Shown here piece after piece: positions 1 to 64,000 of a DNA stretch of 64,000 nt. The translations under genes were made by a program, and so were the position numbers. A model generated the notes under the pieces. The model did no database searches and was not told where the DNA came from. It worked only from the letters and a program-made list of their open reading frames with translations. Source of the DNA: Polystyrenella longa (GTDB lineage Bacteria; Planctomycetota; Planctomycetia; Planctomycetales; Planctomycetaceae); assembly GCF_007750395.1 (NCBI RefSeq), contig NZ_CP036281.1:5293001-5357000 (forward strand), given 5' to 3'. Numbering within the stretch: the stretch's first letter is position 1; every line of letters begins with the position of its first letter.

Positions 1-27
1 GAGAGCCCCTTTCACTCAATCGGCAAT

Positions 28-1008
28 CTATGCGGGAGAAGCCTCGGTCATTTCGGGAAAGTGTTCGCGGAACTTGGCCAGTTTGGGATCAATCACGGTG
101 AAACAGTAAGGTTTGCCATTGTTGCGATTGTAGTAGTTCTGGTGTTCCTGTTCTGCTGGATAGAATGTATCCAACGGGGCGACCTCCGTAACGACCGGTT
201 TGCCGAGTACCGCTTCCATTTCCTGAATTAGTTTTCCCGCGACCGACTTTTCTTCTTCATTCTGATAGAAGATGACACTGCGATACTGCGTTCCGCGGTC
301 CGCTCCCTGCTGATTTAATGTCGTTGGATTATGTGTTCCCAGATGGACTCGGACAATTTCGCCAAAGGAGACGACTTCCGGATCGTATTTGACCTGGATC
401 ACTTCAGCATGGCCCGTCGAACCAGTACAAACCTGGTTATAGGTTGGCTGTTGAACATCACCCCCACTATATCCGCTGGTAACTTCGGTTACCCCTTTGA
501 TCCGCTGGAAGATCGCCTCGGTACACCAGAAGCAGCCACCACCAAAGGTAACCGAGGCAGCTGAGTTTTCTTCCTTCTGCAAAGCGACAGCATTAATGCA
601 ATAACGCAAACCACTCGGTTCTGGCCCATCGGGAAAGACGTGACCCAAGTGGGCGTCGCATACATTACAGACGGTTTCTACACGCGTCATGCCATGGCTG
701 GTATCTGTATTGTAAGCGACCACATTCTCCTGAACCGGCTGTGTGAACGATGGCCAACCCGTCCCACTGTCGAACTTTTCGGCAGAATCGAACAGCAACG
801 TTCCACAGCAGACGCAGGCGTATCGGCCCGGTTCAAATCGATTGCACATGTCACTACTGAAAGCGCGTTCGGTTCCGTGTTTGCGGGTGACGCGGTATTG
901 CTCGTCAGTGAGTGATTCGCGCCATTCGTCCTCGGACTTCATCAGCTTCCGCTCGATGGTTGGGTTTCCATTTTTGCCAAATTCCAGCACATCAGCCCAG
1001 GTCAGCAT
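28..1008 (-). CDS. msrAB: Bifunctional peptide-methionine sulfoxide reductase MsrB-MsrA
   Basis: Repairs methionine sulfoxide in proteins: the MsrB half acts on the R epimer and the MsrA half on the S epimer, with thioredoxin as the usual electron donor. MsrB occupies about residues 15-147. It has GTGWPSF, zinc cysteines C65/C68 and C114/C117, the catalytic Cys in RYCIN (C137) and a likely resolving C55. MsrA follows from about residue 152 with its GCFWC active site (C159, C162). No signal peptide is seen, so it is probably cytoplasmic. The frame is open upstream to a TTG at 1029; I prefer the ATG at 1008 (MLTWADV). The domain order is B then A, the reverse of the commoner MsrA-MsrB fusion. 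It is monocistronic as far as seen. Confidence 0.93.
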   Translation of the reverse strand: MLTWADVLEFGKNGNPTIERKLMKSEDEWRESLTDEQYRVTRKHGTERAFSSDMCNRFEPGRYACVCCGTLLFDSAEKFDSGTGWPSFTQPVQENVVAYNTDTSHGMTRVETVCNVCDAHLGHVFPDGPEPSGLRYCINAVALQKEENSAASVTFGGGCFWCTEAIFQRIKGVTEVTSGYSGGDVQQPTYNQVCTGSTGHAEVIQVKYDPEVVSFGEIVRVHLGTHNPTTLNQQGADRGTQYRSVIFYQNEEEKSVAGKLIQEMEAVLGKPVVTEVAPLDTFYPAEQEHQNYYNRNNGKPYCFTVIDPKLAKFREHFPEMTEASPA

Positions 1009-1329
1009 GGGATACTCACTTTCGATCAATTGATTAGCGGTTCTGAAACCCTTTGAGGGTCAAGCCCACCCTTGTTTTGCAGTCTCGAATTCAGACACAA
1101 CCGGATTTCAGGACGGTATCTAAATCAGTTCGGATTTTTACCGACAGTAGACTACTCGGTGTCTTCAGGATAGAAGAGACCGATCCCTCCGCTGAGGGTT
1201 CTCCGCAATTGTACGGAGCGACCGAAAGTTTACCAACCAGTAAAACGGTCACTTGAACCGTCCTGGGACGATAAACCTGGCCAGGACGGTTCATTTGCGA
1301 CATTCACTGTTTAATTAGACTCCGTTTAA
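1009..1329. other. Intergenic region between msrAB and the dienelactone hydrolase
   Basis: No credible gene. It holds a strong hairpin (1254-1293, listed separately) and a short ACCCT/AGGGT inverted repeat at 1048-1060. The stretch 1034-1060 resembles another at 46709-46736, so it may belong to a dispersed intergenic repeat. Confidence 0.5.
1254..1293 (-). terminator. Hairpin terminator candidate downstream of the dienelactone hydrolase
   Basis: Two perfectly complementary 13-base arms (1254-1266 and 1281-1293, TGAACCGTCCTGG and its complement) enclose a 14-base loop. It starts 37 bases past the hydrolase stop codon. On the minus strand a TTTT occurs only about ten bases after the stem, so this is a strong stem with a poor U-tract. 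It could act as a terminator or as an RNA 3'-end stabiliser. Confidence 0.5.
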
Positions 1330-2235
1330 TTACGACTTCAGGTTTTTGTTGAAGAACTCAATCGTGCGTGTCCACGCCAACCCCGCTGCCTGTTCGTCGT
1401 AGCGTGGAGTCGTGTCGTTGTGAAATCCGTGGTTAGTGTCGTCATAAACGAAATGCGTAAAGGGTTTATCCTGCTCTTCAAGCGCTGCCTCGAATGCAGG
1501 GGCGCCCGCGAGAATTCGTTCGTCTTTGGACGCATTATGAATGAGCAGTGGAGCATCGATTTTGGAGACATCTTCCAGTTCCGGTTGACGACCGTAAAAT
1601 GGAACGCCCGCATCGATGACATCGGGAATTCGAACGGCTAATTGGTAAACCATTCCGCCCCCGAAGCAAAACCCAACGGCTCCCACCTTTCCGGTAGAGA
1701 GTTCATGCGAATCGAGTAGCTTCGCTGCGGCGATGAAGTCTTCCGTCATCTCTTCGGAGTCTCGTTTTCGCTGCATCTCGCGGCCTTCCTCATCGTTCCC
1801 AGGATAACCTCCGAGGGGAGTGAGTGCATCAGGCGCAAGAGCAAGAAAACCGGCGACCGCCAGTCGACGAGCGACATCTTCGATGTAGGGATTCAATCCG
1901 CGGTTTTCATGGATGACTACGACTGCAGGAAACTTGTCTCCTTTCGCGGGATGGGCCAGCAACCCTTTCATTTCCCCCGCCCCCTTGGGGGAATCGTAGG
2001 TGATCATCTCTGCTTTGATACGAGAATCATCGGCTTTGACTTGCTCTGCCCATGCATAGTTAGGTTGCAAGCTGGACATCAATGCTTCTACGGTCATGCC
2101 GCCAACGGCGAAAACTCCGAGACTTTTGATGTAGTCGCGTCGGTTCATGCGGCCATGTGCATAGTCATCATAAATATCCAGAACTTCCTGATTGAAATCG
2201 GTCGCTTTTTTACGCTCCGTGTTTTTACGTTCCAT
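1330..2235 (-). CDS. Exported dienelactone hydrolase family protein
   Basis: Alpha/beta hydrolase of the dienelactone hydrolase (carboxymethylenebutenolidase) family, which opens lactone or ester bonds. The nucleophile is Cys in GFCFGGG; the acid and base are probably Asp in ASKDERI and His in TNHGF, the usual Cys-Asp-His triad. The N-terminus has a twin-arginine-like stretch (NRRDYIK, then SLGVFAVGG), suggesting Tat export of the folded protein. The longest frame starts at 2310, but ATG 2235 (MERKNTERK) is preceded by GAGAG and puts the signal at a sensible depth. The true substrate is not evident. The family name describes a fold rather than chloroaromatic degradation, and no pathway partners are nearby. 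Confidence 0.85.
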
Positions 2236-2653
2236 GATGTGGCTCTCTGAGTTCAAGGTTCCAAGTGATCCGAGGAATTTCACCAACAACGCGGAAGGCG
2301 TCGACGGCAAAGTCAGACTTTATGATCACTGCCTCCGCTTGATGCGCCAAGTAGAATCTGTCCCGTTTTCTTAGTGATTTTTGATTCTTCATCCCCCTCA
2401 AAGATCGGAATGGGAAGTGATTCAATAGGCCAAGTGTCTGGTTGTCGACCCGTCAGTCTGACTTTCATGCAGCCAGTGCGTCAGGTCAATGCCGTTTATT
2501 GACTCTGAAAAAGGACACGGAACAGGAGTCGACTTCGCTGGCATGAGATATGCATGAACTATGTTCACAGCAGAAGCCAGCGATCTCTTATTCAAGGGTA
2601 AACGGGCAATCTAAACGGATGGAATCAATTCAGACCACAGAAAGGGTACCTTA
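2236..2653. other. Divergent intergenic region
   Basis: 418 bases between divergently transcribed genes. It must hold promoters for the hydrolase (minus) and the small protein at 2654 (plus). I see no clear operator, RNA structure or further gene. Confidence 0.5.
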
Positions 2654-2932
2654 ATGACAACTTCGACTCACACAACGACGAACCCCGAAGTTATTCAACT
2701 CTGGACGACCGACCGCGGGGGCGTTCCCGCTGCAGTTGAAGAAACCCAAAAGAAGGGTGACCCCGGTATCTTACGAATTCATTTCCCGGAAGAAGGCAGC
2801 GAAGATACATTAACAGAGATTTCCTGGGACAACTTCTTTCAGAAATTCGAAGAAGCAAAACTCGCCTTTGTTTACGACATTCGAACCGAATCGGGAGAAC
2901 TCAGTCGATTTTCCAAACTGATCTCGCGCTAG
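2654..2932 (+). CDS. Small conserved protein of a family often mislabelled 1,4-alpha-glucan branching enzyme
   Basis: A 92-residue acidic cytoplasmic protein with no signal peptide or membrane segment. The pattern resembles a small bacterial family I recognise from memory: an N-terminal stretch ending in RGGVPAAVEET, then GILRIHFP, then EISWDNFFQKFEE and a C-terminal SRFSKLISR. Members are often annotated as 1,4-alpha-glucan branching enzyme, although they are far too short to be one. Function is unknown. GAAAGGG lies upstream of ATG 2654, which supports the start. It is convergent with the SDR at 2959, with only 26 bases between the ends. Confidence 0.82.
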   Translation: MTTSTHTTTNPEVIQLWTTDRGGVPAAVEETQKKGDPGILRIHFPEEGSEDTLTEISWDNFFQKFEEAKLAFVYDIRTESGELSRFSKLISR

Positions 2933-2958
2933 AACCGCCTTGATTTCCGAGATAATGT

Positions 2959-3741
2959 TTAGAAGCAGGTATCGACAATACCACCGTCGCAACGCATGGA
3001 TGCTCCCGTCGTGGCCGCCGCTTGCTCACTGCACAGGTACGTGACGAGCGATGCGACTTCATCGGTGGAGGCGAAGCGTTGAATCAACGAAGAGGGGCGA
3101 GCCTCTTTAAAGAATTCCGCTTTAGTTTTTTCGAGCGATTTGCCTTCAGCCAGTCGTTCAACGAATTCTTCGACACCTTCACTCCAGGTCGGGCCGGGTA
3201 ATACGCTGTTCACGGTGACGCCGGTGTCCTTAAGTGTTTTGGCGAGGCCACGGGAAATCGCCAGTTGAGCCGTTTTGGTCATTCCGTAGTGGACCATCTC
3301 CACCGGGATATTAATCCCGGATTCACTCGAGATAAATATAATGCGGCCCCAACTCTGTTTTTTCATCTGTGGAGCGACTGCTCGTGATAAGCGAATGCCG
3401 CTCATGACGTTGATTTCATAAAACCGCAGCCAATCTTCGTCGCTAATCTCTTCGAACGGCTTCGGCTCAAAGATGCCGGCATTATTAATCAGGATATCGA
3501 TGCTGCCCAGCTTTTGGGCTTCTTCGATCAGTTTATCGCAACCTTCGGCCGTTGCTACATCGGCAACAACGCCATGAGTATCGCCGTCCAGCGTTTTCAA
3601 TGCTTTGGAAACACTCCCTTCCGAACGTCCATTCACAACGACTTTGGCACCTTCTGCTAACAAAGACTGGGCGATCGAGCGTCCAATTCCAGATGTTGAT
3701 CCTGATACGACAGCCAGCTTACCCTGCAACTTAAAATCCAC
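2959..3741 (-). CDS. SDR family NAD(P)-dependent oxidoreductase
   Basis: Classical short-chain dehydrogenase/reductase of 260 residues. It has the cofactor glycine motif SGSTSGIG near residue 14, NNAG in the Rossmann core, the catalytic Ser in ISSESG and the YGMTK catalytic Tyr/Lys. The C-terminal ATTGASMRCDGG is the usual SDR ending. The start is a GTG at 3741 preceded by AAGGCAGG at proper spacing. It lies 134 bases downstream of the MerA-like flavoprotein on the same strand and could be read from that transcript. The substrate cannot be inferred. Confidence 0.9.
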   Translation of the reverse strand: MDFKLQGKLAVVSGSTSGIGRSIAQSLLAEGAKVVVNGRSEGSVSKALKTLDGDTHGVVADVATAEGCDKLIEEAQKLGSIDILINNAGIFEPKPFEEISDEDWLRFYEINVMSGIRLSRAVAPQMKKQSWGRIIFISSESGINIPVEMVHYGMTKTAQLAISRGLAKTLKDTGVTVNSVLPGPTWSEGVEEFVERLAEGKSLEKTKAEFFKEARPSSLIQRFASTDEVASLVTYLCSEQAAATTGASMRCDGGIVDTCF

Positions 3742-3874
3742 CTCACACCTGCCTTCTTATCCCGAAATTTATTATCATAGCCTCACTTCATTTTTATTAT
3801 TGAAGTTCCTCTCCGATAGTCAACAGGTGATCTCCGCATAGGCGTAGATTCGAGATCGATTGATAAGTTCGCCG

Positions 3875-5404
3875 TCAGCGCGTCAATTTGAGCCAGCAAT
3901 GGAACAGCTTCTTAACGAAGGGCGTCAGTCGGGTGCGGTTGTACTGGTCACCCAGCTTACGAATTGCTTCGGCCTGAGTCGGGTAGGGGTGAATCACGGA
4001 AGCGATTTTGCCCAGACCAATTTTGTACTGCATGGCCTGTGTGATTTGATTAATCAGTTCGCCCGCGTGAGAGGCAACGATGGTCGCTCCTACAATTTGA
4101 TCTGAGTTTTCTTCACAGTAGATTTCGACGAAGCCATCATCTTCTCCCTCCAGAATTGCCCGGTCTACGTCTTTCAAAGGTTGCTTATAGATCTTCAGTT
4201 TCTTTCCGTTGGACAGTGACTCCTCGGGTGTGGTACCGACATGAGCGATTTCGGGAGAGGTGTAAGTACACCAGGGAATGAGCAGCTGGCTCATTTTCGC
4301 TCGCCCCATGAAAAGCGTATTCTGAATAACGGTGCGGGCCATGAAGTCGGCCGCATGCGTGAATTGGTAACGAGAACAGATGTCACCAGCGGCATAGACT
4401 CGGGAATTTGTTGTCTCCAAGCGATCGTCCACTTGAACCCCAGTTTGGGTATCGTACTCAATACCAGCCGCCTCCATATTTAGTCCGTCACAGTTCGGAG
4501 TACGTCCGGTCGACACCAGAATTTCATCAAAGGCGATTTGGTGTTCTTTACCGTTTTGTTCGTAGATTACTTGTTTTCTTTTTCCGTTCGAATCGACCCG
4601 GACCAGGTTGGCATTGAATATGAACTCAATTCCATCTTTCTCCATGGCCTCTTGAACCTGTCGAGAGGACTCCGGTCGTTCCTTGGACAAAATATGATTT
4701 CCACGATCGATCTGAGTCACTTTGCTTCCGAAGCGAGCGAATGTCTGTGCCATTTCGCAACCGATGGGGCCGCCCCCAATTACCACGAGCTTTTCGGGAA
4801 GGGCTGTCAGTGAAAAGAGCGATTCGTTCGTCAGATATCCTGCTTCTTCCAATCCGGGAACGGGAAGCTTTGCCGCGCGTGCCCCCGTAGCGATGACGGC
4901 CCGTTTGTAATCTAATGTGCGTGCTCCTGAATCGCCCGTGACTTCGACCTGGTTCTTGCCGTTGAACTGTCCTTGACCGAAGTAGACATCGACCCCCAGT
5001 TCCTGAAATCGTTTTGCGGAATCATTGGGGCTAATCCGGGCGCGGAGGCGGCGCATGCGTTCCATCACTTCGGAGAAATCGACATCCACGTTTCCCGCCT
5101 GCACGCCATACTCGCCTGCATCCCGGATGGCGGCGATGCATCTGGCCGAACTGATCAAGGCTTTGGATGGAACACACCCGACATTCAGGCAGTCCCCTCC
5201 CATCAACCCCCGTTCTACGAGCGCGACTTTCGCCCCGAGACCTGCTGCTCCGGCTGCCGTAACTAACCCAGCCGTTCCTGCTCCGATCACCACGAGATGA
5301 TACCGGCCAGACGGCTCCGGATTCTTCCATTCCGGTGGATGTACGTGTGATTGAAGAATCTGATTCTGTTCTGTCAGCGGTTCCAGTTGTTGCTTGTAGC
5401 TCAT
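3875..5404 (-). CDS. MerA-like FAD-dependent pyridine nucleotide-disulfide oxidoreductase
   Basis: Class I flavoprotein disulfide reductase of 509 residues. It has an FAD-binding GAGTAGL near residue 42, the redox-active Cys pair in GGDCLNVGCVPSK (C72, C77), a second Rossmann motif (VVIGGGPIGCE) and a C-terminal dimerisation domain with HPYPTQ. It most resembles mercuric-reductase homologues but lacks both the N-terminal HMA domain and the C-terminal vicinal cysteines that bind Hg(II). Mercury reduction is therefore not supported. It follows the TVP38 gene by 57 bases. A pair of this kind commonly sits in or beside arsenosugar-type clusters, which fits the divergent arsM-arsS genes. Cytoplasmic; the physiological substrate is unknown. 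Confidence 0.88.
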   Translation of the reverse strand: MSYKQQLEPLTEQNQILQSHVHPPEWKNPEPSGRYHLVVIGAGTAGLVTAAGAAGLGAKVALVERGLMGGDCLNVGCVPSKALISSARCIAAIRDAGEYGVQAGNVDVDFSEVMERMRRLRARISPNDSAKRFQELGVDVYFGQGQFNGKNQVEVTGDSGARTLDYKRAVIATGARAAKLPVPGLEEAGYLTNESLFSLTALPEKLVVIGGGPIGCEMAQTFARFGSKVTQIDRGNHILSKERPESSRQVQEAMEKDGIEFIFNANLVRVDSNGKRKQVIYEQNGKEHQIAFDEILVSTGRTPNCDGLNMEAAGIEYDTQTGVQVDDRLETTNSRVYAAGDICSRYQFTHAADFMARTVIQNTLFMGRAKMSQLLIPWCTYTSPEIAHVGTTPEESLSNGKKLKIYKQPLKDVDRAILEGEDDGFVEIYCEENSDQIVGATIVASHAGELINQITQAMQYKIGLGKIASVIHPYPTQAEAIRKLGDQYNRTRLTPFVKKLFHCWLKLTR

Positions 5405-5461
5405 GTTTCGCTTTCTGGTTATATCCCACTAGTTCCGCACGATTGATAATGGCGTTTAAAG

Positions 5462-6253
5462 TTACTCGTTGTCGGTAACGACATCAGACTCAGTAGATTT
5501 AGCCGTGTCCGACGGGCTGAATCCGAAAAGCGGTAACAGTTTTTTAAGAGTAATCGGAAGTAATCCTAAAATCGCAAACGCGAGCAAAACCTGCCAACTG
5601 AGAATTTTGCCGATGCCATCATCGGCCAAGGTTTGCAGATTAGGGACAGTCGATCCGGCATAAACATATGCCGCAGTGCCGGGCAACATGCCGATCTGAC
5701 TTACCCACCAGTAGGTAACCGTTCGAATTCGCGTAAGCCCCATCGCCGTATTTACGACAAAGAAGGGGACGAGCGGGATCAACCGAATCGTGAACAGGTA
5801 GTAGGCACCTTCCTGTTCGAACTTCTTATTCAGTGACTGGAAGCGATCACTCAATCGGGATTGAATCCAATCCCGGAATAAATATCGACTCAATAGAAAA
5901 GCAACGACAGCTCCACCAGTGGAACCAACACTGACAATGACCAATCCGAGCCAGAAGCCAAGGAACCAACCATATGCCAAAGTTAAGGGAACAGCCCCAG
6001 GCAAGGAGATACCAGCGACAATGACATACAGGAGGATGGCTGCGATAATCGTTAGAAAATAATGATCCTGAAACATCTGTTGCAGTTGCCCTTCACGTTG
6101 AGCGAGAGCATCTAGCGAAATCGCGTCACCGTATTGCCAATAGACAAGGACGCCGACCAGCGCGACAACTGCGAACACGATTATTTTGGCCCAAGGTATT
6201 TTTTTTGACCGGGTTTCCCCAATATCTTCTTCCGCAGAAGGTTCGTCACTCAT
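5462..6253 (-). CDS. TVP38/TMEM64 family inner-membrane protein
   Basis: A 263-residue membrane protein with several hydrophobic helices, from IIVFAVVALVGVLVYW near residue 25 to a last span near residue 225. The central VTT/DedA-like core includes GAVPLTLAYGWFLGFW and the GSTGGAVVAFLLSRYLF re-entrant region. N- and C-terminal tails are acidic (SAEEDIGE, SDVVTDNE) and probably cytoplasmic. The family is linked to lipid or solute translocation, but no specific substrate is established. It is the first gene of a minus-strand unit with the MerA-like reductase and diverges from the DUF547-arsM-arsS unit across 278 bases that must contain both promoters. Confidence 0.9.
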   Translation of the reverse strand: MSDEPSAEEDIGETRSKKIPWAKIIVFAVVALVGVLVYWQYGDAISLDALAQREGQLQQMFQDHYFLTIIAAILLYVIVAGISLPGAVPLTLAYGWFLGFWLGLVIVSVGSTGGAVVAFLLSRYLFRDWIQSRLSDRFQSLNKKFEQEGAYYLFTIRLIPLVPFFVVNTAMGLTRIRTVTYWWVSQIGMLPGTAAYVYAGSTVPNLQTLADDGIGKILSWQVLLAFAILGLLPITLKKLLPLFGFSPSDTAKSTESDVVTDNE

Positions 6254-6531
6254 TCAGATACTTTCTAAAAGAAAGGTGTTTACTCAGGTAATCAACCAGA
6301 TTGGGAAACATCAGAAGGCTCTCTATTTATATCCAACCTTTGATTCTCATTATAACCTTCAGTATTTACAAAGCCTGTAAGCTATCCCACAGTCTCGAAA
6401 GACAATATCGACGATACTTCAGATCAGTCGCACCTTATTTCTCTAACGGAACGTACACAACACACCGATCGCGACAACATAGGCATAGTTGCTGACTGGT
6501 CGCTCGCACAGATCATCAAAAAGGATTGGGA

Positions 6532-7404
6532 ATGAAAACTGAGATTGAATCACAACAACGGAGTAATACATGGGTGATTATGGAACTCGTGCCTTTTATG
6601 ACGGTTCTAATCGTATCTGCATTTGCCGCTACTTCAGTGTATGCCGCAGATGTGTTGGTCGGCGTTCATGTGGAACCTTCCAAGCGGGTATCCTTAGATA
6701 AGATTGATCATTCTCAGTGGGATGATTTATTACACAAGTACGTCAACACCAATGGACAAGTAAATTACACGAGTTGGAAAGAGTCGAAAATCGACGCGCA
6801 AGCACTCCAGAGTTATTTAAGTCACCTTTCTCAGGCTAACTTGAAGGGAACCCAAGAGGAAAAACTCGCTTACTGGATTAATGCCTACAACGCCGTGACG
6901 ATTTGGGGAATTTTGCGGGAATACCCGACCAGCAGTATTCGAAACCATACCGCCAAGATTTTCGGATATAATATCTGGGAAGACCTGAAACTGAGAGTGG
7001 TCGGAAAAGAGGTTTCACTGGATCAGATGGAACATCAGATTCTTCGCAAAATGGGAGAACCCCGCATCCATTTCGCGATCGTCTGTGCCTCTATTGGATG
7101 CCCACGTTTATTGAACGAAGCCTATACCCCTTCGAAACTGGATCAACAATTGTCAGCCAACGCGAAACATTTTTTCAATGACCGAACTAAATTTCGTTAC
7201 AGTGCTTCAGATAAGACGTTTTATGTGTCTTCTATCCTCGACTGGTTTGGCGAAGACTTCGGTGCTTCGGATAAAGCACGGCTCCAACGCATCGCGAGTT
7301 GGTTACCGGACAAAACGGCACAACAAGTGGCACACGCGGGTCAAGGATCGTTCTCATTTCTGGAATACGACTGGGACTTGAACGATCAGAAACAGGGTAA
7401 TTAG
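6532..7404 (+). CDS. Secreted DUF547 domain protein
   Basis: A 290-residue protein with an N-terminal signal peptide (hydrophobic core near residues 16-35, cleavage probably after SVYA). A DUF547 domain follows: KLAYWINAYNAVTIWGI near residue 100, and FAIVCASIGCPRL near residue 180 with a conserved Cys pair. The ATG at 6532 is preceded by AAGGA at six bases; a TTG two codons earlier is less likely. DUF547 proteins are common beside arsenosugar-type genes and TVP38/flavoprotein pairs, but their biochemical role is unknown. It is first in a plus-strand series with arsM, arsS and the glycosyltransferase, 79 bases ahead of arsM. Confidence 0.9.
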   Translation: MKTEIESQQRSNTWVIMELVPFMTVLIVSAFAATSVYAADVLVGVHVEPSKRVSLDKIDHSQWDDLLHKYVNTNGQVNYTSWKESKIDAQALQSYLSHLSQANLKGTQEEKLAYWINAYNAVTIWGILREYPTSSIRNHTAKIFGYNIWEDLKLRVVGKEVSLDQMEHQILRKMGEPRIHFAIVCASIGCPRLLNEAYTPSKLDQQLSANAKHFFNDRTKFRYSASDKTFYVSSILDWFGEDFGASDKARLQRIASWLPDKTAQQVAHAGQGSFSFLEYDWDLNDQKQGN

Positions 7405-7483
7405 CAGTTTTTAATTCACGGTAGTAAGACCGTTCCTTCGAGAACAATTTGATCTCTTTTCCAGTTATGGAGTCAGCGCGATC

Positions 7484-8653
7484 ATGTCGACAAGCAACTT
7501 CACTACATCCGAGTCGAGTGTATATGATCGGTACGCTTCGGCGGCAAAGCAGGTGGAACCAGCGCTCTGCTGCCCTGTCGAATATTCGACCGATCTCCTT
7601 GAGGTCATTCCAGATGAGATTCTGGAACGCGACTATGGTTGTGGCGACCCGACTCCGTTTGTGGAGCCAGGCGATACCGTCCTCGATTTGGGTTCTGGTG
7701 GTGGAAAGCTCTGTTACATCGCGGCTCAACTGGCGGGGCCAGAGGGGCAGATCATTGGGGTCGATTGTAATCGAGAAATGCTGGGATTGGCCCGGAAACA
7801 TCAACAGACCGTTGCCGAGCGAATTGGATTTCACAATGTCGATTTTCGATATGGAATGATTCAAGACCTCCAACTGAATCTGCAACTTCTCGAACAGGAA
7901 TTGAGCGTATCGCCAGTTAAAGATGCGAGTGACTTCCTGCGGTTACGAAATATTGAAGAACGACTGCGGAAAGAGACTCCGCTCGTCGAAAGCGATTCGG
8001 TTGATTGCGTTCTTTCTAATTGCGTATTGAATCTGGTTCGTCAACCCGATCGCAAACCCCTGTTCTCCGAGATCTATCGTGTCCTCCGAAGAGGAGGGCG
8101 TGCGGCGATCAGTGATATTGTTTCTGACGAAACCGTCCCGGAAGAAATGAAACAGGATCCGAAATTGTGGTCAGGCTGTATTTCGGGTGCCTTTCGCGAA
8201 GATGAGTTTCTGCAGCAGTTCGAAGAGGCGGGATTTCATGGAATCGAGATAGTGAAACGGGTCAGCGAACCGTGGCAGACCATCAACGGTATCGAGTTTC
8301 GATCCATTACGGTCGTGGCCCATAAAGGGAAGGATGGCCCCTGCCTGGAGCGAAACCAGGCTGTCGTCTACAAAGGACCTTTCAAGTCTGTCGAAGACGA
8401 CGACGGACATCGTTATCGTCGGGGAATCCGGATGGCCGTTTGTGATAAAACATATCGATTACTGAATCGAAAACCATACACAGGATTATTTGAAAACATC
8501 GAGCCGCTAGTTGAGATTCCTTTGGCCGATGCCTTGTCCTATGATTGTAAACGGACGAAACATCGGCATCCGCGCGAAACCAAGGGAGAAGATTATGAAG
8601 CGACCATCGACGCGGAAGGCCCCTGCTGCGGGACCGACGGGGATTGCTGCTAA
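7484..8653 (+). CDS. arsM: ArsM-like SAM-dependent methyltransferase
   Basis: Likely methylates trivalent arsenic, or a related thiophilic substrate, with S-adenosylmethionine. The SAM motif is VLDLGSGGGK (residues 67-76), with IGVD following. Candidate As-binding cysteines include C29/C30 (ALCCPVEY), C53 (YGCG), the SNC of SNCVLNL, and a terminal CCGTDGDCC that ends the protein with two Cys pairs. At 389 residues it fits the long ArsM-like enzymes found with ArsS rather than short stand-alone methyltransferases. A gap of 61 bases separates it from arsS, so co-transcription is likely. The family is established; the substrate is inferred from context. The start has a GGAG about 12 bases upstream, a little far. 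Confidence 0.85.
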   Translation: MSTSNFTTSESSVYDRYASAAKQVEPALCCPVEYSTDLLEVIPDEILERDYGCGDPTPFVEPGDTVLDLGSGGGKLCYIAAQLAGPEGQIIGVDCNREMLGLARKHQQTVAERIGFHNVDFRYGMIQDLQLNLQLLEQELSVSPVKDASDFLRLRNIEERLRKETPLVESDSVDCVLSNCVLNLVRQPDRKPLFSEIYRVLRRGGRAAISDIVSDETVPEEMKQDPKLWSGCISGAFREDEFLQQFEEAGFHGIEIVKRVSEPWQTINGIEFRSITVVAHKGKDGPCLERNQAVVYKGPFKSVEDDDGHRYRRGIRMAVCDKTYRLLNRKPYTGLFENIEPLVEIPLADALSYDCKRTKHRHPRETKGEDYEATIDAEGPCCGTDGDCC

Positions 8654-8714
8654 CGATTGAAATCATTCGATTCGATGATCTCTTCCATAGATGGCATTAA
8701 CGAAATAAGCTCTT

Positions 8715-9764
8715 ATGAAAACGCTCACATTATTGAGACAAGGCAACCAACTCGCTTCACCTGCAGAACAGCGAACCGTTCTGGCTGATGCGGATCGTGT
8801 TCCGGGTGGGACCTTTGAGACCAGACTTGCAGAACAAAAACGGGTTCCACTGACGCGTGATGCTTTAGCAACCTTGCAGATCAATTTAGGAAAAGTCTGT
8901 AATCAGACCTGCACGCACTGTCATGTCGATGCGGGTCCTGATCGACGTGAAAGCATGTCGGAAGAAGTCGCTGGCCAGGTTATCGACTTCCTGTCGCATT
9001 CCGACGTGGAAACACTCGATATTACCGGTGGTGCCCCCGAAATGAATGCGCAGTTTCGGCGACTCGTGGAGGCCGCCACGTGTATGAATAAAAAAGTCAT
9101 CGACCGTTGTAACCTGACGATTCTCCTAGCCAATGGTTTCACTGATCTTCCCGAGTTTCTGGCAAAACACAAGGTGAATATCGTCGCCTCATTGCCTTGC
9201 TATCTGGAAGCGAACTGTGATTCACAACGGGGTGATGGCGTTTATGAGAAATCGATCCATGCGATACGCCGATTAAACGATCTCGGATACGGAGTTCCCG
9301 GTTGCGGTTTAGAATTGGATCTTGTTTACAATCCAACCGGCACCGGCTTACCCCCTGAGCAGCAGGCGTTGGAGCAGGAGTATCGAGAGCAGTTGGATAC
9401 TCGGCATGGCATTTTCTTTAATCATCTGTTTACGATCACCAATATGCCCGTGAGCCGATTTCTGTCCGATCTGTTGGAGCAGAACAAGTACGAAGTCTAC
9501 ATGCAGAAACTCCTGGACAGTTTCAACCCGGACACGGTCGATCAACTGATGTGTCGCTCGTTGGTATCGGTTGACTGGAAGGGCTATCTGTTTGACTGCG
9601 ACTTCAACCAGATGCTCGACCTTCCCATTCTTGGGACAACCGAACGATTGCATATTTCTGAGCTCACCGACGATCTCTTGAACGACCGGACGATCAGTAC
9701 GGCCAATCATTGTTTCGGTTGCACCGCCGGGGCGGGTTCGAGTTGTACTGGAAACTTAACGTAA
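8715..9764 (+). CDS. arsS: ArsS-like radical SAM/Cys-rich enzyme (arsenosugar biosynthesis)
   Basis: Radical SAM enzyme of 349 residues. The 4Fe-4S cluster motif CNQTCTHC has cysteines at 62, 66 and 69 and is followed by HVDAGPDR. The substrate-side C-terminal domain is Cys-rich: MCRS, FDCDFNQML and CFGCTAGAGSSC. This arrangement matches the radical SAM/Cys-rich family named ArsS, which in the proposed pathway transfers a 5'-deoxyadenosyl group to dimethylarsenite to make the arsenosugar precursor. Neighbours are arsM upstream and a two-domain glycosyltransferase 66 bases downstream, the expected set. No strong Shine-Dalgarno precedes ATG 8715. The assignment is firm at family level; the product is inferred. 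Confidence 0.88.
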   Translation: MKTLTLLRQGNQLASPAEQRTVLADADRVPGGTFETRLAEQKRVPLTRDALATLQINLGKVCNQTCTHCHVDAGPDRRESMSEEVAGQVIDFLSHSDVETLDITGGAPEMNAQFRRLVEAATCMNKKVIDRCNLTILLANGFTDLPEFLAKHKVNIVASLPCYLEANCDSQRGDGVYEKSIHAIRRLNDLGYGVPGCGLELDLVYNPTGTGLPPEQQALEQEYREQLDTRHGIFFNHLFTITNMPVSRFLSDLLEQNKYEVYMQKLLDSFNPDTVDQLMCRSLVSVDWKGYLFDCDFNQMLDLPILGTTERLHISELTDDLLNDRTISTANHCFGCTAGAGSSCTGNLT

Positions 9765-9830
9765 TTCTCTTTTAGCTTAATTCTCTTTCAATGAAGAGCA
9801 GTAGAACTTTTCAGCTACAAAGAATCTCTT

Positions 9831-11162
9831 ATGGCTTCTCCGGAACATCTGATTCTCTTCGCCCGTTATCCGGAACCTGGAAAGACGAAGACTCGTCTGC
9901 TCTCAGCCTTCTCTCCGGAGTCTGTCGTTGACATCTATAAGCACTTGCTCGACTACACTCTCATTCTGGTTCGAGATTTCTCAAGTCAACAGGGGTGTGA
10001 TGTCTCTCTCTATGTCAGTGGGGGCACTGCGCAAGAGATGGGCACGTTGGTAGGCGACGACTTCAGGTTAGTTGAACAAACCGGAGATACGTTAGGGGAC
10101 CGGATGTTAAATGCCGTCACCTATGCCAGCGAACTGGGAGCGGAAAGAACGGTCATCATTGGTACGGATTGCCTCGAACTGATCCCGGACGATTTAACAA
10201 AAGCATTTGAGCTTCTCCAATCCCACGATCTTGTTCTGGGACCGGCACAGGATGGGGGGTATTACCTGATTGGTTTACAGGAACCCCAGCCTTCTATATT
10301 CGATGAGATGCCGTGGGGCACGAACACGGTTTTTAACGAAACGCTGAACCGAGCACGAAATCGAAGCTTGGATACGGCTCTACTCGAGATTCATAACGAC
10401 ATCGATTACCCCGAAGACCTTATCCCACTGAGGGGAACACTTCCCGAGTCCTTGCGGGCAGTATTTCCTCAAAAGCAGGGGACCCTCTCTGTAATCATTC
10501 CCACTTGGAATGAAGCTGAAAAGCTACCCGCAACCTTGACGAAGGTGGGTAGACCCCATAATGAACTTGAAGTGATTGTAGTCGATGGTAAAAGTACCGA
10601 TACTACATGCGACATTGCGGAACAGCATGGTTGCCGTGTGATCCGTTCCAACCCGGGTCGCGGAACTCAGATGAATGCGGGGGCTTCCGTCGCCAGCGGC
10701 GAGTTCCTCCTGTTTCTGCATGCGGATACGCAGCTTCCTGACAATTACGAACTTCTCGTATCCGAGTCCCTCAAATCGAATGTCATCGCGGGGGCATTTC
10801 GTCTCAAGATCGATCACAGCTCGTTGGACATGCGTCTGACAGAATGGGGGGCGAACTGGCGTTCTCGTTGGCGACAACTTCCTTATGGTGATCAGGCGAT
10901 CTTTCTGAAGGCAGATACCTTTTACGCCATGCATGGATACCGTAATTGGCCAATTATGGAGGACTACGAGCTGATACATCGATTGCGAAAACTGGGTACG
11001 ATCCGGCTACTATCGCAAGCCGTCACCACTTCCGGCCGACGCTGGATGAAGATAGGTGTCTGGAAAACCTGGTGGCGTAATCAATGCTGCATCAGGATGT
11101 ATCGACGCGGGCACAGCATTGAGAAAATTCGCGACGCTTATTATTCACAACGATCATTGTAG
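9831..11162 (+). CDS. Fused DUF2064 nucleotidyltransferase-like / family 2 glycosyltransferase
   Basis: A two-domain protein of 443 residues. Residues 1-205 are a DUF2064 domain (LFARYPEPGKTKTRL, VIIGTDCLEL, GPAQDGGYYLIGL), a nucleotide-diphosphosugar transferase-like fold. Residues 215-443 are a family 2 glycosyltransferase (VIIPTWNEAEKLP, VVDGKSTDTT, HADTQLP). In many genomes these are two adjacent genes labelled arsenosugar biosynthesis glycosyltransferases; here they are one polypeptide. It is the last gene of the arsM-arsS unit. By context it would help build or attach the sugar of an arsenosugar, or transfer sugar to a related acceptor. No signal peptide or membrane span is seen. The fusion is seen directly; the role is inferred. 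Confidence 0.87.
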   Translation: MASPEHLILFARYPEPGKTKTRLLSAFSPESVVDIYKHLLDYTLILVRDFSSQQGCDVSLYVSGGTAQEMGTLVGDDFRLVEQTGDTLGDRMLNAVTYASELGAERTVIIGTDCLELIPDDLTKAFELLQSHDLVLGPAQDGGYYLIGLQEPQPSIFDEMPWGTNTVFNETLNRARNRSLDTALLEIHNDIDYPEDLIPLRGTLPESLRAVFPQKQGTLSVIIPTWNEAEKLPATLTKVGRPHNELEVIVVDGKSTDTTCDIAEQHGCRVIRSNPGRGTQMNAGASVASGEFLLFLHADTQLPDNYELLVSESLKSNVIAGAFRLKIDHSSLDMRLTEWGANWRSRWRQLPYGDQAIFLKADTFYAMHGYRNWPIMEDYELIHRLRKLGTIRLLSQAVTTSGRRWMKIGVWKTWWRNQCCIRMYRRGHSIEKIRDAYYSQRSL

Positions 11163-11384
11163 TGTTTCGTTTGCGGTTATTTTCCTGGAGACTTCTCGTG
11201 TTTTTGAACCACGAAGGAACGAAGACACTGAGGAACTACAACAAATCGAATTCTTGTGGAAGCGATTGAAATTGTTTTTGGTGATGTATGATTCAAGACT
11301 GAGAATATCAGAGAAGTATTGACAGATTAATTCTCCTGCATTACTTTACAACGCAAAGCGACTTCCAAACTTTACAGAGGAATC
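11163..11384. other. Intergenic region with an ACGAAG-type repeat remnant
   Basis: 222 bases without a gene. Around 11205-11233 the sequence has the form AACCACGAAGGAACGAAG followed by ACACTGAGG. I know similar ACGAAG-rich strings as dispersed intergenic repeats in several bacterial genomes. Only this one copy is visible in the window. Confidence 0.35.
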
Positions 11385-12038
11385 ATGAAGATGGAACTGT
11401 ACGAAGCGTTGCATCAAATCACGGCCATTCGTCAACAGATGGCCAAAAGCGAAGTGTTCCGAGGATACCGCTCGGTGACGGTGGGGTTTTCCGGACTACT
11501 CGGACTCTTTGCCGCCTCAATCCAGACGGAATGGGTCGCAGCACCCACAGAGCACCTGGAGCGATATCTCGCACTCTGGTTTTTTGTCGCCATATTGAGC
11601 ATCGTGCTGGTGGGACTGGAACTTTATTGGCGCGCGTTCTGCATCGGTTCCGGAATGATGAAGCAGATGACGATCTCCGCCGTCGGTCAATTTCTGCCTT
11701 GCATCTTGATCGGTGGATTGCTGACTACCTGTATTTTCAAAGCGGCCCCGGAAGTCGCGTGGATGCTCCCCGGGTTGTGGTCGCTCCTGTTTGGCCTCGG
11801 AATTTTCTCATCCTATCGTATGTTGCCCTCACCCATTTGCTGGGTAGGTGCTTATTATGTGCTATGTGGTTGTGGCAGCCTGATGTTTGGACAGGAAGAG
11901 TACCCGCTCTCTCCATGGCAGATGGGAATCAGTTTTGGCGGCGGGCAGTTTATCGCCGCGTTCTGCCTGTACTGGACGTTGGAGAGAGATGATATCGTAG
12001 AGAGAAATGATTCAGCGGAGCGAAACAATGCCACGTAA
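11385..12038 (+). CDS. Multi-pass membrane protein paired with a winged-helix regulator
   Basis: A 217-residue integral membrane protein with about six hydrophobic segments, at roughly residues 28-48, 62-85, 95-118, 124-142, 148-165 and 178-197. The N-terminus is a short soluble helix (LHQITAIRQQMAKSEVF). No enzymatic motif is recognised. The ATG at 11385 follows AGAGG. Its stop overlaps the start of the winged-helix gene by 11 bases, so the two are translationally coupled and probably work together. The membrane protein may sense or transport something whose level the regulator controls, but nothing in the sequence identifies it. Confidence 0.8.
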   Translation: MKMELYEALHQITAIRQQMAKSEVFRGYRSVTVGFSGLLGLFAASIQTEWVAAPTEHLERYLALWFFVAILSIVLVGLELYWRAFCIGSGMMKQMTISAVGQFLPCILIGGLLTTCIFKAAPEVAWMLPGLWSLLFGLGIFSSYRMLPSPICWVGAYYVLCGCGSLMFGQEEYPLSPWQMGISFGGGQFIAAFCLYWTLERDDIVERNDSAERNNAT

Positions 12039-12444
12039 GAAAAAAAATGACCAACCACCACAGGACGAAGCAACAAAAGATGAGGGACGTTTTTCCTACG
12101 ATGGCTTAGATCGGGTGATGCATGAGAAAGCCCGTTTGGGAATTCTGGCTTCTCTTGCGGCCCATGGTGAGGGTGTTCTATTCAACGACCTCAAACAACT
12201 GTGTGCGTTAACAGATGGAAACCTGAGTCGACATCTGACCGTACTGAGCGAAGCTGGTCTGGTTGAAACCTGGAAAGGAACAGGCGGTTCCCGTCCTCAA
12301 ACGATGTATCGCTTAACGGCAGACGGCCGTGCCCGATTTGCCGAATATATCGCCGTCCTGGAGCAAGTAGTCTCAGACGCTCAGGCAGAAGCAACGCCTG
12401 CTAAACGAGTGGGTGACTTATCCGGCGGATGGGCACCGGCGTGA
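12028..12444 (+). CDS. Winged-helix transcriptional regulator (MarR/ArsR-like HTH_34 type)
   Basis: A 138-residue DNA-binding protein. After a basic N-terminus (MPRKKKND), a winged helix covers about residues 28-115: ILASLAAHGEGVLFNDL, recognition-helix region GNLSRHLTVLSEAGLVE, and a wing with GSRPQTMYRLT. This is the small single-domain type seen in MarR-like regulators without an evident ligand pocket. The start is the ATG at 12028, inside the end of the upstream membrane-protein gene and preceded by GCGGAG; a longer frame from 12007 is less likely. It is probably an autoregulator of the two-gene unit. It is convergent with the lacI-type gene, 100 bases away. Confidence 0.88.
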   Translation: MPRKKKNDQPPQDEATKDEGRFSYDGLDRVMHEKARLGILASLAAHGEGVLFNDLKQLCALTDGNLSRHLTVLSEAGLVETWKGTGGSRPQTMYRLTADGRARFAEYIAVLEQVVSDAQAEATPAKRVGDLSGGWAPA

Positions 12445-12544
12445 TCACAGGGCGATAGACCTGTCCCGTTCGTCAGCGGTGTTAGAATCGTACCTATCCA
12501 GAATTTAATATGGTTGGATATCGAAATACGATCGAGACCAAAGA

Positions 12545-13618
12545 TCAAGCAATTGCGCAATGATCCAGAGTGGCGACCGACGATCCTGTCACCAGCGTCG
12601 GCTCGTAGCTGATATCGACATTAGGTTGAGCAGGGTGAGCGATTCTCCACGCCAACTGATCGACAGCACGACAACCAATATCAGCGGCATGAACGTCGAT
12701 CGTCGTCAGGGAAGGTTGAATCTTCTCAAGTATTTTTTGCTCATTGTTACAAGACATCAGGCTGATATCCTCTCCGGCTTTCAGGTTCCTGGCAGAAAGC
12801 GTGCGTGCGACTGTCGTTCCGGTACTGTCATCCGGTGTGAACATCGCCGTAGGCCGTGGATGTGTGTTGAGAAGTCGTTCGACTAGATCATCTACCCATT
12901 CACAATGATCTACTGCAGGTGAAGGAAACGTCCAATCCTGTTCGTTACCCAGATAACTGTTCACAGTCGCACCCGCTTGTTGTGCGTAGAACGTAAAGCT
13001 GGCCTGTCTCCGTTGAATACTCACTTGCGATGGCTTAGGACTTAAAAAGGCAAGATGGCGATGCCCGCACGAAATCAAATGCTCGGCCGCCAGTTTTCCG
13101 ACCCGAACGTCATCAACTTGGACAACATCACCAGTCATTCCCTCGGGACGTCCCAGAACCCAAACCGCAGGTAACTCCTGAACTCTTTTAACCAGTTCGG
13201 GATTAACCTGCCCAGCCAAGTCCCCCTGGAGGGCCCCTTTCAGGATGACGCCGTCGATTCGTTTGCGATCAAACTCTTCAGGAAATTGATCCAAGGTTGG
13301 CAAATTCGCAATCAATAAATTGGCATTCAGATTTATCAACGACTGTTCGATACCATCGATTGCAGCCGTCACCACGGGAAGGTTTGCCAGTGAAGGATCC
13401 ATCCCTAATAGTAAAAGCAGAACATTCTTATCTTCAAGCGGATTGAGATCACACATCGACGCCTTGCGCTGTCGGGGCGAATAGTCCAGTGTCTTAATGG
13501 CATCGAGCACTCGCTCCCGATTCTCGTCACTGACCCCGGGATGCTTGTGGAGCACTCGGCTCACCGTCCCTGCCGACACCTTCGCTAGACGCGCGACATC
13601 CAGAATTGTTGCGGCCAT
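12545..13618 (-). CDS. LacI family transcriptional regulator
   Basis: A 357-residue regulator. The N-terminal LacI helix-turn-helix and hinge cover residues 3-55 (ILDVARLAKVSAGTVSRVL, then HPGVSDENRERV). A periplasmic-binding-protein-like sensor domain spans about 65-350. GGGAGGAC precedes ATG 13618 at good spacing. It lies 129 bases downstream of the GH32-like gene on the same strand. A perfect 9-3-9 inverted repeat at 13633-13653 sits just upstream of the start, a likely operator for autoregulation. The probable inducer is a sugar released or handled by the GH32-like enzyme (inference from position). Confidence 0.92.
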   Translation of the reverse strand: MAATILDVARLAKVSAGTVSRVLHKHPGVSDENRERVLDAIKTLDYSPRQRKASMCDLNPLEDKNVLLLLLGMDPSLANLPVVTAAIDGIEQSLINLNANLLIANLPTLDQFPEEFDRKRIDGVILKGALQGDLAGQVNPELVKRVQELPAVWVLGRPEGMTGDVVQVDDVRVGKLAAEHLISCGHRHLAFLSPKPSQVSIQRRQASFTFYAQQAGATVNSYLGNEQDWTFPSPAVDHCEWVDDLVERLLNTHPRPTAMFTPDDSTGTTVARTLSARNLKAGEDISLMSCNNEQKILEKIQPSLTTIDVHAADIGCRAVDQLAWRIAHPAQPNVDISYEPTLVTGSSVATLDHCAIA

Positions 13619-13632
13619 TTCGTCCTCCCTCT

Positions 13633-13653
13633 GAAATATTCAAAGAATATTTC
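13633..13653. promoter_or_regulatory. Candidate LacI-family operator (perfect 9-3-9 palindrome)
   Basis: GAAATATTC, AAA, GAATATTTC: a perfect inverted repeat ending 14 bases upstream of the lacI-type start codon. LacI-family operators are usually palindromes of about 14-20 bases with a central CG. This one is AT-rich and lacks the central CG, so the link to this regulator is positional. Confidence 0.55.
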
Positions 13654-13747
13654 TTCACTGATTATAACCTGATTTTAATATTCAGTATACTCGCAATAAG
13701 AGTCCGCAGGCAATCAACGAGAGAGGGTCAGCTACTTTTCCAATCGG

Positions 13748-15307
13748 TTAACCATTTGCCAGATGTTCGTCCGCTTGAACCGGAGATTGCATCCGATGAA
13801 TCGAAAAATCGGTGATGATCGCCTCAGCACTTTCAACGGCAAAGCCAAGGGCACCATGCTCGAAAGTTTGATCCGCCAGTGAGAGGATCAGGTTATCGGC
13901 AATCGACAGCTCCAGATAACTACCGTAAGCCACAAGTTTCAAGGAAGTTAATCCGGGCGGATCGGTCACCCAGTAGCCTGCCTGTAGGGAATGGAATTGC
14001 ATCATGTTCTCGCCACTTCCATCCTCTCCCGTTCCCCACGACCGTAATTGAGCGACTCCTTTAAATAGATCCAGGGAAATGTAATACCCGTCGTGGGTTT
14101 CCCGGTCGACACGGAAGACCAGACCGAATTTCCCTTCGCTACTCAGTTGTATGGTTGCTTCCAACTGGAAAGATTCCAAATCTTCTTCCAACGCGAAAAT
14201 CTGATAACCGAATGTGTTAGAGATCTGGAGTGATTTATCCCGAAGTAGGATACAACTTCCATCGCTGGTATCTTTCAACGGACATACCCGGGGTACGGAA
14301 ACCTCCTCCTCCATCAACGATGCAAAACCCTCAAACGTGCGAACAGCCAAGTGACCATTTTCAAGTTGTTCAATCCGTTTCGGTGGAGGCATCAGATTGT
14401 TCGATGTCCGATCCACACCCCCTTGGGTGTAAAAACTGAACAATAGAAAACCCTTGTCATCCTTACAAATTCGTCCAGCGTAATTACCACTCGGCAGCAG
14501 CACATTGTCTGCATAACTCATCCAGGGATCGCCGATTCGTTTCGTATGCCAATAGCGGACTTTAGCGTCTTCGCGAATACTGCCGATCAGGTAATGCTCG
14601 CCGTTGATTTTCAACAGATTGGGAACTTCGACATCGTCATACAAACCGGGGTGATGCAGAGCAGGTCGAGCTTCAAATTGATTTGGGGCGACTTCCTCCA
14701 TCTGAGCCACACATCCTCGCCGGACCACAGGCCCATGATTCACTCGGCCCGCCGTCAATAACCAGGCCCGATCACCTTCCCGAAAGTAAAACGGATCACG
14801 CCAGGAAACCCAGTGGCGACCTTCATCTAATTTCGATTCGTAAAACTCTGATGGGGGACTCAGGGGGTAATCGCTGCTCGCGTCATGGTCGAAAGGAGGC
14901 TGGGGAGGCCGACCCGGTAGATCGTAAGGTAACGGAGAACGCCGATCCTCCCAATTAATGGGCGTTTTCTGCCAACAGTACAAATCGTCACTTTCTGCCA
15001 TGCCAATTCGCTGGCTGCCTCCCCGGTCACAGCGGGACAACCCGGTGTAGAACATCCTCCACCAACCTTTTTTATAAGGATGAGCAGAGATGTGACTGGT
15101 CCACAGCATGGAGTCATCAAAACTGCCCGGGTGTCCAATATGAATCGCATTCTCAACCCGTCGCCAACTGAAGCAATCGTTACTCACAGCATGAGCGATG
15201 TAATCGTGGTTGGGCAACACGAGATGGAACAGATGGTAAATCCCCTCATGATAATAAACATCCACATCACCGAGAGTCTTCCTGGTCCCTATTGCTTCTG
15301 AATACAT
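13748..15307 (-). CDS. GH32-like glycoside hydrolase (beta-fructosidase fold)
   Basis: A 519-residue enzyme of the GH32/GH68 five-bladed-propeller type. The nucleophile block is divergent (GDVDVYYHEGIYHLFH in place of NDPNG), RDP occurs in VSWRDPFYF, and the acid/base block reads DVEVPNLL where family members have ECP. A C-terminal beta-sandwich follows from about residue 365 (FGLVFRVDRETHDGYYISLD). The family hydrolyses or transfers beta-fructosyl units; the divergent nucleophile block leaves the true substrate open. The ATG at 15307 has AGAAGGA upstream; the frame is open further to 15430, but that extension lacks support. No signal peptide, so probably cytoplasmic. The lacI-type gene follows. 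Confidence 0.82.
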   Translation of the reverse strand: MYSEAIGTRKTLGDVDVYYHEGIYHLFHLVLPNHDYIAHAVSNDCFSWRRVENAIHIGHPGSFDDSMLWTSHISAHPYKKGWWRMFYTGLSRCDRGGSQRIGMAESDDLYCWQKTPINWEDRRSPLPYDLPGRPPQPPFDHDASSDYPLSPPSEFYESKLDEGRHWVSWRDPFYFREGDRAWLLTAGRVNHGPVVRRGCVAQMEEVAPNQFEARPALHHPGLYDDVEVPNLLKINGEHYLIGSIREDAKVRYWHTKRIGDPWMSYADNVLLPSGNYAGRICKDDKGFLLFSFYTQGGVDRTSNNLMPPPKRIEQLENGHLAVRTFEGFASLMEEEVSVPRVCPLKDTSDGSCILLRDKSLQISNTFGYQIFALEEDLESFQLEATIQLSSEGKFGLVFRVDRETHDGYYISLDLFKGVAQLRSWGTGEDGSGENMMQFHSLQAGYWVTDPPGLTSLKLVAYGSYLELSIADNLILSLADQTFEHGALGFAVESAEAIITDFSIHRMQSPVQADEHLANG

Positions 15308-15669
15308 GTAGTGTTTCCTTCTCGGGTATTTACTCCGCAATGACTTACATAAGAGGAATAGTGAATCGGCATCATATTTGCATTTCCTTGATTCGCTCTG
15401 AATTATAGTTTTTGAAACGCTCGGACGCACCTCATGACGGTTAAACCGTCGGATTTCGATTCTAATACGAGAGAAGTTCGTTCGTCCGACTGAACTGAGA
15501 GCATGCAGTCTGGAAGATGAACTACCACGCGGAATTCTATAACGGTAATCCCAATCAGGATTTCACGAGGAATTTCATTTTCTGAGCACATTAGAGTATG
15601 ACGGGGAAACTTGGCTGTGCTCATCGATTCTAAACACGAAATTTTATTCCCTGCTAAGGAGATCGAAAA
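15308..15669. other. Divergent intergenic region with a 7-1-7 palindrome
   Basis: 362 bases between the GH32-like gene (minus) and the copper-storage protein (plus). The perfect palindrome GACGGTT-A-AACCGTC at 15436-15450 is a candidate operator about 130 bases from the GH32-like start. No CueR-like or CsoR-like copper operator was recognised near the Csp gene. Confidence 0.45.
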
Positions 15670-16008
15670 ATGAGCCACGACAAATTCAAATCTTGCATCG
15701 AAGTCTGCATCGAGTGCGCGCAAGCGTGTGAACACTGTGCGGACGCCTGTTTAAGTGAGAGTCATGTCGCCAAAATGACTAATTGCATTCGAACAGATCG
15801 CGACTGCGCCTCTCTTTGTCTGACTGCGGTCGCGCTCATGAGTCGCGATTCTCAGTTCGCCACGCAATTTTGTGCGATGCTTGCCGACGTTTGCGAGGCA
15901 TGTGCCAAAGAATGCGAACAGCATGAAATGCAACATTGCCAGGAATGTGCAACAGCCTGTAATAAATGTGCCGCTGAATGTCGCGACATGGCTGGCGTGA
16001 AATCCTGA
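15670..16008 (+). CDS. Four-helix-bundle copper storage protein (Csp, DUF326-like)
   Basis: A 112-residue protein with 18 cysteines, mostly in CxxxC and CxxC helical spacing (CIEVCIECAQACEHCADAC near the start; CQECATACNKCAAEC near the end). This is the copper-storage four-helix-bundle family, in which Cys thiolates lining the bundle hold many Cu(I) ions. No Tat or Sec signal is present, so it is the cytosolic Csp3-like type. AAGGAG at 15656-15661 gives a strong ribosome binding site for ATG 15670. It appears monocistronic and ends before an imperfect hairpin at 16095-16133. No copper exporter or regulator is adjacent. Confidence 0.93.
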   Translation: MSHDKFKSCIEVCIECAQACEHCADACLSESHVAKMTNCIRTDRDCASLCLTAVALMSRDSQFATQFCAMLADVCEACAKECEQHEMQHCQECATACNKCAAECRDMAGVKS

Positions 16009-16094
16009 TCAGTATTGGGGAATACCTCTAATTGGACGTCATTCCCGATAGGCAGCAGCCGGCAATAAGTTGGGCACCACTATTCCGTCGACCG

Positions 16095-16133
16095 AATCCA
16101 CTTGGAATAGAACACGATCTTTCCGAGTGGATT
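16095..16133 (+). terminator. Intergenic hairpin after the copper-storage gene
   Basis: Arms 16095-16107 (AATCCACTTGGAA) and 16121-16133 (TTCCGAGTGGATT) pair over 13 positions with one T-G wobble. An outer CGACC/GGTCG pair lies at 16089-16093 and 16138-16142. There is no U-tract, so it may be a weak or factor-dependent terminator or a processing site. Confidence 0.4.
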
Positions 16134-16242
16134 TACAGGTCGATTGAATCTCTTTAGAGTCGAGGGAGAACGACTACAGTTGATAAGGGTCCTTTACGCG
16201 CAAGAGACTCGATCAGTTTTCCTTCTTCAGAGAAACGGTGCC

Positions 16243-17163
16243 ATGCAACACAACGTCGGAAAATGGTTTGGAATAGTGCTGGTTTGTCTCATTTTGAGTC
16301 CATGTTATCCCGGTACAGTCATGGCCGCCGATCCGGTTACCACGAACCAGGCGGAGGAGAAGGTTATCGAAAAATGGAAGACAACCACCGGGGTTGAATT
16401 CGGTACATGGGGGCCTATGCCCAACCAGCCAGCACCCACATTAATCATTCTGGCGAGCACTATTCAGGAGACCTTGGGAAGCGCCTATTTTCGGCAATCC
16501 GGAAATGAACTTTCCGAAGCGGGGTATTTGCTGGTTTCCATTGATATTCCCAGTCATGGCACCGCGATGCAAGTCGACGAGCCCGCCGGGTTGAATGGCT
16601 GGGCAGATCGCTGTCGGCGCGGAGAAGACTTCGTCAAAGAGAATAACGAACGACTGGCTCAAGTCCTCGATTACTTAATTGCCGAACAATATACGGACAA
16701 GTCACGAATCGTTATTTGCGGCACCTCGCGCGGTGGATTTCTAGCGACGCATTTTGCCGCGTTTGATAAACGAGTCAAAGCAGCCGTCGCTTACGCTCCC
16801 GTAACGGACTTGGCGGCGTTACGCGAATTCAAGGATATGGAAGATAATGAACTGGCCCAATCTCTGTCTCTGATTCATCAGGTGGACAACTTATTGGGAA
16901 GGCCTCTCTTCATTGTTATTGGGGATCGTGACGACCGTGTCGGCACAGACACGGCGATTACTTTGGCTCTTCAGTTGACCAGACGATCGCTGGAAGAGGG
17001 GTTAAACAGCCAGGTCGACTTACATGTAATTTCCGAACCCAAAGGGCATACCGTCCCTGCCGGATCGACTTCTCTCGCTGCCGAATGGGTTAAGAAGAAG
17101 GTTGAATCTTCCCTACCAGCAGATAATCGTAGTGGCTCCCGGAAGGTCCCTCGGCTCCGATGA
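16243..17163 (+). CDS. Secreted alpha/beta hydrolase (prolyl oligopeptidase-like)
   Basis: A 306-residue serine hydrolase with an N-terminal signal peptide (FGIVLVCLILSPCYPGTVMA, cleavage before ADPV). The nucleophile is Ser in GTSRGG, the acid is probably Asp in IGDRDDRV and the base His in PKGHTVP. Family members cleave esters or short peptides; the substrate is unknown. The ATG at 16243 is chosen because it starts directly before the signal peptide; an upstream TTG at 16144 would bury it. The last 74 bases overlap, tail to tail, the end of the kelch gene on the other strand, so the two mRNAs are complementary at their 3' ends. Confidence 0.85.
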   Translation: MQHNVGKWFGIVLVCLILSPCYPGTVMAADPVTTNQAEEKVIEKWKTTTGVEFGTWGPMPNQPAPTLIILASTIQETLGSAYFRQSGNELSEAGYLLVSIDIPSHGTAMQVDEPAGLNGWADRCRRGEDFVKENNERLAQVLDYLIAEQYTDKSRIVICGTSRGGFLATHFAAFDKRVKAAVAYAPVTDLAALREFKDMEDNELAQSLSLIHQVDNLLGRPLFIVIGDRDDRVGTDTAITLALQLTRRSLEEGLNSQVDLHVISEPKGHTVPAGSTSLAAEWVKKKVESSLPADNRSGSRKVPRLR

Positions 17164-18259
17164 TGTAGATTGTGTCCTCGATGATGACGACACCGGGATC
17201 GTTGAAGACTGCACCGGGAGGCAATGGGTTATCCAATCGTAACCAACGATCTTCTTCGCAATCATACGCCCAACAGAGATCGGACCAAACCATCTTCCCT
17301 GCGATCTCAGCGACGCCGCCTGCAATAAGGGCATATCGATTTTGATAGAGTGTTCCTTCCCAGCCAGAAATGGCGACGGGAGCATCCGCAAACCGGCTCC
17401 AATCGTCCTTCTGCGGATCGTATCGCCACGATTCATTCAGACGTGTGACCCCTTCTTCCTTTTTCCAAGTCACGCCACCAAACAGGCATAATTCGTCAGC
17501 ATAAACTACTGACGCCGCCCATCCACGTCCTCCCGTCGGTATGGAGGACCGAACTTGCCAACCCTGTTCTGGCTGGGATAGATCAAAAACCTCCGTCGTC
17601 GCGCGGATGGTGTTGTGGCTGTATCCTTTTTCTTCCCACTGATATTCGTTCCCACCGACGACCAGCAGCTTGTTTCGAATGCTTCCTATGGATGTGTGCG
17701 TTCGCGGCACATTCAGTTGGCTATGCTTTTTCCAAGAAGATTCATTCGACGACAGATCGAGCTGAAAGCAATCAGGATAAGGTTGATACGAAGGTTCCTG
17801 TCCCTTGAAGATTTTTCCTCCCCCTACCACATAGAAGTTCGAGCCCTGCACGATTCCTCGAGTGTATTCACGTCGGTCCGGAATATGGGGGAGTTGGCTC
17901 CATCGATCTTGTCTGGGATTATATTTCCAGGTCCAGCGAGACGTTTTTTCGATGACACCTTCTGCGGATGTTTCTCCTCCCGGAATGAACCCGCCTGCAA
18001 CGTAAATCTCTCCTTCGTATTCCACCATCGCCAACCCACTGATGCCAGCGTAAGGTCCCGCTTCTACCCAGGGAAGATGTTTGACCTCCCATTCGATTTC
18101 ACCAAACAGAGGAAGCTTTTCGTATCCAGAGGGAAGTTGTTCCGACAATTCCGGTGCGACCTTAACGCCTTTCTTGGGAGTCGCCTTGATGGAGTCCTCA
18201 GCGAAGAGGAGTGCGGACGACGACAAAAAAGTAATCAGCAGCAGAACAATACTCTTCAT
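17090..18259 (-). CDS. Secreted kelch-repeat beta-propeller protein
   Basis: A 389-residue protein with a Sec signal peptide (MKSIVLLLITFLSSSALLFA). The rest is a kelch-type propeller with repeated blades carrying double Gly and spaced Tyr/Trp: YVAGGF, RWTWKYNPRQDRWSQLP, YVVGGGKIF, LLVVGGNEY, LCLFGGVTW, ALIAGGVAE and ending YIIGAEGPSG. Six blades are likely. No catalytic Cu site of galactose oxidase is evident, so a binding role or sialate mutarotase-like activity are the alternatives. It overlaps convergently with the alpha/beta hydrolase by 74 bases. Upstream, 48 bases separate it from the reverse transcriptase stop, so it may share the retron transcript, but nothing links it functionally. 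Confidence 0.85.
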   Translation of the reverse strand: MKSIVLLLITFLSSSALLFAEDSIKATPKKGVKVAPELSEQLPSGYEKLPLFGEIEWEVKHLPWVEAGPYAGISGLAMVEYEGEIYVAGGFIPGGETSAEGVIEKTSRWTWKYNPRQDRWSQLPHIPDRREYTRGIVQGSNFYVVGGGKIFKGQEPSYQPYPDCFQLDLSSNESSWKKHSQLNVPRTHTSIGSIRNKLLVVGGNEYQWEEKGYSHNTIRATTEVFDLSQPEQGWQVRSSIPTGGRGWAASVVYADELCLFGGVTWKKEEGVTRLNESWRYDPQKDDWSRFADAPVAISGWEGTLYQNRYALIAGGVAEIAGKMVWSDLCWAYDCEEDRWLRLDNPLPPGAVFNDPGVVIIEDTIYIIGAEGPSGSHYDYLLVGKIQPSS

Positions 18260-18307
18260 GAAAATGGGCTTCCCAGTGAAATCTTTGGATTGATTATATT
18301 CGCAGAG

Positions 18308-19906
18308 TTAGTTGAACCAACGTGCCCAGAACATCCACCATGGCTTTGATTTTGATTCAAACACTTCGCCTGCCGCAGGAGCCACCGGCTCAATCTCTTG
18401 GGTGGTGAGTAATGACGAAACCGAAGGAGGGACGGCCCCTGTGGCCGGTATCTCGCTTATTTCTTCCGATGCAAGATTGGGATTCCAACGGTCTCGCTGA
18501 ACGTCGTTCCGCTGGGTTCGACCTTCCTTTTCGATGATCGTTCGGACCTGTAGCTGGAATTCGCGTCCTTTTTCCGGATCGACCATCGCCACAAAGTTGG
18601 CATAGCCTTCGATCGCTTCCAGTACATTGGGCGAGTTCCCCCAATGCTTTCCTTCAGGTCCATCCTTTTCGATCTGATACAAGGTCGCTCGGAACTGCCG
18701 TAGCTTTTTGCGGGGAATATTGACTCGTTCATTGACGACCAGCCCCGTGACTTCCTGACGGCTTCCTTTCCGGAAGATACGTGTCTTTTCCGGATGAAGT
18801 TGAAAGCCTTCCTGTTCGACCACATAGGAGACCTGCCGCAACATACGACCTACCGCTGCAGAACCCTGACCAGCATGGGAAAATGTCAGGTCGTCAGCGT
18901 AGCGGGTGTAGGTGAATCCCAGCTTTTCCGCGAGACCTGTTAACCGGGCATCGAGTCCGCGGCAAAGAATGTTAGTAATCGCAGGGCTACTGGGCGCCCC
19001 TTGAGGTAACCGCCGTTCCGATTGTTGAACATAGTAGGTTTTTTGATCTAACTGGACTTCAGTTACTTCCGGTTCGGAACAGATCAGTGCGAGAACCGTT
19101 GCCAGTTGCTCGCTGTAACCGAACTTGCGAAACAGGCCTCGAACTCTGCGCCAAGTCACCGTCGGGAAAAAGTTTTCCAGGTCAACATTAATGACGACTT
19201 CCGCTTTAACATGAGGTTCCGCATTAGTGACAATCGAACGACCGGTACGAAAACCATGGGCTGCCGGGTGGAGTTCGATCTTGTCGAGAATATTCCAGAG
19301 AATCCACTCCTGCGCTCGTTTGAGACGGGGCATCGGTGCAGAGATATTTCGTATCCCGCCCGTTTTCTTGGGAATGGCGAAGCGTTGATAATGTGTCGTC
19401 GTTGATGTGCGCCGGTCGAAAGCGAGAAAACGGAGTTCGGCAACAGTGGTCTCCATCGCTTCGGCCAGTTCCTCAACCGAGTGTAATTCGGGAAGGCCTC
19501 GTTTCTGGAGTTCCTCAATTTCAATTTTCTGTTGATTGAGTCCACCGGAAACATCCGAACCTAAATAGACAATGTCTCTCGTATATTGCTCTCGCCACGC
19601 TTCCGCTTTTTCTGCGCGTTCGCGCAACCGTCGTTCTTTGGTTTCCTGACGTTTCAGGCGCGATTCTGCAAGACGCTGTCGACGTGCTTCCCGCTTTAAC
19701 TTTTCGACATCACTCAGCTTTCGATCTTCGGTCGTGAGCGAATGGAGTTTGCGACGCAGCTCCTCACGTTGACGGATTTCGTCCGCGGGGTCTTCGGGAA
19801 GCTCTCCCTCTTTCGGCCAGAAACCTCGACGGATCATCTCATCCAGGATGAACTCATCCCTGGAGGTCTCCCGTATCTGATCCAATATTTCCTGGCGAGA
19901 TCGCAT
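18308..19906 (-). CDS. ret: Retron-type reverse transcriptase with long N-terminal extension
   Basis: A 532-residue reverse transcriptase. Motifs in order: HGFRTGRS (217-224), retron signature NAxxH as NAEPH (228-232), catalytic VDLENFF (241-247), PQGAPSSP (301-308), YADD (336-339) and retron signature VTG (386-388). The NAxxH and VTG pair separates retron RTs from group II intron and DGR enzymes. It would prime on, and copy, the structured RNA lying just upstream, leaving msDNA. Canonical retron RTs are about 300-400 residues. Here roughly the first 135 residues are a highly charged, probably coiled-coil extension, and the C-terminus ends in a Trp-rich stretch (KPWWMFWARWFN). It is the last gene of the WGR-HEAT, SWIM, ncRNA, RT unit, a probable anti-phage retron system. 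Confidence 0.93.
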   Translation of the reverse strand: MRSRQEILDQIRETSRDEFILDEMIRRGFWPKEGELPEDPADEIRQREELRRKLHSLTTEDRKLSDVEKLKREARRQRLAESRLKRQETKERRLRERAEKAEAWREQYTRDIVYLGSDVSGGLNQQKIEIEELQKRGLPELHSVEELAEAMETTVAELRFLAFDRRTSTTTHYQRFAIPKKTGGIRNISAPMPRLKRAQEWILWNILDKIELHPAAHGFRTGRSIVTNAEPHVKAEVVINVDLENFFPTVTWRRVRGLFRKFGYSEQLATVLALICSEPEVTEVQLDQKTYYVQQSERRLPQGAPSSPAITNILCRGLDARLTGLAEKLGFTYTRYADDLTFSHAGQGSAAVGRMLRQVSYVVEQEGFQLHPEKTRIFRKGSRQEVTGLVVNERVNIPRKKLRQFRATLYQIEKDGPEGKHWGNSPNVLEAIEGYANFVAMVDPEKGREFQLQVRTIIEKEGRTQRNDVQRDRWNPNLASEEISEIPATGAVPPSVSSLLTTQEIEPVAPAAGEVFESKSKPWWMFWARWFN

Positions 19907-20061
19907 GTCGGTAGAAATCTATCTTTCCTAAAAGAGGTGTCTCAGTGGGAGGCCATTTCAAAACCCGGTTGTGGATGTTCTTGACGCCACAGCTTGACGC
20001 CACAGATAGAGATTAACTGTTACCCTTTAGAGGGCTTTTAAACTGCTTACAAAAATCACTA

Positions 20062-20315
20062 TGTCCCCGACGGACGGAACAGCCGGTAAGACTTCCCTTC
20101 GAAAGGCTCTCAGGACTGGACCGCTCAACTCAAGCGGGCCACCTAGTAACGGTCAATTGAATCCAGGGGATTCACACTGCAATTACCGTTACTAGGTGAC
20201 AGCCCGCACAGTCACGAGTGGGCCAGTGATGCGGTTCCTATCAATTCACATGAATGGCGATCCACCATTCGGGTTGCAAGGCTCACTTCACCGGCTGCTC
20301 CGTCTGACGGGGACA
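20062..20315 (-). ncRNA. Candidate retron msr-msd RNA with a1/a2 inverted repeats
   Basis: About 254 nucleotides transcribed toward the RT gene, 155 bases ahead of its start. The ends form an imperfect inverted repeat of 26 bases (a1 at 20290-20315, a2 at 20062-20087; 23 of 26 positions match). Between them, in RNA order, are a short msr-like hairpin (20252-20270) and a long msd-like hairpin (20134-20207). The long stem pairs GCGGGC with GCCCGC, then 19 pairs with one bulge (20140-20159 with 20180-20198), and ends in a GAATCC/GGATTC tip with a 3-base loop. Small alternative hairpins lie at 20202-20223 and 20121-20137. This is the retron layout: a1, msr, msd, a2, then RT. The branching guanosine was not assigned. 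Confidence 0.85.
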
Positions 20316-20365
20316 GGTTCAATTATAATTCATTCCTTTTATGATTTTGGTTCTCTCATCTCTCC

Positions 20366-22021
20366 CTAGGTCACATCCAGTTGGTCACGACGCGCATGAC
20401 ACATTCTTAATGCGAGGATATGTTCGCAGGGACCTTTTCGCAACTTGTTCTGCTGATACCAGTTGCAGGTACATTCCGCATCGCTGATTTGTTCGTCCCG
20501 ATTAAGGGATAATGTAGGTTCATACAACTGGCTCTGTTCCTGCACGGTGCCTGTCAGTTGGTGGTTTCCATTCGCGTCAACAGCAGCCACAGTTACTTGA
20601 ACGCTCTGTTCATCGAGAAACCGGACGGCGTTTTCTTCCCGTTCGTTTGCGAATCGCAAATGCTTCATCGGCAGAGGTTCACGGGTCAACTCACGGAGAC
20701 GATACACCCCTTTGGTTCCGTCCCAGATGGCACGGCCCGCTTGCGTGTAAGCAGCTAAGGCTCCAAGTACCACAGAGCGATCCAGACCGAGCTGAGTCGC
20801 CAGCCGATCGGGTGTTTCGTACCAGGTCTCTTTTAAAGTATTGAATACTTTCTCGCGGGTAAATTGATCGACATCTGCTCGCGAGGCCAGTAAATCGAAC
20901 TGGCCTGCACGTGACCAGTCATTCGCCGTCCATCCGGAGAGTCCCAGCGTAAATGCCATATCACCAATGTGAGCGGTGTAAAACGAAGGCATCCCTGTTC
21001 CTAACAACTGCACAGTAAAGCGGTCCGCGATAGGGATTAATCGTTCGAGAATATGCAATCGCCGCCGGCCCCAGACACGGATTTCTTGTTCGGTATTCCC
21101 CTGGTAAACGGATCGTGGACATTCCAGTTCCGTCCCCCAGGGATCGATCACGATCTTGACGGGCGCCCCCGGTGTGAGCTGAAAACGGAGTGATCGTGGT
21201 CCAACCAATTCCCGGTGACGCCGTAGGATCAAGCAGAAATTATGCACATCCATCGGATGGAGGTCGATCGTTGCTGCCGGGAGAGAGAGCGCCGAGCTGA
21301 CTTGCAGGAATCCACGAACCCAGCTGTCAGGCAAGTCGATCTTGATTTCTTTGTGTGCCTCTTCGCCGGAGGTCTCGACTTCGAAGCCAGTAGGGTCGAT
21401 TTCGAACTGCGTTGTTTTATAACTCCGTATTTTTTGGAATTCATCGTAGAGCGAAGAGGAGTAATCAATATTGGTGGTTCCACAGGAGAACTCACCGACG
21501 TTCTGGAACACCTCGTAGCCTATTGAGAGCCGTCCATAACTCGATTCATCCTGACTGAAACACTCAAAAAAGACTTCATCGGGATGAACGGTGATGACAG
21601 GATCGAGAACCAACCAGGCATTGTAGTCTCGAGTAAGCAGGTATTTGAAATATCGAGCCTGAGCTGCGTAGTACGGAGTCCATCGTTCGTTCCGTCGCTG
21701 ATGCAGAACAGCGAGTTCCGCCTGAATCTCGTCAATTTGCTGTGCTAGTTCCTGCTTCTGGGAAGCGACTTTCGCCAGATCGATTTCATTCTGTCGTTCG
21801 GCCCACTGCTTGTAGGCAGTTTTATCCTTGGGTTTCCATCGCAAGTCAGAAACAACGACATCGTGCAGCGTACTGATCGCTTCACGAAAGGCAATGCTCT
21901 GTTTTAATTCTCCGCGAAAGAATGTCGGCAACCGCAGAGTGTCGGGAGCAAACGACATGCTGGTCCGGGAACCGCTGTTCTCAATCGAGGTGATCGATTG
22001 GTAGTTGTAGTTAAACTCCAT
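20366..22021 (-). CDS. SWIM zinc-finger protein, retron accessory
   Basis: A 551-residue protein ending in a SWIM zinc finger: C517-x-C519, then C532-x-H534 (ECTCNW and GPCEHILALRMC). Residues 78-110 are a likely coiled coil; the long middle part has no recognised catalytic motif. SWIM fingers mediate DNA or protein binding. The start is ATG 22021 with GGAGGT upstream. It overlaps the WGR-HEAT stop by 11 bases, so translation is coupled; a longer frame to 22117 is not favoured. The retron RNA begins 50 bases past its stop. By position it should be one half of the effector or sensor module of the retron. The finger is seen; the role is inferred. Confidence 0.88.
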   Translation of the reverse strand: MEFNYNYQSITSIENSGSRTSMSFAPDTLRLPTFFRGELKQSIAFREAISTLHDVVVSDLRWKPKDKTAYKQWAERQNEIDLAKVASQKQELAQQIDEIQAELAVLHQRRNERWTPYYAAQARYFKYLLTRDYNAWLVLDPVITVHPDEVFFECFSQDESSYGRLSIGYEVFQNVGEFSCGTTNIDYSSSLYDEFQKIRSYKTTQFEIDPTGFEVETSGEEAHKEIKIDLPDSWVRGFLQVSSALSLPAATIDLHPMDVHNFCLILRRHRELVGPRSLRFQLTPGAPVKIVIDPWGTELECPRSVYQGNTEQEIRVWGRRRLHILERLIPIADRFTVQLLGTGMPSFYTAHIGDMAFTLGLSGWTANDWSRAGQFDLLASRADVDQFTREKVFNTLKETWYETPDRLATQLGLDRSVVLGALAAYTQAGRAIWDGTKGVYRLRELTREPLPMKHLRFANEREENAVRFLDEQSVQVTVAAVDANGNHQLTGTVQEQSQLYEPTLSLNRDEQISDAECTCNWYQQNKLRKGPCEHILALRMCHARRDQLDVT

Positions 22022-25000
22022 TTCGCACCTCCACCGGTTGCAACTGCAGAATCGTCGGCAAAGTAGGATACCTGGCGTGAATCGCCAGCAGAATTTCAAT
22101 CGCCCGTGATTTGTCACCGATTGCCGCCGTGGCCGACTGTCGGTTCAACAGGTCGATAACGACTTGAGCATTCGCCTCTGACTTCGATGCCTCCTGTTCG
22201 AGAAATCGATAAACACGATTCTTCACCACCCGCCCCCGGTTCACACGCGAGAGGACGGAGGCAAAGAAATATGACAGTCGGCGTAAATGTTCGCCGTCAT
22301 CACCTTCGTATTGACCTAACAAACTGGAGGCAAAAAGCTGCATGTCGCCACTGGGATGTTCGCTGAGTTTGATAAGGTATTCTTCGGCATGCTCTTCGTC
22401 GAAAGCCCGGGTAATCAATTCGCGACCAAACTGCTGCACATCGGGCCTTGTACTGTCGCAAATAGCGATTTGCATGTCGGGCGATAGTAGTTCACTCTCG
22501 ACCACGTTCTCGCGGAAGTACTGGAATGCAAACTGACGACTGTCGTCCCAACGAGTATCGAATAACTTGATGGCGGCAGGCAGGTCTTTCCGTATCTTGT
22601 CAACATCCTTCCGGCACCATTGCCGGGCGATTTGTCTGACGTCAATCAAATCATGATCGGCAAGCACGACTAAGTCATAAACAGAAAGTTCAATCGAATC
22701 CACATTCGTCTCGAGCAATTCCGCCCCCAATTGCTGGGCCGGTCCGGATTTCGAATTCAACAACTGCCACACTTGTCTCGAGGGGACATCATTCAGAAAT
22801 CCTCTTAAGTCACTACACAGCAATTGCATCGTGTAGGTAGGAACCCCTTCGGATGCTCCAGAGATAAGAAGTGCTTCGACGAGACGTACGGATATCTGGT
22901 GACCAAAAAGACTGTCGGACTGGGCCAATTCGATCAGCGTGGGACGCATCAGTTCCCGGATCTTCTCCTGAGGATGGCGAATCAGTTGGAAGACGATCTC
23001 TTCATTCTCTTTCAACACTTCAGGCGATAACTGCAGGAAGATTTGTATGCCCACATCAACCACGATTTCCTGCTTCGACGAGAGCAGGGCAACCAGTACG
23101 TCGACGGGAGGAGCTTGTCGAAAGGTATCATGCAGTAGAATGAGTTCCCCTGCGAAACGTCGCAATTCAGGCACACGATGCGCTGCGAGGTACAGTAGGA
23201 CATCGAGATTGACTCTTTGAAGATCCTTCTCAAAATTCTCCAATAACATCTGGCTCAGCTCAGCGGCGAGACGACTATCGATCTCATCCAGTTTGTAAAG
23301 TCGAGAAAAGATCTGTTTAAGTATTTCGCGACGGACAGTTGTTGACAGATCCACCTCACGAAGTACCTGCCGAGCATGCTGACGTGTTTGAGGTTGAGGA
23401 CTGGCGAGTAAGGCAACAGCAAAGTCACTGTTGGCAAAAAGAGTTTCCCTCACTGGAGTGATCCACTCCCAGGCTTGTTTCTGTGCTTCATCATAGCTGC
23501 AATTGGCGAGTGCAGTAAGAAGATCGAGATCAGGAGAATCGGCATCATACCGAGGGCGGGCAAGTTCGAGTGCGTAATGATTGGTGACCGTGTAGGGCGT
23601 TTCCAGTAGCGAAATCAGAGAGGACGATTCCATCTCGTTGCAAAACGAAGGGCAGTCCCGCAAGACGTGAACTCCGAAGTGATGAACCTTCTCACAGCAA
23701 CTGACTGTCAACATTTCAAAGACAACCTGGGGTTGTTGTTCCCACAGTTCCGGAAACGCTTCTTCCCGCACATTGTTTAATAAGCCATCGTTTCCTTGAT
23801 ACTCTTTTTGAAAACAAAAGTAGCGACGTGCCTTGTCCAATTCGAAGCGAGGGCTGTTTCCATACAGGAGTTGATTCAACGCCAGATAAGGAGCATAGGG
23901 TCCGTAACGGACGGTGATACTCTGGTAACGATAGGTTTTTGGAATGGGAACGTAGGTATATTTTTTTCGTTCAGGGACAGCATCTCCGTCGGTGTATTGC
24001 CGTAGCAGATGAGCCGCCATCGGGACGAACTCGGGTTGTTCCAGTTCGGCCATTCGCTTAAGCGTCCACCAGATGCGACGACGGAAGTAGAACTTACTCT
24101 CTTTACGAAAACGATCTCGGCCACTTTTGGTCGTTTCAAAGCGATAGGCGAGGATCCCAAAGACCTCAGCATCGCATCGCAATTCGGCCGCTTTGAAGAT
24201 GTGCCGCAAGGCTTGGAACAGATCGTGTTTGAACTCAGCTGACTGCAACCAGGTCAGCAGCACCGGTCGAACGAACTCATTGTTGAGAAGGTACAACGAT
24301 TCCATCACCAACGCCGTTTGTTTGTCGCTTTCATTACGGAACTCTCGCAAATCTTTTTCAAACAGCTCAATCGGACCATCCAAAGCCGATTTGAGAAGAT
24401 TGTCGGGGAGTCCATGTAGCTGCTGTTCGAGAAATCCCCGTTGTTCTTCACCAGTAAGAATTTGAGCCAAGGCTACAGTAGCAATACGCCGTGCATGAGG
24501 AGCGTTATTTTCGTCGTCGATGAATAGGGACAGCGCCGCGCGGCTGGCCGTACCGCCCAGTCGCCCCAAAGACCAGGCCACGGCATAATCGAGCATCGGG
24601 TCACCACTACCGAGGAGCGAGATCAACACGGGTTCGGCTTCATGGAGTCGAAACTCCCCCGCGCGCCAAACTGCCCGAGACAACTTCCAGGAGTGATTCG
24701 TATCCTTGTCCCTCGAAAGCCGATTCAGGATCGCCTGTTCCCGCGCGGTTAGTTGACTTGCTGCTTTCGTTACCTGGGCCTCTGCTTCCTGCTCGCTCAG
24801 TGGGGCGATGGCCGTGTGCGTGGTTTCTCGATATCCTTTGGTCGTTTTGGAAGTCACCAGCTCCTCGAACATCAGTTCTGCATCCGAAAAAGAAAGAGGC
24901 TCGTCCGTATTTGTTCCTTCTGATAGCGTAGTTCCCCGGTGTCCATGACGAAAATTGACCACGAACTGATCCGGTCCAATCTCGCACAGGTCGATTTCAT

Positions 25001-25058
25001 AGATTTCGTCCGAGTTCCCTTCACGGAATTCGAGAATCACCTGTTTGTGCAATTTCAT
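22011..25058 (-). CDS. WGR-domain and HEAT-repeat protein, retron accessory
   Basis: A 1015-residue cytoplasmic protein. Residues 1-85 form a WGR-type domain (VILEFREGNSDEIYEIDL, FRHGHRGTTLSEG, KTTKGYRE), known in PARPs and bacterial MolR-like proteins and associated with nucleic-acid binding. From about residue 90 onward it is built of HEAT-like helical pairs (LGSGDPMLDYAVAWSLGRLGG; later PQTRQHARQVLREVD and RPDVQQFGRELITRAFD). No nuclease, protease or ADP-ribosyltransferase motif is seen. It is first in the operon and overlaps the SWIM gene by 11 bases. A WGR-HEAT protein plus a SWIM protein next to a retron RT suggests a two-part DNA-sensing or effector complex. Confidence 0.87.
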   Translation of the reverse strand: MKLHKQVILEFREGNSDEIYEIDLCEIGPDQFVVNFRHGHRGTTLSEGTNTDEPLSFSDAELMFEELVTSKTTKGYRETTHTAIAPLSEQEAEAQVTKAASQLTAREQAILNRLSRDKDTNHSWKLSRAVWRAGEFRLHEAEPVLISLLGSGDPMLDYAVAWSLGRLGGTASRAALSLFIDDENNAPHARRIATVALAQILTGEEQRGFLEQQLHGLPDNLLKSALDGPIELFEKDLREFRNESDKQTALVMESLYLLNNEFVRPVLLTWLQSAEFKHDLFQALRHIFKAAELRCDAEVFGILAYRFETTKSGRDRFRKESKFYFRRRIWWTLKRMAELEQPEFVPMAAHLLRQYTDGDAVPERKKYTYVPIPKTYRYQSITVRYGPYAPYLALNQLLYGNSPRFELDKARRYFCFQKEYQGNDGLLNNVREEAFPELWEQQPQVVFEMLTVSCCEKVHHFGVHVLRDCPSFCNEMESSSLISLLETPYTVTNHYALELARPRYDADSPDLDLLTALANCSYDEAQKQAWEWITPVRETLFANSDFAVALLASPQPQTRQHARQVLREVDLSTTVRREILKQIFSRLYKLDEIDSRLAAELSQMLLENFEKDLQRVNLDVLLYLAAHRVPELRRFAGELILLHDTFRQAPPVDVLVALLSSKQEIVVDVGIQIFLQLSPEVLKENEEIVFQLIRHPQEKIRELMRPTLIELAQSDSLFGHQISVRLVEALLISGASEGVPTYTMQLLCSDLRGFLNDVPSRQVWQLLNSKSGPAQQLGAELLETNVDSIELSVYDLVVLADHDLIDVRQIARQWCRKDVDKIRKDLPAAIKLFDTRWDDSRQFAFQYFRENVVESELLSPDMQIAICDSTRPDVQQFGRELITRAFDEEHAEEYLIKLSEHPSGDMQLFASSLLGQYEGDDGEHLRRLSYFFASVLSRVNRGRVVKNRVYRFLEQEASKSEANAQVVIDLLNRQSATAAIGDKSRAIEILLAIHARYPTLPTILQLQPVEVRNGV

Positions 25059-25528
25059 GGAACGCCCTCTAGAGACTCAATCAGTGGTGCCACTTCAGTA
25101 TCGAGACCGACATTCAGAATTTCAAGGGGAATGTGTGCGGGTGGTGGATAGTGATTACGAGTCCCGTCTGTCGCTACAGCCAACACAACCCAGTGGTCAG
25201 CCCCCTCTGTACTTTCTTCCAAAACCCATTCACAACAATGGATGCGTCGACAAATAGTTGCAATTTTTCATGAAGCGAGGGCTATTGTTTGTTGAATGTG
25301 CCCGCTTTTCGATTAACACTGAAATATGATGAATCATTTTTTGAATCCCAAAATGAATCATTTCGATGGTTACCGAGAACCTTAACTGTCTGACCCACTA
25401 ACCACTAAAGTGACCAATCGTTTAATCAATCACTTATTAGAATAAACTCTCTGCTTTCTCATAATCTGGTAAGTCGAATTAGGAACGCAGAACATTACTG
25501 AGGTGCTTCCCGAGCACCGGAGAAATAA
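25059..25528. other. Divergent intergenic region upstream of the retron operon and the FGE gene
   Basis: 470 bases. It contains a direct repeat ATGAATCATTT at 25329-25339 and 25353-25363, with starts 24 bases apart and on the same face of the helix within error. It also contains a GGTGCT/AGCACC hairpin at 25502-25518, just before the FGE ribosome binding site, and a CCATT/AATGG inverted repeat near 25227-25242. Promoters for both divergent units must lie here. No gene is seen. Confidence 0.5.
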
Positions 25529-26548
25529 ATGCGAAAATACGCCATCACGGCGATCTCTCTGGCCGTCGTTTCCTGTGCCGTTCTATCGGTTTGGGCCCTG
25601 GTAGATTCTGATGCCCCACCCGGGGATGCTCCGCCGGGAATGGTTTGGATTCCGGGTGGTGAATTCACCATGGGAATCGAAGACCGCCGATTTCGGGACA
25701 CGACTCCACTTCACAAAGTGAAGGTGGACGGTTTCTGGATCGATAAGACCGAAGTCACGAACGCGCAGTTCAAAGAATTCGTGGATGCGACAGACTATGT
25801 GACCGTCGCGGAGCGGAAGCCGACTCAAGAAGAATTTCCCGGGGCTCCTCCGGAAAATCTATTCGCCGGATCGGTTTGTTTTTCTCCACCTGCAGGCCAA
25901 GTCCCCTTAGACAATCACCTTCAATGGTGGAATTACGTCGCGGGTACCAGTTGGAAACAACCCGAAGGGGAAGGTAGTAACCTGGAAGGACGCGAGAACC
26001 ATCCTGTGGTACACGTCGCCTATGAAGATGCACTCGCCTTTGCGGAATGGGCAGGAAAACAGATACCAACTGAAGCCGAATGGGAGTATGCCGCGAGAGG
26101 TGGACTCGAGCAGAGTAAATTCGGCTGGGGTGATGAATTCCAACCGGATGGCGAATACATGGCGAATACTTTTCAAGGAATTTTTCCTAACGAAAACACG
26201 TCTCAAGACGGATTCGTCGCCACGGCTCCAGTCGGTTCCTTCCCGGAGAATGGATACGGATTATCCGACATGGCAGGCAACGTGTGGGAATGGACCAGCG
26301 ACTGGTATCGGAACGACACTTATCTCGAACGTGCTAGGCACGAAGATCTCTCGGTGAACCCGAAAGGGCCAAGCCAGGAAGAATCTTTTGACCCCATGGA
26401 ACCGGGAGTTCAAAAACGCGTTCAAAAGGGAGGCAGCTTTCTATGTACGGACCAGTATTGCACACGTTATGTACCGGGAGGACGAGGCAAAGGAGAACCT
26501 TCAACCGGGACGAGCCATACCGGTTTTCGTTGTATTAAAAAGAGATAA
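25529..26548 (+). CDS. Formylglycine-generating enzyme (SUMF1/FGE family), exported
   Basis: Oxidises the active-site Cys of sulfatases (C-x-P-x-R) to formylglycine. At 339 residues, the FGE domain covers about 35-337: WIPGGEFTMG, DKTEVTNAQFKEFV, PTEAEWEYAARGG, GNVWEWTSDWY and GGSFLCTDQYCTRY. The two Cys (C306 and C311) have the spacing of the catalytic copper-binding pair of true FGEs, which many SUMF1-like proteins lack. The N-terminus is a hydrophobic export signal or anchor, with a loose lipobox at VVSC (C16). Maturation may thus occur outside the cytoplasm. CGGAGA precedes ATG 25529. All three sulfatases in the window carry the Cys-type site it would act on. Confidence 0.92.
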   Translation: MRKYAITAISLAVVSCAVLSVWALVDSDAPPGDAPPGMVWIPGGEFTMGIEDRRFRDTTPLHKVKVDGFWIDKTEVTNAQFKEFVDATDYVTVAERKPTQEEFPGAPPENLFAGSVCFSPPAGQVPLDNHLQWWNYVAGTSWKQPEGEGSNLEGRENHPVVHVAYEDALAFAEWAGKQIPTEAEWEYAARGGLEQSKFGWGDEFQPDGEYMANTFQGIFPNENTSQDGFVATAPVGSFPENGYGLSDMAGNVWEWTSDWYRNDTYLERARHEDLSVNPKGPSQEESFDPMEPGVQKRVQKGGSFLCTDQYCTRYVPGGRGKGEPSTGTSHTGFRCIKKR

Positions 26549-26652
26549 GTAACAGACAACAAACAACTCATTAAAACCAACTTCGTGGTTAAATTACGAC
26601 AACGTTTGTAGAGAGTTTGCTCTAGACACACACTTCAGACGAGGATTAAACA

Positions 26653-27630
26653 ATGCTGCGATGTATTTTACTTTCTTGTAGTTTTTTGCTGATGGGAAAC
26701 CTTCTCTCAGCTGCGGATCCGCTTTCTTCGTGGAATGAGACGGAAACGAAAACGAAAGTCATGCAATTTGTCGGCTCGATAACGGAAGAAGGAGGGGAGC
26801 AATACGTTGCTCCTGAAGATCGGATCGCGGTGTTCGACAACGATGGTACCCTCTGGTGCGAACAACCTTTTTACAACCAATTGGCGTTCGCTCTCTATCG
26901 GGTCCATCAGCTGGCGCCGAGCCATCCAGAATGGAACGAGAAGGAGCCATTTCGATCTGTTCTCAATGGCGACCTCAAGAAAGTGTTCGCTTCGGGAGAA
27001 AAGGGAATTCTTGCGTTAGTCGCCGCCACCCACTCCGGTATCACAGAGACCGAGTTTAAAAATGCAGTTATGGACTGGACGAACCATTCGGAACACCCCC
27101 GATTCAAACGCTCTTATCTGGAATGCGTTTACCAACCCCAGTTGGAACTATTGGCCTATTTGCGAGCGAATGGCTTTAAAACTTATATCGTCTCGGGCGG
27201 AGGAATCGATTTCATGCGTCCTTGGACAGAAGAGGTCTATGGCATTCCCCCCGAGCAGGTCGTCGGCAGTTCAAGCAAAAGCAGCTACGAAGTTCGTGAG
27301 GGAGTAGGGGTGATCGTGAAGCAACCAGAGTTGAATTTCTTTGATGACAAAGATGGGAAGCCAGTTGGGATACAACAGCACATCGGCAAACGTCCGATTC
27401 TGGCATTCGGAAACTCCGATGGCGATTTCCAGATGCTGGAATACACCACTACTGGAGACGGCCCACGTCTGGGGTTGCTCGTTCATCACGATGACACCGA
27501 GCGGGAATACGCGTATGACCGTGATTCTCATATTGGACAACTTGCACGCGGCCTCGACGAGGCGAAAGCACGTGGCTGGGTGATTGTCAGTATGAAGAAC
27601 GACTGGAACGAAGTTTTCCCGGCGGAATAA
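26653..27630 (+). CDS. Secreted HAD-superfamily phosphatase (SerB-like)
   Basis: A 325-residue HAD hydrolase with a Sec signal peptide (LLSCSFLLMGNLLSAA). The nucleophile motif is VFDNDGTLW near residue 60, motif II IVSGGG near 180, and motif III/IV FGNSDGDFQML near 258. The fold resembles phosphoserine phosphatase, and exported members are usually non-specific phosphomonoesterases. GAGGA at 26641-26645 supports ATG 26653. It lies 104 bases past the FGE gene on the same strand and about 400 bases before the porin. A role in releasing phosphate from organic compounds alongside sulfate release is possible, but inferred from place only. Confidence 0.87.
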   Translation: MLRCILLSCSFLLMGNLLSAADPLSSWNETETKTKVMQFVGSITEEGGEQYVAPEDRIAVFDNDGTLWCEQPFYNQLAFALYRVHQLAPSHPEWNEKEPFRSVLNGDLKKVFASGEKGILALVAATHSGITETEFKNAVMDWTNHSEHPRFKRSYLECVYQPQLELLAYLRANGFKTYIVSGGGIDFMRPWTEEVYGIPPEQVVGSSSKSSYEVREGVGVIVKQPELNFFDDKDGKPVGIQQHIGKRPILAFGNSDGDFQMLEYTTTGDGPRLGLLVHHDDTEREYAYDRDSHIGQLARGLDEAKARGWVIVSMKNDWNEVFPAE

Positions 27631-28042
27631 ATCTCGCTGACGACTTTACCGAAGAGAGCGAACTGGTCCAGCAAGTTATTTTAACTGAGCCGTTGGTACC
27701 ATCGCCGCTGAAACTTGGAGCCGCCTATCATTTGCTTCGGTCCCGAAGCAAATGATAAGCCTCGTCCGTGCGCCTCACGAAGCATATGGTCGTTTCGTAA
27801 GTAGATTTCATCTTGCGGAAGTGGTGGCGACCCGGTTCAACAGTCTCCAGAACGGCACACAAAGTCTTCCAGCCTTAGCTATTCTCAACAAACGAAAAAG
27901 TTTTCCTGTGCGGAACAACCTTAAGATTTCTACGGCGTGCGGCAATTTTTCATCAATGCGATTTAGTCCTACAATCGATTCATTCCGATGGAAAGGATAA
28001 TTCCTTACTATTCCGTCGACCCTGCAGAAGAATGCCACGAAT
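27631..28042. other. Intergenic region with a long perfect hairpin
   Basis: 412 bases without a gene. At 27726-27757 a perfect inverted repeat (TATCATTTGCTTCGG, two bases, then its complement) forms a 15-pair stem. No U-tract follows in either direction. The remaining sequence shows nothing recognised. Confidence 0.55.
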
Positions 28043-29425
28043 ATGCTCGGACTAGATTTATTCCAGTTATCGTCCCGTTGTCGAGTTCCTGTTTGTATCG
28101 GCTTAGGACTGGTATTCTCAGTCATGCCTCAATCGGCCGAGGCTCAAGAGAGTGATTTCTCTGACCCCGAAATCCGGCCGATCACCTGGTCTACCGAGAC
28201 ATGCGATTCCTGTCAGGCCGCAGCGATGCCCTGTCCGTGCGAGTCGTGTGGCTGCAGCCAAGGCTGCGACGATCATTCGCTACCGACATTGAACGAACTT
28301 CTTTCGTTGCCTGAGCATGGCATTGTAATGGAAAATAATGTCACCCAGTTTTATATGGGTGTGGTAGAAGGTGGCCAGGAGCATGAGTTCCGATATTCCG
28401 GACATGGCGACTATCTGATTAATGCCGATTTTTCCAAGATGGGTGGACCGGAAGGACTTTTCCTGAAATTGCGTGCCGAACATCGATTTGGTCAATCCAT
28501 GTCAGGGACGACAGGAGCTCTTCTCCCCTCGAACGTCGCGGCAGACCTTCCCGTGGCAGACAGTGAAGAGGTTTATCTCACTAACGTCCTGTTCACTCAG
28601 ATGTTCTCGGAAAACTTTGGTGTCTTCGCAGGTAAGACCGACACGCTGGATGGAGACATGAACGCCTTCGCTCATGGACGAGGGATTAAACAGTTCTCGA
28701 ACATGGCATTCGTCGCGACGCCGATCGCTCTCCGTTCGATACCTTATTCGAGCCTGGCGACGGGTTTCGTCTGGCTGGAACAGGGAGAACCAATCTTCAC
28801 CTTCACCGTCATGAACCCAACGGACACCACCCGTACCTCTGGGTTTGACGAGCTATTCGAAGAAGGGGTCGCCCTCATTCCTGAACTGCGATTACCGACC
28901 AACTTCTTTGGGATGCCCGGGCATCAGCTTTTCGGAGCCACCTGGAGCAGCCGAACGTACACTGCCCTGGATCAAGACCCGCGTATTATTCTTCCGAACG
29001 TACCTGTGGCAAAATCGTCGGACACGTGGTCGCTGTATTATAACTTTGATCAATACCTGTATGTGGATCCCTGTGATTCCAAGAAAGGTTGGGGGGTGTT
29101 CGGTCGTGCTGGAATTGCCGAGGCCGACACGAACCCGCTCGAATGGTTCCTCAGTTTTGGTATTGGAGGAAACAGTGTCATTCATGGACGTGATGAGGAC
29201 ACCTTTGGTGTTGGTTATTACTATGCAGGAACGAGTGATGAAATTGCTCCCTTCGTCCAGAATGCGATTGGCGGGATTAATGACGGACAAGGGGTAGAGA
29301 TGTATTACAATATCGCTGTGAATCGTTCTCTTACGATCACTCCAGACGCACAGGTTATCATCCCCGCCCGAGACCAGATTGACACAGCGGTCTTATTGGG
29401 TGTACGAGCCAATCTGACATTCTAA
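28043..29425 (+). CDS. Outer-membrane porin-like protein (OprB-type, predicted beta-barrel)
   Basis: A 460-residue exported protein. After a signal peptide (VCIGLGLVFSVMPQSAEA) comes a Cys-rich stretch (CDSCQAAAMPCPCESCGCSQGC) at about residues 53-75. The rest is rich in alternating aromatic/polar strands and ends in Phe (VRANLTF), as outer-membrane beta-barrels do. Strand-like segments such as FGVFAGKTDTLDGDMNAF and WSLYYNFDQYLYV, and the overall length, fit carbohydrate-selective OprB-like porins. Neighbouring sulfatase and phosphatase genes suggest uptake of sulfated or neutral sugars (inference). A strong terminator follows at 29455-29500. The N-terminal Cys cluster is unusual for a porin. 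Confidence 0.75.
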   Translation: MLGLDLFQLSSRCRVPVCIGLGLVFSVMPQSAEAQESDFSDPEIRPITWSTETCDSCQAAAMPCPCESCGCSQGCDDHSLPTLNELLSLPEHGIVMENNVTQFYMGVVEGGQEHEFRYSGHGDYLINADFSKMGGPEGLFLKLRAEHRFGQSMSGTTGALLPSNVAADLPVADSEEVYLTNVLFTQMFSENFGVFAGKTDTLDGDMNAFAHGRGIKQFSNMAFVATPIALRSIPYSSLATGFVWLEQGEPIFTFTVMNPTDTTRTSGFDELFEEGVALIPELRLPTNFFGMPGHQLFGATWSSRTYTALDQDPRIILPNVPVAKSSDTWSLYYNFDQYLYVDPCDSKKGWGVFGRAGIAEADTNPLEWFLSFGIGGNSVIHGRDEDTFGVGYYYAGTSDEIAPFVQNAIGGINDGQGVEMYYNIAVNRSLTITPDAQVIIPARDQIDTAVLLGVRANLTF

Positions 29426-30019
29426 CCTATGAACACATAAGTTCAGATCAGACCAGCCGGTTTCCCGTTCGCATACATGAACAGGAAACCGGCTTTTTTT
29501 ATTTTCCGGTGGAAATGCTGAAACACATACCACGGAGGAGCAATTCCCGATGCACGGCATAAGAGTTCCATCGGCAACGCTTTTGAGCAGAGCATTTCAC
29601 TTCAACGATTAAGATTTTGGGAAATCGAGAATCGCCATGTCCCTTTTCTCTGGATCTCTTGACTGAGCGGATCTAGGCTGGAACATGAGCTACTTAGTAA
29701 TACTAATTAATTCGACTCACGATTTAGTATCACTCTGCTGAGCCAATTCACGTCTTTAACTTTGGCTTTAACTTCGGCATGGTTAAACAGCACACAATCC
29801 TTCTCGCTGAAATGAGGGATCGCTGATGAGAATGTGTTCTGCGAAAGGGAATCGATTATCCATCACTGAATTCTTTCGATGACTCGGATCACGATGATGG
29901 TTCGTCTTGATCGTAGAATCCAACTCATGGAACGACCTGTAGCTTCAATTGATTTCATTGACTCATGTAGTTTATGAAACAGCATTTTACAATTCACATC
30001 ATCCGCTTGAGGTTTCACC
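29426..30019. other. Intergenic region between porin and arylsulfatase
   Basis: 594 bases. After the terminator at 29455-29500 the only notable item is a 20-codon open frame, 29550-29612 (MHGIRVPS to HFND), preceded by GGAGGAG at good spacing. It may be a leader peptide or chance. Nothing else is recognised. Confidence 0.45.
29455..29500 (+). terminator. Rho-independent terminator after the porin gene
   Basis: Arms AGCCGGTTTCC (29455-29465) and GGAAACCGGCT (29484-29494) pair perfectly over 11 bases. A GTTC/GAAC inner pair shortens the loop. A run of seven T (29494-29500) follows. It lies 30 bases past the porin stop. Confidence 0.93.
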
Positions 30020-32392
30020 ATGGTCATTGCGCGCAAGCCTGTCCGATTGTCGCTGGTATCGGCTTTATTCACTCTAGTTTTCACAGTCTTCGTAGGGTCA
30101 TCCTCGGTCAGCCAGGCTGAGGAATTACTCCCCCGCCCGGAGAAACCATTTAAAGGTAAGATCGGTCTCACCTACAAAGATTCGACCGCCGTCAAACCCG
30201 AACTAAAAATCCCAGCCACCTTCGGACTTGAGAATCCGCCGAACATACTCATCGTGTTGATTGATGATTGTGGTTACGGGCAGATGGGCACCTTCGGAGG
30301 TGGGATTCCGACACCGACGTTGGATCGCATCGCGAACAACGGTCTCCGATACACACGTTTTCATACCACAGCATTGTGCAGTCCGACTCGTGCCGCCTTG
30401 TTGACGGGGCGTAACCATCATTCCGTAGGAAGTGGTGTTATCGGTGAAGCGGGAACCGGCTTCCCCGGCTACTCGGGAATCATACCTTCTTCCGCTGCGA
30501 CCTTTGCCGAAGTTCTCCGTGAGTATGGATACGCCAATGCATGGTTCGGAAAAAACCATAACGTCCCTGACTGGGAAACCAGTCTAGTAGGGCCCTTTGA
30601 TCGCTGGGCCAGTGGGCTTGGTTTTGACTACTTCTACGGTTTCGTCGGTGGAGATACGGATCAGTTTCATCCCGCACTTGTGGAAAACAAAAAACGATTA
30701 GAACCTCCCAAAACAAACGAAGATGGTTCCCCTTATCACTTCACAACCGACATTGCGGACCATGCCATTCGTATGATGCGAGCCTCCAAAGCGGTGGCAC
30801 CTCAACGCCCGTTCTTAACTTACTTTGCGACGGGTGCCACCCATGCGCCACATCAGGTTCCTGAGGAATGGTCAGATAAGTTCAAAGGGAAATTCGACGG
30901 CGGCTGGGACAAATACCGCGAAGAGACATATGCTCGCCAGCAGAAAATGGGAATCATTCCTCCAAACGCCAAGCTGACCCCACGACCTGATTCACTGCCA
31001 GCCTGGGATTCCGTTCCAGAAAAAGAACGACAGGTATATTCCCGAATGATGGAAGTCTTCGCAGGCTTTACAGCTCATACCGATCATCAGGTCGGTCGAG
31101 TGGTGGATGCTATCGAAGAGATGGGAGAATTGGATAACACCCTGATTATCTATATGGCGGGTGACAATGGTGCGAGTGCCGAAGGAGGGCTGGAAGGTCT
31201 TGTAAATGAGATGACCTTCTTCAACGCGATTGAAGAACCGCTGGAAATGAAACTAGACGCTCTCGATACACTCGGAAGCGACAAGCATTACAACCATTTC
31301 CCCGCTGCCTGGGCGTGGGCAATGGATACTCCGTTTCAGTGGACCAAGCAGATTGCCAGCCACTTTGGAGGAACTCGGAACGGGATGGCCATGTCCTGGC
31401 CGAATGGAATCAAAGCTCGCGGGGAAATCCGTGACCAGTTCCATCACGTGATCGATATCGCGCCCACGATTCTGGAAATCGTAGGTGTGGATGCTCCAGA
31501 TCAATTCAATGGGGTCGCCCAGAAGCCGGTCGAAGGAGTCAGTATGGTTTACACCTTTGACGATGCCAATGCGGAAGACCGACGCACAACCCAATACTTC
31601 GAGATGCTCGGTAACCAGGGAATTTATCATAATGGTTGGATGGCCAGCGCCTTGCGAGGAATCCCGTGGGAAAGCGAATCCCCTCCGATCGATCTGCTGA
31701 ACATGCCATGGGAGCTGTATAACATCGAGGAAGACTTCTCTCAGGCCAATGATCTGGCCAAAGTACATCCGGAGAAACTTGAAGAACTGGTCAAGAACTT
31801 CTTTGCTGAAGCGGCCAGATATCAGGTCCTACCACTCGACGGTAGGAAAACCGAAAGGTTGAACGTCGACAATCGCCCCAGCCTTACTGCAGGACGCGAC
31901 ACTTTCACCTATCCAAACCTATTACGTCTTCCCGAAGGGGCTGCCCCTGACTTGAAACATAAGGATCATACCATCACGGCAAAAGTCACTATTCCTGAAG
32001 GAGGTGCTAACGGCATGCTTCTTACCCAAGGTGGCCGTTTTGGAGGGTATGGATTTTATGTTCTAGACGGCAAGTTGATCTACAACTACAACCTCGTTGG
32101 CGTAGAGCGCTATCTCGTCACTTCGACTGGTGATCTGCCAACAGGAGAAGTCACATTCCAGGCGAAGTATGTTACAGATGCAGACAAACCGTTCGCCCCG
32201 GCTACGGTCACTTTGTTTGCGAATGATAAACAGGTGGCAGAAGGTCGAGTTAAAAAGAGTATTCCCAACCGGGTCACGCTTGATGAAACACTCGACATCG
32301 GGTTCGACACCGGTACGCCCATCTCCGATGAATATGAATTACCGTTTCGTTTCTCGGGAAAGCTCAACACTTTGACGATCAAGCTTGATTAA
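30020..32392 (+). CDS. Secreted arylsulfatase (family S1)
   Basis: A 790-residue type I sulfatase with a signal peptide (LVSALFTLVFTVFV, then SQAEE). The formylglycine site is CSPTRAALLTGR with the modified Cys at 120. Metal ligands include the DD of LIDDCGYG (82-83) and AGDNGAS further on. A beta-rich C-terminal domain from about residue 640 ends FSGKLNTLTIKL. It hydrolyses sulfate esters outside the cytoplasm and needs FGE activation; an FGE is encoded 3.5 kb upstream. GAGG supports ATG 30020. It has the same length and layout as the sulfatase at 44243, clearly a paralogue. The exact sulfated substrate is unknown. Confidence 0.94.
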   Translation: MVIARKPVRLSLVSALFTLVFTVFVGSSSVSQAEELLPRPEKPFKGKIGLTYKDSTAVKPELKIPATFGLENPPNILIVLIDDCGYGQMGTFGGGIPTPTLDRIANNGLRYTRFHTTALCSPTRAALLTGRNHHSVGSGVIGEAGTGFPGYSGIIPSSAATFAEVLREYGYANAWFGKNHNVPDWETSLVGPFDRWASGLGFDYFYGFVGGDTDQFHPALVENKKRLEPPKTNEDGSPYHFTTDIADHAIRMMRASKAVAPQRPFLTYFATGATHAPHQVPEEWSDKFKGKFDGGWDKYREETYARQQKMGIIPPNAKLTPRPDSLPAWDSVPEKERQVYSRMMEVFAGFTAHTDHQVGRVVDAIEEMGELDNTLIIYMAGDNGASAEGGLEGLVNEMTFFNAIEEPLEMKLDALDTLGSDKHYNHFPAAWAWAMDTPFQWTKQIASHFGGTRNGMAMSWPNGIKARGEIRDQFHHVIDIAPTILEIVGVDAPDQFNGVAQKPVEGVSMVYTFDDANAEDRRTTQYFEMLGNQGIYHNGWMASALRGIPWESESPPIDLLNMPWELYNIEEDFSQANDLAKVHPEKLEELVKNFFAEAARYQVLPLDGRKTERLNVDNRPSLTAGRDTFTYPNLLRLPEGAAPDLKHKDHTITAKVTIPEGGANGMLLTQGGRFGGYGFYVLDGKLIYNYNLVGVERYLVTSTGDLPTGEVTFQAKYVTDADKPFAPATVTLFANDKQVAEGRVKKSIPNRVTLDETLDIGFDTGTPISDEYELPFRFSGKLNTLTIKLD

Positions 32393-32753
32393 TAGCAAAC
32401 TCGCTGAAGAACAAAGTGGATTGGCTACACCTGATTTATCCTCATCGTTTTTGCTACAATATGTTCTGAATATCGAAATTGCTTGGAGTCAATCCCACCT
32501 TTTCAGACGCCAAAACTTGGCAGGGGCTCTTTCTGTTCAGCATTTTTTAAGAATGTTCGTCGTTGCTGGAATGGCTGAGGAGAAAAACGCGGGAGAACAA
32601 ATCCCTGAGTCAGACTCCGAGTTCAATGGTGTCTCCATGGTCCCATTTGAGTTGAATTGATTTATTCACTTTTGCTTAGACGATCCTTCAATGCTATTCG
32701 ATAATATTAAATCTGCTTTTCAGTCACTTATTCTTCCAGGAAAAGAGTGTGCC
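32393..32753. other. Intergenic region after the arylsulfatase
   Basis: 361 bases. A frame of 91 codons from a TTG overlapping the sulfatase end has no Shine-Dalgarno and no family resemblance, so I do not call it. No terminator is seen, and read-through into the next gene is possible. Confidence 0.4.
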
Positions 32754-33728
32754 GTGAATAAGAAGTTATTAACAAACATCCCAGCGTTTATCAGCGTGTT
32801 CTGTATCGCCGGTCTTCTCTGTGCTGACGAACCTCCCACAGCTCCTCCGGCAACGGAGGTTAAAGAAGCACCCGCGGCCGTCTCCACTAAAACTGAGACT
32901 GCAGTGGAGCCCACCGCAGATCTCAAAAAGGCTCTCGATGGTTATGTATCTGCTTACAACGAACGTAATGTTGATGCACTTCTGAGTTACTGGAGTGCAG
33001 GCGGTGTGTACACCACTTCCAACGGCAATCAGATCCAAGGCATCGAAGAACTCAAAGAGTCATTCACCAGTTATTTTGCTGATCTCGACAAAAGCACTCG
33101 CTTAGAAGTTCCTGAATACGAGCATGAAATGATCTCTCCCAAAATCGCCCGGGAAACAGGCATCGCAATGCTGTATCAGGAAGGACAAGATCCCGAACGA
33201 TCCGAGTATACGGCCTACTACATTCGCGAAGGCGATGAATGGAAGCTCGAAAGTCTGGAAGAATTGGTCATCGTTCCCGAGGTGTCTAACTACGAACAGC
33301 TTCAGCCGCTGGAATGGATGATCGGCGAGTGGGTTATTGATGGGAACAAGTCTGACACCACCGTCACCTTTACTAACAAATGGACGATGAATCAAAACTT
33401 TATCATCTCCAACTTTACAATCACGACTGATGGCCAAACAGAAATGTCAGGGGCTCAACTCATCGGCTGGGACCCTGTCGCAGAAACACTTCGGTCCTGG
33501 ATATTTGATTCGCAAGGTGGATTCGGAACAGGGAGCTGGTCTGAAAATAATGGGCATTGGTCTCTTCGCATGCTGTTTCAGACGAACGAAGGAGAAACAG
33601 CATCTGCAATCAACATTTACACTCCAATCGACATGGATACTTATCAATTTGAATCCGTTAGTCGTGAACGCGGAGGCCAACTGCTTCCCAGTATCGAAAA
33701 AGTGACTGCCCATCGTGTGGTCGATTAA
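32754..33728 (+). CDS. Secreted NTF2-like (SnoaL/DUF4440) protein
   Basis: A 324-residue exported protein. The GTG at 32754 (MNKKLLTN) is preceded by AGGAAAAGAG and starts directly before the signal peptide (FISVFCIAGLLCA); the ATG at 32691 would bury it. A low-complexity Pro/Ala/Thr linker is followed by an NTF2-like domain at about residues 57-160 (LKKALDGYVSAYNERNVDALLSYW in pattern, with YTTSNGNQIQG). A second beta-rich domain, about 180-320, resembles DUF1579-like lipocalin-type sheets (LEWMIGEWVIDG). NTF2-like folds bind or isomerise small ligands, but no catalytic residues are evident. It stands between the arylsulfatase and an RPxN-repeat surface protein, all on the same strand. Confidence 0.8.
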   Translation: MNKKLLTNIPAFISVFCIAGLLCADEPPTAPPATEVKEAPAAVSTKTETAVEPTADLKKALDGYVSAYNERNVDALLSYWSAGGVYTTSNGNQIQGIEELKESFTSYFADLDKSTRLEVPEYEHEMISPKIARETGIAMLYQEGQDPERSEYTAYYIREGDEWKLESLEELVIVPEVSNYEQLQPLEWMIGEWVIDGNKSDTTVTFTNKWTMNQNFIISNFTITTDGQTEMSGAQLIGWDPVAETLRSWIFDSQGGFGTGSWSENNGHWSLRMLFQTNEGETASAINIYTPIDMDTYQFESVSRERGGQLLPSIEKVTAHRVVD

Positions 33729-33803
33729 TCCTTCGATAAGTTGCCTACGCATCATTATTTGCATATCAATACAGTCTCCAGTTCATAGTCAGGAACCGGT
33801 TCA

Positions 33804-35303
33804 ATGAAAAGAATAATATTCCTGTTAGCCATCGTAATATTTGCGATGCAAGTATCTGACGCCTTCGCCCGCGGCGGGCGTGGCGGTGGCGGCGGTCACC
33901 GAGGTGGCGGAGGTCATATCGGTGGAGGTGGAGGACGCCCCAATATCTCTCGCCCTTCGCCTTCGATGAGTCGTCCGAATGTCAGTCGCCCCAGCGTGAA
34001 TCGCCCCAGCACGCGACCAAGCGTCAATCAACCAAGTGCAAACCGGCCCAGCGCAAACCGACCCAGTACTCTGCCAAGTACAAACCGACCCAATGTGAGT
34101 CGTCCCAACACGAACCGACCTGCCGGAAACAACCGGCCCGACATTAGCCGACCGGACAACAATCGTCCGAATGTTAATCGTCCCGGTGGAAACGGATCGA
34201 TTGCCAATCGCCCAGCGGGAAACAGGCCGCAAACTCTGCCGGGCAATCGCCCCAGCAGTGGCGACTTGAAAAACTTCCTGGATCTGCCCGGCGACAAACT
34301 TCCGTCGAACCGCCCTGACATCTCCAATAAACTTCCGGGTGACCGCAACCCAGGAGACCGTCTTCCCGGAAATAATAATCCAGGCGACCGTCTACCGGGA
34401 GATCGTAATCCGGGAGACCGTTTACCCGGCGATGGCGGCAAACCAGGAGATCGATTTCCTAATGCAGACCGGCCTGGTAAAGATCGCCCGGGCGATGGTA
34501 TCGCTGATCGCTTCCCGAATCGCGATCATGGTCACGACAAGTGGGCCGACCGGAAAGATAATATCGGAAACGATATGCGTCATCGCTATGACCATTGGGC
34601 CGACAACGTCCACGATCACCACCACTGGGATGATCATTACAATCACTGGCACGATCATTACGATCACTGGCACTTCCATTGGAACAACTACCCTAGAAAC
34701 TACTGGTGGCGAGCAGCAACCTGGACTGCAATGGGAACCTGGTTCCTCAATCCTTGGAATCAACCTTACCAGTATGACTACGGAAACACGGTCTACTATC
34801 AGAATGACACCGTTTACTATCAGGACAAACCTGTTGCTTCAGCTGAAGAGTATGCGGGACAGGCCGAGTCAATCGCGGCTGATGTACCTGAGGAAATTCC
34901 TGAAAAGATTGAATGGATGCCTCTCGGAGTGTACGCCATAAGTAAAGACGATTCCGGCGAGTCAAACATGGCACTGCAGTTAGCGGTCAGTAAAGAAGGC
35001 TACATTGTGGGCTCGTACTACAACACAACCACTAACAACTCCGTTCCTGTTGAAGGGACCGTCGACCGTAATTCGCAACGAGCTGCCTGGAAATTATCAG
35101 AAGGGGACAGCGATACCGTCATGGAAACTGGGATCTACAATCTGACCCAGGACCAGACTGTCGCCCTTGTTCACTTTGGTAAAGATCGGACTGAAGAGTG
35201 GTTGATGGTCCGTCTGGACGAGCCTAAAGATGATGGAGAGGCTGGAGCCACTTCCGATCCCGCAACTCCCCAGACTGCGCCGGACGCTTCCAGCGGGAAT
35301 TAA
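33804..35303 (+). CDS. RPxN/NPGDR repeat surface protein with His-Trp-rich core
   Basis: A 499-residue exported protein of the kind often mislabelled mu-protocadherin in planctomycetes. Order: signal peptide (1-22); Gly/His-rich stretch (24-47); tandem RPSxNRPS-type units (about 48-150); GDRNPGDRLPG units (about 175-240); a dense Asp/His/Trp block (HDKWADRKD, DHHHWDDHYNHWHDHYDHWH) at about 245-300; a WW-containing strand and NTVYYQNDTVYYQDKPVAS; and a C-terminal beta domain (about 380-480). The His/Asp block could bind metal; the Pro-rich part is probably extended. Repeats make its other frames look open as well. It ends the sulfatase locus, followed by a strong terminator. Confidence 0.82.
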   Translation: MKRIIFLLAIVIFAMQVSDAFARGGRGGGGGHRGGGGHIGGGGGRPNISRPSPSMSRPNVSRPSVNRPSTRPSVNQPSANRPSANRPSTLPSTNRPNVSRPNTNRPAGNNRPDISRPDNNRPNVNRPGGNGSIANRPAGNRPQTLPGNRPSSGDLKNFLDLPGDKLPSNRPDISNKLPGDRNPGDRLPGNNNPGDRLPGDRNPGDRLPGDGGKPGDRFPNADRPGKDRPGDGIADRFPNRDHGHDKWADRKDNIGNDMRHRYDHWADNVHDHHHWDDHYNHWHDHYDHWHFHWNNYPRNYWWRAATWTAMGTWFLNPWNQPYQYDYGNTVYYQNDTVYYQDKPVASAEEYAGQAESIAADVPEEIPEKIEWMPLGVYAISKDDSGESNMALQLAVSKEGYIVGSYYNTTTNNSVPVEGTVDRNSQRAAWKLSEGDSDTVMETGIYNLTQDQTVALVHFGKDRTEEWLMVRLDEPKDDGEAGATSDPATPQTAPDASSGN

Positions 35304-35328
35304 CGATTAAGTTTGAACTGAGTATTCT

Positions 35329-35365
35329 ACACCTCTCTCTGTCAGCGACAGAGAGAGGTGTTTTT
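35329..35365. terminator. Strong hairpin terminator, probably bidirectional
   Basis: Fifteen-base perfect arms (35329-35343 and 35347-35361, ACACCTCTCTCTGTC and its complement) with a 3-base loop and a TTTTT run on the plus strand. It lies between the ends of the RPxN protein gene (plus) and the SDR gene (minus). On the minus strand the stem is followed by AGAATACTC, so termination should be stronger on plus. Confidence 0.92.
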
Positions 35366-35419
35366 ATTTAAGCCGCATTGTTGCAATGTTTTGAGATTGC
35401 ATCCGAACGTAGGTAAGAA

Positions 35420-36331
35420 TCACGCCGGTTGTCCCATTACGGGGAGAATGACTCCAGTGATGTAACTGGAATCCGCATCGCTGGCAAGGAAAACATAACT
35501 GGGAGAGACTTCCTCGGGCTGTGCAGGCCGTTCCATCGGTGTTGATCCCTTCTCTTTTCCAAACATAGAAACATCTTCTGCAGTCATTCCGGCATCGGCA
35601 GGATTCAAAGGTGTCCATACTGGCCCGGGTGCCACACAGTTCACCCGAATCCCTTTATCAAGCAATTCTCGTGAAAGACACTTTGTGAGCGAATGAATTG
35701 CTCCTTTGGTGGCACCATAGTCTGGTAACTGGGGGCTTCCCTGTAATCCGACTTCCGAACCCGTGGCAATGATGGCCGAGCCTGGCTCCATATGGGGAAC
35801 GGCTTCGCGTACCAAACGCAGATATGCATACACGTTCGTCTTCAATGTACGGTCGAGTTCCTCTTCGCTAACTTCAGTCACCGACGATTTCCGGTTTTGC
35901 CAAGCCGCATTGCTCACGAGAATATCGATGCCACCCAATTCGGATACGGTCGTATTAATGACTTCTTTACAGAATTCTGCCGAAGTTAAATCCCCTTCAA
36001 TCAGAATGCATTTACACCCTACCTCTTCCACTGCTTTCTGTGTTTCTTCAGCATCGGTTCGTTCGGAGGGTAAATAAGTGATCGCCACATCCGCGCCCTC
36101 TCGGGCATAAAGATAGGCAACGGCTCGTCCAATTCCCGAATCTCCTCCCGTCACGAGTGCCCGCTTCCCTGTCAGCTTGCAAGCCGCCTGGTACCGTTCC
36201 GCACGCCATCGTGGCAGTGGATCCAATTTGGATTCCAACCCGGGTGACTCCTGATGCTGCTCGGGAAACGGGGGTTTCGGTTCGGATTGCATTAATGGTT
36301 TTTTATCTGTTTGAATATCAGTGTTTGCCAT
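35420..36331 (-). CDS. SDR family oxidoreductase (general-stress YhdF/YhxC-like)
   Basis: A 303-residue short-chain dehydrogenase with the longer N-terminus typical of the stress-related subgroup (PPFPEQHQESPGLESKLDP). The cofactor motif is TGGDSGIGRA near residue 60, then NAAWQ in place of NNAG, Ser in IATGSE and YGATKGA for catalysis. It ends with VILPVMGQ where family members have VNGG-type endings. The ATG at 36331 has AGGGAGA upstream; the open frame reaches 36448 but that part has no support. It is monocistronic, convergent with the RPxN gene. The physiological substrate is unknown. Confidence 0.88.
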   Translation of the reverse strand: MANTDIQTDKKPLMQSEPKPPFPEQHQESPGLESKLDPLPRWRAERYQAACKLTGKRALVTGGDSGIGRAVAYLYAREGADVAITYLPSERTDAEETQKAVEEVGCKCILIEGDLTSAEFCKEVINTTVSELGGIDILVSNAAWQNRKSSVTEVSEEELDRTLKTNVYAYLRLVREAVPHMEPGSAIIATGSEVGLQGSPQLPDYGATKGAIHSLTKCLSRELLDKGIRVNCVAPGPVWTPLNPADAGMTAEDVSMFGKEKGSTPMERPAQPEEVSPSYVFLASDADSSYITGVILPVMGQPA

Positions 36332-36611
36332 TTTAATCGATCTCCCTGTCATGAAATGTTTCGGCGCGGGGCGCATGCTGGCGTCTGTCATGCCAGCTTG
36401 GACGAATAACAACCAAGCTCTTTCACATGATCTCGTAACAGACAGCATTCGGCTCGCTATACACTCTGAAGATTTATTCAGAGCGTGCCTTTAACCTTGT
36501 TACAGACTCGACTGGGAAGGATTTGCAAACCATATGCCAACCGACCATAAGCAGGTCGTTAGTCAGCGAGAGATTTAAAACAGCGGGCTATGAAGCTCTG
36601 AAATGCAGCGA
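36332..36611. other. Intergenic region between SDR and PAP2 phosphatase
   Basis: 280 bases upstream of the SDR gene and downstream of the PAP2 gene. It must hold the SDR promoter. No terminator, operator or gene was recognised. Confidence 0.4.
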
Positions 36612-37340
36612 TTAATTAGCTGAGTCGCCGTTCTTCTCCTCTTGTAGATGCCCATGCTGTTGCATCCACCTGGCGACCAGCCAACAGAGAATCGCCCACA
36701 CGAGACCGGCCGCCCACCCCGCCAAGACATCGGTTGGATAATGAACACCGAGGTAGACGCGACTTAACCCGACCGCCACTGTTAACAGAAGTGAGATACC
36801 AAGAATAAATACTCTCAGGCGGCGTCTTTTCACCGCAGTGACTAATATTGTCCCCAACGTAAGGTAAATCACGGCAGACATCATTGAATGTCCGCTGGGA
36901 AAACTGCTGGTGTAAACTTCTGCCAAGTGAGGAACGACATCAGGCCGCGGTCGTTGAAACCACCATTTCAAGCCATGGCTTAAGAATAAGCCACTAATCG
37001 CGGCGATCAGCAGGGTAACCATCGTGCGGTGCTTACCATCCAGCCACAAAAAGCTTGCTGCTGCCAAGGTAAAGAAAGTCAAAATCGCATAGCCCCCAAG
37101 CGAAGTGACGTCTCTGCCCAGTTCACCCATCCATCCCGGACCAATTGGCTTGCTGGGATCGTCCGTTTGACGCATCGACTCTAAGACCCACACATCAAAG
37201 TCTTGTGCCTCTCCTTCCAGAACATTGTCAGCAAGATCGATGAAGGCCCAAACACTGAGTACGGCGATTAATAAAGAGACTAGAACGGCAGGTTCCCGAC
37301 CACCAAACCACTTGACGACTCTTTTCAACGTAGGCAACAT
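36612..37340 (-). CDS. PAP2 family membrane phosphatase
   Basis: A 242-residue membrane protein with about six transmembrane helices and the three-part PAP2 signature: KWWFQRPRPD, PSGHSMMS, and SRVYLGVHYPTDVLAG. The catalytic His residues lie in the second and third motifs. The family dephosphorylates lipid phosphates such as phosphatidic acid or undecaprenyl pyrophosphate on the outer side of the membrane. The ATG at 37340 with GAGAGAG upstream is preferred over the TTG at 37355. The C-terminal tail is charged (HLQEEKNGD). It lies 110 bases downstream of the ABC permease gene on the same strand and could be co-transcribed. Confidence 0.92.
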   Translation of the reverse strand: MLPTLKRVVKWFGGREPAVLVSLLIAVLSVWAFIDLADNVLEGEAQDFDVWVLESMRQTDDPSKPIGPGWMGELGRDVTSLGGYAILTFFTLAAASFLWLDGKHRTMVTLLIAAISGLFLSHGLKWWFQRPRPDVVPHLAEVYTSSFPSGHSMMSAVIYLTLGTILVTAVKRRRLRVFILGISLLLTVAVGLSRVYLGVHYPTDVLAGWAAGLVWAILCWLVARWMQQHGHLQEEKNGDSAN

Positions 37341-37466
37341 CAATCGCTCTCTCAATCCAAGTTCAATGTCTACTGGAGGTTCTGAAATCGACAGATAGAT
37401 GCCTGTTTGACATTTTTTAAGTCGTTGTTTTCAGTAATGACTTCTCGCGAAGTTAACTTGTCTACT

Positions 37467-38597
37467 TTAATCCCGCAATGCATTCACCAGTGGAACAAAA
37501 GCAGCCTGACAAGCTGGTACGATACCGGCGATAATCCCTGTCAATAAAGAGATAATCACCCCCATATAAAGCAAAGATGCAGAGGGTCGAAAAGCGATGG
37601 TGGCCCCTTCGGCCCCGATGGCAAATCCACCGAAGGCAAGCAAGCCATTAGCAATCAAGGTCCCCGCCAGTCCGCCCAGTAAACAGAGAAAAGTGCTTTC
37701 CAGCAGGACCAGACCGATGGTCCTTAATGGTCGCATACCGATGGTTTGCAGAACGGCATATTCCTTCATGCGATCTTGCACGCTCATCACAGTCGTAGTC
37801 GCGACGAGAGAAAGAACCATCCCCACGCAGGCGTAACCTAACCAGTGCGCGAAGCCGATCAGGTCGACCAGGTCAGAAAGTGTACTGGATTGAAAGGCTC
37901 CCTTTCGTCGTGTTTTGGTCGCGACAGGCCCAGCCCCCAGCATCTTGTCAATCCTACTGGCGATCTGATCCGGATCTGCCGATTCGGACACCAGCACTTC
38001 ATGTTGCGTCACCACGCCGGCAGTATCTAATCCACGGGTATACTGCAAGAACTGGAGGCTACTGTAGATCAGATTTTCTTCCGATGGAACATCCGAACTG
38101 AAGATACCCACAACCTGCACAGACAGTTCGCCAATCGAAAACTGATCGCCTACGGACAGGCCGCGTCGCTGGGCGACGTTTTTGCCGATGATCGCGGAAT
38201 CGTCTCCTGATTTGAATCTGGCCCAATCCCCTTCGATTAACTTCAGAGGTCGTTGTTTACGAATTTGTTCGGGGTGGGCACCGTTGAACACGACTATATC
38301 CAGGCTCGCTCGACAGTTGTTTGTCCAGACCTGGATCGGCATGACGTCTGCCACTCCGTCGAGCTTTTTGATTTGCCGTGCATAGTCTTCCGGTAATCGA
38401 CTACTGGTCGGACAAAACCTGTTCTCCTGAAACACAATCAGACGCTGTTCCGCATCGGGGCCGGTGACCAGACGGTTCAAGCCCTCTTGAACTGAACCGA
38501 CAAAACAGTAGACGAGCATCGCAACCGTGGCGCCAGAAATCGTCAATAACGAGCGTGCCCGATGACGCCACAATGTTTTAAACACATATTTGATCAT
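37467..38597 (-). CDS. ABC transporter permease, FtsX/MacB type (second permease)
   Basis: A 376-residue permease: one N-terminal transmembrane helix ([17 protein letters not shown]), a large extracytoplasmic MacB-like domain (about 45-245), then three C-terminal helices (about 250-375, with [15 protein letters not shown] near 305). This is the FtsX layout of the mechanotransmitting ABC exporters. Its start overlaps the ATPase stop by four bases (ATGA). It is the last gene of the export operon. With the other permease (41514) it may form a heterodimer. The substrate could be a lipid, peptide or small molecule and is not shown. Confidence 0.9.
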
Positions 38598-39295
38598 CTC
38601 ACGTTCTCCAATTCAGACTCACCTGACGGAACAAGTTTTCCCCGGTCAAGTAATAACTGTCGTGTCGCGATTTGCGCAACATCCCGATCGTGCGTGACCA
38701 TTAACAAGGTGATGTCCAGTTCTTCATTCAAGCGTTTTAAGAGGACTTGAATCTGCTCACTCGTTTCGACATCGAGACTTCCCGTGGGTTCGTCCGCCAC
38801 GACGACTTTGGGATGAGCCACGATTGCCCGGGCAATCCCGATTCGCTGTTCCTGTCCCCCTGACAGTTGCCGGGGGTAATGGTTTGCGCGATCGGAAAGC
38901 CCCACTGCTTCCAAAGCAAGGTTCACCCGTTCCTGCCGTTCGCGAGAAGACAACTTGAGCAGCAATGTGGGAAGTTCGACATTCTCATAGGCGGTGAGGA
39001 CGGGGATGAGATTATGTGTTTGAAAGATGTAACCCAGGTTAGCCGCACGCCAGTCAGCCAGTTTACTGCGGGACAACTGGGTGATATCCGTTCCGGCAAC
39101 GATGATCTTTCCGGAATCGGGGCGATCTATTCCACTGACGAGATTCAGCAACGTACTTTTTCCTGTACCGCTGGGGCCCATCAGAGAGAGGAACTCACCT
39201 GCTTCAATTTCCAACGTCACCTGATCAAGAGGAGTGATCGTCTCATCTCCCTTACGGAAACTTTTGGAAACGTTATGTAATTCAACCAATGCCAT
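38594..39295 (-). CDS. ABC transporter ATP-binding protein (MacB/LolD type)
   Basis: A 233-residue ATPase. Walker A is GPSGTGKST near residue 37, the signature is LSGGQEQR near 138, Walker B is VVVADEPTG and the H-loop is VTHDRD. It matches the LolD/MacB subgroup that partners FtsX-type permeases. The start at 39295 ([10 protein letters not shown]) has AAGGA about ten bases upstream; an ATG six codons earlier (39313) is possible. It lies 42 bases past the adaptor gene and overlaps the permease by ATGA. It supplies energy for the operon's exporter. Confidence 0.95.
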
Positions 39296-39337
39296 TCTGG
39301 TTTTGTCCTTCATGCAATCGCATTTTCTTTGGCACGT

Positions 39338-40894
39338 CTATTTCATCCCGAGAGTATGATCTTCGCCGGTGACAGTGACCGAGTCGCCCTCTTCCAGATT
39401 TTCAGGTAAGGGATAAATCAGCTTATCCGTCAGGTTCAATCCTTCGGTGACTTCGATCAGCCCTGCTGCGGTTTCATTTCCGGTGGAGACCGATTGCCGA
39501 TGAGCTAACTCTCTGGAATCGACGATCCACACAAACTGTTGTTGTTCAGCGGACTGAATGACGGACTTGGGGATAAGGATACGGTTGACCTGTTCGACTT
39601 GACTGGAAGTAACATTCGTTTCGGGTGACAGAAAGGTAGCCGTGACCAGCATTTCCGGTCGCACATTCACCTCGGGATCAAGCAATTCGACTTTCACTTC
39701 GAGCGTGTTTTTTTGAATGTTGGCCGTGCTTGTAGGTTGCAGTACCCTTCCCTTCAACTTCTTCTTCGACGACGCCGTTTCGATTTCCACGGGTGCACCT
39801 GGTATGACTCGCGGAACATCTTCCAAACGCACATCGGCTCGAACCTGCAATCGGTCCGGGTCGTACATTTCGACGACTGTACTTGAACTATGCATTCCGT
39901 TGTCGCTCATTCCAAGAACACGGGAGCCGGGGAAAGCAACTAATTTGAGAATGCGTCCCGATACAGGTGCCTTAATTTGACATCGCTCAAGAGTGATTCG
40001 AGCCATTCGCAGTTCGACCTCTGCCTGTTTACGTTGTGCGTCCGCGGAGATGACTTTCGCCTCCGCCTCTTTCAATTGCCGTTTTTCTTCAACCAGTAAT
40101 TCCAGCCCAGAAGTGAGCGCTGTTACTTTCTGCTGTAGAGCAATCATTTCCTGCTCTAAGTTTTTACGCGACTGCAGAAGTTCTTCGAGGTTCGCGTTGG
40201 CTTCGGTAAATTGGCTTTCTGCCTGTTGGAGAATTCTCGCTGCAATTGCTTCACGTGCGGCCCGCTTGCCATCTCTGTTTTGAGTCGCGAACTCCAATCG
40301 AGCTTGGGCGGCATCGATTTGAAATGGAAGTCGATTGATTTCCGTCCGGACTTTGGCCAAGCGACTTTCCGCCTCGGCGATCGACGCCTGCAAATGAACT
40401 GGTTTCTCCAAACGGACCCGAGCCGCCGCTTCTTCTGCCTGAGCCCGTTGTAGTTCTCCTTGCCGCAACATGAGATTGTTCTGAGCCTGTTCGACTGCGA
40501 GTTCCGAATCGATCGAGATCAACCTTGCAATGGGTTGGGCTTTCTCGACACGGTCTCCTTCCACGACCAGTAGTTCCTCGACAATCCCCCCAGTTAACGC
40601 GGCAACGCGGATGGCAGTGGGACGAGGTTCAATCCAACCTGCCGCCTGAAACAAAGGCGTACCGGCCTGTTGCACTTCGCCCTGCTGTGTCAGAACCGAC
40701 ATCACCGTCACTGAAGTCGCAGGAACGAAACTTCGTCCAGCGGCTGCAGTGAGGATGGCGAGAAAGACAAGCAGAATTCCTGCAGGGAATACGTAACGAC
40801 TGAGCCATTTTTTAGGCCGACCAACCCCCGGAGTTGATTTCTCCGGGGATCGGTTTAAGGCTAACTTACTCAGATCAACAGAAGTCTCTGGCAT
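39338..40894 (-). CDS. HlyD/DevB-like periplasmic adaptor subunit
   Basis: A 518-residue membrane fusion protein. One N-terminal transmembrane helix (YVFPAGILLVFLAILTAAAG) near residues 33-52 is followed by a lipoyl-like half (GGIVEELLVVEGDRV), a long coiled-coil hairpin from about 130 to 310, the second lipoyl half (IKAPVSGRILKL) and beta-barrel domains. The coiled coil is longer than in most RND adaptors and closer to DevB-type ABC adaptors. The ATG overlaps the lipoprotein stop (TGATG). It should couple the two permeases and ATPase to an outer-membrane exit; no TolC homologue is in the window. Confidence 0.9.
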   Translation of the reverse strand: MPETSVDLSKLALNRSPEKSTPGVGRPKKWLSRYVFPAGILLVFLAILTAAAGRSFVPATSVTVMSVLTQQGEVQQAGTPLFQAAGWIEPRPTAIRVAALTGGIVEELLVVEGDRVEKAQPIARLISIDSELAVEQAQNNLMLRQGELQRAQAEEAAARVRLEKPVHLQASIAEAESRLAKVRTEINRLPFQIDAAQARLEFATQNRDGKRAAREAIAARILQQAESQFTEANANLEELLQSRKNLEQEMIALQQKVTALTSGLELLVEEKRQLKEAEAKVISADAQRKQAEVELRMARITLERCQIKAPVSGRILKLVAFPGSRVLGMSDNGMHSSSTVVEMYDPDRLQVRADVRLEDVPRVIPGAPVEIETASSKKKLKGRVLQPTSTANIQKNTLEVKVELLDPEVNVRPEMLVTATFLSPETNVTSSQVEQVNRILIPKSVIQSAEQQQFVWIVDSRELAHRQSVSTGNETAAGLIEVTEGLNLTDKLIYPLPENLEEGDSVTVTGEDHTLGMK

Positions 40895-41409
40895 CACTTA
40901 TCACCTGATCGAACGAAAACTTTACTGGCGGACACAGTTAGATTTCCTGCTTCGTCCTTGCTGGCTTTACCTTCTACGACAACGGTCGAAAGCTCTTTGA
41001 CGTTCAGGAGTTTTCTTGCATCGGCGGCCAGGGGTTTTCCGTTCTCGTCCACAAGTTTGACGGTCGCGATGTTGTTTTTGACCTGGTCTTGCGTGCAACA
41101 GTAATCCCAGGGAGTAGGACAGCCTTCCTCAGCCGAACAGAAGGGGACTTCGGGATCGACTACGGTAAAGGCGGCCAGACCATCCACAAACGGATCGTGT
41201 GATCCACCAATCACGCCGACGACAGTGACGGATTCCTCATCCTGGGCCGATTCACGAGCTTTGCCAATCGGGAGTGCGTCGGTCGGTTCGATCGAAGCAA
41301 GATAAGTAGAATCACCAGCCACCGATGCTGAAGGAGAATCGTCACCAGAACCAGCACATCCCATGACACTTAGGGACAGACCACACATAACTAAGAAGTT
41401 CCATTTCAT
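40894..41409 (-). CDS. Cys-containing lipoprotein of the export operon
   Basis: A 171-residue lipoprotein with lipobox SVMGC (Cys 18). The mature part has a conserved-looking cysteine cluster (PFCSAEEGCPTPWDYCCTQDQ pattern, four Cys) at about residues 90-107, inside a small beta-rich domain. This suggests disulfides or a metal site. The last part is charged and simple. AAGGA supports ATG 41409. The stop overlaps the adaptor start, so they are coupled. No named family is recognised. In this operon it could be a substrate-capturing or assembly factor; the upstream secreted Cys-rich protein (42814) makes a metal-linked role worth considering, but that is conjecture. Confidence 0.8.
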   Translation of the reverse strand: MKWNFLVMCGLSLSVMGCAGSGDDSPSASVAGDSTYLASIEPTDALPIGKARESAQDEESVTVVGVIGGSHDPFVDGLAAFTVVDPEVPFCSAEEGCPTPWDYCCTQDQVKNNIATVKLVDENGKPLAADARKLLNVKELSTVVVEGKASKDEAGNLTVSASKVFVRSGDK

Positions 41410-41513
41410 TGGAGTTTTCCTTTTGATTAGATTAAGAAGTTAACTGAAAGTTGGCCTGAATCCCTCCGAAGGGTTTCAGGATAGTTTTTAATATTTTGTT
41501 TAAATCAATTCTG

Positions 41514-42668
41514 CTAAACCGCTTTGATACTGATGGCTACGGACTCTCTAAGGGCCTTGATCGCCGGTGGGATCGCTCCCAGGATGCCAATGAGTAAACC
41601 AATGCCATACCCCACGAGAATCGAAATGTGGTCAAACGAGAGCTGGAAGGCCCCCATGGTGAAGCGGATTGAAATTCCATTAATGAACACCACAATCAAC
41701 AGACCCGCCATGATCGACGCCAATGCCGCCAGCAGGACGCCTTCCTGAATCAAGGTGATCAGGATAGCACGGCGGCGAAAACCAATGGCCTGTAACGTGG
41801 CGAGTTCACGAACGCGACCGGTGACGGCTCCGTACATCATGTTCATTCCCGCAAAGACACCTGCTCCCGAGACCAGTAAAACCACTAACCAGGCGAGCAG
41901 ACGAACCGGTTTGTAGTGCTGTTGTAATGAGTCGTAATATTCCCGTTCTCCCAGAGCCTGAAGTTCCAGATCGAGTCGTTCCTTACAGAACAGACTGACT
42001 TCGGCGGCGGTTGATCCGGGTTCGAGTTTTAATGCCACCAGGCTGAGATCCTGCCGCTTAGTTGCCGTTTGTAAGTCGGTCAGGCGGCACCAGATTTCAG
42101 ATTCGCTGGCACTCCCCTGAGCTGTAAATCGGCCACTGATTTTCCAGGTTTGACCTTCGAATTCCATGCTGCTTCCAATTGATAGTGCTTCGTCCGCTAC
42201 TCCCAATTTCGTTGCCGCCAGTTGCCCAACCATGATTTCACCTTCTGCTGGCCAGGTACCTGCAACAATCAGGACATTTCGGCGAACGAGAGGGGCCCGT
42301 GTTGTTACTCCTCGTACCAGACCGAGACCTTCGGTTCCCGATGTTGAGCGCATGCGAGTCCCCATATAAATTTCAGGCGATACATGCTCTACTCCGTACC
42401 TCTGTTGTGTTCCTGAAATGCTTGCCGCTAGCAAAGAAGGGACATTGGCGGATATCGCAGAGTTCTCAATGTTTTCTTCAGCACTCACTGAGTAAATGAG
42501 TACCACGCTCTGATCACCGCTGGTCGAAAGCGATTTTTCCAATCCACGGATGAATCCCACAACGATGAGCACCAGCAACACGACCAGCGTGAGAGCAGTT
42601 AGCGTCAACAGGGTGCGCATCGGTCTTCGAGAAAGATTACGAACGCCATATTCCCACGGTAGAAGCAT
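41514..42668 (-). CDS. ABC transporter permease, FtsX/MacB type (first permease)
   Basis: A 384-residue permease with the FtsX layout: an N-terminal helix ([19 protein letters not shown]) near residue 25, an extracytoplasmic domain (about 45-245), then three C-terminal helices ([55 protein letters not shown]). The ATG at 42668 (MLLPWEYG) is taken as the start because it begins right before the conserved [12 protein letters not shown] element; an upstream start at 42725 is possible. It is the first gene of the exporter operon and 105 bases ahead of the lipoprotein. Confidence 0.9.
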
Positions 42669-42813
42669 TTTCAGCCCATTTATAATCAGAACATATCCGC
42701 ATTGACGGAAGATCAGTCCAACCAATCGAAATCCCTGTATAACATAGGATTTATTGGTCGAATCACGAAGGAAGCATGTATCTCAACTGCATTATACAGG
42801 AGACATCTTCTGA

Positions 42814-43242
42814 TTAAATGAGCCAAGTTTGAAGCGCAGCATGTGCGCGTTCGTCGCCCGCTTGATTTAAGAAGGCGAGGCTATGGTATTCGAAACCATT
42901 TTCGCTAATGAAAGAGCTGATTAGAACATCAGACTTGAGCGTCCAACCGGGAACGGACGCCAACATGGGCAGGTCATGCAGAGAAAGAGTCTGGTTAACA
43001 ACCGTCGCTCCTTCACAGACGCAATTGGCACAGTCACAATCGCAGGGATTCGATTCTGTTGGAGCGGGAACAGCGTCTTCTTGACCAGATTTTACTTCCT
43101 GGCAACAGACACAACCTGGTGAGACCGGTTGGTCCCCTTTCTGAAGGGTAGATGCGCACGCTAAGCCGTCCGCGTGCAGGCAGTTAAGTGGGCACACAAG
43201 TAAGGCGGCTATCAGCGATAAAATCAAAGAATACTGTCTCAT
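42814..43242 (-). CDS. Secreted Cys-rich small protein
   Basis: A 142-residue protein with a signal peptide (MRQYSLILSLIAALLVCPL) and two Cys-rich patches in the mature part: PGCVCCQE near residue 42 and CDCDCANCVCEGA near residue 66. About twelve cysteines in total suggest metal binding or several disulfides. No family is recognised. The ATG at 43242 is supported by the signal peptide; a longer frame reaches 43320. No Shine-Dalgarno precedes it, and a promoter placed so that transcription would start at the ATG suggests a leaderless mRNA. It lies 145 bases upstream of the ABC exporter operon on the same strand. Confidence 0.7.
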   Translation of the reverse strand: MRQYSLILSLIAALLVCPLNCLHADGLACASTLQKGDQPVSPGCVCCQEVKSGQEDAVPAPTESNPCDCDCANCVCEGATVVNQTLSLHDLPMLASVPGWTLKSDVLISSFISENGFEYHSLAFLNQAGDERAHAALQTWLI

Positions 43243-43528
43243 ACTTGCAAGTATAGCCCATAGGACCGTTCGGCGACAAGATAATTTTGTCCCCCACGTT
43301 CTTCGAAGAGACCAATTCAAACAGACATTTGGTTTAGACGGACCGCAATCTCGCCTTGTATTGCGGTCTCAGGAAAATACTCCAGAGGATGAGATTCCCT
43401 CAGTGAATAGAGCATCGCCGCTTACTCTGGTAGGATGACATTTCTGTTCGCGAGGTCGTCTTATTCGCGACGTTGCTGTAAACGTCATCCGCTATCGCGA
43501 TATTAGAAATACAGGGTCTTCAAATATA
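43243..43528. other. Divergent region with structured leader candidate upstream of marC-like gene
   Basis: 286 bases. Besides the promoter above it holds the hairpin GACCGCAAT/ATTGCGGTC (43341-43368). It also holds a larger nested structure at 43433-43490: outer arms GGATGACATTT and AAACGTCATCC with one mismatch, and an inner TCGCGA/TCGCGA pair. This second structure lies 39 bases before the MarC start and could be a structured 5' leader. Confidence 0.45.
43250..43279 (-). promoter_or_regulatory. Probable leaderless promoter of the Cys-rich protein
   Basis: On the minus strand TTGTCG (43274-43279), an 18-base spacer and TATACT (43250-43255) form a good -35/-10 pair. The ATG (43242) begins eight bases after the -10 box, where transcription should start. 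A perfect 14-base palindrome ATACTTGCAAGTAT (43241-43254) overlaps the -10 box and the start codon and could be an operator. Confidence 0.5.
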
Positions 43529-44194
43529 ATGACTGAGTTCTATCAGAATGCAATTACGGTTTTCATGGGATTCTTTGCCATTATGAACCCGTTAGCGAAT
43601 ACCGCAGTCTTTCTTGGTCTGGCAGGGAATCGTCCCTCAGCAGAGCGAGCCAAAATCGCCGTCAAAGCACTGTTGGTGGCCTTCGTTATCGTCGCTCTGT
43701 TTTGTGTTATAGGGAAAGCATTATTCGAGTTGTTTGGGATCACGTTACCGGCATTGAAGATAGCGGGGGGCATCCTGGTCTTTATGATCGGTTACCAGAT
43801 GCTGCACGGTAAAAAGTCCAAGATGCATCATCCGGCTCCCAATGCAGGTGCGGAAGCAGACTATAAAGAAGAGGGGGAGGAAGGTGAGGGGGAGGAAGAC
43901 GAAGACATCGCGATTTCTCCTTTAGCGTTGCCGATTCTCGCGGGGCCGGGCACCTTGGCGACGGCCATGAATTTTTCAGCCGGGGGAGGCTTCACCAAGA
44001 TCACCGTAACGATCGTGGCCTTTGCCATCCTTTGTCTCATCACTCTGGGTTGTTTCCTCATGGGAGAGAAGCTGGTCAATCGACTCGGGGCCAGCGGACT
44101 GCAAATTGTCTCGCAACTGATGGGCTTGATCATGGCAGTCATTGGAACCCAAATGTTTATCGAAGGAGTGGCTGCTGCCATGAAAAGAATTTGA
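43529..44194 (+). CDS. MarC family integral membrane protein
   Basis: A 221-residue membrane protein with six predicted helices in the MarC/UPF0056 arrangement: FFAIMNPLANTAVFLGL near residue 15, a second span near 45-65, KIAGGILVFMIGYQML near 77, and after the loop SPLALPILAGPGTLATAM near 132. The loop between the halves carries an unusual acidic tract (EEGEEGEGEEDED) at about residues 112-127, absent from the compact members I know. The family's transport substrate is unknown; the old link to multiple antibiotic resistance is not supported. It is monocistronic, and converges with the sulfatase at 44243 with 48 bases between. Confidence 0.9.
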   Translation: MTEFYQNAITVFMGFFAIMNPLANTAVFLGLAGNRPSAERAKIAVKALLVAFVIVALFCVIGKALFELFGITLPALKIAGGILVFMIGYQMLHGKKSKMHHPAPNAGAEADYKEEGEEGEGEEDEDIAISPLALPILAGPGTLATAMNFSAGGGFTKITVTIVAFAILCLITLGCFLMGEKLVNRLGASGLQIVSQLMGLIMAVIGTQMFIEGVAAAMKRI

Positions 44195-44242
44195 TGCGTC
44201 TTTTCCCTTTTTAAGCCTACCCATTGAAAGATAGAAATGGGC

Positions 44243-46615
44243 CTACTTCAATTTGACGTTGAGGCTTTGGATCTTGCCATTGAACTCGAATGGTTTTTTG
44301 TCGAAATATTTAAGAGAGACGGGTGAACCGAGATCGACCCCTACGTCGAACGTTTCCGTGGCAGTAAATGCTAATGGTACGGTGTAGGGAAGTTTCACTT
44401 GGGCGACATCCTTTCCATCAACCTGCATTGTCACGGTACCTGGCTTGCCGGGACCTGCTATCTCGGTGATGACTTCGATCGTATGCTTTCCAGCCTTCAG
44501 CGGCTTCTGGCTGCGGACTTCGTAGTGATCAACAATCAGCAAATTGTATTCGTAAACAAGATAGCCCTCTTCCATATAGACCGACAAACCACCGCCGGCG
44601 CCGCCTACTGCGTACAGGACTCCGTTTGATTTCTCTTTCAACTCAACGTCGATTTTGACGACATTGCTTTCTCGCCCCAACCCGGGAGCGGTGAATTCGG
44701 GCATTCGCCGTGTGTTCTGGGTAAAGGTCCATTCTGTATAGGGAGTCTTACGAATGTCTTCCGGATGAATTCGCAACCAGAGCCCCGCTCCGATCGGAAA
44801 GTCTTCATTCTCTGCGGCAAGTTTCAGGAACTCCTGTTTTAATTCCTTCAGCTTCTCCGGGTTCTGTTTGGCCAGGTCATTGCTTTGAGAGAAATCTTCA
44901 TCGAGCTTGTACAATTCCCAGTCATCTGTGGCGGAGTCCCAGCTTTTTATCCGCGGGGCCGATGCGGGGGTATTCCAGGGAATGAACGGCCCGAAAACGC
45001 AGGCAAACCAGCCATCTTTGTAGATTGCGCGGCTGCCATTGTTATCGAAGAACTGTACGTCTTTATGAGTCGGTTCATCCGCCTGATCGAAGGTATAAGC
45101 GAGACTGACCCCGTCCAAGGGAATCTGGTCGTGTCCATGGACGACCTTGGGAGGTGTAATATCAAGCACGTCATAAATCGTCGGTGCGATATCGATAACG
45201 TGATGAAATTGAGAGCGAGTCGCTTTGTCCGGTTTGATCCGTTTCGGCCAGGAAATCACCATGGGGTTCCGCGTTCCGCCAAAGTGCGATCCCATTAATT
45301 TAGTCCCTTTGAAAGGGGTGCTACCAGCCCAGGCCCAGCCCGCATGATACATGTTGTCGGTTTTAGGCGTTCCCAAGGCATCCAATCCACCAATGCGATC
45401 CAGCGCGGCAATCTGCTGATCAACTGTAGTGGGGATATTGTTCTGTGCCAGGAGTTCGCTGACGGAACCCCGTTGCCCTTCCGCACTCGATCCGTTGTCG
45501 CCGAAGATATAGAAGATCAACGTATTCTCACGGATACCGCGTTCTTCAAGTCCTTCTACTAAACGTCCTACCTGGTGGTCAGTGTGTTCGACGTATCCTG
45601 CAAAGATTTCCATTAGTCGTGTCTGAAAGGCGCGTTGTTCCTCTGGAATACTGTCCCAGGACTCTAACGTTTCATCACGAGGGGTCAGCTTGGTACCAGC
45701 AGGAATAATCCCCATCTCAATCTGCCGCTGATGAACACGTTCCCGATAGGCGTCCCAACCGCCGTCGAATTTTCCTTTGTACTTTTTTGACCACTCAGAA
45801 AAGACGTGATGAGGTCCATGAACTCCCCCTGGCGCCCAGTACATTAAGAAAGGTTTGTCAGGAGCATACGCTTGTTGATCATCGAGCCATTTGAGCGATT
45901 GGTTAACCAGGTCTTCGGTCAGGTGATAGTTCGGATCTTCCGGTGGTTCGATATGAGTATAGTTCTCCGTCAGCCGGGGTTCCCATTGAGAAGTTTCTCC
46001 TCCCAGAAACCCGTAGAAGTGCTCGAACCCGTAACCGTTTGGCCAGCGGTTCTTGGGGCCGATCATGGTGGTCTCGGTCGCGGGAGTGTTATGCCATTTA
46101 CCGAATGCCGAAGTGTGATACCCGTACTCTTTCAGGGTCTCCGCGATGGTCGCTGCCGATTTAGGAATCGTACCTGTGTAACCGTCGAATGCGACCGCTC
46201 TCTCGGCAATGGTTCCCGAACCGACTCTTGTGTGATTTCTACCCGTTAAGAGAGCCGCGCGGGTCGGCGAGCAGATAGATGTAGTGTGAAAGGTGTTATA
46301 CCGAATACCCTCATTCGCCAAACGCGTGAGCGAAGGAGTACTCACCTCACCACCAAAAGTATCCGCAATTCCAAACCCGACATCATCGAGCAGGATAATG
46401 AGAACATTGGGAGCATCTTCAGGAAGATGCTGCGGCTGATCGGGCCACTTCATTTTGGAATCCTGAAGCCTGGGCTTGGTAATGCTCTCCATCTCCGGAG
46501 CTGGAAAAGGAAGCACAGAGCCATCTGTAGGAAGCTCATTGGCTATAAGCGAATCTTGACCGGATAAGGCCAGATAAGAACAGAGAAACAGAACCGCGAT
46601 CAGCTTATTCAACAT
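44243..46615 (-). CDS. Secreted arylsulfatase (family S1), paralogue of the 30-kb sulfatase
   Basis: A 790-residue type I sulfatase with a signal peptide (LIAVLFLCSYLALSG). The formylglycine site is CSPTRAALLTGR with Cys 115; metal ligands are in LLDDVGFG and FGDNGSS. Like its paralogue at 30020 it has the YGFLGGETSQWEPRL-type insertion and a C-terminal beta domain ending FNGKIQSLNVKL. The two are alike in length, motifs and ending, so they arose by duplication and probably differ in substrate. It is separated from the next sulfatase (46796) by 180 bases with a structured 3' element. Exported and FGE-dependent. Confidence 0.94.
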   Translation of the reverse strand: MLNKLIAVLFLCSYLALSGQDSLIANELPTDGSVLPFPAPEMESITKPRLQDSKMKWPDQPQHLPEDAPNVLIILLDDVGFGIADTFGGEVSTPSLTRLANEGIRYNTFHTTSICSPTRAALLTGRNHTRVGSGTIAERAVAFDGYTGTIPKSAATIAETLKEYGYHTSAFGKWHNTPATETTMIGPKNRWPNGYGFEHFYGFLGGETSQWEPRLTENYTHIEPPEDPNYHLTEDLVNQSLKWLDDQQAYAPDKPFLMYWAPGGVHGPHHVFSEWSKKYKGKFDGGWDAYRERVHQRQIEMGIIPAGTKLTPRDETLESWDSIPEEQRAFQTRLMEIFAGYVEHTDHQVGRLVEGLEERGIRENTLIFYIFGDNGSSAEGQRGSVSELLAQNNIPTTVDQQIAALDRIGGLDALGTPKTDNMYHAGWAWAGSTPFKGTKLMGSHFGGTRNPMVISWPKRIKPDKATRSQFHHVIDIAPTIYDVLDITPPKVVHGHDQIPLDGVSLAYTFDQADEPTHKDVQFFDNNGSRAIYKDGWFACVFGPFIPWNTPASAPRIKSWDSATDDWELYKLDEDFSQSNDLAKQNPEKLKELKQEFLKLAAENEDFPIGAGLWLRIHPEDIRKTPYTEWTFTQNTRRMPEFTAPGLGRESNVVKIDVELKEKSNGVLYAVGGAGGGLSVYMEEGYLVYEYNLLIVDHYEVRSQKPLKAGKHTIEVITEIAGPGKPGTVTMQVDGKDVAQVKLPYTVPLAFTATETFDVGVDLGSPVSLKYFDKKPFEFNGKIQSLNVKLK

Positions 46616-46721
46616 CGATTATTCTTTTCTGTAAATCAGAGATGTTCTGGTTCCAACTTCACATTTCAAACGTACGTCTTGTGGCCACGAACTTAGTTTG
46701 CCATTCCATTAGCGATTCTAA

Positions 46722-46795
46722 AACCTTCTGATGGGTTATCATTACCCATGATGTACAGGCTCTTAGACAGCCTCAACCAGGATTCAGAAGGGGTT
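46722..46795 (-). terminator. Branched 3' structure after the third sulfatase
   Basis: Directly after the stop codon of the 46796 gene, AACC/TTCTGA (46722-46731) pairs with TCAGAA and GGTT (46784-46795, with two bulged bases). Two inner hairpins lie within: ATGGGT/ACCCAT at 46731-46749 and AGGCT/AGCCT at 46757-46773. The minus strand continues with TTTTAG, a weak U-run. It looks like a three-way junction, possibly a terminator or mRNA-protecting element. Confidence 0.5.
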
Positions 46796-48397
46796 CTATA
46801 AGCCAACTTCTTTAGGCGGATACTTTTTGAAAGTAGCCGCATGGGTTTTCAACTTTCCGAGCACGGTCGCCAGCCAGGCGTTTCGCCGGTGTCCCACGGG
46901 GGATTGTTCTTTCGGATCGATATAAAGATTGAACAACCAGGGAGCGAGTCCGACGTCCTGTAATGTGGAGTAGTCGATGTGCATATGGGTTGATTCTGGC
47001 AAAACTACTTTCACATGAACTTTGTATTCACGCATTCGGCAGGACATCAATTGATTCCCCCACCAGAAATAAACCGCGTCCCGTTTTGAAGCTCCTTCAT
47101 CATGAATTAAAAAGGATGTTTGATCGATGAAGTCGTAATAACGGTCGCTTGCCAGAGTATCGGTTGAGACGCCGGCCAGGTTCAAGGACGTTCCAAACAG
47201 GTCCATTAAATCAAAGAGGTCGTCACTTTCACGGCCCGCCTTAATCATGCCTTTCCAATAGGCAATTCCAGGAACGCGAACGCCTCCCTCAAAGGTGGTT
47301 CCTTTCGCTCCGCGGAAAGGGGTATAACCAGCGTCGGGCCATCCATCCATTTGCGGACCGTTGTCACTGGTAAAGAAGATGAAGGTGTTTTCCAGTTCGC
47401 CAGCTTCATCGAGAGCTTTAACGATTTCGCCAACATGAAGGTCGACTTCGGCAACGGCTTCCTTGTAGTAATATTTAGCCGCGCTGAGAGTTCCGAGATC
47501 CGGGTTAGGGAAGTTGTCGCAATGAACTTTCATGAAGCAGTGTTCAATAAAGAAGGGTTGGTCTTTCTTCGCCAGTTCTTTGATTCGCTGGACAGTAAAG
47601 TCGGCCAGTCCTTTCTCCGCCCGTCCCATGTCTTCAATGGATTGGATCTGGCTTACTTTCTCGGTGCGGCCTCCTTTGAATCCGTGAATCAAATGATCGT
47701 CCGGAGCGATGGCTTCAAATGCCCGCATTCTTTCGGGATCATTTACCAGATCGGGAAAACGTCGAGCGTCATATCGTTGAGAAATCTCTTTCTGAGCCGG
47801 GTAATACCCGTAGTACTCATCGAAACCAATATCATGAGGACGCATCCCCGTAGGTTCGCCGACGTGCCACTTCCCTGTTAGCAGAGTAAAGTAACCGGCG
47901 TCATTCAGCAGCGACGGAAGACTGACCTCATCAGACCAGGGGTTTTGAGTCAGTTTATCTCCAGCCAGGATGGGTCGAGTTAAACCTGTCCGGCGAGGAA
48001 GACGACCGGTCAGAATCGCAGATCGTGTGGGTGTGCAGGTTTGCTGAGAGTAACAGGAGGTCAGTTTGAGCCCTTCCCGAGCGAGGCGATCGATATTCGG
48101 CGTCGCCGCTCCAATGGCGGCACCCCCTCCAAAACAGCCGGGATCGCCATAACCCATATCATCAACAACCAACCACAGAATATTGGGCTTCTTTCCTGTC
48201 TGCTTTTGCAGATCAGCCATTTTTTTGGTGACTGCCTTATCTTGCTCCGGCCTGGGTATCGCAGGTTCAAAGTTGTCGAGCGTCCGAACAGATCGGTCTA
48301 ACGAAGGGGATTGACCATAGGATACAGAGAGAAAAAGCAACAGCACACAAGAGGTCGTCAGTGAGACCACTGTACTGGAGAGGCGAGAGAGGGGCAT
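46796..48397 (-). CDS. Secreted sulfatase (family S1)
   Basis: A 533-residue sulfatase of a different subfamily from the two 790-residue ones. It has a signal peptide (VVSLTTSCVLLLFLSVSYG), metal site LVVDDMGYGD, formylglycine site CTPTRSAILTGR with Cys at 121 (counting from ATG 48397), and FTSDNGPQMDGWP. A GTG at 48412 is an alternative start, and neither has a clear Shine-Dalgarno. It lacks the long beta-rich C-terminal extension of its neighbour. Same strand as the 44243 sulfatase and likely of related physiology: removing sulfate from polysaccharides. No gene lies for 885 bases upstream. Confidence 0.92.
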   Translation of the reverse strand: MPLSRLSSTVVSLTTSCVLLLFLSVSYGQSPSLDRSVRTLDNFEPAIPRPEQDKAVTKKMADLQKQTGKKPNILWLVVDDMGYGDPGCFGGGAAIGAATPNIDRLAREGLKLTSCYSQQTCTPTRSAILTGRLPRRTGLTRPILAGDKLTQNPWSDEVSLPSLLNDAGYFTLLTGKWHVGEPTGMRPHDIGFDEYYGYYPAQKEISQRYDARRFPDLVNDPERMRAFEAIAPDDHLIHGFKGGRTEKVSQIQSIEDMGRAEKGLADFTVQRIKELAKKDQPFFIEHCFMKVHCDNFPNPDLGTLSAAKYYYKEAVAEVDLHVGEIVKALDEAGELENTFIFFTSDNGPQMDGWPDAGYTPFRGAKGTTFEGGVRVPGIAYWKGMIKAGRESDDLFDLMDLFGTSLNLAGVSTDTLASDRYYDFIDQTSFLIHDEGASKRDAVYFWWGNQLMSCRMREYKVHVKVVLPESTHMHIDYSTLQDVGLAPWLFNLYIDPKEQSPVGHRRNAWLATVLGKLKTHAATFKKYPPKEVGL

Positions 48398-48412
48398 AAG
48401 TTTTTCATTCAC

Positions 48413-49297
48413 GAGCGTTAGCGCGTTATCGGCTGAGACCGATTCCTCATGGTCGCAACGGAGCAGTCAATTCATCTCGTGAATCCATCATCAGAGAAAC
48501 AGTTGCCGGTTGCATCGCAAACAAGTCGTCAAGAAAAACGACATCGAAACAATTGCTAACCAGTCGATGGCCCTATCATCTCAAGCTAGCTCTTTCCGGG
48601 AGTAATGTCAAACAATCCGCAGGCCCAGTTCATCGTATTTTCATGGATGCCGGCTCGAAAGATTTCACGTTTTTAAGGACGAAGCATTAGGGAATCATGG
48701 CCAAGACCTATAAAGATCATTTCCTGTCTTTCATTACCTGGGATAGAACATTTCCACTGGTTGTTCACGATAAGGCAAAATGACCAGTCTCAAGCGATGT
48801 GAATCAAACTTTAAAAGGATTCATTTTTCATTCATTCAAGTACGAAATTCAGTCTGGAAATTCGGCGATCCACTTTATTTATTTGGACGCGACGAATCAG
48901 TTTTTTAAACCAAATCCTGAAGTGAGGCATACCACTTAAGTCAAAGACCTTAAGTTATTCCAGTGTTGTTTATCCACTTTATAACCGCCTGCTGATTAAC
49001 TCTTTACGCGAATCCAAATTCACCTTACGGCTAACACCTCATTTCAATTTGTTTGGTTTCTAACAGATAACCATGGAACGCATCAATAGACCGTCTGTCT
49101 AGTCTGGAGTGACTCTCCTGACTCGTCGATATCATGTGGTAGGTTTGCTCACACAAGACGAGACTACGTCTGCGAAAACATTTCATATCAAAGTTCGACG
49201 AGATTCTCTGGAAGTCATCACCACCTCCCAGTTCCTTCGAGTCTAAAACTCTGACGAGTATCCATTCGAGATCGGCACACGAGCCTAAAGGCCAGGT
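48413..49297. other. Long intergenic region upstream of the LEPR repeat protein
   Basis: 885 bases, the longest gap in the window. I see no convincing gene. Two small frames, 48605-48676 and 48697-48783, are under 30 codons. An ACTTAAG/CTTAAGT hairpin occurs at 48934-48955. It must contain promoters for the sulfatase (minus) and the giant repeat protein (plus) and may include a long leader. Confidence 0.5.
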
Positions 49298-52225
49298 ATG
49301 TTCTTCTACCTAACCAAAGTGGTCACCAGAATAGTTTCCTTATGGAAGATATTCGAACAGCACAGTCGTCGGCGACGCTTGGCTCACATCCCTACGACCA
49401 ATATGTGCTCTTCTGTAGAGTGCTTTGAATCGAGACTGATGTTATCCGGAACAACTCTGATCGGAACCGCAGGTGATGATGTCTTCGAAATCAGTTTCAC
49501 AGACGACATGCTAAATGTCACCCTCAACGGAAACAGTTCGCAGATTAGCCTGGATGGAATCAGCGAGATCAATCTGGATGGAGGAACTGGAAATGACACC
49601 CTCCAATTCACCGGAAAGTCGTTGGATGAAGTCTACACGTTCTGGTCCGGACAAATGTTGTATGAAATTGATGGACTCACCTTTGAGAGCCTTAATGTGG
49701 AAGAGATCGAAGTCGATGGTGGAACTGGTACCGATCTCGCCAAGTTTTACGATTCCGAAGGGGACGATGACACCACGATCAGCGCCACTTCAATAACCAT
49801 GACGGGCTCTGGTTATTCCAATACAGCAAACAACATCAGTAAGACTTACTCTTACGGTAGCTGGGGAGTAGACACTGCGACCTTCTCCGATAGTTTGGCC
49901 GACGAATATTACGTGGCAAAATACAACGAATCCTTTATGTCGTCAGACAGTTACCGACATTACGCAGTCAATTTCGACGTTACGGTAGCAACCTCTTCCG
50001 CAGGCGGCAATGATCGTAGCTGGTTCTATGACTCGCCTGGCGATGACGAATTAACGATGACCAGCACTCAAACAGTACTGACGGGACCGGGGTTCAGCCA
50101 TACCGCGAACGGGTTCTACCGAGTTGATGTTAATGGAATCAATGGAGGAACGGACAGCGCCACCCTGCAAGATACCGTTGATGATGATCGAGGCACTGCC
50201 TCTCTCGACTTCGCCATTTTATCCGGGACGGGGTTTTATAACCGCGTAAACAGTTTCGACTCGGTGATTCTAAACGCCACCAATGGGGGAACGGACCGAC
50301 TGGAATTGAATGGCACTGATGCTGACGAGACATTCACGACTACTGGTCTTGAAGCCATCCTCACGGGATCGGGAATCACAGTGACCGGCAACTCGTTTGA
50401 TACCGTTTTGGCAAAAACTGGGTTTGGTGTGGGAAATGATGTTGCCATCTTCAACGACACGGCCCAGAACGATCTGTTTAAAGGTTATGCCGATTACGCC
50501 TATATGAGTTCGACGACGTATATCAACTACGCGTACGGATTTGACTCGGTCACGGCCACTTCCTCGAATGGAGGAACAGACAAGGCGGTGCTTGCCGATT
50601 CCACGGATGATGACACACTCGCCATGGCTCCCACCAGTGTGACGCTTTCCGGGACGGGTTTCAGCAATACCGCCGATGGTTTTTCGCGGGTCGATGCCTA
50701 TTCGACACAAGGGGGAACCGATACCGCCACGTTCACTGACTCTGCGGGAGACGACAAAAGCCGAGCGGCTTCCAACTACGCCTACATGTATACTTCCAGC
50801 TATCTGAACTTTGCTCGACAATTTGAAGAAGTCGAGTACATGGCAGAAAATGGAGGACTGGACTCGCTCTATCTTTTTGACTCCTCTGGCGACGACACCT
50901 TCACCGCTTCTCCTACAGCGGCGAGCATGGGCGGAGCTGGATTCAGTGTTACCGGTTCTGGATTTGATCGCTACATTGCCTATGGCAACAACGGAGGAGA
51001 TGACACCGCCAACTTGACCGATTCCGCAGGCAACGACACCTTCTCAGCTCACCCGACCAAAGCAATCCTGACAACGACCTCGGTCACAATTTACGCTTTC
51101 GACTTCGACACGGTGAATGCATATTCGAATACGGGAGGAACTGATCGCGCCTATCTCTATGACTCAGCAGGTGATGACACATTCACAGCCACAACTACGA
51201 CTGGCAGCATGACGGGTACCGGATTCTCGAATAATGCTCACAATTTCGATCGCGTAGATGGAATTGCCAGTAATGGAGGAAGCAATGACATTGCGAATCT
51301 CTACGACAGTTCAGGCGACGACACCATCTACTTGAAGCCCGACTACTCGGCGATGCTCGCCAGTTCCTTTTCGAGTTATGCATATAGTTTTGACCGAGTG
51401 AACTCGTACACTCCCAATGGAGGCACTGACCGGGCTCGCTTTTATGACTCCGCGGGATCGGACGTGATGACAACCCGCCAGACCGAAGCCAGCATGACAG
51501 GTACCGGATTCGCCAACTATGCGTACGGAAACGAAATCTTCCTCGCCTATTCGGACGCCGGAGGAACAGACACCGTCCACCTGTACGACACTACGGGAGA
51601 CGATGTTTATGAAGGCCAACAGACGACAGCATCGATGCTCAGCACAGGCGTCTCCAGCTATGCTTACGATTACGAAAATGTCTACGCTTATGCCTCAACA
51701 GTCGGCGGTAATGATACCGCAACCTTATATTCAATGAATTCCTCCGACGAATACACTGCCGCTTCCGACAGCGCCGAAGTCGACAACTCCGGCTTGGGAC
51801 TGCTCTCTCGTGTGGAGGGATTCGAGAATATCGCCCTTTATGCCGACGAGGATGGCACTCTGGATATGGTCGACACCGCTGGCAATGACGCGTTCATCTT
51901 CCGTCCCGATTACCTGGCCGTGAGCAACGCGACGAGCCAAACCCAAATCTGGGGAGCTTCGAATGTAAGGGCCTACAGTAATACCGGTGGCAGTGACTCT
52001 CTGACGATCTATGACTCCGTCGGTATCGACTCGATCGACTTCCGGAATGATCGCGTCGACGTCTTCTATGGATTACTCTTCTTTGACACACTCCGTATTG
52101 ATGGAGCGAATCTAACCGACGTTTACCTCATCGGAGGAAATGGTGGGATCAACACTTATCAACTGCTGCAATCCAGAGACTACGACATCCACAACCAGGG
52201 AGGTTGGCTATTCAGTCTAATTTAA
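49298..52225 (+). CDS. LEPR-XLL-type giant repeat surface protein
   Basis: A 975-residue protein with a basic N-terminus (RRRRLAHIP) and a VECFESRLMLSG motif at residues 40-51. This is the planctomycete LEPR-XLL-type sorting motif. A short bacterial-Ig/RTX-like stretch follows (GTAGDDVFEI; GGTGNDTLQF at 95-104), then about seventeen tandem repeats of 47 residues from residue 146 to about 945. Each begins D-x-A-x-x-x-DS-x-GDD. The units alternate between a TGTGFSNTA-type and a YAYMSSxxYxNYAY-type centre, giving a super-repeat of about 94 residues. The GDD and GGTD turns could bind calcium, which is not shown. The fold is probably a long beta-solenoid adhesin or surface-layer protein. TadE/TadG-like genes follow. 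Confidence 0.88.
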   Translation: MFFYLTKVVTRIVSLWKIFEQHSRRRRLAHIPTTNMCSSVECFESRLMLSGTTLIGTAGDDVFEISFTDDMLNVTLNGNSSQISLDGISEINLDGGTGNDTLQFTGKSLDEVYTFWSGQMLYEIDGLTFESLNVEEIEVDGGTGTDLAKFYDSEGDDDTTISATSITMTGSGYSNTANNISKTYSYGSWGVDTATFSDSLADEYYVAKYNESFMSSDSYRHYAVNFDVTVATSSAGGNDRSWFYDSPGDDELTMTSTQTVLTGPGFSHTANGFYRVDVNGINGGTDSATLQDTVDDDRGTASLDFAILSGTGFYNRVNSFDSVILNATNGGTDRLELNGTDADETFTTTGLEAILTGSGITVTGNSFDTVLAKTGFGVGNDVAIFNDTAQNDLFKGYADYAYMSSTTYINYAYGFDSVTATSSNGGTDKAVLADSTDDDTLAMAPTSVTLSGTGFSNTADGFSRVDAYSTQGGTDTATFTDSAGDDKSRAASNYAYMYTSSYLNFARQFEEVEYMAENGGLDSLYLFDSSGDDTFTASPTAASMGGAGFSVTGSGFDRYIAYGNNGGDDTANLTDSAGNDTFSAHPTKAILTTTSVTIYAFDFDTVNAYSNTGGTDRAYLYDSAGDDTFTATTTTGSMTGTGFSNNAHNFDRVDGIASNGGSNDIANLYDSSGDDTIYLKPDYSAMLASSFSSYAYSFDRVNSYTPNGGTDRARFYDSAGSDVMTTRQTEASMTGTGFANYAYGNEIFLAYSDAGGTDTVHLYDTTGDDVYEGQQTTASMLSTGVSSYAYDYENVYAYASTVGGNDTATLYSMNSSDEYTAASDSAEVDNSGLGLLSRVEGFENIALYADEDGTLDMVDTAGNDAFIFRPDYLAVSNATSQTQIWGASNVRAYSNTGGSDSLTIYDSVGIDSIDFRNDRVDVFYGLLFFDTLRIDGANLTDVYLIGGNGGINTYQLLQSRDYDIHNQGGWLFSLI
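49733..52180 (+). repeat. About 17 tandem 141-bp coding repeats
   Basis: The coding repeats of the LEPR protein, each about 47 codons. Recurrent cores are GACTCx-GCxGGxGAtGAcAC (DSAGDDT) and GGAGGAAC (GGT). Units are diverged at the DNA level, so the array is old. Alternate units resemble each other more than neighbours do. Confidence 0.75.
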
Positions 52226-52334
52226 CACTTCTAATAATCACTTCCTTACCCATCACGATTACGACAATCTAGCAAACAACATTTCAGCATTGAATCACTT
52301 CCATGTAAACCACATTAAGAGACGAGCCCCCCCC

Positions 52335-52796
52335 ATGAAGATCATAAACATAACCTCACGAAGGAAGACGTCGTGGATCATCGCACATCCCTCTCGCACC
52401 GGTGCTGCATTAGTGGAGTTCGCCATCGTCTTACCACTTTTTCTGATGATCGTATTTGAAATTGTCGAATTCGGACTCATCATGTCATGCCAGCAACTTA
52501 TGACGACCGCGGCCCGGGATAATTGTCGAAGGGCTGTTATCTCTGGCTCTTCCACCGAGAGTATCGAGAAAACAACCCGAGAATTCTTGTCAACAAATAT
52601 CACGCATGATGAAGAAGCAATCACCGTCAACATTTCAATTGAGCGAGAAGAAGCAGACAACCAACTTGAAAACGCCATCCCGGGGGACATCGTCACTGTG
52701 GAGACGATCATCCCAGCCAGCAAGATCTGCTCTGTCCCATTCAGCGTCTTCAGTTCCTATACCTTACGAGGCGTCTGTTCGATGGTGCATGAATAA
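52335..52796 (+). CDS. TadE-like pilus assembly protein
   Basis: A 153-residue protein with one hydrophobic N-terminal segment in the TadE pattern: GAALVEFAIVLPLFLMIVFE at about residues 24-43, with the Glu of VEFA at the prepilin-like position. A small soluble domain follows. TadE proteins are minor pseudopilin-like subunits of Flp/Tad systems. The ATG at 52335 is preferred over a TTG at 52290 because it places the hydrophobic helix near the N-terminus; no strong Shine-Dalgarno is seen. The TadG-like gene starts 120 bases downstream. No Tad ATPase, secretin or prepilin peptidase lies in the window. Confidence 0.85.
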   Translation: MKIINITSRRKTSWIIAHPSRTGAALVEFAIVLPLFLMIVFEIVEFGLIMSCQQLMTTAARDNCRRAVISGSSTESIEKTTREFLSTNITHDEEAITVNISIEREEADNQLENAIPGDIVTVETIIPASKICSVPFSVFSSYTLRGVCSMVHE

Positions 52797-52916
52797 CTGA
52801 ATCTATTTTGTATTCGAAATTAACCTGACCATTCGATCCTGTTCGAGAATCTAACCCCCCTGGAGAAAGTCATGGACAGACTGTTCCGTCATTACCCCTA
52901 AAGTGACAGTAACATC

Positions 52917-54272
52917 ATGATTCAATATTCCCGTCAGACTAAAGCCAGGCCAGAAACCCGAAAAGGAAGTATCCTTCCTCTGACAGCATTCTTCATCGTG
53001 ATCTTGATGATGATCACGGCTCTGGTGGTGGACATCGGGATGATCGCCGTTACCAGTGGTCGCCTCCAAACGGCCGCCGATGCAGCGGCATTATCTGCCG
53101 CACAAACAGTTGCAAATGAAATGAAATACGTGGATGGGTCTCACCACGACAATTATCAAGCAACGGAATGTGCTATCAAAATCTGTCAACTACATGCTGG
53201 GGCAGACATGCATCAGCATCTCAGATTGCTACCCACGGACATCATTTACTCAAGATCGTCCGACAGGCTTGACTCCCCCCTCAACGTCGTACAAGCAACC
53301 GTCCGTCGCGACGACATGGCGAATGGTTCGATACCGATGGCCTTTTCCCCTGTCATCGGAATAAAGCAGACGAACTTAGAGCGAACCGCGAAAGCAGGAT
53401 TTTTCCCGGCGGGAGGAATAGGGGCAGGGGCTAAGATTCTGCCCATCGCCGTCGACGCCACGATCTGGACTGCGATGCGTCTGGGCAATGACATCACCAA
53501 TAAAGTCTTACCTTATGACGCCGGCGAATACTTGCACTCCGTCACACCCGGAAAATTAACATCATTGCTGAAGGGACGGCAACGATTGTTAGACAAACTG
53601 GGGGTCCCCTTCGATCTTAATGGCAATCCGTTGATGATTATGGACCGGCGATGCTGGCACCCGGACAGTCAAACCGTAACTGATGGTCCCGATATGTTGT
53701 GGGAAGGATTATTCCTGCCTCATCAATTCGAACAAACAAAATTATTCGGTTCCATTCTCAAACCGTTGACGCGAATCCAATACATTCCTGGGAACATGGT
53801 TGTACTTAATCTGAGCAGTCAGGAAAACTGGAAGCTGGGCGCCGGACTCGGCACACTGGAACGACAAATCGTTACGGGACTCGACTTCAATGATGTAGCG
53901 GGCGTCAACGAAATGAATGGAAAGAACTCAGAATATTTATCGACGCCGTTCGTCGCGCAGGGAATGTACCAATTACCGGGCGCCTTGGAAGATGAATTAC
54001 GAGACTCAATTGGTAAACCACGAATCATTTTTTTATACGCAACGATTCCTGGTGTTCTTACTACAGTTGGGGACTTACTGCAATTTCCAAGTAAGTTTGT
54101 CATCGTCGGATGGGTCGGTGGTGTGATCACGGATGTGGAATTCGACGCGCTCGTGCATTACGTCAAAATCCAACCCGCTCCCTATTTCGATTTCTCCCTG
54201 AAGCGGGCAACCGGCGAAGAAAGCAACGATTTCTCCAGCGGCGTCTTCGCGGGACCTCATCTGATTGAATAA
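52917..54272 (+). CDS. TadG-like pilus assembly protein
   Basis: A 451-residue protein with an N-terminal TadG-type segment: KGSILPLTAFFIVILMMITALVVDIG at about residues 16-41, then QTAADAAALSAAQTVANE, the typical TadG helix. The remainder is a large soluble extracytoplasmic part with no recognised domain. TadG-like proteins anchor or cap Tad-type surface fibres. A nine-codon frame (52872-52901) with GGAG lies just ahead of the start and may be a leader or an artefact. It converges with the FG-GAP gene 60 bases away. With the TadE-like gene and the LEPR protein it probably forms a surface-structure locus. Confidence 0.85.
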   Translation: MIQYSRQTKARPETRKGSILPLTAFFIVILMMITALVVDIGMIAVTSGRLQTAADAAALSAAQTVANEMKYVDGSHHDNYQATECAIKICQLHAGADMHQHLRLLPTDIIYSRSSDRLDSPLNVVQATVRRDDMANGSIPMAFSPVIGIKQTNLERTAKAGFFPAGGIGAGAKILPIAVDATIWTAMRLGNDITNKVLPYDAGEYLHSVTPGKLTSLLKGRQRLLDKLGVPFDLNGNPLMIMDRRCWHPDSQTVTDGPDMLWEGLFLPHQFEQTKLFGSILKPLTRIQYIPGNMVVLNLSSQENWKLGAGLGTLERQIVTGLDFNDVAGVNEMNGKNSEYLSTPFVAQGMYQLPGALEDELRDSIGKPRIIFLYATIPGVLTTVGDLLQFPSKFVIVGWVGGVITDVEFDALVHYVKIQPAPYFDFSLKRATGEESNDFSSGVFAGPHLIE

Positions 54273-54332
54273 AGTCCCACGAGAAGACTGTCTCGAACTG
54301 ACTAGTCATTCTATCAGCATGTCTCCCGCTAT

Positions 54333-55586
54333 TTATTTCGTCGGACGTCCTTCGTTTCTCCACCAACGAACTTCGACACTTCCCCGTTCGGCACAGGCGA
54401 TGATGTCTGGCTTTCCGTCACCATTCATATCCGCGACGATCACCTGATTGGCACTGCGCCAATCTTCTTTAAGCAGGTGTATTTTCCAGTTCTCTTTTGG
54501 GTCGCCTGTATTTTCAAACCAGGCGACTCGTCCCGGGTTTCGCCAGGTTGTCGCCACAACATCGACGTCGCCATCGCCGTCCAGATCGCTGGCCGTCGCT
54601 TCGAAAGCATCGTCAAAGTTCTTTTTGATGATGTGCTTTTTCCAAGGACCACCACGGGGATTGTCGTTCTCGTACCAGACAACCTGACTGTCTTCTGGAT
54701 TCTGCGAATCAGTTTTGTCGGTGGAACCGGGAAGGTAGAGGAAACCGAGCGCGAGGACGACATCGAGATCGCCGTCTCCATCCATATCGACAGGATTTCC
54801 ATGGACGGGACAATTCGATTTATCGTCAATAATGTGTTTGGTCCAAGTCACCCCTTCGTCCGTTTGGGTGTTCTCGTACCAAGCCGTTTGATCGATACCG
54901 CGGGCCGTTCCCAACAGGTCCGCATCGCCATCGCCATCAAAGTCGGCAGCTCGCATCGTGCGAGTTTCTCGCACGTCTCCTTCAATGAGATGCTTCTTCC
55001 ATTCTCCGTTTTCTGGATCTCCTGAATTCTCAAACCAGGCGTACTGGTTACCCAATATCCAACTGGAACCGGCGACATCGAGATGGCCGTCGTTGTTAAA
55101 GTCGGCGAGTGCGACATCGTAAGCACCTGGCAGCTGAGTGGTAATCACATGCCGCTTCCAAAGTTTTCCGTCCGTTGGGGAGCCACTGTTTTCAAACCAC
55201 AGTAGATGGCCATGCAGGTTTTTCACGATGACGATATCCAGATCACCATCGTTATCGACATCCCCTACCAAGTGTCGTTCTAAACGCTCGGGGTCTTCCT
55301 TTTGAATCACATGTTTCTTAAAGGAGCCTTTACCATCATTCTCAAACAAATACAGTTTGTTATGGGGTGTGTAATCGGCACTGGAGAGATCGAGATCTCC
55401 ATCCTGATCAAAATCGGCGGCAGCAATTCCATAAGCGTAAGCATAGTCACCTGCGATTAAATGCTCCGAAAACTGAATGGAAGCCTTCTCTTCACTCACC
55501 GCATAGGATGTCAGAGACGCGGCGACGACCATAAACATCACGAAAGACAAGAATCTGGAAACGTTAAGAACAGGCATGGTATTCAT
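54333..55586 (-). CDS. Secreted FG-GAP/VCBS repeat beta-propeller protein
   Basis: A 417-residue protein with a signal peptide (FLSFVMFMVVAASLTSYA). The rest is a propeller of repeated calcium-binding blades of FG-GAP type: DFDQDGDLDLSSADY, DVDNDGDLDIVIV, DFNNDGHLDVAGS, DFDGDGDADLLGT, DMDGDGDLDVVLA, DLDGDGDVDVVAT and DMNGDGKPDIIAC. That is seven Asp-rich loops, matching a seven-bladed propeller. Likely a binding protein or part of an enzyme; no catalytic residues are recognised. The ATG at 55586 is preferred over the TTG at 55655 that overlaps the upstream stop. It lies 65 bases from the GH-like gene and is probably co-transcribed. Confidence 0.88.
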   Translation of the reverse strand: MNTMPVLNVSRFLSFVMFMVVAASLTSYAVSEEKASIQFSEHLIAGDYAYAYGIAAADFDQDGDLDLSSADYTPHNKLYLFENDGKGSFKKHVIQKEDPERLERHLVGDVDNDGDLDIVIVKNLHGHLLWFENSGSPTDGKLWKRHVITTQLPGAYDVALADFNNDGHLDVAGSSWILGNQYAWFENSGDPENGEWKKHLIEGDVRETRTMRAADFDGDGDADLLGTARGIDQTAWYENTQTDEGVTWTKHIIDDKSNCPVHGNPVDMDGDGDLDVVLALGFLYLPGSTDKTDSQNPEDSQVVWYENDNPRGGPWKKHIIKKNFDDAFEATASDLDGDGDVDVVATTWRNPGRVAWFENTGDPKENWKIHLLKEDWRSANQVIVADMNGDGKPDIIACAERGSVEVRWWRNEGRPTK

Positions 55587-55651
55587 TCCCGGGGGAGGTG
55601 ACAGAATGTTACTCAATAACAAGGATTTCAATCGAACCACATCCAGCTTAC

Positions 55652-57271
55652 TCAATTACTCACATAAAGTGCAAAGAACTGAGCCTCGCCCCCTTCAGGA
55701 AGAAGGACTCGAATGGAATAAGGCTTCTTCAGGTTAATAATTCCCGAGTTCGATTTCGGCCAATTCACGACCTGGTGAAATCCGGATTCAGAAACAGTTC
55801 CCGCATCACTTCCCGAATATCCGGGAATGGGTTGGCTCAATTCATCAAGAAGTTCGATACGAATCGAGCTGTTCGCATCAATCTGATCTACGTTTAGAAT
55901 GACTTTGGTCGATTTCCCTTCAGGCTCTACAGGAGCAGTGACGAATCGAGCTTCCCGTTCGGAATTAAAGGCGGATAGAAATCCAAAACGATCCCGTTCT
56001 ACAGAGACGGCCCCGACTCCACCACGAGGAGGATAGCTCGGTTTCGTCAGGTCCCAGGATCCGTAATAAACGTAGGTCCGGTCACCAATGTGGTGGAAGC
56101 CTTGTCCCTGTAGTAAACCACCCTCGTCCCATGACCCCTCTTCTCCTGCCGAGATGAAGACATAGTCTCGCTCCGGTTCCCGAAAATGAATTCCGTTGTT
56201 ACTCAACATAAATCCGAGATCGAGACCCCGTTCCTGCCATTTCTGGGCTCCGTGCCATAACCCGTATACCCCTAACTGCACATTTCCCCGATTCCAGATC
56301 GAAGAGGCCAGATGAGCCTCTTCGTCTTCCGAGACCTTACCGACTTTGCCAATCGCCGTTCCGCGAATGAAACCGAGAGCGGTTGATTCTTCCCAGTGGA
56401 TCAAGTCACGGGATCGCAACGTCACCATCACCCGTCCCACACGTTTGCCATCGGGTTGCCAGACGGAAGGAGAAAACTGCTGACCGGGGAGGTGGTACAT
56501 GCCGTTATATTTGAAAAGTCCCCCTTGCTCAAAATTAATCGAGGGTAGAATCAAATCTTCCTCAGGCAGGTATCCCTCCTCAAAGTGAAGTGGAGTTGGA
56601 CTACGCCAGGAGAGACCGTCTTCGCTGAACAGGGTGATCGTTGACGATCCTTTGCTTCCCTCAACATAGGCAGAGACTGTTAGCAACATCTTGAACTGCC
56701 GAGTTGGATCGGGGTCGTCTTCTTCGTGAATGACAATCAGATGGATACCCGCCACGTCCGGAGGATCAATCAACACCAGGTTGTTGTTCTTCGATCCGTT
56801 GTACTCTACGAGACCCAGGTTTGGTTTGCGCCAATGAATTCCGTCGTCACTTTCGGCATAGGCAGGTCTCAACCCGGAAAACCCTTTTCCTTTTTTGATC
56901 AATTCCAGCGATTCGTTGTCGGCTGCGATGTACCAGGTTTTGTAGAGGCCATCGTGCTTGATCGTTGAGCCATAATACTGAACCGCCCATTCATCCACGG
57001 CCCCCTTCTCACCACGTGGAATCAATGGGTTGGACGCATGTTTCTCCGGCTTGACCATCGTCAACTTCAGGTTGTTCTTCCACGGGATGCTGTGATCGTC
57101 GAAAGCGAATAAAGTTTTCTCGGAGGTGCTTTCCTTTTCATTACCTAATAAGGGCGATGACAGAGTGAGTAGCAAACTGACCTGTGCCATCAGGACGCAG
57201 GAAATGGAACGTATCCAGGGCTTGTTCAGGAAATGAGAGTCTTTAAAAGAGTGAGTTTTAATCTTACTCAT
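55652..57271 (-). CDS. Secreted GH32/43-like five-bladed beta-propeller protein
   Basis: A 539-residue exported protein with a signal peptide around residues 20-42 (ISCVLMAQVSLLLTLSSPLLG). The centre is a five-bladed propeller of GH32/GH43 type: YYGSTIKHDGLYKTWYIA, YAESDDGIHWRKP, TLRSRDLIHWEES, YVYYGSWDL. A C-terminal beta-sandwich follows (about 420-535). It has no clear catalytic acid triad, so activity is unproven. It shares length, order and ending (FALYVSN against YAVYLNAP) with the gene at 58201, a paralogue on the other side of the GntR regulator. GAGG lies about ten bases before ATG 57271. Confidence 0.8.
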   Translation of the reverse strand: MSKIKTHSFKDSHFLNKPWIRSISCVLMAQVSLLLTLSSPLLGNEKESTSEKTLFAFDDHSIPWKNNLKLTMVKPEKHASNPLIPRGEKGAVDEWAVQYYGSTIKHDGLYKTWYIAADNESLELIKKGKGFSGLRPAYAESDDGIHWRKPNLGLVEYNGSKNNNLVLIDPPDVAGIHLIVIHEEDDPDPTRQFKMLLTVSAYVEGSKGSSTITLFSEDGLSWRSPTPLHFEEGYLPEEDLILPSINFEQGGLFKYNGMYHLPGQQFSPSVWQPDGKRVGRVMVTLRSRDLIHWEESTALGFIRGTAIGKVGKVSEDEEAHLASSIWNRGNVQLGVYGLWHGAQKWQERGLDLGFMLSNNGIHFREPERDYVFISAGEEGSWDEGGLLQGQGFHHIGDRTYVYYGSWDLTKPSYPPRGGVGAVSVERDRFGFLSAFNSEREARFVTAPVEPEGKSTKVILNVDQIDANSSIRIELLDELSQPIPGYSGSDAGTVSESGFHQVVNWPKSNSGIINLKKPYSIRVLLPEGGEAQFFALYVSN

Positions 57272-57337
57272 AAGATGTGGCCTCGATGATCGTGGTAATG
57301 AATGGTGTGATTTATTCAGACGGAAATCTATTGATGT

Positions 57338-58036
57338 TTATTTCAGCAAGGCAGGGGACTCTACCCACTCTCTCGATTGCATCTGCATCATGGTGCGTGC
57401 CCGATTCGAGTCTCCGTCCCGAATCGCCTGAGCAAGTTCCTGATGTTCCCAGATCATTCGGTCGCCATAGGAACCATCGGACTTTTGATCCTTATAGGCG
57501 GATTCAAAAAAGCTGACGAGTACTTTCTGCATACCGGCGATGAGTTCCGAACCGGTCATCTTTAAGAGCACCGTATGAAAGGTAATATCCAGTTCGACAA
57601 TCTTACTGGATTGACCACTATGGATAGCGGCTTCCATTCGATCAGCAACGTCACATAACTCCTGCTTCTGAGCGTCAGAAGAGTTGCGAATCGCCAGATC
57701 AATCGCCCCCATCTCGATGGCATAACGCAGCATCGCCAGTTCGGCAATCCCCTGTTCTGAATCGAGAAGAGAGGGCAATCCCATACGAAGTAACTGCAGT
57801 GGATCGGGGCGACGGACGACCAGCCCTTTTCTTTTGCGGCCTTCCAGCAATCCAATCGCCGTCAACCGACCGACTGCTTCGCGGGCGACTGTCCGAGAGA
57901 CGTCGTACTCATCCGCCAGTTCAGCTTCAGTCATGAAGAATTCGCCATCGGCTAACTGCATTGACTGAATGCGTTCGCGCAAGCGCTCCGCGAGATCGCT
58001 GGATTGAGTATGTTGAATTACTGATTTTTCTTTCAT
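57338..58036 (-). CDS. GntR family regulator, FadR subfamily
   Basis: A 232-residue regulator. The N-terminal winged helix covers about residues 10-75 (LADGEFFMTEAELADEYDVSR, TVAREAVGRLTAIGLLEG). The C-terminal FCD helical domain covers about 85-220, with His residues as metal or effector ligands (ELDITFHTVLLKMTG and WEHQELAQAIRDGD). The subfamily senses sugar acids and related metabolites. It sits between the two paralogous GH-like genes, 66 bases ahead of the minus one, and faces the plus one across about 165 bases. It is the likely local controller of the carbohydrate locus. Confidence 0.93.
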   Translation of the reverse strand: MKEKSVIQHTQSSDLAERLRERIQSMQLADGEFFMTEAELADEYDVSRTVAREAVGRLTAIGLLEGRKRKGLVVRRPDPLQLLRMGLPSLLDSEQGIAELAMLRYAIEMGAIDLAIRNSSDAQKQELCDVADRMEAAIHSGQSSKIVELDITFHTVLLKMTGSELIAGMQKVLVSFFESAYKDQKSDGSYGDRMIWEHQELAQAIRDGDSNRARTMMQMQSREWVESPALLK

Positions 58037-58200
58037 AATATACTATATAAACTCGTGAAAGATGGTTGTCAATCACATTTGCCAATCGTAACCTCAATTA
58101 AATACCATAACTAAAACAAGAAATAGGTGACACAAATATCGCCTTACCTTCATTGGATTTAGACAAGACTGTCCGAACGCCCCCTTGAATGAGGTTTCCC

Positions 58201-59808
58201 ATGCAGAAACGAAGATCACACTCGACTCCGATAATCGCACGTCACCTCCAGAAATTAAACCTGCTTTTAAAGTTTTCGGCATCCTTACTGGTGGTGGGTG
58301 GGCTCACCTCTTTTTCCATCGCGACTGCAGCGGACTTCAAACTTCCAGAGCAGAACCTGTCGGTTTCTGATCGTCTGTTGCTACTTGCGATTGATGATCA
58401 GTCGTTGCAACCTTCCGATGACGTTCAGTTGAAACTCAATAAACCTCAAGTGCGAAAGCAACCAGTACTCGCTCCAGAAAGCGGAGACGTCTCGGCACCA
58501 GATTCGATGGCGTCTCACTTTTATGGCTCCGTCGTTCATCACGAGGGTAAGTATCAGATGTGGTATTACTCGGTTAGTCTGAAAAGAGAGTCCGATAAAT
58601 TGAAACAGGGGCCTGTCTGCTACGCCGAAAGCGATGATGGAATCCATTGGACTAAACCCAAACTGGGCCAAGTCGAAATCGCTGGCAGCAAACAGAACAA
58701 CGCCCTTTTACTGCCCGAAGAAATCACTCAATGCGCTGCGGTCATTCTGGATGAAGCTGATCCCGATCCAAATCGGCGTTATAAAATGGTCTACACCGCT
58801 TTAACTCACACTTGGGTCTTTCGTCCTGCGACGAGTCCGGATGGAATTCATTGGACCGCTTCGGAAGATTATCCCGTCGATCAATTTTTGGAGATGGGAA
58901 GTCTATTGAAGTTCGGCGATCAGTTTGTGGCCCATGGACAGGGAATCGGGAAAGATGCCAATGGCAACCCGGAAGGCCGGCAAGGTTATGCCAGTACCTC
59001 TACCAACTTCAGCGATTGGAACAAACAATACGTATCCACATTTCGTTTGCCCGAACCGGACGATATTAAATTACGCGGCTTAGTAGGAGACTATCCCCAA
59101 GTGCATTTAGGCATTGGTGCCTCCAGTTTTGGCAATGTAGCTGTTGGCCTGTACGGAATCTGGCATAACCCGCCAATAGACAAACGCCGAAAAAAAGGTT
59201 GGTATGGAGCGGGCCTCATTACGTGCGACCTGGGTTTGGTGGTCAGTAATGACGGAGTTCAGTTCCGTGAACCCATCAAAGACAATATTTATATTTCCAG
59301 TGAAGAATCGCCTGTGACACCGGTTCCCGGAATCATTGACCCAACAATCCTCTGTCAGGCGAATGGTATCCTTAATGTGGGTGACCAGACTTTGATCTAT
59401 CATGGTCGTTGGCGTAACGCCACCATCACTGGTAAGGATTACTACGCGGAAGTCGCCCTCGCCACCTTACCTCGCGACCGTTGGGGTAGTCTGCAACTGA
59501 CTGAAGAGGCCACCTCCGGAAGCATTCTGTCTCAACCCATCACCTTGCCTGCTGGTGAATGCGACATCCAACTCAACGCGGATGAAGTCGAGCACATCAC
59601 AATTGAAGTTGCGGATGCCAGCGGCGACTTAATCCCCGAGTTCAGTGGAGAGAACAGCGGTACGATCGACGCAACCGAAAAGCACACCGCCTCAGTCAAT
59701 TGGCCTGCCGGATCCCTTTTTCAACTCGAAGGAAAGACGGTCCAATTACGGATCGGACTGACCAACAAAGCCTCCAAGCTCTATGCGGTTTATCTGAATG
59801 CTCCTTAA
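58201..59808 (+). CDS. Secreted GH32/43-like five-bladed beta-propeller protein (paralogue)
   Basis: A 535-residue exported protein with a signal peptide (LLKFSASLLVVGGLTSFSIA). Propeller blades include FYGSVVHHEGKYQMWYYS, CYAESDDGIHWTKP, TSPDGIHWTA and LIYHGRWRN. A C-terminal beta-sandwich follows (LQLTEEATSG to LYAVYLNAP). It resembles the 55652 gene throughout, so the pair arose by duplication. No clear catalytic triad is seen, and a lectin-like or glycosidase role is open. The ATG at 58201 has GAGG six bases ahead; an in-frame ATG four codons earlier (58189) lacks it. It heads a plus-strand unit with the RraA-like and TIM-barrel genes. Confidence 0.8.
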   Translation: MQKRRSHSTPIIARHLQKLNLLLKFSASLLVVGGLTSFSIATAADFKLPEQNLSVSDRLLLLAIDDQSLQPSDDVQLKLNKPQVRKQPVLAPESGDVSAPDSMASHFYGSVVHHEGKYQMWYYSVSLKRESDKLKQGPVCYAESDDGIHWTKPKLGQVEIAGSKQNNALLLPEEITQCAAVILDEADPDPNRRYKMVYTALTHTWVFRPATSPDGIHWTASEDYPVDQFLEMGSLLKFGDQFVAHGQGIGKDANGNPEGRQGYASTSTNFSDWNKQYVSTFRLPEPDDIKLRGLVGDYPQVHLGIGASSFGNVAVGLYGIWHNPPIDKRRKKGWYGAGLITCDLGLVVSNDGVQFREPIKDNIYISSEESPVTPVPGIIDPTILCQANGILNVGDQTLIYHGRWRNATITGKDYYAEVALATLPRDRWGSLQLTEEATSGSILSQPITLPAGECDIQLNADEVEHITIEVADASGDLIPEFSGENSGTIDATEKHTASVNWPAGSLFQLEGKTVQLRIGLTNKASKLYAVYLNAP

Positions 59809-59872
59809 TTGATGCTTCTGAATAACTTCCCCAATTATCATTTTTTACTCTCCCTGTTTTATGAGGTCCTGT

Positions 59873-60619
59873 ATGTCGTCTTCTGAATCCCCTCGATTGC
59901 CGGATTTGGAACGGTTGAGATCTTTCGACACGCCCACCGTTTGTAATGCGATTGAATTGTTCGAGTTCCGGTCACCGGCTGAAGGATATATGGATCGCCG
60001 GATCGCATCCTGTTTTCCCGAATTGCCCCCCATGGTGGGCTATGCCGCCACGGCCACGTTTAGATCTTCGGTACCCGCCAGCCCTGAGCAAGTCGCTGCT
60101 GGATTCTCTTTTCAGCAATTGGAGTCATTTTCTGAATTACCCGGGCCGGCTATCGTGGTCATTGAAGACTTGGACGATCCTCCCGCCGGAGCGACTTTTG
60201 GGGACGGGATGTGTTTGACCTATCATACCTTTGGGGCAGTCGGGCTGGTGACTTCGGGAGCCGCCCGCGATATCGACAATGTGCGCGCACTGAAATTCCC
60301 CTGTTTTAGTAACGGCGTCATGAGTGGCCACGGACATTGTCATTTCGAAGCAGTCTCGGTCCCGGTCAAGGTCGGTGGAATGACGATTCATCAGGGTGAC
60401 CTTCTCCACGGAGACTGTAACGGCATCGTCACCATTCCAATGGAGATCGCCGCCGAGATCCCTTATGCCTGCGAAAAATATCTCGAATACGAATCCATCG
60501 TTCTGGATCGACTCCGCCAGGGACATTCTGACCTATCGGGCCACAAGACTGCACTCATAGAAATGCAACGATTGCTGGCCGAACTCAAGATTGAACTGAA
60601 ACGACGGGTTGGGTTGTAA
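59873..60619 (+). CDS. RraA/HMG-aldolase family protein
   Basis: A 248-residue cytoplasmic protein of the RraA-like fold, which includes 4-hydroxy-4-methyl-2-oxoglutarate aldolases and RNase E regulators. Conserved parts are DTPTVCNAIELF near residue 20, GDGMCLTYHTFGAVGLVTSG near 105 and the AARDIDN substrate-binding Arg-Asp. The usual DGxxRD reads SGAARD here, so the first Asp is replaced by Ser. GAGG lies six bases before ATG 59873. Its place in a glycoside locus favours a metabolic aldolase or oxaloacetate decarboxylase role over RNase regulation. It is 64 bases downstream of the GH-like gene. Confidence 0.87.
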   Translation: MSSSESPRLPDLERLRSFDTPTVCNAIELFEFRSPAEGYMDRRIASCFPELPPMVGYAATATFRSSVPASPEQVAAGFSFQQLESFSELPGPAIVVIEDLDDPPAGATFGDGMCLTYHTFGAVGLVTSGAARDIDNVRALKFPCFSNGVMSGHGHCHFEAVSVPVKVGGMTIHQGDLLHGDCNGIVTIPMEIAAEIPYACEKYLEYESIVLDRLRQGHSDLSGHKTALIEMQRLLAELKIELKRRVGL

Positions 60620-60822
60620 GCTCACACTGACATAAATTTTCCATACCTCCAAGGTCGACGAATTCAGGGTAGTCGCTTTACAGTGTAGGGTGCGGGGCCC
60701 GTTTCCGGAGTAACCAGAAAGATACCGCGCTGCCCCTTTTGCTCCTGGCACCTTTATGTTGATGAAAAGAGAACACCGTGATTTATCTTCTTCCCCCTGC
60801 TCTCATCCAGAAGCGAACATCT

Positions 60823-62037
60823 ATGGCGTCCTTTCAATTATTGATCACCTGCCTGTTCTCAATAACTTTATTAACTTCGCAATTGACCGCTGAAGAAAAC
60901 GCCCGACCTTCTCGGTTTATTTACAATTCCGATGCCAACCATGTCTACCACTACATCAAACCACCGATGACAGTGGAGAACCTGCAAGGATATGTGGATG
61001 AAGTCGTAGGCACGGGAGTGACGACCTTCTTTGCGTCGCCGAACTGGGGAATGCCCATGGCGTACCCGAGCGAAGTCACCGACATGATCGGTTCGACACT
61101 CAGCGAAGAAGAGTTTGAAGAGTACCGGAAAATTGGAGCAGATAAGAAAGTTTCCGCCGAACGAGCTTTTACAAACTATTACAGCATTTACAATAAAGGA
61201 ATTGATCCGTTCGGGGTCATGATCGACCGGGCGAAGGAACAAGGTCTCGAAGTTTTTATTTCTTATCGGCCGAATGAAATCCACGATGTTCAGAATCCGG
61301 ACAGTTTGATTGTCTCGAAGTTCTGGCGCGATCACCCCGAGTGGCGTGTCGGGAAGATTGGTGACGAAATCAGTCCTTTGTTCGCCGAAATCATCGGGGG
61401 ACGAAAAGATCATCCTGTGCATCCCCTCGTCGCTTCCTGGTTTCCCGGAGCACTCAACTTTGCGATCCCCGAAGTTCGCACCCAGCGTCTTGCTGAGATG
61501 CGGGAATGCTGTGAACGATATCCTATTGAGGGTTTGGATATCGACCTCCAACGATTTCCGATCTACTTCCCCCAGGATGAAGGACCCGAGCACGTCGCGA
61601 CGATGACCAACTGGATTCGCGAGGTGCGGGCTATGACTGAAGAAGTGGGTCATAAACGGGGCCGTCCAATTTTGCTTTCCGCCCGTATTATGGCACGGCC
61701 CCAGCAGAATCTATCTATCGGTCTCGACCCGGTGACTTGGGCCAAAGAAGGTCTCATCGATTTCGTAGAGGTTTCCCACTACCTGCGAAACGATTTCCCG
61801 TTACCCGTCAATGAATATCGCGAACTGATGCCGGCGGACTTCCCTATCTATGCCTCTATTGAGGTCGAAAAGGATCCGGATAATTACCGCCGTATTGCTC
61901 GTCATCTTTACGATGAAGGCGCCGATGGCCTGATGATCTTCAACTACTTCACCAGTCGGGAAGGGGGTCGCGAACCCGACTTCACCCTGTTCAAAGAACT
62001 AAGTGACCCGACCAAGCTGAAACCGGTTGAACCTTAA
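60823..62037 (+). CDS. Secreted GH10-like TIM-barrel protein
   Basis: A 404-residue exported protein with a signal peptide (FQLLITCLFSITLLTSQL). The remainder resembles the GH10-like DUF187-type TIM barrels of planctomycetes: GTGVTTFFASPNWGMPMAYP near residue 70, EVFISYRPNE near 145, GLDIDLQRFPIYF near 245 and IDFVEVSHYLRNDFP near 310. Conserved acids on strand ends could be catalytic. It would cleave or bind a polysaccharide in the periplasm or outside. The ATG at 60823 is taken because the signal peptide starts there; a GTG at 60778 is also possible. It faces the DUF4838 gene tail to tail, 64 bases apart. Confidence 0.78.
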   Translation: MASFQLLITCLFSITLLTSQLTAEENARPSRFIYNSDANHVYHYIKPPMTVENLQGYVDEVVGTGVTTFFASPNWGMPMAYPSEVTDMIGSTLSEEEFEEYRKIGADKKVSAERAFTNYYSIYNKGIDPFGVMIDRAKEQGLEVFISYRPNEIHDVQNPDSLIVSKFWRDHPEWRVGKIGDEISPLFAEIIGGRKDHPVHPLVASWFPGALNFAIPEVRTQRLAEMRECCERYPIEGLDIDLQRFPIYFPQDEGPEHVATMTNWIREVRAMTEEVGHKRGRPILLSARIMARPQQNLSIGLDPVTWAKEGLIDFVEVSHYLRNDFPLPVNEYRELMPADFPIYASIEVEKDPDNYRRIARHLYDEGADGLMIFNYFTSREGGREPDFTLFKELSDPTKLKPVEP

Positions 62038-62101
62038 TTCACGATAAGGCATCGATTACGGAAACCCATTGAGAACCGTATCAAGTCTATTCGCGTTAAT
62101 C

Positions 62102-64000
62102 TCACTTCTCCGCGTTAAGAAGTTCCTTAGTGAGAGCGGTGGGTTTGTCGATCCCCAGAGCATCTTTGACTCTGGTGTGCCATCTCCTTAACCCGCGATC
62201 ATTGGTAAAGGCATAGAGTCCTTCGTCCGGACCCGCCCAATCACGATGAGACAGCAATAGCTCTTCTCGGCGTTCTCCCAATTCGTTGGCTCGTTTCAAT
62301 AACATCTCCAGAGCAGCAGGGTCATCCCGACGTTCTTTCTTTACGGTCGAAAAGAAATCCATTTTCAAACCGAGGATGGCGACTTCACGATAAAGAGTTA
62401 GTAACTCCAGCATAACTCGAGTGTAGTCCTGGCCATGACGGTGGAAACGGACCCGGTCGGCGTATTCACCGGGAGGAACGTTAGCTTCTGCTGCTTTTAG
62501 ATGTTCCTCGGCGGCATCCACTGTTTCAGGGGGAATTAAACGATCCCATGCGGCGATAACGTTCGCGTAGGCGATGCCCGAAGCATCGATATGACGATCG
62601 CGAAGATGCCAGTTTTCATCCAGGGCATCGCTGTAAGTTTCAAAAAAGGCCTGCATCTCTTCTGCCACGGGACCGTAGGCCGACTCGTAGAATTCGTCCA
62701 TGAGATTCGTTTGGTCGCGGGCAGGATCCCACATCATACGAGTAAGAGCCCAATAATTCGGAGCCATTGCGGAAAAGTTTTTGCTGCCTTCGCCGTAAGC
62801 AGCAACAAACCCTTTCTCATGAGCTTCTGCCAGATTTGAAATGATCTGATTCTGATGCAGAAGATGCATATCGTGATAATAGTGATTCCCCCAGCCTTCC
62901 CGGACGACCATTTTGGCCCCCAACTTTTTCCAACTGTCGACTTTGTCGCGCCACTCATTCAGGTTTTCTGGATCACGGTGACCTGCACTTTGATAAACAA
63001 AAGAGAGATAGAGGTTAGGCTCCAGCTTTTCGATATTCACCGGTGGGCGGTTATAATAAGTGTAGGCAAACATGCCGCACCCCTTATCCGGATTTTGTTC
63101 ACGAACGCGACGCGCGACTTCGTTAGCGTAAGTAAAGATGCGATCACTCAACTGGACCGTTTTACCGTCGTAGCTCATGATTCCGGGAACATCGAGCGCT
63201 TTACAGCGTTCGCATTGGCAGAACCCTCCACCATCACTGGGAGAGATATTCATGATCTGCTGTTTGCCGTTCAAAACATATTCGACCATATGATCGATGA
63301 CTTCCGGGTTCGTCGTACACATCTGGGGCGGACGCCGTTTTCCACCAACAAGCGCAAACCATTCTGGATGCTGCTCAAAAGATTCGTCCGTTCGGAAGTC
63401 GAATGCGTCATACCAGGAGTGCCCAAATACAGCTGACCGAACCCAGCCCAGACGGTTGCGACGCGACCAGCGACGAGCCGCATCGTTATATGTTTTCGTG
63501 TGGTAAGTACTCGGATACCCCAGACCAACAGAACGAATTTCAAACGTCGGTTTTTTGCGAATATCAAATTCCGGTAGGGTTAATTCTGAGTTAATCGGAA
63601 CATGTTCACCGAATTCGCCAGGCCAAAACCAATGCACCCCAAGGTGATCATCCAATAAGGTGTAAGTCGCCAGCATGGAACCAGCGGCTGTCACATTCGA
63701 CCAGGGATTTCCCAAGCGGTCATCGCCAGCAATCACCACCCCTTGAGGGACAGTCTTCAATAACCATTCCTCTAATTTCCAGGGCGTCAATTCGACTTCT
63801 AATACATCCTCCGCGACTGATTCGCCGACGAAAAACGTTAAACCCTCCTCCGCTGGATCAAACTCGCTCCAAGAAACAATCGCAATTGATTGTTGAGTAA
63901 TCTGACCCACGTAGTTCGAAAGTTCCTCCGCCGCAGCCTTCTGAACTGCCAGGGCTTCGTCGGGAATCACGACTCGGCGATAATCGCTCAGCCGTTGAGG
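62102..64000 (-). CDS. DUF4838 glycosidase-like protein, 5' end outside the window
   Basis: At least 632 codons; the frame stays open to the right edge (PQRLSDYRRVVIPDEAL at the visible start), so the N-terminus and probably a signal peptide are missing. It has the DUF4838 layout: an alpha-glucuronidase-like N-terminal domain (LAVQKAAAEELSNYVGQIT), then a TIM-barrel-like centre with NISPSDGGGFCQCERC and YTYYNRPP, and a helical C-terminus. The family occurs widely in planctomycete carbohydrate loci; the specificity is unproven. It is convergent with the TIM-barrel gene. Because the start is outside, its operon partners are unknown. Confidence 0.88.
   Translation of the reverse strand, partial: PQRLSDYRRVVIPDEALAVQKAAAEELSNYVGQITQQSIAIVSWSEFDPAEEGLTFFVGESVAEDVLEVELTPWKLEEWLLKTVPQGVVIAGDDRLGNPWSNVTAAGSMLATYTLLDDHLGVHWFWPGEFGEHVPINSELTLPEFDIRKKPTFEIRSVGLGYPSTYHTKTYNDAARRWSRRNRLGWVRSAVFGHSWYDAFDFRTDESFEQHPEWFALVGGKRRPPQMCTTNPEVIDHMVEYVLNGKQQIMNISPSDGGGFCQCERCKALDVPGIMSYDGKTVQLSDRIFTYANEVARRVREQNPDKGCGMFAYTYYNRPPVNIEKLEPNLYLSFVYQSAGHRDPENLNEWRDKVDSWKKLGAKMVVREGWGNHYYHDMHLLHQNQIISNLAEAHEKGFVAAYGEGSKNFSAMAPNYWALTRMMWDPARDQTNLMDEFYESAYGPVAEEMQAFFETYSDALDENWHLRDRHIDASGIAYANVIAAWDRLIPPETVDAAEEHLKAAEANVPPGEYADRVRFHRHGQDYTRVMLELLTLYREVAILGLKMDFFSTVKKERRDDPAALEMLLKRANELGERREELLLSHRDWAGPDEGLYAFTNDRGLRRWHTRVKDALGIDKPTALTKELLNAEK

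Follow-up and report, generated by a model that had tools for sequence, protein, structure and literature searches.

Retrons are bacterial reverse-transcriptase systems of a sort that has been linked to defence against phages. Retron reverse transcriptases (RTs) are marked by the motifs named NAxxH and VTG, and in Retron-Eco1 (Ec86) the RNA is composed of closing arms that lie flush against the priming G, msr hairpins, and a long msd hairpin, which anatomy is also that of the RNA described here. The classification of Mestre et al. 2020 is said to have defined retron type XIII. The passages of Simon et al. 2019 (PMC6868368) devoted to such elements give retron arms of about 8–30 complementary bases and msd stems of about 10–50 pairs, name UAGC/TAGC as the commonest published priming context, and refer to the RT regions as X, Y, and YADD; and for other retrons two further papers (PMC12548924, PMC13405049) describe an effector that is held by the RT-msDNA until infection.

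The window—by which we mean the whole stretch of 64,000 nucleotides that was analysed—carries on its minus strand, in this order, a WGR-HEAT gene, a SWIM gene, a noncoding RNA (ncRNA), and an RT gene. The WGR_XIII protein (22011–25058, minus strand; 1015 aa) has an N-terminal WGR domain and a HEAT/ARM solenoid. The SWIM_XIII protein (20366–22021, minus strand) measures 551 aa from the ATG common to its homologues, the open frame extending beyond that ATG to 22117; its residues 34–366 have a predicted PCNA-like clamp fold, followed by a helical region and a SWIM zinc finger. The RT_XIII (18308–19906, minus strand; 532 aa) contains NAEPH—that is, NAxxH—together with YADD and VTG, the motifs of a retron RT, and its closest solved counterpart by sequence is the RT of retron Ec86 (4.5e-47). 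The PADLOC models matched at E 6e-191 for RT_XIII, 1.5e-235 for SWIM_XIII, and 0 for WGR_XIII, so that the positions from 18308 to 25058 bring together in one locus the RT_XIII, SWIM_XIII, and WGR/HEAT-ARM_XIII by which type XIII is recognized. On these grounds and on those that follow, we read the stretch 20062–20315 as the msr-msd RNA of a type XIII retron, with the anatomy given below, at a probability of about 0.93. The first-pass annotation had likewise called it a retron RNA, an identification strengthened by the location between the SWIM_XIII and RT_XIII genes, by strong covariation, and by a conserved G that immediately follows the closing arm.

Among 103 RT matches, in which one RT was sometimes counted via more than one locus, NAxxH was present in 90, YxDD in 103, and VTG in 100. 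A pattern search, which detects close relatives only, returned no relatives of the window RT in viral contigs; another, allowing up to two mismatches, found a single copy of the RNA in the window's own genome. That genome also encodes a second retron-like RT (L002; G000:C1:1674700–1675704; 35% identity), and in many genomes of its family an RT matches RT_XIII at about 1e-100 without a SWIM_XIII match. Between the RNA and the RT gene of the window, at 19980–20005, the 13-mer CTTGACGCCACAG stands in exact tandem copy.

The terminal repeat that had been annotated, of 26 bases with three mismatches, proved to be exactly so at 20062–20087 and 20290–20315, and since one of those mismatches is a G-U on the RNA strand, 24 of the 26 positions pair; in 60 dinucleotide shuffles of 19601–20800 the best 26-mer inverted repeat had at least seven mismatches. 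Upon folding, as the annotation had recommended, the minus strand from 20330 to 20050 formed a single rod of −132 kcal/mol (z −8.07, 200 shuffles). In that rod the closing arms extend to a CCUU/AAGG helix (20281–20278 / 20096–20099), for a length of some 38 nt each with an internal loop included: the a1 arm (20278–20315, minus strand) comprises the 26-nt outer part at 20290–20315, the internal loop, and CCUU at 20281–20278, flush with the priming G; the a2 arm (20062–20099, minus strand) comprises AAGG at 20099–20096, the internal loop, and the 26-nt outer part at 20087–20062, after which arm comes a T-rich stretch. This is one of the features by which a retron is recognized: an adjacent structured ncRNA with complementary ends that close on a priming G. 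The heptamer GAGCCUU, found just before that G (20284–20278, minus strand), recurs in the template next to a2 (20109–20103), and the same repeat is present in L103 and L104.

The annotation had considered the a1/a2 pairing unusually long, which view we do not share. Across the family (27 RNAs, with the window's among them) the longest near-continuous arm helix ranged from 7 to 31 pairs with a median of 19, and the window, with 26, was tied for sixth; therefore, from that rank within the family and from the published ranges for arms and msd stems, we regard the long arms and the bipartite stem alike as normal. Arm shuffles preserved base composition and not dinucleotides. When arms were compared across the family, the own partner gave the best pairing in 20 of the 27 RNAs and a foreign arm paired as well as or better than the own one in the other seven, two of which (L133, L158) have weak arm pairing, the remaining five matching one or two foreign arms equally.

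The probable priming (branching) G is G20277 (minus strand), in CUUGC, as judged from the alignment and from the CCUU/AAGG helix that closes flush against it. Its context in the window, UUGC, is not the commonest UAGC, which departure counts against the assignment; in three divergent members (L092, L100, L196) the aligned column reads TAGC. Next comes the msr hairpin (20248–20277, minus strand), in which GCA...UGC closes an 8-bp stem with GGUGGAUCGCC and which corresponds to consensus helices 2 and 3; after a stretch without consensus pairs there follows the msd hairpin (20115–20227, minus strand), consisting of a conserved outer helix (20210–20227 / 20115–20130), variable blocks, a bulge, and a tip hairpin. 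The annotation had placed the msd-like hairpin at 20134–20207, with two paired blocks, a 3-nt bulge, and a separate tip. All of those elements are there—14 perfect pairs (20140–20153 / 20185–20198), outside them a 6-pair GCGGGC block, the 3-nt bulge between both, and the tip GAATCC/GGATTC—but the hairpin likely to be copied is the larger one of 20115–20227. The bipartite stem, too, is real without being a peculiarity, in that many folded relatives show the same succession of outer block, small bulge on the 5' side, and inner block. The msd bulge carries a GU (20177–20176) that is invariant in all 25 aligned RNAs.

To judge by where the priming G and a2 lie, the likely reverse-transcribed template would span 20101–20230 (minus strand), its ends being approximate. 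By analogy with the retron family, the RT would prime on the 2'-OH of G20277 and copy from about 20101 to about 20230, to yield an msDNA of some 130 nt, mostly double-stranded and joined to the msr; that msDNA is made in this way we hold to be very likely. The mostly double-stranded msDNA foreseen by the annotation is likewise likely as a model, inasmuch as 82 of 132 nt (62%) were paired in the predicted DNA copy, whose ends are assumed.

Covariation among homologues, whose absence the annotation would have taken as a refutation, was present in the aligned RNAs. We aligned 25 RNA cores from 24 loci of several phyla, which loci were taken from around part of the SWIM_XIII matches, from around RT relatives, and from one Methylobacterium plasmid; L181 (cut by a contig end), the second copy of L156, and L090 (a run of N) were left out, and of L007 and L008, identical over 13.6 kb, one was kept. 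The latter are two scaffolds of one genome with an identical 13.6-kb type XIII locus, through either a recent duplication or an assembly effect. RNAalifold gave 44 pairs, 30 of them with at least one double compensatory change; 92.6% of the cells were paired versus 77.6% upon shuffling, and the covariation score was 0.439 versus 0.164, a value that none of 500 shuffles attained. When the partners were slid by one to three columns, pairing fell to 35–45%, in which comparison the structure, coming from the same alignment, is favoured over its slid versions.

The covariance model built from these cores has 189 positions. With cmsearch it gave 31 matches at E <1e-10 in 81 sources, 25 being training rows and 6 new; another 13, out of 44 in all, had E >1e-10, some of them on the strand opposite to a true match, and these we did not accept as members. 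Six further RNA members outside the alignment were found only by that search or among the left-out rows. In the family of L004, 22 of 61 genomes matched at E ≤0.001, with 17 places below 1e-30. The core, measured from the CTTGCAA to the CGAA box, is 181–185 nt long in 23 of 26 RNAs (L009 not being included in that count), and in 21 of the 24 loci begins within about 135 nt of a SWIM match or gene end. Rfam contained nothing that matched the window at the gathering score; one permissive match in the region, to a microRNA family below the cut-off, was taken as chance.

The part before the variable stem measures 76 nt in 33 of 37 RNAs, and the stem itself has at least 19 near-continuous pairs in all 37, each in its own fold, with at least four pair types in every register from 3 to 19; from these two features together we conclude that the sequence of the stem, on the comparisons available, is free, and that its pairing and, nearly, its length are fixed. 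The count of 18.9 Watson-Crick pairs in 19 is partly circular, the pairs having been taken from each sequence's own fold, and the evidence on pairing that we rely on is that of the alignment-wide counts.

For the distribution of the system, the RT_XIII profile was unspecific—within the window's phylum it matched 175 of the 392 genomes, and among the controls 3 of 14—and we therefore used SWIM_XIII as the marker, which matched one of the 14 named controls. Weak matches included, SWIM_XIII occurred in 31 of those 392 genomes, in 17 of 244 in the phylum of L004 (Kamptonema), 8 of 251 in that of L003 (Anaerolineales), and 39 of 235 in that of L006 (Polyangiaceae), the taxon labels of relatives being inferred from the named centres L004 and L006; phage records contained no SWIM match at E 1e-5. 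In six of nine cyanobacteria (L133, L134, L156, L157, L158, L160) the RT lies on a contig other than that of the SWIM-ncRNA pair, and in L133 and L134 the sequence downstream of the RNA, over 13 kb in length, contains no RT match; in these cyanobacteria it is SWIM, and not the RT, that the RNA accompanies, and cis linkage is thus not universal.

Six loci (L231–L236, with the core near 1500 from the RT-proximal end) contain a shorter RNA, with a model match of 123–139 nt, that has its msr half and 3' end in common with the family but a different msd. In all six that RNA is downstream of a relative of the window RT (51–56% identity), and within the approximately 3.1 kb examined neither SWIM nor WGR was matched at E 1e-20; we regard this as a cousin retron. 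In two other loci a single SWIM gene is accompanied by two RNA copies: in tandem, with differing stems, at L003:5448–5637 and 5711–5900; and 1.3 kb apart, the second with a larger msd, at L156:5605–5793 and 4279–4513. The SWIM-RT gap of 4–6 kb in L003 and L103 had suggested an array of variable retron RNAs, which idea we rejected: in L003 the gap holds the tandem pair only, the rest being other ORFs, and in L103 it holds ORFs that, by eye, resemble guaA and a transporter of the sugar ABC type.

The SWIM protein was modeled with AlphaFold2 from a 23-row alignment (mean pLDDT 79, pTM 0.74), from which L134 and L094 were left out as frames with a stop and in which L006, L186, L189, and others were not included; the frames chosen at L134:14712–16397 and L094:4211–5971 have one in-frame stop each. 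Foldseek against the PDB placed sliding clamps first, with 469 matches at E ≤0.001 of which the best 50 are PCNA or PCNA complexes; and against viral models, most of the named matches listed are PCNA or phage clamps. With VIA-align, residues 34–364 of the model superposed on an archaeal PCNA with Z 21.2 and rmsd 2.6 over 233 of 244 residues. A PCNA-like two-domain clamp fold is accordingly predicted for the SWIM protein, the match relying on one AlphaFold2 model. At the level of sequence, the SWIM profile retrieved no PCNA from the PDB sequences at E up to 1 and Pfam recognized the SWIM domain alone and no clamp family, for which reason we do not file the protein as a member of the PCNA family and speak of it as clamp-like in predicted fold only.

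As regards the partners, the model suggests that the SWIM protein may form a ring and bind the msDNA at its double-stranded stem; what a clamp requires is a duplex that is long enough, whatever its sequence, to which demand the msd stem would be suited. In the mechanism that we envisage, and with less certainty than the priming itself, the RT-msDNA would keep both partner proteins inactive until a phage infection freed them, leading to abortive infection; by analogy with the effectors of other retrons, the chances of such a guarded abortive infection seem to us about even. The SWIM partner would bind the duplex stem of the msDNA and, after its release, DNA that is being replicated. A more specific version, which we consider quite unlikely, would have the ring encircle or grip the stem, length-fixed and sequence-free; disturbance by a phage would then free the ring, which together with the WGR-HEAT scaffold would load on replicating DNA and jam the fork. 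For the WGR-HEAT partner, a solenoid, no specific match emerged—the structural matches listed (best 50) were HEAT solenoids of low TM-score—and neither Pfam nor NCBIfam indicated an enzymatic domain in either partner. Taken whole, a retron RNA with its msDNA, guarded partners, and a clamp-like SWIM protein is likely the best explanation of the locus.

The identity of the RNA could be conceived otherwise. That DRT enzymes make cDNA on an ncRNA template has been published, and the window RNA might thus be the template of a defence RT of that kind, protein-primed or producing repetitive cDNA, instead of a branched-G msr-msd. Yet the window RT is far closer to RT_XIII and Ec86 than to Drt2 (3e-9) and bears the NAxxH and VTG motifs of retrons, and the closing arms directly abut a conserved G at whose column the three divergent members have TAGC, all of which makes a DRT template very improbable. 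Nor do we attribute more than a negligible probability to the view that the inverted repeats serve chiefly to end transcription of the SWIM operon: in many cyanobacterial members the closing arms do lead into T tracts, and a weak terminator-like site exists at 20081–20062, but that one site compares with 0.5 expected in shuffles, and a terminator would leave unexplained why an RNA of 189 model positions covaries, hardly changes in length, and has conserved unpaired letters. The stem may nevertheless serve both roles, as retron arm and as terminator. Another question concerns the variable msd stem, which might be under diversifying selection or arm-to-arm copying and serve as a sequence tag. 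The tandem copies of L003 differ, with pairing kept, in 8 of 19 stem pairs versus 8 of 112 core bases, L221 and L222 in 3 of 19 versus 1 of 111, and L225 and L228 in 3 of 19 versus 0 of 112; between L133 and L158, three stem pairs have changed, again with pairing kept, and few other positions of the RNA. The SWIM fourfold sites of L133 and L158, however, differ by 16%; in the cyanobacterial pairs L221/L222 and L225/L228, 16% of the stem pairs changed versus 12–17% of those sites, an about equal pace; and L215/L218 and L216/L217 differ in 0 of 19 stem pairs despite fourfold divergences of 14% and 18%. A free sequence under a pairing constraint suffices to account for these figures; they do not show a stem made hypervariable by positive selection, and a sequence tag appears improbable. 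We conclude that the stem, by these comparisons, drifts freely under the pairing constraint, with selection for diversity as a possible addition.

As to the SWIM protein, the retron RNA could work while the clamp fold was a mere structural echo, the protein being an ordinary DNA-binding regulator or toxin. The searches of Pfam and of the PDB with the profile, which found no sequence similarity to clamps, speak for that alternative, to which we assign slightly less than even odds; against it stand the Z of 21 over almost the entire two-domain clamp and six residues—R46, R199, R236, R319, R321, and R327—that are basic in 23 of 23 homologues and located in or next to helices of the clamp domains, as candidates for lining a channel. 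That the role of SWIM is clamp-type DNA binding is, on the model, a tentative and rather unlikely proposal. If the clamp-like fold is real, this would be a kind of retron effector that we did not find described among the matches listed, and would tie the msDNA, whose role is unclear in many retrons, to the biology of sliding clamps; no paper on a retron or anti-phage system together with a sliding clamp appeared by title among the matches listed.

The window RNA is real, well supported, and ordinary for its family in the features that had been singled out, the clamp-like neighbour being the surprising lead. A literature search found no paper on a retron together with WHSWIM and, among the matches listed, none on a retron together with type XIII; the RNA may already be drawn in Mestre et al. 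2020. What the present analysis contributes is a covariance model, open to testing, for an RNA of type XIII retrons that occurs in several phyla, with a predicted priming G and msDNA, which would permit a direct search for the msDNA.

With respect to known systems, PCNA-type sliding clamps share their fold with residues 34–366 of the SWIM model at Z 21, whereas the identity is 6–12% with no profile match, and the SWIM protein departs from them in the helices inserted in its first half, in its C-terminal helical region, and in its SWIM zinc finger. Retron-Eco1 (Ec86) has the solved RT closest in sequence to that of the window; its arms are shorter than the window's, its priming site has UAGC where the window has UUGC, and the two partner proteins of the window are of other kinds. 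The nearest likeness is to the type XIII retrons of PADLOC, whose models all three proteins of the window match with very low E-values and in the same operon, and from which, among the features tested, none sets the window locus apart.
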